This document shows, piece by piece, positions 1-46,257 of a stretch of 46,257 bases of DNA. Position 1 is the first letter of the stretch; each line of letters opens with the position of its first letter. Under the pieces are notes generated by a model. The model was not told where the DNA came from. It ran no database searches and saw only the letters and a program-made list of their open reading frames with translations. A program made the translations under genes and the position numbers. Origin of the DNA: Thiobacillus sp. (GTDB lineage: Bacteria > Pseudomonadota > Gammaproteobacteria > Burkholderiales > Thiobacillaceae); the NCBI GenBank assembly GCA_013335435.1, contig JAAXVP010000002.1, positions 1 to 46,257 on the forward strand, read 5' to 3'.

Positions 1-23
1 TATTGCGTTTCCCCTGCTGTGCT

Positions 24-44
24 ATACCGACATAAATTCGGTAT
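24..44. promoter_or_regulatory. 7-bp inverted repeat ATACCGA-N7-TCGGTAT upstream of a small ORF
   Basis: ataccga (24-30) / tcggtat (38-44) are perfect reverse complements, just upstream of the caggag ribosome-binding site of the ORF at 61. Confidence 0.35.
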
Positions 45-60
45 CACACAGGAGTTCGTG

Positions 61-237
61 ATGAATCCCGACCCGGAACAACTCCAGGCCAATCAAGCTT
101 TACCACCACCAGTTGAACGGTTGCTGACGGGTCTTTGGCAGCAACGGGAGGAGTTGGGGTTGATCGCCGACGAATTGCTGGCCATTTTCCGCAGTCATGG
201 CATGACCCCGCCCCAGGACGAGGGAACTCACGTCTGA
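61..237 (+). CDS. small hypothetical protein (58 aa)
   Basis: ATG at 61 preceded by caggag SD-like sequence; ends 13 nt before the convergent icd stop. Confidence 0.5.
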   Translation: MNPDPEQLQANQALPPPVERLLTGLWQQREELGLIADELLAIFRSHGMTPPQDEGTHV

Positions 238-249
238 GGCGGTATCCGG

Positions 250-1488
<1,239 letters not shown>

Positions 1489-1514
1489 GATAACTCCTGG
1501 TAATTACGCAAAAA

Positions 1515-2138
1515 ATGAGTCGCATCATCCTGTTCAACAAGCCCTATGGCGTGCTGAGTCAATTCACCAGCGAGGACGGCCATCCGGGGTTGAAGGAATT
1601 CATCGACCTGTCGGGTTTCTATGCCGCCGGCCGGCTGGATGCGGACAGCGAAGGTTTGCTTATTCTAACCGACGACGGGGGGCTACAGCACCGGCTTGCC
1701 CATCCTAGGTTCGGCAAGGAAAAGACCTATCTGGTCCAGGTCGAGGGCGAGCCTACCGAACCGGCACTGGAACTGTTACGGCGCGGCGTCGACCTGGGTG
1801 ATTTCATCACCCGGCCAGCCATGGCACGGCGCATCGCCGAACCGGCCGGACTTTGGCCACGCGACCCGCCGGTACGCTTTCGCAAGGCCATCCCGACCTA
1901 CTGGATCGAACTTACCATCCGCGAGGGCAAGAACCGCCAGGTGCGCCGGATGACCGCCAAGGTCGGTTTACCCACCCTGCGCCTGATCCGCTGGCGGCTC
2001 GGCGACTGGACCCTGGATGGCCTGGCGCCGGGCGCGTGGCGTCAGGAGGAAGTCAACCCGCCACGATCCGCTCGCGCCACTGGCGGGCGTGACGGACAAG
2101 CAGGGCCTCGTCGATGGAAAGGCAGCGGCCGTCCTTGA
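1515..2138 (+). CDS. rluE: 23S rRNA pseudouridine synthase, RluE-like
   Basis: [41 protein letters not shown] motifs of the RsuA/RluE family; C-terminal ~28 codons overlap the convergent gene. Confidence 0.85.
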
Positions 2139-3378
2139 CCACCATCTCGCCCGCCACCCAGACGTGGCGAACCTGTTCGCGGCCGGCACTGTAGACCAGT
2201 TGGGAGATGGGGTCGTAGCAGGGCTGCATGGCGGCCCCGGACAGGTCGACCGCGACGATGTCGGCCTGCTTGCCCGGCAACAGGGAACCGATCTGGCTGT
2301 CGAGACCCAGTGCCTTGGCACCGTTCAGGGTGGCCATGGCCAGGGCGGCATGGGCCGGTACGGCGTCGGCGCGACCGGACATGCCCTTGGCCAGAAGGGC
2401 CGCCAGGCGTGTTTCCTCGAACACGTCCAGACGATTGTTGCTGGCGGCCCCATCGGTGCCGACGCCGATGTTGACCCCGGCGTCGAGCAAACGTGTCTTG
2501 GGTGCAACGCCGTTGGCCAGTTTGAGGTTGGAACTGGGGCAATGGGCAATGTGACAACCCTGCTCTGACAGCAGAGCGATCTCCTCGTCGTTCAGGTGCA
2601 CGGCGTGGACGCCTACGAACTGGGGCCCAAGCAGGCCGAGCCGATGCAAGCGCTCCAGCGGCCTGGCCTTGTAGGTCTCCAGGCTCTGGCGAATCTCGTC
2701 ATGGGTTTCGTGTACGTGCATGTGGATGGGCAAATCCAGCTGCGCCGCATAGGTCTGCACCTTCTCCAGGGTCTTGTCGCCGCAGGAATAGGGGGCATGG
2801 GGTGCCAGACAGAATGACACCAACGGCTGGTGCCTGTAGGCATCGCGCACTTCCATGCCCTTGAGCAGGTAGCCGTCCGGGTCGGCGGCCCAGGCGGAGG
2901 GGTGATCGATCACGATGATGCCCGAGGCGACGCGCATCTTCGCTTCCAGGGCCGCCTCGATGGTGGCGTCCGGAAAGAAGTACATGTCGTTGAAACAGGT
3001 GACGCCACCCCGGAGCATTTCGATGCAGGCCAGCCGGCTGCCGTCCATGACGAATTCCGGTGACATCCAGCGTCCCTCGGCGGGCCAGATGTGGTCGTTC
3101 AGCCAGGTCATCAGGGGCTGGTCGTCGGCGAACCCGCGCAACAGGGCCATGGCGGCATGGGTATGCAGGTTGACCAGTCCAGGCATGAGGGCGTGGCCTG
3201 GCAGGCGTACGCGTTCCCGGAACAGGTAGCGAATGTCCGCGTCGTGGCTTGGCAGTATGTCCTGGATACGGCCTTCGCCGACGATCAGGCTGTGATGCTC
3301 GAGCACCTTGCCGGACGGTTCCACGGGTACGATCCATTCGGCATCGATGCGGAGGTCTACTACAGTTTGGTTACGCAT
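2053..3378 (-). CDS. mtaD: TRZ/ATZ-family amidohydrolase (5-methylthioadenosine/S-adenosylhomocysteine deaminase-like)
   Basis: [43 protein letters not shown] metal-site motifs. Confidence 0.8.
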
Positions 3379-3418
3379 GCCGGAATGCTATTCATGTGTC
3401 ATCGAGCCGGCAAGCGCG

Positions 3419-3444
3419 AAAAAAATGCGCCCCGAGGGGCGCAT
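3419..3444 (-). terminator. Rho-independent terminator downstream of the 3495-3857 gene
   Basis: On - strand: ATGCGCCCC-TC-GGGGCGCAT followed by a T-run. Confidence 0.8.
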
Positions 3445-3494
3445 CCTGTGTGTCCAATTGATTTGGGCGCCTGCGTGCAGACGCCGCCATTCAA

Positions 3495-3857
3495 TCAGTG
3501 CTTGCTGAGGCAGAAGCTGACCAGGGGATGGACGTATTCAGGGGCCTTGGCCTGGACCGGAGCAGGCGCCGCAACGACGACCGGAGCGGGAGCCGGAGCG
3601 GGTTCGACCACTACCACCGGAGCGGGAGCCGGAGCGGGTTCGACCACTACCACCGGGGCCGGCTTCGTCTCTGCCTTGCAGTCGGTATCGAACAGGCCTT
3701 GGCCGGGACAGCCGATAGTCCGGTACAAGTCGTAACCGGCGGTCATGCCAGTCGAACTGGCTTCATTGGCCGGGTTGTAGTAGGAATCGGCATGGGCGAT
3801 ACCGACAGCGGCAAAGCCGGCGAACAAGGTACTCAGAGCGATACGGGTGGCGTTCAT
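3495..3857 (-). CDS. secreted protein with Pro/Ala/Val repeats and an N-terminal region shared with the 4061-5302 product
   Basis: Signal peptide MNATRIALSTLFAGFAAVGIAHA; SYYNPANEASSTGMTAGYDLYRTIGCPGQGLFDTDCKAETKPAP; VVVVEPAPAPAP repeats. Confidence 0.75.
   Translation of the reverse strand: MNATRIALSTLFAGFAAVGIAHADSYYNPANEASSTGMTAGYDLYRTIGCPGQGLFDTDCKAETKPAPVVVVEPAPAPAPVVVVEPAPAPAPVVVAAPAPVQAKAPEYVHPLVSFCLSKH
3581..3652. repeat. 36-bp tandem repeat, two perfect copies
   Basis: ccggagcgggagccggagcgggttcgaccactacca at 3581-3616 and 3617-3652; encodes a 12-aa repeat on the - strand. Confidence 0.9.
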
Positions 3858-3997
3858 GGTTTACTCCTGTTTAGAAAAATCAAATATTCAAATATTGTAA
3901 GTTGCTACGCCATTGTAATGCGATAGTCGAGGTTCGCATCGACACAAAGTACGGATCGGCGTGGTGCTTGCGTACCACACGGTGGAGTTGTCACGAC

Positions 3998-4023
3998 AAA
4001 AAAATGCGCCCTTGCGGGCGCAT
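3998..4023 (-). terminator. Rho-independent terminator downstream of the 4061-5302 gene
   Basis: On - strand: ATGCGCCC-GCAA-GGGCGCAT followed by TTTTTTT. Confidence 0.8.
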
Positions 4024-4060
4024 TCAGGTTTCCTGTGCCAGGAAGCGGTGCAGGCACTGG

Positions 4061-5302
4061 TTACTTCATGCTGACGCCCAGGGCCTTGACGGTCTCGGCG
4101 GTGATGTAGCCGTCGGCCGGAAGTCCCTTGGCACGCTGGTAGGCCGTCACGGCATTCATGGTCTGGCTGTCCAGCTTGCCGGTGATGGCGGTGTTGTAGC
4201 CAGCCGCCTGCAAGGCCTTCTGGATTTCGGCGATCTTCTCCGGGGTGGCGTTGACGTCGCACAGGATCTGGGCCCAGTACTCCTGTGCCGGGCTGACCTG
4301 AACCTGTTGCTGCACGGTCGTGTACTCGGCGGGAACGGGAACGCGCTTTTCGGTCGCCGGGGTGACCATGGTCATGACTTCGCGCATATAGTCGACCGGC
4401 ACGACCTTGGTCACGGTGGTGGTGGGCTTCACCAGCTTGGTGATTTCACGCTCGCCGTACTCGGCCGGTACTTCGATGGTGCGGGTGGTCGCCGGGGTCT
4501 TCAGGACGGTCTTCTTGATCGTGGTGTATTCGGCCGGGATGTCTTCGTAGCGTACCGTGGCGGGGGTTTTCAGAACTTCACGGGTAACGGTCTGGTATTC
4601 GGCCGGAACCTCGACCAGGCAGAAAATCTCACCGGTCTTGGCATCGACCATCTGAACATTGCTTGCCGTGCCGGGTTTCCAGGTCGTGTAGGCCTCGCGG
4701 ACAAGTTTCCGCTCGGAAACGGTTTCATAGACGGCAGGCACTTCGATGGCCTTCTTGCTGGCCGGCTTGGCCACGACGCGTTCCTCGACGTTTTCATAGA
4801 CGGCAGGCACTTCCTCGATACGGGTGCCGGCCGGCTTCACCACGACGCGCTCCTTGACCGTCTCGTAGACGGCGGGCACGACTTCCTGGATTTCCTCGCT
4901 CAGGACGTGCACCTTCACGGCTTTGTAGACGGGCGGCACGATCTCGATGCGCTCACCGGCTTCCTTGGCCAATTTCTGGGTGCTCTCGGTACGGTATACC
5001 GGATCCTTGATAATCTTGGCATAGCACTCGCCAGGCTTGGCCTTGGGCATGTCGCCGGTGGCCTTGGCAGGGGCCGGTGCCGGTGCAGGCTTGGGCGTGT
5101 CGCCCTTGCAAACGGGATCGAGCAGGCCACGGCCCGGGCAGCCGATGGTCATGTACAAATCCTTGCCGACGGTGGTGCCGGTTGCGCTGGCAGCATTTGT
5201 CGGGTCGTAATACGGTGTGCCGGTCGCCTCGGCGCGGACAATGCCAGCGGAAGCGAGGGCGATAGTCAAAGAACTCGTGACCAGTAGGGCTGCGCGCATC
5301 AT
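4061..5302 (-). CDS. secreted repeat protein with VPAxY repeats and C-terminal peptidoglycan-binding-like domain
   Basis: Signal peptide; YYDPTNAASATGTTVGKDLYMTIGCPGRGLLDPVCKG; about nine VPAxYxTV repeats; C-terminal KIAEIQKALQAAGYNTAITGKLDSQTMNAVTAYQRAKGLPADGYITAETVKALGV resembles a PG_binding_1 domain. Confidence 0.8.
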   Translation of the reverse strand: MMRAALLVTSSLTIALASAGIVRAEATGTPYYDPTNAASATGTTVGKDLYMTIGCPGRGLLDPVCKGDTPKPAPAPAPAKATGDMPKAKPGECYAKIIKDPVYRTESTQKLAKEAGERIEIVPPVYKAVKVHVLSEEIQEVVPAVYETVKERVVVKPAGTRIEEVPAVYENVEERVVAKPASKKAIEVPAVYETVSERKLVREAYTTWKPGTASNVQMVDAKTGEIFCLVEVPAEYQTVTREVLKTPATVRYEDIPAEYTTIKKTVLKTPATTRTIEVPAEYGEREITKLVKPTTTVTKVVPVDYMREVMTMVTPATEKRVPVPAEYTTVQQQVQVSPAQEYWAQILCDVNATPEKIAEIQKALQAAGYNTAITGKLDSQTMNAVTAYQRAKGLPADGYITAETVKALGVSMK

Positions 5303-5507
5303 TATTCTCCTTGTAAGAAAACGCTATATTCCAGCAAAAATATTACCGGATCGGCTTGAGTATTCTATTACTTGGGAATGGTTTGTGCTGCCCCACAAAT
5401 TGCGGAGGGAAGCTGGTATATGCGTACTGACTGGCTTGGGCTGTGGATTTTGGCGATTGATATCCGAACGCCAAGCGGATTCCGGATGGTGAAAATCTGG
5501 TACGGCA

Positions 5508-5536
5508 ATAAAAAACCGCCCGAAGGCGGCTTTTTA
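5508..5536. terminator. stem-loop terminator (bidirectional appearance) after efp
   Basis: aataaaaaaccgcccgaaggcggctttttatt: A-run, GC stem, T-run. Confidence 0.8.
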
Positions 5537-5555
5537 TTGGCTGGCGCGGGGCGGT

Positions 5556-6116
5556 TTACTTGACCCGGCTGCGGTACTCGCCGGTACCGGTGTCGATTTC
5601 GATCTTGTCGCCGATTTCAACGAAGGCGGGAACGGAAATCGTGTGGCCGGTAGGCTTGATGCGGGCCGGCTTCATGACCTTGCCGGAGGTGTCGCCCTTG
5701 ACGGCGGGTTCGGTGTACTCGACCTCGCGCACCACGGAAGAGGGCATGTTGACGGTGATCGCCTTGCCTTCATAGAACACCACTTCGCAGGGCATGGCGT
5801 CTTCCAGGTAGTTCAGCATGTCGCCCAGGTTGTCGGGTTCGATCTCGTACTGGTTGTATTCGCTGTCCATGAACACGTACATGGGATCGGCGAAGTAGGA
5901 ATAGGTGCATTCCTTGCGGTCCAGGGTGACGGTGTCGAACTTCTCGTCGGCCTTGTACACGGTTTCCGTGCCGGCGCCTGTGAGCAGGTTCTTCATCTTC
6001 ATCTTGACCACGGAGGCGTTGCGGCCCGATTTGGAGAATTCGGCCTTCTGGACCACCAGCGGGTCGTTGCCCACCATGATGACGTTGCCGGCGCGGAGTT
6101 CCTGTGCGGTTTTCAT
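5556..6116 (-). CDS. efp: elongation factor P
   Basis: 186 aa; [35 protein letters not shown] with Arg at position 32; EF-P C-terminal [11 protein letters not shown]. Confidence 0.95.
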
Positions 6117-6163
6117 GATCTGTTCGGAAAGTTGGTCGGTAAAAAGCCGGTAATTATATCTTT

Positions 6164-7312
6164 TTATTCCGATTTTTCATTACAGAATTTCACCAAATTG
6201 GCGGCCAGGTCGCCAACCCGATCCAGTCTGGTCTGCCAGTCGGCCGCTTGTTCCGGCCAACGGTCCCGGCGTGACCAGAATTCCGGCCAGGCCGGGCCGA
6301 CATCGCCATCATCGTTCCAAAGTAGCCAAAACCGCCGCAATGCCAGGGCATCGGCTTCGTCCAAACCGGTGCAATAAAGGTCGAGCAGGGCTTCGACCTT
6401 GGGTCGGTGGGCGGCGTCCTCCTGGCGGTAGGCCTGCCAGACCAGCGGCTTGCCGGCCCACATGGCGCGCACCAGGGAATCCTCGCCCCGGACGAAGTTG
6501 CCGTCGCACGCCCAGAGCAGGCGATCATAACTATCCTGGTCCAGCATCGGCAGGATATGGACGGTCAGCTTTCCACGCTCCAGGCGGTCACCGACCGACA
6601 CCCCGGCGCGGCCGAAGAACCGGTCCACGTCGGCCAATGCCTTGCCGGCCGGGACCAGGCAGCGAATCAGCTGTGTGCCGCTCGCCCAGGCGGCGAACAG
6701 ACTCTCGATGGCCAGGCTTTCGTAACTGAACAGGGACAGGCGTACTTCGTCCGGGCTTGCGGCCGGGATACCGAGCCCGCGCCAGAACGCATCGATGGCC
6801 CCGGCATCGGCCAGGAAGGCGTCACGCCGCCTGATCAACCAGGACTCCTTCAGTACGCCTCCGGTGCCCACGACATAGCCGGGCATGAAGAAATACTTGG
6901 TCAGGGGCAGGCGAGGGTGCGGCGACGGCAGCCCATGGCAGCCGGTCACCCAATCCTCCGCGCTCAGGTATTCCAGATTGAGCCAGAGCGGCTTGACCTG
7001 CCTTGAGGCCATAGCCTGCTCGTATTGTTCGGGCAAATGGCAGGCAAGCGCCTCGATCACGATTTCGGCGGGTTCGGCAGGAGGGAAAGGGGTGAGCCAG
7101 CGGCGAACCTCGACGCCACAGAAATTCTGGCTGTCCAGTGCCGGGACGATTTCCGGTCGGATATGGCGAAAACTTTCCAGATCGTCTACCCACAGGCGCA
7201 CCCGGATTCCGTATTCGGCAACCAGTTGGCGGGCCAGCCGCCAGGTGATGCCGATGTCACCGTAGTTGTCGATGACCGTGCAGAAGATATCCCAGCGCTG
7301 TCCGGCCGGCAT
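6164..7312 (-). CDS. earP: EF-P arginine rhamnosyltransferase EarP
   Basis: [25 protein letters not shown]-terminus; adjacent to an Arg32-type efp. Confidence 0.92.
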
Positions 7313-7318
7313 GATGCC

Positions 7319-8569
7319 TCAGGGGAGAAGGATCTTGCCGTCCTTGCTGTACTGGTAATCCTTGAACACGTGTTCCGCACTCAGGATGCTGTAGTTGCCG
7401 GCGTCGTCCTGGCGACTGGTGTCCTTGAGCCGGTAGGTGTAATGGCCACAGGTCCAGATGTCGAAGTTGCGCATGTGGGTGCACAGGCAGGTCTTGTCGT
7501 AGACCTTGATCTTCTTGGCATCGGGATGGGCGGCGACTTCGCGGTTGTAGGCGTCGATGTAGGCGCACTTGCCGTTGCTGTCGAGGACGTAGCCGTAGGC
7601 CTCGCAGTTGGGCCGGATGCCGGCGCCGATGCCGGGGCTGTTCTTGAGCATGCGCATCGGGTAGCCGGTCGGCGAGATGCCGTTGACCTCGATGTCGGCT
7701 TCGGAGGCCTTGAAGTATTCCTGCTTGACCTCTTCCGGCAGGCCGCATTCGCTGGAGACGGTGAAGCGGGTGGCGACCTGGACGGCGGCCGAGCCGGTCT
7801 CCAGGAAGCGGGTGGCGTCGCTGCCGGTGAAGATGCCGCCGGCCGGGATCACCGGGATATCCAGGTGCTCCGCCTTCAGCCACTCGATGACCTCGGTGTT
7901 GATGGTGGCGAGGTCGAACTTGTTCCAGTCGTCCAGGCCGAAGCCGAGGTGGCCGCCGGCCAGCGGGCCCTCGACCACGACGTAGTCGGGCAGGCGGTTG
8001 GTACGGGCGTTCTTGCGCAGGAAGAGCTGCAGGGCGCGCAGGGAGGAGACGATGATGCCGATCTTGACGTCGCGGAAGCGGGGATGCTCCTCGATCATGG
8101 CCAAGGAGCCGAGGTGCAGGCCGGCCGCCAGGGTGATGCCCTCGATGCCGGCGTCCAAGGCGGCGTTCAGGCGGACCTTGAGGGTCTCCCTGGGCGCGTT
8201 CATGGTCAGCTTTTCCATGCAGTTGATGAAGATCATGCCTTCACCACGCTTGGCCGCCATGGTCCTGCCGACGTGCAGGCGGGTGGCTTCCTCGATTTCG
8301 CCGAGATCGAACTTGATCTCGGTTTTATCCATGTTATCAACGTTGTACTTGTACTTCTTGAGCTTTCCCTTGACGAACTTGGTGTCGTAGCGCCGGTCCG
8401 CCACGGTGGGTAGCATGGCGTCCGAGATATGGCCGATGCCGCCCAGGCGGGCCGCCTCCAGAGCCAGGTCGGCGGTGGAGATGTCCACGCCCATGCCGCC
8501 GATCATGATCGGCACCAACTCTTTTTCGCCCAGTTTCAGGCGGAAATCATCCACACACTTCGTCGTCAT
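7319..8569 (-). CDS. nitronate monooxygenase/FabK-like flavoprotein with Cys-rich C-terminus
   Basis: PIMIGGMGVDIS, VVVEGPLAGGHLGFGLDD, IPVIPAGGIFTGSD, GSAAVQVATRF; C-terminal TCLCTHMRNFDIWTCGHY. Confidence 0.8.
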   Translation of the reverse strand: MTTKCVDDFRLKLGEKELVPIMIGGMGVDISTADLALEAARLGGIGHISDAMLPTVADRRYDTKFVKGKLKKYKYNVDNMDKTEIKFDLGEIEEATRLHVGRTMAAKRGEGMIFINCMEKLTMNAPRETLKVRLNAALDAGIEGITLAAGLHLGSLAMIEEHPRFRDVKIGIIVSSLRALQLFLRKNARTNRLPDYVVVEGPLAGGHLGFGLDDWNKFDLATINTEVIEWLKAEHLDIPVIPAGGIFTGSDATRFLETGSAAVQVATRFTVSSECGLPEEVKQEYFKASEADIEVNGISPTGYPMRMLKNSPGIGAGIRPNCEAYGYVLDSNGKCAYIDAYNREVAAHPDAKKIKVYDKTCLCTHMRNFDIWTCGHYTYRLKDTSRQDDAGNYSILSAEHVFKDYQYSKDGKILLP

Positions 8570-8796
8570 ATTCGGTCAACTCGTGCCTTGGTCGACGAAC
8601 GGCCGTCGGCGACCTGGCAAATATCAGGAGGGCGCATGATACGGGTTTCCTTAAGGAACCGACAGAAAATTGCACTTATATGAACCCGGTATCCAGTTGA
8701 CTTTGGTCAGCTGAAATAGTGCCCAGCCGGCAACCCGATTGGCCGCAGCTAAGAATACCGTGGTATCTTTTTATCTGTTTTCTTGCCTTGTTCCTC

Positions 8797-9744
8797 ATGC
8801 CCCTTTCCGACCTCGTCCACACCTTCGGCCAATGGCTGCTCGCCAAGCACGGCGAACGCGTGCACAAGATCGCCCTCGACGTCGGCTTCACCTGCCCGAA
8901 CCGGGACGGCAGCAAGGGCACCGGCGGCTGCACCTTCTGCAACAACGCCTCGTTCAGCCCCGGCAGCCGGCTCAAGAAGTCCATGGCCGAGCAGATGGCA
9001 TCCGGCCGCAGCGGCATCGGCCGACGCACCGGGGCGGGCAAGTACCTGGCCTATTTCCAGGCCTACACCAACACCTACGACGAGTACGAGCGCCTCAAGG
9101 AACTCTACGATCAGGCCCTGGAACATCCCGGCATGATCGGCCTGTCGGTGGGCACCCGGCCCGACTGCGTGCCCGACCGGGTACTCGACCTGCTGTGCGA
9201 ATACCATGACCGCGGCCTGGAGGTCTGGCTGGAACTGGGCCTGCAATCCGCCTTCGACGACAGCCTGGCGCGGGTCAACCGCGGCCATGGCTTCGCCGAG
9301 TACGCCGAGACCTGTGGCAAGGCCCGGGCGCGCGGCCTGCCAGTCTGCACCCACCTGATCGTCGGCCTGCCCGGCGAGACGGAATGGCATTACCAGCGCA
9401 CCCTGGACCGGGTACTCGACCTGGGTACCGACGGTCTCAAACTGCACCCGCTCCATGTCGTCCGCCATACCCTGCTGGCGCACCAATGGCGCCATGGCGA
9501 GTACCAGCCCATGGCCATGGAGGACTACATCCGGGTGGCCGCCGACCTGATCGAGCGTACACCGCCGGAGGTCGTCTACCACCGCGTCACCGGCACCGCG
9601 CCGGTCGACATCCTGCTGGCGCCCATGTGGTGCCAGCACAAGTGGCCGGTACTGAACGGCATCGAAAACCTGTTGAAGGAACGCGGCAGCCGCCAGGGCA
9701 GCCAGGTCGGCCGCGCCGCCACGGAACTCAAGCATGTCGCCTGA
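8797..9744 (+). CDS. yhcC: TIGR01212-type radical SAM protein (YhcC-like)
   Basis: HKIALDVGFTCPNRDGSKGTGGCTFCNNASFSPG Fe-S motif; VWLELGLQSAFD, GLKLHPLHVVRHT. Confidence 0.85.
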   Translation: MPLSDLVHTFGQWLLAKHGERVHKIALDVGFTCPNRDGSKGTGGCTFCNNASFSPGSRLKKSMAEQMASGRSGIGRRTGAGKYLAYFQAYTNTYDEYERLKELYDQALEHPGMIGLSVGTRPDCVPDRVLDLLCEYHDRGLEVWLELGLQSAFDDSLARVNRGHGFAEYAETCGKARARGLPVCTHLIVGLPGETEWHYQRTLDRVLDLGTDGLKLHPLHVVRHTLLAHQWRHGEYQPMAMEDYIRVAADLIERTPPEVVYHRVTGTAPVDILLAPMWCQHKWPVLNGIENLLKERGSRQGSQVGRAATELKHVA

Positions 9745-9763
9745 ATACTCCCCCCACCCTAAC

Positions 9764-9789
9764 CCTCCCCCGCAAGCGGGGGAGGGGAG
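9764..9789. repeat. REP-like palindromic element (ctcccccgcaagcgggggaggg type) in the ubiU leader
   Basis: ccctcccccgcaagcgggggagggg is a near-perfect hairpin. Confidence 0.65.
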
Positions 9790-9793
9790 ACCG

Positions 9794-10792
9794 TTGTTGG
9801 AACTGATCTGCCCGGCCGGCAGCCTGCCGGCCCTCAAGGCCGCCGTCGACCACGGCGCCGACGGCGTCTACCTGGGCCTCAAGGACAACACCAACGCGCG
9901 CAACTTCGCCGGCCTCAACTTCGACGAGAAATCGCTCGCCGAAGGCATCCGCTACGCCCAGGGCAAGGGCCGCAAGGTGCTCATGGCACTCAATACCTAC
10001 CCGCAGCCCGCCAACCTGAGCCGCTGGCACCAGGCGGTGGACAAGGCGGCGACCCTGGGCGTCAACGCCGTGATCCTGGCCGACCCCGGTCTCATGGCGT
10101 ATGCCCGCAAGACCCATCCCGAGCTGCGCCTGCACCTTTCCGTGCAGGGCTCGGCGACCAACTACGAGGCGATCGAGTTCTACCGCGAACGCTACGGCGT
10201 CCAGCGCGCCGTGTTGCCGCGCGTGCTGTCCCTGGCCCAGGTCGAGAACGTGATCCAGCACACCCCGGTCGAGATCGAATTGTTCGGCTTCGGCGGCCTC
10301 TGCGTCATGGTCGAGGGCCGCTGCCTGCTGTCCTCCTATGCCTGCGGCGATTCTCCCAACACCTTCGGTGCCTGCTCGCCCGGCCATGCCGTGCGCTGGC
10401 AGCAGACCGCCAAGGGCATGGAGACCCGTCTGAACGGCATCCTCATCGACCGCTACGCCGACGACGAGAAGGCCGGCTACCCGACCCTGTGCAAGGGCCG
10501 CTTCGCCGTCCAGGGCGAGACCTACTATGCCCTCGAGGAGCCGACCAGCCTGAACAGCCTGGAGATGCTGCCCGAAATGCACCGCCTGGGCGTGGCCGCG
10601 ATCAAGATCGAGGGCCGCCAGCGCAGCCCGGCCTATGTCGCCCAGGTCACCCAGGTCTGGCGCGCCGCCATCGACGCCGTCAAACGGGCGCCTGAATCGT
10701 TCGCCGCCAAGGCCGCCTGGACCGCCCAACTCGTCAAGGTCTCCGAGGGCAGCATGCATACCCTCGGCGCCTACTACCGGCCATGGAAGTAA
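9794..10792 (+). CDS. ubiU: U32-family ubiquinone biosynthesis protein UbiU
   Basis: LLELICPAGSLPALKAAVDHGADGVYLG; Cys motif GLCVMVEGRCLLSSYACGDSPNTFGACSPGH...YPTLCKGRF; start taken as TTG 9794 (longer ORF opens at ATG 9734 through the REP-like sequence). Confidence 0.88.
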   Translation: MLELICPAGSLPALKAAVDHGADGVYLGLKDNTNARNFAGLNFDEKSLAEGIRYAQGKGRKVLMALNTYPQPANLSRWHQAVDKAATLGVNAVILADPGLMAYARKTHPELRLHLSVQGSATNYEAIEFYRERYGVQRAVLPRVLSLAQVENVIQHTPVEIELFGFGGLCVMVEGRCLLSSYACGDSPNTFGACSPGHAVRWQQTAKGMETRLNGILIDRYADDEKAGYPTLCKGRFAVQGETYYALEEPTSLNSLEMLPEMHRLGVAAIKIEGRQRSPAYVAQVTQVWRAAIDAVKRAPESFAAKAAWTAQLVKVSEGSMHTLGAYYRPWK

Positions 10793-10797
10793 AACGC

Positions 10798-10871
10798 GTG
10801 ACAGAGTGACGAGTGGCAACACCGCCACGCTGTTTGACTCTGTCACTTTGTCACCCTGTCACTTTGTCACC
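10798..10871 (+). promoter_or_regulatory. structured intergenic region with alternative hairpins, including a 16-bp tandem repeat (10840-10871)
   Basis: gtgacagagtgac (10798-10810) can pair with actctgtcac (10837-10846) or with either copy of gtcactttgtcac (10842-10854, 10858-10870); nested gtggc/gccac stem. Confidence 0.55.
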
Positions 10872-10876
10872 GTCTT

Positions 10877-11767
10877 ATGAAACTCTCCCTCGGCCCGCTC
10901 CTGTATTACTGGTCCCGCGAGGACACCCTGGCCTTTTACGAGGCCGCCGCCGACTGGCCGGTCGATATCGTCTACCTGGGCGAAACGGTCTGCTCGCGCC
11001 GCCATCTGTTGCGTCTGAACGACTGGCTGGACTTGGCGGACAAACTGGCCGGGGCAGGCAAGGAAGTGGTCCTGTCCACCCTGCCGCTGATCGAGTCGGA
11101 ATCCGACCTCAAGGCCATGCGCAAGTTGATCGGCAACGGCCGGCACCTGGTCGAGGCCAACGACTTCGGCGCCGTGCGGCTGTGCGCGGAGGCCGGCATT
11201 CGCTTCGTCGCCGGACCGACGCTCAACGTCTACAACCCGGAAACCCTGGCCATGCTGGCCGAGACCGGCGCCATCCGCTGGGTGCCGCCGGTCGAGATGA
11301 ACCATGCCATGCTCAAGGCCATGCCGGTACCGGCCGGCGTGACTACCGAGGTGTTCGCCTATGGTCGCCTGCCGCTGGCCTATTCGGCGCGTTGCTTCAC
11401 CGCCCGCCACTACAACCTGCAGAAGGACGACTGCCAGTTCAAGTGCCTGGAGCACCCGGACGGCCTCACCCTGTCTACCCGCGAGGACCAGCCCTTCCTG
11501 GCCATGAACGGCATCCAGACCCAGTCGGCGCGCATCTATACCCTCGCGCACCGGGTTGGCGAACTGCGTGAGGCCGGCACCGAAGTGCTGCGGTTGTCGC
11601 CGCAATACCGCAATATGGGCGCCGTGGTGTCGTTCTTCAGGGATGCCCTGTCCGGCACCGACGTCGACCCCGGCACCCTGCGCAAATACATGTATGCCGA
11701 TCCCTGCGACGGCTATTGGCTCGGCAAGTCCGGCCAGGACTACCTGCCCGGACTTGCCGCCCAGTAG
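10877..11767 (+). CDS. ubiV: U32-family ubiquinone biosynthesis protein UbiV
   Basis: MKLSLGPLLYYWSREDTLAFYEAAADWPVDIVYLGETVCSRRH; ARCFTARHYNLQKDDCQFKCLEHPDG. Confidence 0.88.
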   Translation: MKLSLGPLLYYWSREDTLAFYEAAADWPVDIVYLGETVCSRRHLLRLNDWLDLADKLAGAGKEVVLSTLPLIESESDLKAMRKLIGNGRHLVEANDFGAVRLCAEAGIRFVAGPTLNVYNPETLAMLAETGAIRWVPPVEMNHAMLKAMPVPAGVTTEVFAYGRLPLAYSARCFTARHYNLQKDDCQFKCLEHPDGLTLSTREDQPFLAMNGIQTQSARIYTLAHRVGELREAGTEVLRLSPQYRNMGAVVSFFRDALSGTDVDPGTLRKYMYADPCDGYWLGKSGQDYLPGLAAQ

Positions 11768-11837
11768 GGCGAAGAGGGCTGACAAAGCCAGCCGCGGCAT
11801 AGAATAATCGGCGGATCGTCCGACACGAGTAATCTCC

Positions 11838-12380
11838 ATGCTGATTCAAGCCGACCGATCCGTACTCCTGATGATCGACCTGCAGGAGCGTCTTGCCCCG
11901 GCCATCCACGACTTCGCCGAGGTGCAGCGCCACAACGACTGGCTGCTCGGCGTCGCGCAACGCCTCGATGTCCCGGTCGTCGCGACAGTGCAATATCCAC
12001 GCGGGCTGGGCTGTATGATCCCCGCGCTGGCCGCGCCGATTCCACCCGAACACATCCTGGAGAAGATCCACTTCTCGGCCGTCGCCGAAGGCAACCTGGC
12101 TAGCCTGAACGCCATGGCACGGCCCCAGGTCGTTCTGACCGGCATCGAGGCCCATGTGTGCGTCACTCAGACCGCCTTGGACCTCATCGCCGCCGGCAAA
12201 GAGGTCTATGTCGTCGCCGAGGCGGTCGGTTCGCGTCGTCCCGAAGACAAGGAACTGGCCCTGGCTCGCCTACGCCAGGAAGGATGCCGGATCGTCTCGC
12301 GCGAGATGGTCGCCTTCGAATGGTTGCACCAGGCGGGAACCGAGCGGTTTCGGGAGATAAGCAAGGTGTTTTTGCGTTGA
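11838..12380 (+). CDS. isochorismatase-family cysteine hydrolase
   Basis: LLMIDLQERL, EKIHFSAV, TGIEAHVCVTQTALDLIAAGKEVYVVAEAV catalytic D/K/C motifs. Confidence 0.88.
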   Translation: MLIQADRSVLLMIDLQERLAPAIHDFAEVQRHNDWLLGVAQRLDVPVVATVQYPRGLGCMIPALAAPIPPEHILEKIHFSAVAEGNLASLNAMARPQVVLTGIEAHVCVTQTALDLIAAGKEVYVVAEAVGSRRPEDKELALARLRQEGCRIVSREMVAFEWLHQAGTERFREISKVFLR

Positions 12381-12416
12381 TAAAATGCTGAATAACAATA
12401 ATATTTTTTAATTTCA

Positions 12417-12438
12417 GAATGGCCCATATGGGCCATTC
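12417..12438. promoter_or_regulatory. 22-bp perfect palindrome upstream of the PEP-CTERM gene
   Basis: gaatggcccatatgggccattc in an AT-rich intergenic region. Confidence 0.6.
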
Positions 12439-12502
12439 ACTTATGGACACGGTGAATTACACTCCTGATTAGGTACTTTTACTTTTATGTAAGGTCTTGA
12501 TC

Positions 12503-13549
12503 ATGCGTGCCACCACATTGTGTCTATCTTTCGTCTCCATAGGGCTGCTCGCCGCAGGCGCGGGAGAAGCGAATGCATCGACGGTGAATTTTGGACTGTT
12601 CGGTGCATCTTCGAGTAGTTCTGGTGGCCGTTCGCAAGGCCAGGCCAGCCAGAGCAAAGCCAACAAAAACACCTCGCCTACTGCGGCTTCCTCGACCTCG
12701 AAAGGCTCAGCCGCAATCAAAACGGGCAAGCAAACCACCATTCAATCTAAAAGTCGGAAGACCTCCAGCCCGACTTTGCTGGCGGCTTCAGGCAACTCCC
12801 TCGCATCTCAACTCGGGGCGAGGTCCAGCCGGGGTTCCGGCTCCAGCGGCAATTCCGGCTCCAGCGGCAATTCCGGTTCCAGCGGCAATTCCGGTTCCAG
12901 CGGCAATTCCGGTTCCAGCGGTAATTCCGGTTCCAGCGGTAATTCCGGTTCCAGCGGTAATTCCGGTTCCAGTGGAAGCACTGAGCCTCCGGTTCTTTTG
13001 GCCGCGAGCACCGAGCCGTCCTGGGTTGAACTGAGCACTACCAATAGCCCCCTGAGCATCAGCTATGTGCAAGGCCAAGCTACTCTCAATGCGACGGTGA
13101 ACTATTCGCCGTCACCCGCGAACGAAATCTGGTACCTCGATGGCACCGTCGGCGGCGGACAAAGCGCCGAAAACATTCTGGCTGTGATCGCGGCCCAGTT
13201 CACCGTCAATCCCACGACGCTCGCCTATGTTTCCGGCTGCGACAAACCGACTGCCGAGTGCACCCAGGCGACCGGTGGGACGGCCACCGGCCTGTACAGC
13301 AATACCTTCACGAGCGATTTGGCCTTTACGTATCTTGCGGTCCACTATGGCGGCGGCGAGTTGCTGTTCCATTGGGATGACGCCATCAACTTCTTCGAGA
13401 TCGGCGGCCTCCCGAATGGCTTGAGCAACTACCGGGCCTATTCCGACGTCGTCACCGCCGTACCGCTGCCGGCCTCGTTGCCGCTGATGCTGTCTGGCCT
13501 CGGCTTGCTCGGCTATTTCGGCTGGCGCAAGCGCAACCTGGCAGCCTGA
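12503..13549 (+). CDS. VPLPA/PEP-CTERM-type exosortase substrate with Ser/Gly/Asn repeats
   Basis: Signal peptide MRATTLCLSFVSIGLLAAGAGEANA; (GSSGNS)n; C-terminal VPLPASLPLMLSGLGLLGYFGWRKRNLAA. Confidence 0.85.
   Translation: MRATTLCLSFVSIGLLAAGAGEANASTVNFGLFGASSSSSGGRSQGQASQSKANKNTSPTAASSTSKGSAAIKTGKQTTIQSKSRKTSSPTLLAASGNSLASQLGARSSRGSGSSGNSGSSGNSGSSGNSGSSGNSGSSGNSGSSGNSGSSGNSGSSGSTEPPVLLAASTEPSWVELSTTNSPLSISYVQGQATLNATVNYSPSPANEIWYLDGTVGGGQSAENILAVIAAQFTVNPTTLAYVSGCDKPTAECTQATGGTATGLYSNTFTSDLAFTYLAVHYGGGELLFHWDDAINFFEIGGLPNGLSNYRAYSDVVTAVPLPASLPLMLSGLGLLGYFGWRKRNLAA
12839..12977. repeat. 18-bp tandem repeat, seven units plus a partial copy
   Basis: gg(c/t)tccagcgg(c/t)aattcc from 12839 to 12964, then partial; encodes GSSGNS. 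Confidence 0.95.
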
Positions 13550-13569
13550 TCGACAGCAGAGCCCAGAAG

Positions 13570-13594
13570 ACGGGGGCTGCGGCCCCCGTTTTTC
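13570..13594 (+). terminator. Rho-independent terminator of the PEP-CTERM gene
   Basis: acgggggc-tgcg-gcccccgt-ttttc. Confidence 0.88.
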
Positions 13595-14522
13595 ATCGTC
13601 TGGCCTGGTTTGAATCCTGTGGCCGCGCCACGCGGGTACCGGCCCTGCCGTCGAGGATATCGGCGGCATCTTCGAGTCGGCCGATCCCGGCCAGACGGCC
13701 GCCGTCCAGGACAAAACGGCAGGCCGCCTCGACCTTGGCGGCCATGGATCCGGGTGCGAAGGTCAGGACGGCCAGTTCGGCCGGCGTAATCTCTCCTATC
13801 GCGCAGGCCGAGGCCGTGCCCCAATCGCGGTACACCGCATCGACGTCGGTAAGCAGGAGCAGGGCATCCGCCGACAGTTCGCGTGCCAGCAGGGCAGCGG
13901 TCCGATCCTTGTCGATGACGGCCTCGACACCGTGCATGCTGTTCCGCCCGTCCACCGCAACCGGGATCCCACCTCCTCCCGCGCAGACGACCAGGGTGCC
14001 GGCGGCCGCCAGTTGCCGGATGGCGGCCATCTCCAAAATCCGCTGCGGCTTAGGCGAGGCGACCATCCGGCGCCAGCCATTCCCCTCGCGTGCGAAGCGC
14101 CAGCCGAAGCGTCCCGTCAGACGTAGCGCCTCCGCTTCAGGCAGCACTGGCCCGATCGGCTTGTCGGGATTACGGAAGGCCGGATCGGCAGGGTCCACCT
14201 CGACCTGGGTCAGCAGGGTGGCCACCGGTCGGCCGGCCAGGCGATTTTCCAGTTCCTGCTCGATCAGGTAGCCGATCATGCCCTCCGAGCCGGCATCCAA
14301 CACATCCAGGGGATAGGCCGGGCTGGCACCGGCCTGACTGGTCTGCATGGCCAGCCAGCCGACTTGGGGACCGTTGCCGTGGCAGACGATCACTTCGTGC
14401 CGTTCAGCTATCTGAGCAACCGCTTTGGCGGCCAGTGCCAGATTGTGGCGCTGGTGAGCCAGGTCGGCTGCCTCGCCCCGGCGCTGGAGGGCGTTGCCGC
14501 CCAGGGCGATCACGACGCGCAT
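13593..14522 (-). CDS. arcC: carbamate kinase
   Basis: MRVVIALGGNALQRRGE, VCHGNGPQVGWLAMQ, VVCAGGGGIPVAVDG, VIDKDRTAALLA, FAPGSMAAKVEAA. Confidence 0.92.
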   Translation of the reverse strand: MRVVIALGGNALQRRGEAADLAHQRHNLALAAKAVAQIAERHEVIVCHGNGPQVGWLAMQTSQAGASPAYPLDVLDAGSEGMIGYLIEQELENRLAGRPVATLLTQVEVDPADPAFRNPDKPIGPVLPEAEALRLTGRFGWRFAREGNGWRRMVASPKPQRILEMAAIRQLAAAGTLVVCAGGGGIPVAVDGRNSMHGVEAVIDKDRTAALLARELSADALLLLTDVDAVYRDWGTASACAIGEITPAELAVLTFAPGSMAAKVEAACRFVLDGGRLAGIGRLEDAADILDGRAGTRVARPQDSNQARR

Positions 14523-15877
14523 GGCAATCCGGCCAGGAAGGCGTCGAGCCGGCCGGCCAGGCCTGGGCTTTCGGTCTCGGCGTAGTCGTAGCGGGCGCGC
14601 AGCACCGGCTTGTCGAGCCTGACCAGCCGACACAGGTCGATGGGCGAGGCCGAAACCACCCTGTCGGCCGGCACGGCATTCAGGGTGGCGCACAGGTCGT
14701 CCAGTTGTGCCTCGGAATAGCCCAGGGCGGGCAACACATCGGTGAGATGAGGGTAACGGGCATAGGCGGCGGCGATTTCGGGGGCGGCCCAGGGGCGCGG
14801 ATCGACGATTATTGCGCCAGCCTGGGTCGCCGCCAGCCAACCGGCTCCGTGTGCCATGCCGCCGTGGGTGACGGTCGGACCGTCCTCGACGACCACCACA
14901 CGCTTGCCTCGTATCGTGTCCGGTTCGTCCAGGCTGGCCGGGGAGGCGGCAAGGATGACCTCGGCGCCCGGATTGACCCGGCGCACGTTGGCGATGACCC
15001 GCTCGACATCGGCAACCGGGACGCTGTCGGTCTTCACGACCACCACGGTATCGGCCATGCGCAGGGTGGCTTCACCGGGGTGATAGGCGATCTCGTGGCC
15101 TGGCCGCAACGGGTCGACCAGGCAGATGTGCCAATCGGGACGGATGAACGGGAAATCGTTGTTGCCGCCTTCCCAAAGGATGAGGTCGTTCTCCGATTCG
15201 GCCAGGGCCAGGATGCGACCGTAGTCGACACCGGCGTAAACGGCATGGCCGATGGCCAGGTGGGGTTCGTATTCCTCGCGTTCCTCGACGGTGCAGTGGG
15301 CGGCGGCCAATTCCGCGCTACTGGCGAAGCGCTGCACTGCCTGCTCCTTGAGGTTGCCGTAGGGCATGGGATGGCGGATCACCCCGGCACGCAGGCCGCG
15401 TTCCTTGAGCAGGCGGGCCAGGTAGCGGCCGGTCTGCGACTTGCCGCAACCGGTGCGTACGGCGGTGACGGCGATGACCGGCAGGCGCGCGCGCAATTGT
15501 GTCGCGTTTGGGCCGAGCAGGGCGAAATCGGCCCCCGCCGCCAGGGTGCGCGAGGCCAGGTGCATGACCTGCTCATGGGCAACATCGCTGTAGGCGAAGA
15601 CCACCTGGTCGATCTTTTCCCGTCGGATCAACTGATCCAGTTCGGCCTCGTCCAGGATCGGAATGCCATCGGGGTAGCGCGGGCCGGCCAGTTCGGGCGG
15701 ATAGCGGCGGCCGGCGATGCCGGCGATCTGGGCGGCGGTGAAGGCGACCACCTCGACTGCCGGATCGTCGCGATACACCACGTTGAAGTTGTGAAAGTCG
15801 CGTCCCGCCGCGCCCAGGATCACGATGCGCCGTACGGCCGCCATGTCCGCCTCCTTGCCGACCTCGTCCACCTTCAT
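14510..15877 (-). CDS. cyclic 2,3-diphosphoglycerate synthetase-like P-loop GTPase/ATPase
   Basis: RRIVILGAAGRDFHNFNVVYRDDPAVEVVAFTAAQIAGI; P-loop AVTAVRTGCGKSQTGRYLA; HPMPYGNL; overlaps arcC by 13 nt; internal start at 15841 (MAAVRRIVIL) also plausible. Confidence 0.75.
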   Translation of the reverse strand: MKVDEVGKEADMAAVRRIVILGAAGRDFHNFNVVYRDDPAVEVVAFTAAQIAGIAGRRYPPELAGPRYPDGIPILDEAELDQLIRREKIDQVVFAYSDVAHEQVMHLASRTLAAGADFALLGPNATQLRARLPVIAVTAVRTGCGKSQTGRYLARLLKERGLRAGVIRHPMPYGNLKEQAVQRFASSAELAAAHCTVEEREEYEPHLAIGHAVYAGVDYGRILALAESENDLILWEGGNNDFPFIRPDWHICLVDPLRPGHEIAYHPGEATLRMADTVVVVKTDSVPVADVERVIANVRRVNPGAEVILAASPASLDEPDTIRGKRVVVVEDGPTVTHGGMAHGAGWLAATQAGAIIVDPRPWAAPEIAAAYARYPHLTDVLPALGYSEAQLDDLCATLNAVPADRVVSASPIDLCRLVRLDKPVLRARYDYAETESPGLAGRLDAFLAGLPCAS

Positions 15878-15906
15878 TATCGGTCAGACGGGCGGAGAAG
15901 CAGGAC

Positions 15907-16542
15907 TCAGTCGTTGCCCAGTACGTCCGCCCCGCGGGGCGGCTTGAAACGGAACAGGTCGCCGCCGATGGGCGGGTTGTTCTTCATGCCGGTGAATTTC
16001 AGGTTGGTCTTCTGGCCGAAGTTGTCCTTCAGCTCCATGGCCACCAGCGTGTTGTCGCGGAAGCCCAGGCGCACCAGTTCGAAGGTGCCTTCCTTGCTCT
16101 TCGGGCTGGCTTCCAGCCAGTCGATGCCGTCCTGGGTGCCGCCGTCCTTCAGGTTGAAGTACTTGTCGAGGTCGTTGCTGCCGGCGAGGAGGGCGGCCGG
16201 GCTCTCGCCGATCGACTGGTCGAGCTTCTTGACCGTGACCTGTTCCAGGTCGGCGTCGTAGATCCAAATTTTTTGGCCGTCGCCGACGATCAGTTGCTCG
16301 TAAGGCTTGCGGTAGACCCAGCGGAACTTGCCGGGGCGGGAGAAATACAGCTCGCCCGAGGTCTCCTGGGTCTTGCGGCCGTTGCGGTCGTAGACAACCT
16401 GGCTGAAGCTGCCGCTCAGGGTCCTGGTGGCATTGGCGAAATCGTGCAGGCGCTGGACGGCGTCCGCCCTGGCCGCGCAGGGCAGGGCAAGGGCCAGGAC
16501 GGCGAGGGCGGCGATGAGGGGCTTAGTCATTGTTCTGGGCAA
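15907..16542 (-). CDS. lolA: outer-membrane lipoprotein carrier protein LolA
   Basis: Signal peptide; [64 protein letters not shown]. Confidence 0.93.
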
Positions 16543-18808
16543 GTACTTCTCGGTTTCCGTTGCTTTGCATGGGGGACACCAGACCGGCCTGTTCCATGGT
16601 CTCGATCAGGCGGGCGGCACGGTTGTAGCCGATGCGCAGGTGGCGCTGGACCGAGGAGATCGAGGCCTTGCGGGTCCTGAGCACGATGGCGACGGCGTCG
16701 TCGTATAGAGGGTCGGCCTCGGCATCGGTTCCCTCGCCGGCTCCGTTTTCGGCCTCGTCGGGCTCGGCGGTGACCGCCTCGACGTAGTTGGGCGGCCCCA
16801 TCTCCTTGAGCCAGGCGGTGACGCGGTGGACCTCGTCGTCGGAGACGAAGGCGCCATGGACGCGGGCGGGCACGCCGTGGCCGGGCGGCAGGTAGAGCAT
16901 GTCGCCCATGCCGAGCAGCGACTCGGCACCCTGCTGGTCGAGGATGGTGCGGGAATCGATCCGGCTCGATACCTGGAAGGCGATCCGGGTCGGGATGTTG
17001 GCCTTGATCAGGCCGGTGATCACGTCCACCGATGGCCGCTGGGTGGCCAGGATCAGGTGGATGCCGGCGGCACGGGCCTTCTGGGCCAGGCGGGCGATCA
17101 GCTCCTCGACCTTCTTGCCGGTCACCATCATGAGGTCGGCCAGCTCGTCGATGACCACCACGATGTAGGGCAGATGCTCCAGGCGCTCCGGATTCTCGGG
17201 CGTGATCGAGAACGGGTTGGTCAGCGGGGTGCCGGCCTTGTCGGCATCCTTGAGTTTCTGGTTGAAGCCGACGATGTTGCGTACGCCGGTCGCCGACATC
17301 AGCTTGTAGCGCTTGTCCATCTCGGCCACGCACCAGTTCAGCGCGGTGCCGGCCAGGCGCATGTCGGTGACCACCGGGGCGAGCAGGTGCGGGATGCCCT
17401 CGTAGGTGGACAGTTCCAGCATCTTGGGGTCGACCAGGATCATGCGCACGTCCTGGGGCGACGACTTGTAGACCAGGGACAGGATCACGGCATTGATCGC
17501 CACCGATTTGCCCGAGCCGGTGGTGCCGGCAACCATCACATGCGGCATCTTGGCCAGGTCAGCCACCACCGGGTTACCGCTGATGTCCTTGCCCAAGGCC
17601 ATGGTGAGCGGCGAATGCATCTCGGCGTAGACCTTGGCGCCCAGGATTTCCGACAGGCGCACGGTCTGGCGCTGGCTGTTGGGCAGTTCCAGGGCCATGC
17701 AGTTCTTGCCCGGGATGGTCTCGACCACCCGGATGCTGACCACCGAGAGGGCGCGCGCCAAGTCCTTGGCCAGGTTGGTGACCTGGACGCCCTTGACGCC
17801 GGAGGCCGGCTCGATCTCGTAGCGGGTGATCACCGGGCCGGGATAGGCGGCCAGCACCTTCACCTCGACGCCGAACTCCATGAGCTTGCGCTCGATCAGG
17901 CGGGAAGTCGCCTCCAGGCCGGCCTCGTCGACTTTGGTGGTCTGGTTGGCGGCTTCGTCGAGCAGGTGCAGGGGCGGGCGCTGGGCATCCGGGGTATCGC
18001 GGAACAGGAAGGCCTGGCGCTCCTGCTCGGCGCGCTTGGACTTCTGGATCTCCGGCGTGGGCAGTTCGATATGGATGGGGGTTTCCTTCTGCCGACGCTG
18101 GCGTTCCTTGGCCAGCGCCTCCTCGCGCTCGCTGCGCGCCTCCAGGCCGGCCTTGCGGTCGCGACTGGCCTGCCACTTGTCGTGCACCAGGGTATACAGC
18201 CACTCCAGCAGGGCCCCTAGTTTCTCGGCGATGCCGATCCAGGACCAGCCGGTGAACAAGCTGAAGCCGATGCCCCAGAACAGCAACAGGGCGATGGTAC
18301 CGCCCTCGAAGCCGAGCGTGGCCTGGCCGAGATGGGCGATGCCGCCTCCCAGCACGCCGCCGGGTTCGAGCGGCAGCGTGACCTTGATGCTGTGCAGGCG
18401 CAGGGCCTCCAGGCCGCTGCTGGCCAGGAGCATGACCAGGAAACCGGCCAGGGTGATGAACAGGCCATGGTGATGCTCGGGATCGGGGTCGCCGATCCGG
18501 CGATAGCCCCACCAGACCAGATAAAGCGAAAGGGCGACCCACCACCAGGCCGAGGCACCGAGCAGGTAGAGCATGAGGTCGGCCAGCCAGGCCCCGAAGG
18601 CACCGCCGGTATTGGCGATAGCGTCGGCCGCGCCGGTGCTGGACCAGCCCGGATCGGTCCGGTGATAGCTGCCCAGGATCAGGGCCAGGAACAGGGCCAG
18701 ACCGACCGCCATGATCCACCAGGCCTCGCGCAGCAGGCGCGCCACCTTGGGGGCGAGCGGCTTGCGTTTCTTGGCGGCATTAGAAGGGCGGCGGACGTTT
18801 CCCGACAT
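16523..18808 (-). CDS. ftsK: DNA translocase FtsK
   Basis: N-terminal transmembrane segments; Walker [19 protein letters not shown]-terminal gamma-like domain [30 protein letters not shown]. Confidence 0.95.
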
Positions 18809-18838
18809 GTTTTGGCTATGAGGTCTGACCGGGCGATT

Positions 18839-20908
18839 CTACCCGATGGTCGGGCGTTCGGCCGCCATCGTCGCCGCCATGGCCTGGCAACGCCCGTCGC
18901 CGGGCCAGTCCGCCACCGCCAGGGTCAGCTTGCGCCGCCAGTTGGGATGCTCGGCCACCGTGCCGGGCTGGTTGGCCTGTTCGGTCTGGCCCAGCATGTC
19001 CTCGGCCTGGACCAGTGCCAGCCTGGCCTGGGAGCGGGCCAGGTGGGCATGGATGGCACGGATCAGGGCCGGCGTCAGCTCCGGCATTTCTTCCGGATTG
19101 CCGGATACGCCCTCGGGCAACAGGCCCTCGCGAGCCAGGTCGGCGATCAGGCGGACGCGGTCTTCGACGCGTGCCGCGATTTGCTGCTCGCGCATCTCCG
19201 GGCGCGGATAGAGGTCCAGCTCGGTGCGGGTGGCTATATCGCGGCCCAGCCAGAAACCGGCCAGGGTAGGCAGGTCATGGGTGGAGGCGGCGACCAGGGA
19301 CTGCTCCGGGAACCAGTCGGCCGGAAAGAAATGGCCGTCCGGCTGGCGCTCGAAGTAAAACAGCTTGTAGCTCAGCACGCCGGCCTCGCGGAGGGCGTGG
19401 CGCACCTCGTCGGGCACCGTGCCGAGGTCTTCGCCGACGATGAGGCAGCGATTGCGCTGGCTTTCCAGGTTGAGGATGCCGAGCAGATCCTGGAAAGGGT
19501 AGGCGACATAGGCGCCGGCATCGCCCTTCATGCCCGGCGGTATCCAGTACAGGCGCATCAGGCCCATGACATGGTCGACGCGCAAGGCGCCGGCATATCT
19601 CATGTTCGCCCGCAGCATCGCGATGTAGGGCGCATAGGCGGCGGCACGCAGGCGTTGCGGAATCCAGGGCGGCAGGCCCCAGTCCTGCCCGCGGGGGTTG
19701 AAATCGTCGGGCGGGCAGCCCACGCGCGCCTCCAGGGCATAGAGTTCCTGATGCACCCAGGTCTCGGCACCGCCCTTGTCGACGCCGACGGCGAGATCCT
19801 GATAGAGCCCGATGGCCATGCCGCGCACGTCGCACAGCCGGGCCGCCGACGCCAATTGCCGGTCGGCATGCCACTGCAACCATTGCTGCCACTCGACCCG
19901 TTCCATGTTATCGGCGGCGAAGGCTTGCACCTCGGCGCTATCGTGGCGCCGGTAGGCTGCGGGCCAGGCCGGCCAGCCCCAATACGTCCGATCCTGGCGA
20001 TGGAAGTATTCCTGGAGCGCGTGATAGAGGGCGAACTGGTGCAATTCCTCGCCACCGCGCGCCTGGAAGGCGCGGAAATCGCTGCCGTATGAGGTCAGCG
20101 GGGCGAGATGACAGGATCGGAAATGCCGGTACAGGGTTTCCAGGACGGCGAATTTCAGTTCTGCCACGCCGGTGTAATCGACCAGATCAGCCTGGCGCAA
20201 TGCGGCCAGGCGGGCCTGAAACGCGGGTTCGGCCACCTGTGCCTGTGCCTCGGGGCATTCCGCATACTCGGGCAGCTCGGCGATACCGATGTGCAGCACA
20301 TTGAGGAATTGCCGGCTGGATGGGCTGTACGGGCTGCAATGGCCCGGGTTGTGCGGGAAGAGGGCGTGCAGCGGGTTGAGGCCGACCATGCCGGCACCCG
20401 CCCCGGCTGCCCAGTCGATCACCCCGGCGAGATCGGTGTAATCGCCCAGGCCCCAATCGGCGCCCGTCCTGACACCGTAGAGTTGTACGGACAGTCCCCA
20501 TTTTCGGCGCGCGGCATCGGGTTGGAAGCTGGAGCGCGGACAAACGATCAGGGGCACCCTGGCAAGAACGCTGCCGGCGCGGCTCACCAGCAGGTTGTGG
20601 TAACCGGGCAGCCCGACGGCCGGAAACTCGATGCGAGTGACGCCATCGGCTCCCTTCATGACCTGTTCGTCTTCGAGCACGAGCCGCCAGTCGACCGGCT
20701 TGCCGTCACTGACGGGAATGTCGACGGCTTGGTCTTCCCAGGTCACCACGACAGGTGGCAGCAGATCGATCGCATCACCGTCGTATTGCATGGCCTCCAG
20801 GATGGCCTGGCGAGTTGCCTCGCCAGCCTCGTGGCGTGAGCCCCAGATGTCGTAGTAATCCGGCAGGATGCCGGCTTGCGTGCAAAGCTGATCGAAGTCG
20901 AGCGCCAT
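18839..20908 (-). CDS. malQ: 4-alpha-glucanotransferase (amylomaltase)
   Basis: WGLSVQLYGVRTGADWGLGDYTDL, GLPPWIPQRLRAAAYAPYIAMLRANMRYAGALRVDHVMGLMRLYWIP, EDLGTVPDEVR. Confidence 0.93.
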   Translation of the reverse strand: MALDFDQLCTQAGILPDYYDIWGSRHEAGEATRQAILEAMQYDGDAIDLLPPVVVTWEDQAVDIPVSDGKPVDWRLVLEDEQVMKGADGVTRIEFPAVGLPGYHNLLVSRAGSVLARVPLIVCPRSSFQPDAARRKWGLSVQLYGVRTGADWGLGDYTDLAGVIDWAAGAGAGMVGLNPLHALFPHNPGHCSPYSPSSRQFLNVLHIGIAELPEYAECPEAQAQVAEPAFQARLAALRQADLVDYTGVAELKFAVLETLYRHFRSCHLAPLTSYGSDFRAFQARGGEELHQFALYHALQEYFHRQDRTYWGWPAWPAAYRRHDSAEVQAFAADNMERVEWQQWLQWHADRQLASAARLCDVRGMAIGLYQDLAVGVDKGGAETWVHQELYALEARVGCPPDDFNPRGQDWGLPPWIPQRLRAAAYAPYIAMLRANMRYAGALRVDHVMGLMRLYWIPPGMKGDAGAYVAYPFQDLLGILNLESQRNRCLIVGEDLGTVPDEVRHALREAGVLSYKLFYFERQPDGHFFPADWFPEQSLVAASTHDLPTLAGFWLGRDIATRTELDLYPRPEMREQQIAARVEDRVRLIADLAREGLLPEGVSGNPEEMPELTPALIRAIHAHLARSQARLALVQAEDMLGQTEQANQPGTVAEHPNWRRKLTLAVADWPGDGRCQAMAATMAAERPTIG

Positions 20909-21038
20909 GAGAGGGCCAGTAGTTTGGTTAGGACGCCATTTTATGTGGCTTTTGCCCAATCAACCCAATCAAATAACCGCCTAATGTATATTATGTTAAA
21001 TAATGTCGGGGAGTAACCCAATACATCTGGAGTACTGC

Positions 21039-21602
21039 TCATTTCAAGACCCGCCCTGCCAGCTTGAGCATCTGGCTACTCAGCTTCAACCCGGCCTGCT
21101 GACTGGTGGCCAGATTGACCTCGAAACGCATGCGGCCATTGGTCTCAACCAGTTCGATCATGCCACCCATCTGGATGAATCCCGGCCGGTCGCTGATCGT
21201 CAACACGGGGTGACCGTCCAGTTGGCCGAGGATCGTCTCTGCGTTGTAGGCATGCCGGGCAGTTAGAAATATGACCTGGCAGGTTTCCAGCCCTTCCGGG
21301 ATCGGTAGCGTTAAGACATCGAGCGTCCGATCGCCAACTGATCTTCCCTCCAGGCGCTGGAATTGCTCGATTAACCTACCCTCGCCAAGGACACAGACCC
21401 GCAAGTGGGAACCGGTGCTACTTGCGGGCCAGGTCGTGAATTTCATGAAGTTGTAGACGAAGCCTGCCTTGACGGTATCAACGTTGGCACGGTCGGCTTC
21501 GGCCCACACAGTGCAGGTTAGAAAGGCGCTCAGGAATGCAACCATGCGGATTCTCCACCGGCGGCCGCCTTCGTGATCAAGATGTAGTTGGTTGCCGTGC
21601 AT
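21039..21602 (-). CDS. YfiR-family (DUF4154) periplasmic protein
   Basis: VKAGFVYNFMKFTTWPA, LRVCVLGEGRL, VIFLTARHAYNAETILGQLDGHPVLTISDRPGFIQMGGMIELVETNGRMRFEVNLATSQQAGLKLSSQMLKLA. Confidence 0.88.
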   Translation of the reverse strand: MHGNQLHLDHEGGRRWRIRMVAFLSAFLTCTVWAEADRANVDTVKAGFVYNFMKFTTWPASSTGSHLRVCVLGEGRLIEQFQRLEGRSVGDRTLDVLTLPIPEGLETCQVIFLTARHAYNAETILGQLDGHPVLTISDRPGFIQMGGMIELVETNGRMRFEVNLATSQQAGLKLSSQMLKLAGRVLK

Positions 21603-21605
21603 TGG

Positions 21606-23579
21606 TCAGAACCTGTATCCGGCCTGGAGATACCAAGTACGCCCGTCCAGGCGAATTCGGCCGAGCGGGTCGTTGAAAATGGCTGCAGGGTCGGCCAGAT
21701 GACGGTTGAACAGGTTGTTGACCGTCAAAGAGAGGTCAAACTGCTTATGGAGTGTGCTGGATAGTGTCAGGTTAGTCAGCAAGGTGCTGTCGACCCGGTC
21801 CGCAGCGTAGTTGAGGCGGGAGCCTATGTATTGCAGTTCAAGCCCGGCCTGCAGGCCGGTTTCAAAGACCGGCTGGCGCCAGTTCAGTTTGGCCAGGTGG
21901 CGGGGCGAGTTCTGCACCAGATTGCCGTCAAGATCGCGGGTATGCTGGCCGGTATAACTTGCGGAAACCTTTCCGCCAGCGGCCAGTTCGCGTTCATAGC
22001 GCAATTCAAGACCAATGGTGCGCACATCATGGAGGTTTTCCAGGCGGTAGGTGTCGTCCGCAAGAGTGAGATAGTCGATCAGACCCTTGATATCGTTGCG
22101 GAAAAGGGTCGCCATCAGGAGGCCATTGCCGCCCACTCGGTGTTCCAGTACCAGTTCCATGGATTTGATTCGCTCTGGCTTCAGGTCCGGATTGGGGGCG
22201 TAGCCGTCGCCGACGTCGTAGTAAAGCTCATAGGCGTTCGGCGGCCGGAATGCCTCGCCATATAGTAGCTTGACCCGAGTCTCGGCCTGCCATTGTCGAA
22301 TCAGGCCCAGGCGCGGGAGGAACTCGCCGTCTCCGTTCGCCGGATGGTCGTAGCGACCGCCGAGATCCAACTTCAGGCCTTGCGCCAGATCCATCTCGTC
22401 GTGCAGGTATATCCCCCAGGCCTGACTGCTACGCTTGTCGTCAAGGTCGCTGGCCTGGCCCACATAGCCGGATTTCTGGCGAATCTCGACATTGCGCTGG
22501 AAATCTCCGCCCACGAGCAGCTTGTGGCCCTTGCTGGCGGCACCGACAAATTTGACCTCGGCCCCCCACCAACGGCCGACGACGGTATCGCGGTAGTCTG
22601 CGCTACCGGGGTCGTAGATGTAATCGCCGACATAATCGTATTCGGCATAGTAGACCCGGCTGCCGAGGGCAGAATCCTTGCCCAGGGTTCGGTTGTAGTT
22701 CAGGCTGAGGAAACGCTGTTCGTCAACTGTCCGACTGCGCTGATCGTCGAAGACCTGGTCGTAGGAAGCGTTGGGGATGCCCTTGGTGCGTTCGTTGCCG
22801 GCGAATTCCAGGCTGAATTCGCCCTGGCTGAACTTGCCGAAGATCCGATCGGCGCGTTCGTAGTCAAGATTGTGGGCGACGCCGTCGAATTCGGGCATGG
22901 TCAGGTCGCGGCCATCGGTGTGCAGGCGCGAGGCAGAGAGCAGGATATCCAGGCCGGTGTCGTATCGCCTGCCATAGGCGGCCCGGGCATAACGGCTGCC
23001 GGCATTGCCCACCCCGCCGACCAGTTCAGCACCGTCGGTTTGCTGGCCGGTACGGGTGATGACATTGACCACACCGAAGAAGGCATTGTTGCCGTACAGC
23101 ATTGCCGCTGCAGGACCGGCAACGTATTCGACCCGGTCGATCAGGCCGACGTCAACAATGAAATCATTGCCGATGTAGGCGCCGTCATAGACGTTCTCAT
23201 TTACCCGCTGGCCATCGACCAGGAAAAGGATGCGGCTGTTCCAGTCGCCCACCACCCCGAAACCGCGGCTGCCAAGGTAACTGTAGTTGCGGTCGTAGGT
23301 CACATACAGGCCGGGTAGGCTCTTCAGGATATCGGTGAGGCTGCGGTAGCCGTAGCGGCGGATATCCTCCGCACTGATTACGCTGGCCGACGAGGCCGCC
23401 CAGGAAAGGTCGCGGACATAGCGGTCGGTAGAATACACCTCGACTTCAAGCAGTTCGCTGAGGGACAGCTGGATTGCCTCTTCGTCGGAGAGCGATCTGG
23501 CCGCCGCCGGAATGGCAGCCAGCAGAAACAGCATGCCGGTCACGACACGAAGCTTGGGTCTGTGACGAGTTAAGTCCAT
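21606..23579 (-). CDS. TonB-dependent outer membrane receptor
   Basis: Plug domain VISAEDIRRYGYRSLTDILKSLPGLYVTYDRNYSYLGSRGFG; beta-barrel C-terminus ending RTWYLQAGYRF. Confidence 0.93.
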   Translation of the reverse strand: MDLTRHRPKLRVVTGMLFLLAAIPAAARSLSDEEAIQLSLSELLEVEVYSTDRYVRDLSWAASSASVISAEDIRRYGYRSLTDILKSLPGLYVTYDRNYSYLGSRGFGVVGDWNSRILFLVDGQRVNENVYDGAYIGNDFIVDVGLIDRVEYVAGPAAAMLYGNNAFFGVVNVITRTGQQTDGAELVGGVGNAGSRYARAAYGRRYDTGLDILLSASRLHTDGRDLTMPEFDGVAHNLDYERADRIFGKFSQGEFSLEFAGNERTKGIPNASYDQVFDDQRSRTVDEQRFLSLNYNRTLGKDSALGSRVYYAEYDYVGDYIYDPGSADYRDTVVGRWWGAEVKFVGAASKGHKLLVGGDFQRNVEIRQKSGYVGQASDLDDKRSSQAWGIYLHDEMDLAQGLKLDLGGRYDHPANGDGEFLPRLGLIRQWQAETRVKLLYGEAFRPPNAYELYYDVGDGYAPNPDLKPERIKSMELVLEHRVGGNGLLMATLFRNDIKGLIDYLTLADDTYRLENLHDVRTIGLELRYERELAAGGKVSASYTGQHTRDLDGNLVQNSPRHLAKLNWRQPVFETGLQAGLELQYIGSRLNYAADRVDSTLLTNLTLSSTLHKQFDLSLTVNNLFNRHLADPAAIFNDPLGRIRLDGRTWYLQAGYRF

Positions 23580-23742
23580 GTTCGAGCTTCCAGGCTATCG
23601 ACTAAAGGTAATCATAGGACCACTTAATCCATAACCTACTTATATATATCTAGCCACCTGTCTTTACCGGAAGCACCGACGGTTAGGTACGCCTTGACGG
23701 CGCCGGGCCGAACTGCCGAAGATTCCTTCTCGACGGTGGCTA

Positions 23743-23763
23743 TCCCGAGTTCGGTACTCGGGA
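23743..23763. promoter_or_regulatory. 8-bp-stem inverted repeat upstream of trxB
   Basis: tcccgagt-tcggt-actcggga, about 10 nt upstream of a tagaat -10-like hexamer (23773-23778). Confidence 0.4.
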
Positions 23764-23775
23764 ATGAATTGCTAG

Positions 23776-24780
<1,005 letters not shown>

Positions 24781-24797
24781 GCTGGCTTCGCAGCCCC

Positions 24798-25357
24798 ATG
24801 AAAAAAGGCGGGAATTCACATCCTCCCGCCACTGCGGAGGATGACGCCCAGGCGTTCAAGGACGAGATGGCCGGAGTCGAGCCCATCTCGCCCCACGGTC
24901 GCGTCATCCACGACGCCCCGCGACTGCCCCCTCTTCCGCTCAGCCTGTTCCGCGACCAGCGCGAGGTCATACTGGAATCCATGCTCGACCCGGTGCTCTG
25001 GGACGAGGACATGGAGAACGACCGGGATACCTCCTTTGTCCGTCCCGGCCTGTCGCGCCAGACCCTGCGTCGTTTGCGGCGCGGCGACTGGCACATCCAG
25101 GCGGAACTCGACCTGCATGGCCTGACCAAGGTAGAAGCCAAGCACGAACTGGCCGAATTCCTGCATGAGTGCAAACGCCGCGGCGGTCGCTGCGTGCGCA
25201 TCATCCACGGCAAGGGCCTGGGCTCGCACAACAAGGTGCCGGTGCTGAAGCAGCACGTCCGCCACTGGTTGACCCAGCGTGACGAAGTGCTGGCCTACGT
25301 CAGCGCCCGTCCGGCCGACGGCGGCGACGGCGCCGTCGTGGTGTTGCTGAAGGGACG

Positions 25358-25361
<4 letters not shown>
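24798..25361 (+). CDS. Smr-domain protein (SmrA-like)
   Basis: LDLHGLTKVEAKHELAEFL, RCVRIIHGKGLGSHNKVPVLKQHVRHWL. Confidence 0.88.
24801..24830 (-). terminator. putative Rho-independent terminator for transcription on the - strand, lying at the smr start codon
   Basis: On - strand: GGCGGGA-N10-TCCCGCC-TTTTTT. Confidence 0.5.
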
Positions 25362-26382
<1,021 letters not shown>

Positions 26383-26411
26383 TCACGAAGCGTAAGCGGC
26401 GGGGGAACGCC

Positions 26412-29400
26412 ATGAACTTCATGCAGCAATTCGATCTGGGTGCACGGGAACCGAACGAGGACGAGGTCCGCGAGGGCATCCAGATGTACATCAACCTGAA
26501 GCTCGCCGCTTCCGGCCAACCGCCCTGCCAGGATGGCCGCGACCACGCCTTCCTGCTGGTCGCCGAGGACCTGCTCAAGAGCTACCGGGAGAAGTCGCGC
26601 TTGCTCGCCGGCTACCTGTGCCCGCCCGACCGGCGCATCCAGGACTTCCTCGACAGCTACCTGGCCGATACCGGCGTCGCCGTGGCGCATCTGCCCGAGA
26701 ATACCCTGAACCTGGACCGCGAGGGCATGGCGCGGGAGATCTCCCTGCCCCAGAACGGCGACGTGTTCCTGAACGAATACGTCAGCAGCTACCGCATCCG
26801 CAACGGCGTCCTGCACAACCCGGCCTCGGACCGGCGCACCACCAAGGGTTCCTTCCACATCGCCGAGGGCGGCCTGGCCATCCCGGGCGACAAGAAGGCG
26901 GTACCGGCCAAGGTCTTCGCCAACCTGTTGCGCGAGGCCTTCAACCCGCCCGAATCCCTGCTCACCATTCCCTATACCCAGGGCCAGGCCCAGGAGGCGC
27001 GGATGTTCGCCTCCCTGCTCCTGCGTCCCATCGTCTGCCCGGCCATCCCCGGCCGCGAGGCCGAGAAGACCATGGAGGTGCGTTTCTTCGCCCCCGGCAG
27101 CCTGGTCAGCAACCTGGACTTCGTCGAGAGCATCTTCGGCAACGGCGGCAACCCCTTCCTGTCCTCCAACGACGCCGGCCTCGATGTCGAGCACTGGACC
27201 GGCCATACCGGCTGCGTGATCCTGGCCCCGCACCTGAACCGCTTCAGCAAGAAGCACCTGGGCCTGCCCCATTGGGACGAGGCCACCGAGGCGCAGCGCA
27301 AGGACGGCATGTGCTGGCGGGACGAGAACGAGCTCTACAACGAAGGCGCCGCCTTCAAGATCACCGCGCGCGACCGCCGCGGCGTCATCGTCACCCTCAT
27401 CGCCGACAACTACTACGGCTACTGCAAGAAAGAGGTCAAGACCCAGATCAGCTACGCCACCAACCTGTTCGGCCTGGCCGAAGAGGAACACGCCGGCGGC
27501 GCCCTGGCCTTCCCGCGCCACAACCACGGCGAGGAGTTCGGCGTCGACAGCCATACCCGGCCCGAGGGCTACAGCTTCGCCGAGATGGTCGAGCGCTATG
27601 GCGACCTGATGGATCTGCAGCCCGAGGGTTGCGCGATCGACAAGCAGTACCCCGACGTCGTCTACGTTCCCCAGGCGGTGCGCATGGACCTGCCCAGCCA
27701 GACCATCAGCTGGAACCAGGAGGGTGTCGACCACACCATCAAGCTGCGCCCCGGCAAGATATATATCCAGCCCAACGGCTACAAGGTCGAGATGCTCAAG
27801 CATCCGGGCGCGCCGTCCTGGCGCCTGGTCGGCACCGACGCCGAGGGCACCTTCTGCCACAAGCCCTGCACGGTGTCTGGCGGCGGCAAGTCGGAGATCT
27901 CCAAGTCGCTCAACGACGCGGTGATCTACGGTTCCCTGTTCGTCTCCGACCTCGACAAGGACCTCGACCAGGTCCAGGCCATCTTCGAGCACGACTACAG
28001 CAACCGCTTCAAGCCCGGCTACGAGCACGAGGACCGCGACCCGACCCGCCAGCCGCTCTCGCCCGAGCGCAGCCTGGGCTCGGTGATCAAGCTGCTCACC
28101 CACTCGCCCATCTACACCGACGCCTACAACGCCTGGCTGGATACCCTGCCCGACCGCATCCTGGCCCTGGCCTTCGTGATCAAGCGCATGTACCGGCCGG
28201 AATGGGGTGCCGACTGGCGCGGCCAGTTGTCGGTCGACTTCATCAACGGCCACCCGGGCCACGAGCTCAAGCTGGGCGAGCGCAAGCTGGTCGGCTCCTA
28301 CCTCCGGGTCGGCTTCGAGGAAAACGGCGCCTGGCGGGTATTCAAGATGCGCCAGGATTTCATCGCCGCCGAGAAGGTGCAGATGGAGGACGACATCTCC
28401 GCCAGCGTGGTGGTGCCGGCCGACTGCCTGGACAACTGCTCGCCGCGCAGCGCCGACCCCTCGGTCAAGCTGGTGAAGAACTGCGAGCGCCGCCTGTTCC
28501 AGCGCCCGGACGACGCCATCCACCGTGGCTACGACCGGCAAGCCGAGGCCGACATGGCCCGCACCGACAACTTCCTGGCCAACTTCGAGCCCCTGACCGG
28601 CCAGGCCCTGGCCGACCTCGTCGAGGACGAAGTCGGCTTCGGCCAGTACACCCAACCCATGCACGACATGCTCAAGGGCACCTACGACCAGGGCCACGGC
28701 TACGTGGCCTCGTCCGCGCATCCGCGCCTGGTCGACGGCAAGCCGAGCAAGAACCCGCGCTACCTCCAGCTCAGGCCCGACGTGGCCGAGCCGGTACGCC
28801 GCTACGTGGCCGAGATCGGCGCCCGCTTCAACCGCAAGGTGCCGCTGGGTTCCCCGGTCTGCGAGCCGGTCAACGCCGTCCTGGTCGGCCGCCGCAACAA
28901 CCCGCCCGAGCCGGGCATCCGCGCCCTGGCGGTGTACAACCCGATCCACTACCAGGAACTGCCCGAACTGTTCATGGACTTCGTGTGCAGCCTGACCGGC
29001 AAGTCGCCCTCGACCACCGGTGCCGGCTCGGAAGGCGCGCTTACCAAGGGGCCGTTCAACGCCCTGCGGCCCACCGCCGACCTCAACAACGCCCTGGTGT
29101 CCTTCATCCTGACCGGCTACGCGGGCTATTCCACCGCCGCCGGCTGGATCGGCCCCAAGGTCCGGGTCGACCACGACATCAGCCTGCTGGTGCCCGAGAT
29201 CTGGTCCCGCCTGAGCCCGCACCAGCGCGACCCGCACTGGCTGATCGCCAACGGCTACCTGGAAAAGGTCGAGGACTTCCAGCACGAGGGCCGCACGGTC
29301 CAGGCCAGCCGCCTGGGCTACCGCATCACCGAGCGCTTCGTGCACGGCTTCCTGGGCAAGATATTCGACACCCCGATGGCGGTCCTGCCCGAGGCCATCC

Positions 29401-29873
29401 TGTGCCCCGAGAAGCAGGACCTGGCGGTGTTCGTCGACGGCGTCGACAACATCGTCGAGGCCCAGCAGCGGGTGGCCCAGCGCTACCTGGACGACGGCAG
29501 CATCGAAGAGGCCTGCCCGCCCCTCAAGGCCCTGCTCCACATCATGGCGACCGGCCAATACCAGGACAAGGACGCGCACCATCCCGAGATTCGTGCCATG
29601 TTCACCCGTGAGGCCCTGCTCGCCTCCGACTGGTACCGCGAGCGCCTGGAGGTCAAGCAGGCCCGCGACGTGGCGCTGTGGCAGCGCCATATCGCCTACC
29701 TGGAGGCCTACGTCGCCCGGCCCAGCCATCAGGAACTGGCCGCCCGCTTCGGCATCCAGGGCCGCCTGGACGCCGCGCGCGCCAAGCTGGAACAGGTGCG
29801 TACGCCGGGATACATCGACAGCCTGCGCGGCACCCTGGGGGCCGACCCCCTGGCGCCGGCACTGGGCATATGA
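26412..29873 (+). CDS. large (~1153 aa) protein, candidate PPi-type phosphoenolpyruvate carboxykinase
   Basis: Single continuous ORF; P-loop-like [47 protein letters not shown]; length fits the PPi-PEPCK family as I recall it. Coding status is certain, family assignment is not. Confidence 0.55.
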
Positions 29874-29889
29874 ACACGCGGGTTATGGT

Positions 29890-29895
29890 TATAAT
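29890..29895 (+). promoter_or_regulatory. candidate sigma70 -10 box upstream of fabI
   Basis: perfect TATAAT 37 nt upstream of the GTG start; no convincing -35. Confidence 0.35.
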
Positions 29896-29931
29896 CCGGC
29901 AACTCTGAATAACGCAGGAAGGAATCGTAAA

Positions 29932-30723
29932 GTGGGCTTTCTCGCCGGCAAGAAGATACTCATCACCGGACTGATCAGTAACCGTTCCATCGCCTATGGC
30001 GTCGCCCAGGCCTGCAGGCGCGAAGGCGCCGAACTGGCCTTCAGCTACCAGGGCGAACGGGTCAGGGACCGGGTCGTCGAATTCGCCAAGGAATTCGGCT
30101 CCGATCTCTGCTTCGACTGCGATGTCTCCAGCGACGAGCAGATCGAAACGCTGTTCAAGGAACTCGGCCAGCATTGGGACGGCCTCGACGGCATCGTCCA
30201 CTCCATCGCCTTCGTGCCCAAGGTGGCCCTGAACGGCGACTATCTGGACAACATCAACCGGGAATACTTCCGTATCGCCCACGACATCTCCAGCTACTCT
30301 TTCACCGCCCTGGCCAAGGCCGCCCTGCCGATGATGGAGGGCCGCAACGGCTCGCTGCTGACCATGACCTATCTGGGCGCAGTGCGCTCGGTGCCGCACT
30401 ACAACGTCATGGGGGTCGCCAAGGCCAGCCTTGAAGCCAGCGTCTACTACCTGGCCGCCGCCCTCGGCCCCCGCGGCATCCGGGTCAACGGCCTGTCCGC
30501 AGGCCCGATCAAGACCCTGGCCGCCTCGGGTATCGCCGACTTCAACAAGCTGCTGGCCTGGGGCGAGAAGCACTCGCCGCTGCGCCGCAACGTCACCATC
30601 GAGGAAGTCGGCAACGTCGCCGCCTTCATGCTCTCCGACCTGGCCTCGGGCATGACCGGCGAGATCACCTATGTCGATTCCGGCTTCAACAGCACGGCCG
30701 GCCTGGCGGTCGACCCGGACTGA
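29932..30723 (+). CDS. fabI: enoyl-[acyl-carrier-protein] reductase (NADH)
   Basis: [74 protein letters not shown] start with aggaagga SD. Confidence 0.95.
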
Positions 30724-30745
30724 TCCTGGCGGGGCATACGACTGG

Positions 30746-30774
30746 ACGGCCGGGTTTCCCGGCCGTTATTTCTT
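30746..30774 (+). terminator. Rho-independent terminator of fabI
   Basis: acggccggg-ttt-cccggccgt followed by tatttctt. Confidence 0.75.
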
Positions 30775-30783
30775 GCTGCCCCG

Positions 30784-31194
30784 TTACTCCAGGCAAGCCG
30801 ACACCGTGGCTGCGCACACCTTCCCGCCCCGGCCGTCGTTTTCCGCCTGCCAGCGCCTGAATGCGTCGTCGAACGGTTCGGGATAGACCGCACCGCCGGC
30901 GAGCGGCTCGACCACGCTGCGTTCCAGTGCCATCTCGGTGATGGCCATGTGCCTGGCCAGGCGTTCGACCTGCCAGGCGGGCGCCCCTTTCGTGCGCTGG
31001 AGCACCTCGATGTGGTAGATGCCGGATGCTCTCGCCTCGGCCAGGTTGTGGATGACGATCCAACGTTTCGCCCCGGCCTTGCCGGGGATCGACCAGATGC
31101 CCCGGTCATGGCTGGCGATCCGGTTATCGGCCGCCACGGCAGACCCGGCAAGCGTGACCGCCAGCGCAAGCAGCAGTATGGAAATTGGGTACAT
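30784..31194 (-). CDS. hypothetical exported protein
   Basis: Signal peptide MYPISILLLALAVTLAGSAVAA; conserved-looking body; no family recognised with certainty. Confidence 0.65.
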   Translation of the reverse strand: MYPISILLLALAVTLAGSAVAADNRIASHDRGIWSIPGKAGAKRWIVIHNLAEARASGIYHIEVLQRTKGAPAWQVERLARHMAITEMALERSVVEPLAGGAVYPEPFDDAFRRWQAENDGRGGKVCAATVSACLE

Positions 31195-31344
31195 GTCGGC
31201 CCTTTCCAGGCACATGGCTGAGCCAGCTTGCCACTGTGGCATGCGGATGGCAATTCGCGCCGCTCACGTAAAATACGTTTACATCAATTTCATCATTGCC
31301 TGATTGGCGGCCTGCCCGCACTCGGCTAGGCTTAACCTTTGTCC

Positions 31345-32112
31345 ATGCATCCGACCATGACCGACGACCTGCTCTCCGCGCTCGACCGCTATTTCGAATT
31401 GGTGCATGCGTCGAACGCCGAACTGCGCATGCATGCCTACCGGCTGCGCTATCAGGTCTACGTCCAGGAAACCGGATTCGAACGGCAGGACCGTTGCCGC
31501 AGCGGTATCGGCGAGGACGGCCAGGCCTATTTCTGGGAAGAGGACGAGTTCGATGGCCGCTCCGACCATTATCTCCTGCGGCACCGTTCCAGTGGCCTCT
31601 ATGCCGCCACCGCGCGCCTGATCCTGCCCTACCCGCAGGATGTCGGCGCCCCTTTCCCCATCGAGCAGTTCTGCGAGTTGGACGATCCGGTCGAGTCCAC
31701 CGAGATGCGCATGCAACTGGGCGAGATATCCCGTTTCGCCGTCTCCAAGGCCTTCAAGAAACGGCTCGGCGAGGCGGGTAGCCTGGTCGGCGTGGCGGAG
31801 GATGTCGAACGCTATTTCGAGGCCGACGAACGCCGGGTGTTGCCGCATCTCTCCCTAGGCCTGTTCGCGGCGGTCATGCGCATGGTGCACGCACATGACA
31901 TCAGGCTCTGCTATGCCGTCATGGAACCAGCGCTCCGACGCCTGCTCGGCCGTTTCGGCGTATTGTTCGAGCAGATCGGTCCGGAGGCGGATTACCACGG
32001 CAAACGCGTGCCCTGTCTGATCAAGTCCGAACCCGGCCTGGACCATATCAAGCATGCGGCGCGGCCGGTCTGGGATCTGATCACCGACCGCGGTGCCCTG
32101 GTGGTCGGCTGA
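31345..32112 (+). CDS. PEP-CTERM/exosortase system-associated acyltransferase (N-acyl amino acid synthase-like)
   Basis: RMHAYRLRYQVYVQETGFE, DHYLLRHRSSGLYAATARLILP, MRMQLGEISRFAVSKAFKKR, YAVMEPALRRLLGRFGVLFEQIGPEADYHGKRVPCLI. Confidence 0.82.
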   Translation: MHPTMTDDLLSALDRYFELVHASNAELRMHAYRLRYQVYVQETGFERQDRCRSGIGEDGQAYFWEEDEFDGRSDHYLLRHRSSGLYAATARLILPYPQDVGAPFPIEQFCELDDPVESTEMRMQLGEISRFAVSKAFKKRLGEAGSLVGVAEDVERYFEADERRVLPHLSLGLFAAVMRMVHAHDIRLCYAVMEPALRRLLGRFGVLFEQIGPEADYHGKRVPCLIKSEPGLDHIKHAARPVWDLITDRGALVVG

Positions 32113-32120
32113 CTGTTGGC

Positions 32121-32888
32121 TCAGGCCGCCGCGAACAGGCGGAAGAAATTGCGGCTGGTCGCCTCGCCCAGTTCCTCGACGGTCAGCCCCTTCAACTCCG
32201 CGATCAGTTCGCCGACATGGCGGACGTAGGCCGGTTCGTTGCGCTTGCCCCGGTGCGGCACCGGCGCCAGGTAGGGTGAATCGGTCTCGACCAGCAGGCG
32301 ATCGAGCGGCACCTGCTTCGCCACCGCGCGCAGGTCGGCGGCGTTCTTGAAGGTGATGATGCCCGAAAACGAGATGTGGAAGCCCAGGTCGAGCGCGGCG
32401 GCGGCGACTTCCCAACTTTCCGTGAAACAGTGCATGACGCCGCCGATCTCGCCAGCGCCCTCCTCGGCCATGATGGCCAGGGTGTCCTCGGCGGCGCTGC
32501 GGGTATGGATGATCAGTGGCTTGCCGGCCGCACGCGCAGCCCGGATATGGGTCCGGAAGCGCTCGCGCTGCCAGTCCACGGCCTCGCGGGCCTGGCGGTA
32601 GTAGTCGAGGCCGGTCTCACCGATGGCGATGACCTTAGGATGACTGGCCAGCCTGACCAGGGTGGCGACGTCCGGCTCGGCGGCGTCCTCATGGTCGGGA
32701 TGGACGCCGACCGAGGCATAGATGTTCGCGTGCGCCTCGGCCAGGGCCAGGATGCCGGGCAGGCGTTCCAGGCTGACCGACACGCACAGGGCATGGCTGA
32801 TGCCGGCGGTCTGCATGTTGGCGAGCAACGGGCCGGCGCCCTCGGCGAAGTCGGGAAAATCGATGTGACAGTGGGAGTCGATGAACAT
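32121..32888 (-). CDS. TatD-family metal-dependent hydrolase
   Basis: MFIDSHCHIDFPDF, AIGETGLDYYR, PLIIHTRSA, VMHCFTES, LLVETDSPYLAP. Confidence 0.93.
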   Translation of the reverse strand: MFIDSHCHIDFPDFAEGAGPLLANMQTAGISHALCVSVSLERLPGILALAEAHANIYASVGVHPDHEDAAEPDVATLVRLASHPKVIAIGETGLDYYRQAREAVDWQRERFRTHIRAARAAGKPLIIHTRSAAEDTLAIMAEEGAGEIGGVMHCFTESWEVAAAALDLGFHISFSGIITFKNAADLRAVAKQVPLDRLLVETDSPYLAPVPHRGKRNEPAYVRHVGELIAELKGLTVEELGEATSRNFFRLFAAA

Positions 32889-32964
32889 GAAGCCGTGAGA
32901 AGTGTGGGGCAAGCAGCGCGGAGAGGCGGGGTCCCCTCCGCTCCCCTCGCTCCTCGCCTAAGAA

Positions 32965-33318
32965 TTACATCGTATGGGTCTGGCGCGTCGCCTTCATGGC
33001 GTTGCCGAGGATGCTCTCGATCTTGTTGCGCACGACGGTGGAGGATTCGCTGGAGTCGAACTGGACGCCGATACCCTGTTGGCGGTTGCCCTGGGCACCG
33101 GCCGGGGTGATCCAGACCACCCGGCCCGACAACGGCAGCTTGGTCGGGTCGTCCATCAGGGACAACAGCATGTAGACCTGGTCGCCCATCTGGTGCAGGC
33201 GGCTGGTCGGGATGAACAGGCCGCCGTTCTTCAGATAGGGCATGTAGGCGGCATACAGGGCGGTACGTTCCTTGATGCTCAGGGAAAGCATGCCGGCACG
33301 CCCGGCAACTTGGCCCAT
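32965..33318 (-). CDS. PilZ domain protein (type IV pilus PilZ-like)
   Basis: LSLSIKERTALYAAYMPYLKNGGLFIPTSRLHQMGDQVYMLLSLMDDPTKLPLSGRVVWITPAGAQGNRQQGIGVQF; located after holB. Confidence 0.88.
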   Translation of the reverse strand: MGQVAGRAGMLSLSIKERTALYAAYMPYLKNGGLFIPTSRLHQMGDQVYMLLSLMDDPTKLPLSGRVVWITPAGAQGNRQQGIGVQFDSSESSTVVRNKIESILGNAMKATRQTHTM

Positions 33319-33322
33319 CGGA

Positions 33323-34318
33323 CTATCTTCCATTCCCCGCCTCCAAGGTATCCAGGTAGCTCAACAACCATGATTCTAGCAACAACTGGCCGTTGAGCGG
33401 GTGGCGCAGCCAACGCCCGGCGGCGACGACCTCCTGCTGGCATTGCCAGAGCGAAGCGGGCCTGGCCTTGGCGGCCAGGTGGCGCAGGACCGGTTCGGAT
33501 TCCGGGAAGTAGCGTACCGGTCCATTGCCCTGCACCGCCAGCAGGTCGTAAAGCCAGCGGGTCAGCCAGCCCCAGCATTCGTCGACGCGTTGCTGGGATT
33601 CCTGGGCCAGGCGCGACAGGCCGTCCGGGCTCGGCTTGGCCACCGCCGCCAGGAAACGGGCGCGTCTGGCCAGGCGTTCCGGCTCGGCATACTCGATCGC
33701 CAGGAGCGGCGCGCCGCCGACCTCGTCCAGCATCGCCATCGGTTCCCGCATGCCCTGCCCGGCCAGCCAGTCGCGTGCCTGTTCGCGGCCGGGCAAGCCG
33801 ACCGCCAGTTTCCGGCAACGCGACCGGACCGTGGCCGGCAGGCGTCTGGGCTGGTGCGCGACCAGGGCGATCAGGACATTCGCGGGCGGCTCCTCCAGGG
33901 TCTTCAGGAGGGCGTTGGCGGCGGCGGCATTGAGTTGCTCGGCCGGCTGGATGACCACGACGCGCCAGCCACCCTGGTGCGAAACAAGGCCAAGAAAGTC
34001 GCTCAACTGCCTGATTTCATTGATTGTAATGTACTTGCCGCCCTTTTTCCCCGGCTCTTCTTCCTTGCCGGCCTCGGCCGCCGGCTCGATCAGCTTGAAG
34101 TCGGGGTGACCGCCCTGGTCGAACCAGCCGCAGGACTTGCAGCCATCGCAGGCGCCCTCCGGCCCGGGCGCCTCGCAGAGCAGCCACTTGGCCAGGTCGG
34201 CGACGAATTCGCGCTTGCCGGTGCCGCGCGGGCCGTGCAACAACAGGGCATGGGGCAGACGGGCACGGTCGCCGGTCAGTTCCCGCCAGAGGTCGAGGTT
34301 CCAGGGATGCAGGCTCAC
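33323..34318 (-). CDS. holB: DNA polymerase III subunit delta'
   Basis: [29 protein letters not shown]; zinc-site Cys [22 protein letters not shown] start overlapping the tmk stop (GTGA). Confidence 0.9.
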
Positions 34319-34920
34319 AGGGCGGCCAGGACCGTCGCCAGTTGCGCCCTCACCTCTTCCGGGCTGCGGCTGCCGTCGATCACCTTGATTCGTGTTGGGA
34401 ATTTCGCCGCCCGGCGCAGATAGGCCTCGCGCACGCGGGTATGGAAGTCCATGCGCTCGCGCTCGAAACGGTCCGGCTCGCGGGCGGCGCCCAAGCGGGC
34501 CTGGGCGATCTCGCCCGGGACATCGAAGAGCAGGGTCAGGTCGGGCTGGAGGTCGCCGTGCACCCATTGTTCCAGGATTTCCAGGCGCGCTTCCGGCAAG
34601 CCGCGGCCACCGCACTGGTAGGCGAAACTGGCGTCGGTGAAGCGGTCCGATATGACCACATCCCCCCGCGCCAAGGCCGGCCGGATGACCTGTTCGACAT
34701 GCTCGCGGCGGGCGGCGAACATGACCAGGGCCTCGGTTTCCGGATGCATGGCGTCATGCAGGACGATCTCGCGCAGTTTCTCGCCCAGCGGCGTGCCGCC
34801 CGGCTCGCGGGTGAACACCACGGTACGGCCGCGGGCGCGGAAATGCTCCGCCAGCCATTCGACATGGCTGCTCTTGCCGGCGCCGTCGACGCCTTCCAGG
34901 GTCACGAACAGGCCCTTCAT
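34315..34920 (-). CDS. tmk: thymidylate kinase
   Basis: [44 protein letters not shown]. Confidence 0.95.
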
Positions 34921-35912
34921 CCCTTGCCTCCACGCTGATAGCGGTTCACCGCCCGGTTGTGTTCTTCCAGGGTATTGGAAAACTGGTGCCGGCCGCCACC
35001 CTTGGCGACGAAATAAAGCGCCTTGCTGTCTTCCGGATGCAGCACGGCGCCGATCGCCTCGGCACTGGGCAGGGCGATCGGGGTCGGCGGCAGGCCGGCG
35101 CGGGTGTAGCTGTTGTAGGCGGTGTCGGCTAGCAGGTCGACCTTGCGCAGGTTGCCGTCGTAACGCTCGCCGAGACCGTAGATCACGGTCGGGTCGGTCT
35201 GCAGGCGCATGCCGATGCGCAGGCGGTTGAGGAAAACGGCGGCGATAAGCGGCCGCTCGTCCGGCGCGCCGGTCTCCTTCTCGACGATCGAGGCCATGAT
35301 CAGGGCCTGGTAGGGTGTCGCATAGGGCAATCCGGCCGCCCTGTCCGGCCAGGCGCCGGCCAGAGTGGCGGCCATGGTGTGGTAGGCGCGCCGGTAGATA
35401 TTCAGGTCGCTGGAGCCGGGATCGAAATAATAGGTATCCGGGAAGAACAGGCCTTCAGGATGTTTTTCACTGGCGCCGATGGCGGCCAGTATCTCGGCAT
35501 CGGAGAGGCCGGCCGTCTCGTGTTTGAGGCGCGGGTTCCCGTCCAGGGCGGCACGCATCTGCCTGAAGCTCCAGCCCTCGATGACGGTGGCCTTGGCGAG
35601 CAGGGTCTCGCCCAGAGTGACCTTGTTGAGCAGCTGGTAAGGCGATAGCGGCTTGCTCGCCATGTAGCTGCCGGCCTTGATCTTGCCGGCCTGGCCGAGC
35701 AGGCGGCCGAGCACGACGAAGGCCGTGGGGTGCCGGATGAGCCCATGGGATTCGAAATCCTGCGCCGCCGAGCGCAAATGGCTGCCTGGTGCGATGGAGA
35801 ACTCGACCGGAAACGGTGCCGTGGTGGTGGCAGGCGTGCTGGCATACCAGGCGAGCCAGGCGAGGCCGGCCAGCAGGATCAGGGCAACTATGGCTGTTAG
35901 GCGCCGGAACAC
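34917..35912 (-). CDS. mltG: endolytic transglycosylase MltG
   Basis: [106 protein letters not shown]. Confidence 0.95.
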
Positions 35913-36706
35913 AGTTTCTCCATCAGGTCGTCGAAATCGGCCGGCCTCGGCCAGGTCCGCTCGCCCAGCCGGGCGACCCAGCGCAGCCGGATCAGGCTGT
36001 TGCTGAGCAGGACCGCATCGGCGCCCAGCAGGTCAGCCAGGCCGATATGGGTTTCCTCGGCAGCGAGGATGCCCAGCAGGCGGGCCCGGGTCACGCCGGC
36101 GACGCCGCACGCGTCCAGGACGGGGGTCCGCCAACGGCCGCCGCTGCTTATGAACAGGTTGGCCATGACGCCGGATATCACCCGGCCGGCGTCGTCGAGC
36201 AGGATACCCTCGTCGATGGCCGGATCGTCCCATTCCATCCTGGCCAGGACGTTTTCCAGGCGGTTCAGGTGCTTGGCCCCGGCCAGCCGTGGCTGCCGGC
36301 CCAGGCGCAGGTCACAGACCCGCACGGTGGCGCCGGAGGCGGCGAGCGGGTCGGGAAAATCGGGCAGCGGCGTGGCCATGGCGATGCGGGTCGGGTAAGG
36401 CGCATCCGGTAGCCGGTAGCCACGCGGCCCGGTGCCACGGGTGACGATCAGCTTGACCACCGCGTCGGGCTGCCGGGCGGCCAGCCAGGCGATGTCCTGT
36501 TCCCATTCGCTCCGGGTCGGACAGCTCATGGCCAGCTGCCGGCAGTCCGCCGTCAGCTTGGCCAGGTGGTCCGGCCACCAGACCGGCTCGCCGGCCTCCA
36601 TGCGCAGCGTCCGGAAGACGCCGTCGCCGAAGGCCAGGCCACGGTCGAGAGGGGAAATGGATGCCGCCGGCGAGCCGTTTACCAGGATAAGCGGCGCGTC
36701 GGGCAT
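35897..36706 (-). CDS. pabC: aminodeoxychorismate lyase
   Basis: VNGSPAASISPLDRGLAFGDGVFRTLR; KHLNRLENVLARMEW; class IV PLP fold; located between fabF and mltG. Confidence 0.88.
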   Translation of the reverse strand: MPDAPLILVNGSPAASISPLDRGLAFGDGVFRTLRMEAGEPVWWPDHLAKLTADCRQLAMSCPTRSEWEQDIAWLAARQPDAVVKLIVTRGTGPRGYRLPDAPYPTRIAMATPLPDFPDPLAASGATVRVCDLRLGRQPRLAGAKHLNRLENVLARMEWDDPAIDEGILLDDAGRVISGVMANLFISSGGRWRTPVLDACGVAGVTRARLLGILAAEETHIGLADLLGADAVLLSNSLIRLRWVARLGERTWPRPADFDDLMEKLCSGA

Positions 36707-36755
36707 CGATGGAATGTGGGGAGAAAGATGCCGGACGCGCGGGTCCGGCATGCAG

Positions 36756-38039
36756 TCAGATGCGGCGGAACACGATGCTGCCGTTGGTACCGCCGAAACC
36801 GAAGGAGTTGGAAACGGCGACATCGACCCGGGCCTCGCGCGCCGTATTGGCGACGTAGTCCAGGTCGCAGCCCTCGCCAGGCTCGAACAGGTTGATGGTC
36901 GGCGAGACCGTCTGGTTGGCGACGGTGAGCGCGGAGAACACCGCTTCCACGCCACCGGCGGCACCCAGCAGGTGGCCGGTCATCGATTTGGTCGAGCTGA
37001 CCATGGTCTTGTAGGCATGGTCGCCCAGCACCAGCTTGACTGCCTTGGTCTCGGCCAGGTCGCCCAGCGGCGTCGAGGTGCCATGGGCATTGATGTAATC
37101 CACTTGGTCCGGATTGACACCGGCGGCACGCAGGGCATTCCGCATCGTCCGTGCCGCGCCGGAGCCATCCTCGAGCGGGGCCGTCATGTGGTAGGCATCG
37201 GCACCCTTGCCGTAGCCGGCCAGTTCGCAATAGATGCGGGCGCCGCGCGCCTTGGCGTGTTCGTACTCCTCCAGGACCAGGACGCCGGCTCCCTCGCCCA
37301 TCACGAAGCCATCGCGGTCCTTGTCCCAGGGACGGCAGGCCGTGGCCGGGTCGTCGTTGCGGGTGGACAGCGCGCGGGCGGCGGAGAAACCGCCGATCGC
37401 CAACGGACAGACGGTCGCCTCGGCACCGCCGGCGATCATCACGTCGGCATCGCCGTACTCGATCATCCGGGCCGACTCGCCGATGGCGTGGGTGCCCGTG
37501 CTACAGGCGGTCACCATGGCCAGGTTCGGGCCCTGCAGACCGTACATGATCGACAGGTTGCCGGAGATCATGTTGATGATCGAACCGGGGATGAAGAACG
37601 GTGAAATCTTGCGCGGCCCATCCGCCAGGAAGGTGGAATGGGTGTCCTCGATCAGCGGCAGGCCGCCGATGCCGGAACCGATGTTGACGCCGATCATCTC
37701 GCGGTTGGCGTCCGTGACTTCGATGCCGGAGTCCTTGATGGCATCGATGCCGGCCGCCAGGCCGTAATGGATGAAGGTATCCATCCGGCGGGCTTCCTTG
37801 GCCGACAGATACTTGGTCACGTCGAAGCCCCTGACCTCGCCGGCGACCTGGGAGGCCATCGCGGACGCATCGAACTTGCTGATGCGCGCGATGCCAGTAC
37901 GGCCTGCGGTGAGGTTTTGCCACGCCTCGGCCACGGAATTGCCGACCGGGGAGATGATTCCGAGGCCGGTTACTACTACTCTGCGCTTGGACAAATGAAT
38001 ACCCGTGCGGATGAATTGGAGATGAGACTGCATCGTCAT
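36756..38039 (-). CDS. fabF: beta-ketoacyl-ACP synthase II
   Basis: [52 protein letters not shown]; true start may be TTG at 37994. Confidence 0.93.
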
Positions 38040-38102
38040 CCCCGCTGTCGCGGGGACCCAGTTGCTTCAATCGCCTGGGTTCCCACTCGAGTGGGAACGA
38101 CG
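38034..38102. repeat. inverted pair of 28-bp REP-like palindromes between acpP and fabF
   Basis: cgtcatccccgctgtcgcggggacccag (38034-38061) and ctgggttcccactcgagtgggaacgacg (38075-38102), in inverted orientation. Confidence 0.8.
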
Positions 38103-38115
38103 AATCTGGCTTTGC

Positions 38116-38352
38116 TTAGCCCAGGTGGCCGTTGACGTAGTCGACGGCCTGCTGAACGGTGGTGATCTTCTCGGCTTCTTCGTCGGGGATCTCACACTCG
38201 AACTCTTCTTCGAGGGCCATCACCAGCTCAACCGTGTCGAGCGAGTCGGCACCCAGGTCGTTGACGAAGGAGGACTCCAGCTTGACGTCCGCTTCGTTGG
38301 CGCCCAGTTGCTCGGCCACGATTTTCTTGACACGTTGTTCGATATCGCTCAT
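38116..38352 (-). CDS. acpP: acyl carrier protein
   Basis: [17 protein letters not shown]...[35 protein letters not shown]. Confidence 0.97.
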
Positions 38353-38433
38353 TTGGGTAAGACTCCCTAAAGGGTAAGGACAAGGTCACGGTGGTTAGCG
38401 TATCCAACCGAAACCGGTGAAAAATCGGAGGGC

Positions 38434-38439
38434 ATTCTA
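38434..38439 (-). promoter_or_regulatory. candidate -10 box (TAGAAT) for acpP
   Basis: ctagaat on - strand in the acpP-fabG gap; -35 poorly defined. Confidence 0.3.
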
Positions 38440-38481
38440 GCAAATTCGCCCATGGCGGGAAAATCGCCCGAAAAAAGCCCG

Positions 38482-39228
38482 TCAATCCATGTACATGCCG
38501 CCGTTCACGTGCATCGTCGTGCCGGTGATGTAGCCGGCGCCGTCGGAGGCCAGGAAGGCCACGGCCTGGGCGATATCCTCGACCGAGCCCAAGCGGCCCA
38601 ATGGGATGTGCTGCATCAGGGCCTGGCGCTGGGCGTCCGGCAGGGCGCGGGTCATATCGGTGTCGATGAAGCCCGGCGCTACGCAGTTGACCGTGATGCC
38701 GCGGCTGCCGACTTCCTTGGCCAGCGACTTGGTGAAGCCCATCATGCCGGCCTTGGCGGCGGCGTAGTTGGTCTGGCCGGGATTGCCCATGGCGCCGACC
38801 ACGGAGGCGATGCTGACGATGCGGCCGCTACGGGCCTTCATCATCGGCTTGATCGCGGCCTTGGCGAGGCGGAACACCGAGGTCAGGTTGGTCTGGATGA
38901 CGGCCTCCCAGTCCTCGTCCTTCATGCGCATGAGCAGGGTGTCGCGGGTGATGCCGGCGTTGTTGACCAGCACGTCCAACTTGCCGTGGGCCTTGACGAT
39001 GCCGTCCACCAGGGCGTCGCAGGAGGCGGCGTCGTTGACGTTGAGCATCCTGCCCTCGCCCTTCAGGCCGGCCTCGGCCAGGGCGGCGCCGATGGCGGCG
39101 GCGCCGGATTCGCTGGTGGCGGTGCCGATGGCGTAGGCGCCGCGGCGGGCCAGTTCATGCAGGATGGCCTGGCCGATGCCCCGGCTGGCGCCGGTGACCA
39201 GTGCGATCTTTCCTTCCATCTCCATCAC
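38482..39228 (-). CDS. fabG: 3-oxoacyl-ACP reductase
   Basis: ALVTGASRGIGQAI; NNAGITRDTLLMRMKDEDW; YAAAKAGMMGFTKSLAKE. Confidence 0.96.
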   Translation of the reverse strand: MMEMEGKIALVTGASRGIGQAILHELARRGAYAIGTATSESGAAAIGAALAEAGLKGEGRMLNVNDAASCDALVDGIVKAHGKLDVLVNNAGITRDTLLMRMKDEDWEAVIQTNLTSVFRLAKAAIKPMMKARSGRIVSIASVVGAMGNPGQTNYAAAKAGMMGFTKSLAKEVGSRGITVNCVAPGFIDTDMTRALPDAQRQALMQHIPLGRLGSVEDIAQAVAFLASDGAGYITGTTMHVNGGMYMD

Positions 39229-39234
39229 TCCTTC

Positions 39235-40158
39235 TTATTGCTTGAGGGCCTCGGCCAGAGTGGCGGCGTCAGCCAGGGCCACGGTCGGCACGTCGGCCAG
39301 TATGCGCTTGTTGAGGCCGGCCAGCACCTTGCCGGGCCCGCATTCGGCGATCCGGGTCACGCCCTGGGCGGCGAGGGCCTGCATGGACTCGACCCAGCGC
39401 ACCGGGCTGTAGAGCTGGCGTGCCAGGGCATCCCTGATCGCGGCCGGGTCGGCATGGCTGGCGACGTCGGCATTGTGGATCACCAGCACGGCCGGGGCCT
39501 TGACCTCGATGGCGGCCATGGCGGCGAGCAGCTTGTCGGCCGCCGGCTTCATCAGGGCGCAGTGCGAGGGCACCGAGACCGGCAGCGGCAGCGCGCGCTT
39601 GGCACCCTTTTCCTTGGCCAGGACGCAGCCGCGGTCGACCGCCGCCTTGTTGCCAGCGATCACCACCTGGCCGGGCGAGTTGTAGTTGACCGCCTCCAGA
39701 ACCTCGCCCTGGGCGGCCTCGGCGCAGACCGCGCGCACGGCGGCATCATCGAGGCCAAGCACGGCAGCCATGGCGCCGACACCTTCAGGCACGGCGGATT
39801 GCATGGCTTCGGCGCGCAGGCGCACCAGGCGCAGGGCGTCGGCGAAATTCAGTGCGCCGGCACAGGTCAGCGCGGTGTACTCGCCCAGGCTGTGGCCGGC
39901 CATCAGGGCCGGCACGGCACCACCCTGGGCCAGCCAGGCACGGTACACGGCGACTCCGGCGGCGAGCATGGCCGGCTGGGTATTGACGGTCTGGTTGAGG
40001 GCCTCGGCCGGCCCTTCGGCGAGCATCCCGGCCAGGTCGAAGCCCAGTGCCTCGGAGGCCTCGGCCAGGGTGTCACGGATCGCGGCAGAGTCGCCGTAGG
40101 CGTTCATCATGCCGACAGATTGCGAACCTTGGCCTGGAAACACGAATGCCAATTTCAT
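39235..40158 (-). CDS. fabD: malonyl-CoA:ACP transacylase
   Basis: MKLAFVFPGQGSQSVGMM; MAGHSLGEYTALTCAGAL. Confidence 0.96.
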   Translation of the reverse strand: MKLAFVFPGQGSQSVGMMNAYGDSAAIRDTLAEASEALGFDLAGMLAEGPAEALNQTVNTQPAMLAAGVAVYRAWLAQGGAVPALMAGHSLGEYTALTCAGALNFADALRLVRLRAEAMQSAVPEGVGAMAAVLGLDDAAVRAVCAEAAQGEVLEAVNYNSPGQVVIAGNKAAVDRGCVLAKEKGAKRALPLPVSVPSHCALMKPAADKLLAAMAAIEVKAPAVLVIHNADVASHADPAAIRDALARQLYSPVRWVESMQALAAQGVTRIAECGPGKVLAGLNKRILADVPTVALADAATLAEALKQ

Positions 40159-40261
40159 AATTGATTCATCCATGAGTGTTCAGTGCAGGCTAATGCCTGC
40201 GTAGCGGGCGTTATGCCGTAACTAAATACAAAGGCTAACGTCATTTTGTTGATCCTGTATG

Positions 40262-41236
40262 TCAGAAACGAAGCAGGACGGAACCCCAGGTGAAGCCGCC
40301 GCCGAAGGCCTCCATCAGGACCGTCTCGCCGCGCTTGATGCGGCCGTCGCGGACGGCGGTATCGAAAGCCAGGGGGATGGAGGCGGCCGAGGTGTTGCCG
40401 TGTTGGTCGACGGTCACCACGACGTTGTCCATGGCCATGCCCAGCTTCTTGGCGGTGGCCTGGATGATGCGGATGTTGGCCTGGTGCGGCACCAGCCAAT
40501 CGACATCGGACTTGGCCAGACCATTCGCCGCCAGCGTCTCGTCGACGATGGCGTCGAGGGTATTGACCGCCATCTTGAACACGGCGTTGCCGGACATGCG
40601 CATATGGCAGGCACCGGCGGTCTTCATGGAAACGCCGCCGTCGACGAACAGGAGATCCTGGTAGCGGCCGTCGGCATGGATATGGGTGGAAATGATGCCT
40701 TGTTCGGTGTCAGCCTTGAGTACCACGGCACCGGCGCCGTCACCCCATAGGATGCAATTGCCGCGGTCGTTCCAGTCGGTGATCCGGGACAGGGTCTCGG
40801 CGCCGACCACCAGGGCATATTTCGCGGTGCCGGAGCGGATGAACTGGTCGGCCACGGTCATGGCGTAGACAAAGCCGCTGCATACGGCCTGGACATCGAA
40901 TGCCGGGCAGCCGTTCTCGATCCCGAGCTTGGCCTGCAGGATGCAGGCGGTGCTCGGGAAGACGCGGTCCGCGGTCGTGGTGGCGACGACGATCAGACCG
41001 ATTTCGGCGGCGTCGATGCCGGCCGCCTCGATCGCCCTCTCGGCCGCCTTCAGGGCCAGGTCGCTGGTCAGTTCGCCATCCACGGCATGGTGGCGCTGGC
41101 GGATGCCTGTACGTTCGGCGATCCATTCGTCGGTGGTCTCGACGATCTTTTCCAGATCGGCATTGGTCACCACACGGGCAGGCAGATAGCTGCCCGTCCC
41201 GGCCACGCGGGAATACAGTCTTTGTTCACTGCTCAC
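40262..41236 (-). CDS. fabH: beta-ketoacyl-ACP synthase III
   Basis: [64 protein letters not shown]. Confidence 0.96.
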
Positions 41237-42279
41237 GCAGCGTCTCCTATGGTTGCTTCCTTGCCATGATGAACCTGGACCTGCTCGGCGATACGGCGCA
41301 GCAGGCCACCGCGCACTTCCTCGACGGCACGCAGGATGGCTTGCCGGTAGCCGAACACGTCGGCGGAACCGTGGCTCTTGATGACGATGCCGTTCAGGCC
41401 CAGCAGGGTGGCGCCGTTGTAGGCGCGCGGGTCCATCTTGCGTTTGAAGGCCTGGATGACCGGCAGGGCGATCAGGCCGGCCAACCGGGTAAACAGGCTT
41501 TTCTTGAACTGGCTGCGCAGCTCCTCGGCGATCAGCTTGGCGAGCCCTTCGGAAGCCTTGAGCGCGACATTGCCGACGAAGCCGTCACAGACGACCACGT
41601 CCACGGTGCCCTTGTAGATGTCATCGCCTTCGATGTTGCCGTGGAAATTGAGGCCGCTTTGCTTGAGGAGTTCGCCGGCCTGCTTGACGATGTCGTTGCC
41701 CTTGATGTCTTCCTCGCCGATGTTCAGGAGGCCGACCGAGGGGCTTTCCTTGTGCTCGGCGACCGAGGCCAGGGCCGCGCCCATGATGCCGAACTGGAGC
41801 AGATGGTCGGCCGTGCAGTCGACGTTGGCGCCAAGATCGAGCACGTAGGTACGGCCATCGTGGTTGGGCAAGGTGGTGGCGATGGCCGGTCGGTCGATGC
41901 CGGGCAGGGTCTTGAGGACAAACCGGGAAACCGCCATGAGGGCGCCGGTGTTGCCGGCCGACACGACGGCATCGGCCTCGCCGCGCTTGACCAGGTTGGC
42001 GGCCACGCGCATGGACGAGTCTTTTTTGTTGCGCAGGGCAACATTGAGCGGGTCGTCCATGGTGACGATCTCGGAAGCGTGATGGATGCGCAACCGATTA
42101 TGGGTCGTAGCCTTGCGGGTCAGCAACTCCGCGATCAGGACGTCTTCCAGGCCCACCAGAATGATGTTGACGCCCTCGACCTGATTGAGCACATCAAGGG
42201 CGGCCTGTACGGTGACATGGGGGCCGTGATCGCCCCCCATGGCATCGATAGCGATGGTAACTTCGCGCATGGGTGCCAT
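41233..42279 (-). CDS. plsX: phosphate acyltransferase PlsX
   Basis: [45 protein letters not shown]. Confidence 0.95.
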
Positions 42280-42317
42280 GCCCGCCGGTTCGGCCGGGCA
42301 TCGCCAGATTGGCTGGA

Positions 42318-42503
42318 TTAGGAGTTGTCAGCCTTGGTGTCGACCACTTTGCGGCCGCGGTAGTAGCCGCTCGGGCTGACGTGGTGACGCAGATGGACCT
42401 CGCCGGTGGTGGGTTCCACGGCGGTGGGCGGGTTGCTCAGGAAGTCGTGGGCGCGGTGCATGCCACGCTTGGACGGGGACTTCTTATTCTGTTGAACGGC
42501 CAT
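42318..42503 (-). CDS. rpmF: 50S ribosomal protein L32
   Basis: [54 protein letters not shown]. Confidence 0.96.
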
Positions 42504-42525
42504 TTGTTGCTCCTTGCAAAAATCT

Positions 42526-42960
42526 TCAAATCCCGGCCTGTCCGCATTCGCCCTCGGCATGCCGGGGCGCAACGGGCAGACTGAGCAGTATCTCGTCTTC
42601 CACCAGTGTCAGCACATCCAGTTCCGGATCGGCGACCAGGGCGTCGAGCAGCGGATCGTCCCGCTCCCATAGGCCCAGTTGCGCCTCGTCGCGGGCAACC
42701 GGAAACTCCCGCTCGATCCGCAACTCCTGCCGGTAAGGTTCCAGGCACTGCTGACAGAGCAGCATGACCGTCGTATCCAGTTCCAGCCTGAGCACGGGCC
42801 GACCGGCCCGGAGGCCGCCGCGTATCCGGTAACTCACCACGCCTTCGTTCGAAACCAGGACATCCTCCAGGCGATCCAGGTCGGCGAGGCGAACCTCACC
42901 CGACTGGTCTTCACCAGCGCGCGCAAAGCGCATGGAGTCCAACGTCGGTCGTGCAGACAT
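42526..42960 (-). CDS. YceD/DUF177 family protein
   Basis: [26 protein letters not shown]; directly upstream of rpmF as in typical synteny. Confidence 0.88.
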
Positions 42961-43140
42961 AAGCGCGGAATGATATTCTTATGGGCTTTATAAGTCAAAG
43001 CCAATCCTGACGAAGTCTATCGGACCAATAGCCTTCGTCACGGCGACAAGCTCGCCAACTCCGGATAGACTATGGCCTCCGACGGAAGCATCCCCTGGGG
43101 AGGGGAGAGAGCGTCCGGCCAATCACAATTCGTTTTTGCC

Positions 43141-44559
<1,419 letters not shown>

Positions 44560-44579
44560 CCCCAGGAAGTCTGAAAACA

Positions 44580-46257
44580 TGGCAAAAGTTCAAGTCACCG
44601 ATCTCGTCCTGCGCGACGGCCACCAATCCCTCATCGCCACGCGCATGCGCACCGACGACATGCTGCCGATCTGCGGCAAACTCGACCAAGTCGGCTTCTG
44701 GTCGCTCGAGGCCTGGGGCGGCGCCACCTTCGACGCCTGCGTGCGTTTCCTCAAGGAAGACCCCTGGGAGCGCCTGAAGAAACTGCGCCGGGCCCTGCCC
44801 AATACCCGCATCCAGATGCTCCTGCGCGGCCAGAACCTGCTCGGCTACCGCCACTACGCCGACGACGTGGTGCGCGCCTTCGTGCAGAAGTCCGCCGACA
44901 ACGGCATCGACGTATTCCGCGTCTTCGACGCCATGAACGACCTGCGCAACATGCGGGTCGCCATCGAGGCGGTGAAGAAGTCCAGCAAGCATGCCCAGGG
45001 CGCCATTTCCTACACGGTCAGCCCGGTCCACGACACCGCCTATTTCGTCGACATGGCGAAACAGCTGACCGAGATGGGCGTCGACTCGATCGCCATCAAG
45101 GACATGGCCGGCCTGCTCACGCCTTATGCCGCCTATGACCTGGTCAAGGCCATCAAGGGCGTCACCAGCCTGCCGGTCAACACCCACAGCCATGCCACCG
45201 CCGGCCTCTCGGCCATGGTGCACATGAAGGCCGTGGAGGCCGGCGCCGACATCGTCGACGGCTGCAACTCGGCCTTCTCCGAGGGTGCCAGCCATGCCAC
45301 CACGGAGAGCCTGGTCGCCGCCCTCCAGGGCACCGAGTACGACACCGGCCTCGACCTGGGCAAGCTGCAGGAGATCGCCGCCTATTTCCGCGAGGTGCGC
45401 AAAAAATACTGGCAGTTCGAGATGGATACCCATCTGGTCGATACCCGCATCCTGACCTCCCAGGTGCCTGGCGGCATGATCTCCAACCTGGCCAACCAGT
45501 TGAAGGAACAGGGCGCGCTCAACCGCATGGACGACGTCATGCTGGAGATCCCGCGCGTCCGCGAAGACCTGGGCTTTCCGCCGCTGGTCACCCCGACCTC
45601 GCAGATCGTCGGCACCCAGGCTGTGCTCAACGTCCTCACCGGCGGCCGCTACAAGTCGGTTACCAACGAGGTCAAGGGCTACCTGCTCGGCCGCTACGGC
45701 AAGGCGCCTGGCGCGGTCAACGAGGAAGTGCGCAAGCTGGCGGTCGGCAACCAGGAAGTCATCACCTGCCGGCCGGCCGATCTGATCAGTGATGAACTGG
45801 ACAAGCTGCGCGGCGAGATCGAGGGCCTGGCCAAGTCCGACGAGGACGTCCTGACCTACGCCATGTTCCCGGACCTCGGCCGCACCTTCCTACAGGAACG
45901 CGCCGCCGGCTCCCTGTCGCCCGAGCCCCTGCTGCCGCCGGAATCCCGCGAGGCCGCCGCCAGCCCGGCACTTTATGCGCCGAACGAATTCAACATCACC
46001 CTGCACGGCGAGACCTACCACATCCGCATCACCGGCACCGGTCGCGGCGACGACACCGAGCGCCCCTTCTACGTCCACGTCGACGGCATCTCGGAAGAGG
46101 TCCTGGTCGAGACACTGGACGAGGTCGAGGTCAGCGCCGGTTTGGGCGTGAAAGACCGCGTTGAACGCCTCGCGGTTGGTCTGCTCGGGATGAAGCGACG
46201 ACATCGCATTGGTGCCGGCGATGACCGCGGCAAGTCCCTTGGCGCTGTCGCCGGTGC
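44580..46257 (+). CDS. pycB: pyruvate carboxylase subunit B / oxaloacetate decarboxylase alpha subunit, 3'-incomplete
   Basis: VQVTDLVLRDGHQSLIATRMRTDDMLPI; FDAMNDLRNM; IKDMAGLLTPYAAYDLV; NTHSHATAGLS; open to the window edge, but family similarity appears to stop near 46135. Confidence 0.88.
46131..46257 (-). other. protein-like reading frame on the opposite strand at the window end (possible fragment of an unrelated gene)
   Basis: Reverse complement reads TGDSAKGLAAVIAGTNAMSSLHPEQTNREAFNAVFHAQTGAD without stops, while the + strand frame no longer resembles PycB. Confidence 0.35.

Follow-up and report, generated by a model that had tools for sequence, protein, structure and literature searches.

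OprF-type proteins consist of a beta-barrel, a TSP3-like linker and an OmpA domain. A betaproteobacterial porin was reportedly crystallised together with a periplasmic peptide by Zeth in 2000 (cited in PMC3706956). For RmpM, association of the N-terminal domain with the Omp85 complex, association of the protein with porins and binding of peptidoglycan by the C-terminal domain have been reported (PMC4226279). RmpM (protein III) of Neisseria and the RmpM-type OmpA proteins of other Burkholderiales families share their layout with the proteins described here: a signal peptide, a short two-cysteine N-terminal module, a Pro/Ala hinge and a peptidoglycan-binding C-terminal domain.

The window analysed is a stretch of 46,257 nt from a Thiobacillus sp. 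(assembly GCA_013335435.1, contig JAAXVP010000002.1). Two minus-strand ORFs, both with an ATG start, encode proteins of 120 and 413 aa that carry such a module. Features of the pair are as follows:

3495..3857, minus strand: short module protein of 120 aa, with signal peptide, module, Pro/Ala/Val linker and C-terminal tail (ORF list; counterparts elsewhere in the genus)
3675..3782, minus strand: module of the 120-aa protein, YYNPAN...TIGCPGQGLFDTDCK, with cysteines at both invariant positions (module alignment)
4002..4025, minus strand: terminator-like hairpin and T run, directly 3' of the 413-aa gene and between both genes (from the sequence; terminators here are no more numerous than in shuffled sequence)
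4061..5302, minus strand: 413-aa protein, with signal peptide, module, Pro/Ala linker, VPxxY-type repeats and PG_binding_1 (ORF list, Pfam, predicted model)
4079..4240, minus strand: PG_binding_1 domain (PF01471), residues 355-408 of the 413-aa protein (Pfam, 5.4e-15)
4265..5026, minus strand: VPxxY-type repeat region, predicted all-beta, pLDDT block means ~52-82 (predicted model; homologues in the class)
5108..5212, minus strand: module of the 413-aa protein, YYDPTN...TIGCPGRGLLDPVC (module alignment)

The original prediction had drawn attention to near-identical N-terminal segments in these neighbouring secreted paralogues. Both segments it quoted are exact, and the two proteins align over 68 residues, signal peptide included, with 49% identity (BLASTP E=2e-19), a resemblance far above chance. 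Beyond the N-terminus, the PG_binding_1 domain of the longer protein scores 55.8 bits against a curated Pfam cut-off of 23. Pfam finds no PG_binding_1 in the 120-aa protein, in which neither Pfam nor NCBIfam recognises any domain; its C-terminal tail, YVHPLVSFCLSKH, contains a third cysteine. The OmpA-family domain (PF00691) that ends other module proteins is absent from both by Pfam. The hairpin between the genes suggests separate transcription, with a promoter of its own for the 120-aa gene, with the reservation that terminator counts here are at the level of shuffled sequence.

The module comprises 36 residues with two cysteines and lies directly behind the signal peptide. Eight positions (Y, P, T, T, G, C, P and the second C) are invariant in 114 of 114 modules (a 58-row alignment was also made), and both proteins of the window have this core. 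The two cysteines singled out in the original prediction are thus present in every module; the large scan cannot have selected for them, since neither of its patterns, YYDPxNxAS and GYDLYRTIG, contains a cysteine. The segment had been described as lacking a named domain, and searches bear this out: no match was found in Pfam or NCBIfam, and comparison with PDB sequences yielded nothing below E=1.5. The module is a real, conserved and uncatalogued element, and its profile is an addition absent from Pfam and NCBIfam. Codon comparison with a pair from the same genus (L013/L035) gave dN/dS values of ~0.36 for the short-protein module and ~0.24 for the long-protein module; by this estimate both modules of the pair are held by purifying selection.

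Predicted structures were obtained with AlphaFold. For 58 modules a single short helix was predicted over the GYDLYRTIG stretch, with a mean pLDDT of 67. In the model of the 413-aa protein (pTM 0.28) the first 82 residues lie below pLDDT 50, the repeat region is rich in beta structure and the PG_binding domain is helical. None of the hits of a fold search with this model reached E 0.001; those at the top were peptidoglycan-binding domains. Such a weak stand-alone fold would suit a docking peptide that becomes ordered once bound to its partner, without amounting to proof. The two invariant cysteines probably form an intrachain disulfide.

The module is not peculiar to this locus: four copies are present in the source genome, and the whole collection runs to about 110 distinct module proteins. 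Of the two outcomes that the original prediction had named as refuting it, a match to a known domain or a lack of homologues beyond the locus, neither was observed. Besides the 120-aa and 413-aa genes, one copy (C135) continues into TSP3-like repeats that reach the contig end and another (C459) into two OmpA domains. Among the source genome and 60 relatives, 24 of 61 genomes have a match at E 0.01. Twenty-three of these belong to the source family and represent eight genera; the remaining one, a weak match in another family of the order (G049), was not recovered with a larger profile. Some genomes of the source family have no module at all. In an order-wide sample the module occurs in 10 of 399 genomes, all from the source family, and in a phylum-wide sample of 399 genomes the source genome alone gave a convincing match; two phylum matches of 21-23 bits, spanning a third to half of the module, were taken as chance. 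Of 91 relatives returned by a scan of 84,980 species genomes, 80 were retained. The named records are mostly Thiobacillus, Parasulfuritortus (in Thiobacillaceae per NCBI) or Hydrogenophilales. Some module-bearing records are titled as other groups (Gallionellaceae, Rhizobium, Tepidiphilus and Sulfuriferula MAGs); at least two of these titles, the Gallionellaceae ones of L038 and L042, are probably misleading, since the neighbourhoods match the source gene order. As far as could be told, the module is confined to one family, Thiobacillaceae by named records.

What follows the module was classified by sequence pattern in 111 distinct carriers with a start codon, taken from overlapping collections from which only exact copies had been removed. 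Fifty have TSP3 repeats and an OmpA domain, 36 an OmpA domain, and 13 VPxxY repeats with PG_binding_1; two exceed 500 aa, and 10 are of other types, several of them truncated where a locus or contig stops. An OmpA end is therefore found in 86 of 111 carriers. Pfam confirmed OmpA, TSP_3, PG_binding_1, DUF11 and Big_1 in representative carriers, so that the module does occur on other C-termini (OmpA, TSP3-OmpA, PG_binding_1, DUF11/Big_1). In one protein (L018:693-1532) two tandem modules precede the OmpA domain. Two carriers (L030:1402-3126 and L064:3920-5608) combine the module with DUF11 (and Big_1) and have no known wall-binding domain by Pfam; two further long carriers (L221, L222) are DUF11-like by eye. 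No carrier N-terminus has a lipobox by pattern (0/111). The description of the C-termini as unrelated does not hold up: the 413-aa protein ends in PG_binding_1, and most other carriers likewise end in a peptidoglycan-binding domain. The TSP3-OmpA order of about 50 module proteins is that of OprF-type proteins, the difference being that the membrane-anchoring barrel would have given way to the short module.

A comparison was then made with what stands in the module's place elsewhere. Relatives of the VPxxY/PG_binding_1 part of the 413-aa protein occur in 46 other genomes of the class (47 of 369 in all), the best matches having ~37-55% identity. These proteins, from other Gammaproteobacteria (sensu GTDB), have the same repeat region and PG_binding_1 as the 413-aa protein but differ at the N-terminus. 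Among the 26 with a readable start none has the module; a lipobox is present in 14 by pattern (16 by eye), often followed by a coiled-coil-like stretch, and others start with a plain signal peptide. Between 10 and 12 of the 26 have neither lipobox nor module, indicating that an anchor in the N-terminal slot is not essential. The VPxxY-type repeats (4265-5026, minus strand, in the window) are predicted to be all-beta and often occur in lipoproteins.

OmpA proteins from other families of the order have an RmpM-type N-terminus, AYVxDxRG...GLCWRTGYWTPA...CD, followed by a Pro/Ala hinge. A profile of this N-terminus had no match in 12 genomes of the source family and matched four genomes from other families, three of which had fed the profile. 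Altogether, the slot comparison indicates that in the source family the module occupies the position held elsewhere by a lipid anchor or an RmpM-type dock. The Thiobacillaceae module differs from the RmpM type in having 9 residues between its cysteines, no CW motif and another conserved core, and in being fused also to PG_binding_1 and DUF11. Homology to the RmpM-type CW...C module was considered and rejected (hhalign probability 0.1%, one aligned column). The best reading is of a module RmpM-like in design and not detectably homologous. A search for papers on Thiobacillus OmpA proteins brought up nothing relevant.

We thus lean towards the view that the module is a periplasmic docking element tying peptidoglycan-binding proteins to an outer-membrane partner. 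Removal of the signal peptide would leave the 36-residue module at the mature N-terminus of exported envelope proteins. Probably closed by the Cys-Cys disulfide, it would attach to a partner, most likely a beta-barrel protein, on the periplasmic side of the outer membrane. The flexible Pro/Ala linker would cross the periplasm, and peptidoglycan would be gripped by the domain at the C-terminus (OmpA, TSP3-OmpA or PG_binding_1), so that the outer membrane would be tethered to the wall by carriers with no lipid or barrel anchor of their own. In favour of docking are the signal peptide before the module together with the lack of lipoboxes among the 111 carriers, the 86 OmpA and 13 VPxxY/PG_binding_1 ends, the lipobox (14 of 26) or RmpM-type module in the same slot elsewhere, the reported contacts of RmpM with the Omp85 complex at one end and peptidoglycan at the other (PMC4226279), and the purifying selection estimated for both modules. 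Against it count the absence of profile similarity to the RmpM-type module, the at least two carriers ending in DUF11/Big_1, which are not known as peptidoglycan binders, the family genomes devoid of the module, and the 10-12 VPxxY homologues having neither lipobox nor module. Porin co-occurrence was also examined as a pointer to the partner and gave no clean pattern; Porin_4 porins are present in family genomes both with and without the module, which likewise counts against docking.

Invariant cysteines would also fit an intermolecular disulfide or oligomerisation element, by which carriers would be cross-linked into a covalent envelope network rather than docked on a barrel, with the short protein and its third cysteine acting as linker or cap. 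The several carriers per genome, tandem pairs included, the two modules of L018 and the third cysteine in three short-protein tails fit this scheme. An intrachain loop is, however, the more natural reading of a cysteine pair that is never incomplete and is spaced ten positions apart, and the remaining invariant positions (Y, P, T, G) hint at a surface for recognition; we regard cross-linking as unlikely. Somewhat more doubtful still is a sorting or secretion tag sending carriers to the cell surface or medium, close to the surface targeting first proposed. Fusion to adhesin-like DUF11/Big_1 proteins, invariant residues right after the signal peptide and the lack of a predicted stable fold are in its favour, but in roughly nine of every ten carriers the C-terminus is OmpA or PG_binding_1, peptidoglycan binders active in the periplasm, and periplasmic docking therefore fits better. 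That the module is a plain structural N-cap with no specific partner, spread in one family by gene duplication and domain shuffling, would agree with its restriction to that family and its clustering by architecture on the tree, yet is improbable: that eight positions stay invariant whichever of several unrelated C-termini follows, and that dN/dS is far less than 1, both argue for a function residing in the module.

Docking can be taken further, as a tentative proposal that we hold with less assurance: an uncatalogued, transferable dock may have replaced the outer-membrane anchor slot in several unrelated wall-binding proteins (OmpA, TSP3-OmpA, VPxxY/PG_binding_1) of one family, with a common outer-membrane partner and a wall-free short version as regulator. 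If the docking reading is right, it would be a compact, testable case of bacteria re-inventing the link from outer membrane to cell wall, in which several protein families use one small module instead of a lipid, barrel or RmpM-type anchor. Roughly a hundred envelope proteins from Thiobacillus and its relatives, so far uncharacterised, would gain a likely place and role.

Three further genomes of the genus also encode a short protein, of 117-173 aa, next to the PG_binding gene. In the four genus genomes the pair lies between an amidohydrolase-like gene and efp, in swapped order in L038. In a tree of signal peptide plus module, which has few columns and only rough support values, the short proteins group with the PG_binding type (18 rows, support 98/89) and not with the OmpA type, save for one frameshifted row (L073). 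The tails of three of the four short proteins follow a common pattern that includes a third cysteine (YVHPLVSFC, YVNPFAFC, FIHPLAIYC). The fourth (L042) aligns to the PG_binding protein up to residue 118, beyond the module (34% across 164 columns, which take in the signal peptide and module), and this looks like a remnant. The 120-aa protein thus probably arose as a tandem duplicate of the 413-aa type that became truncated, which also speaks against calling the two C-termini unrelated. It would retain the dock without a wall-binding end, and might cap the docking site or compete for it.

In L073 the module gene, an ORF from ~690 on the plus strand, has an apparently frameshifted linker, and an ambiguous base is present. 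Upstream of the pair in the window, two minus-strand ORFs were named by eye as elongation factor P-like (5556-6116) and EarP-type rhamnosyltransferase-like (6164-7312); efp-like and EarP-like ORFs adjoin the module genes in 4/4 compared genomes of the genus.
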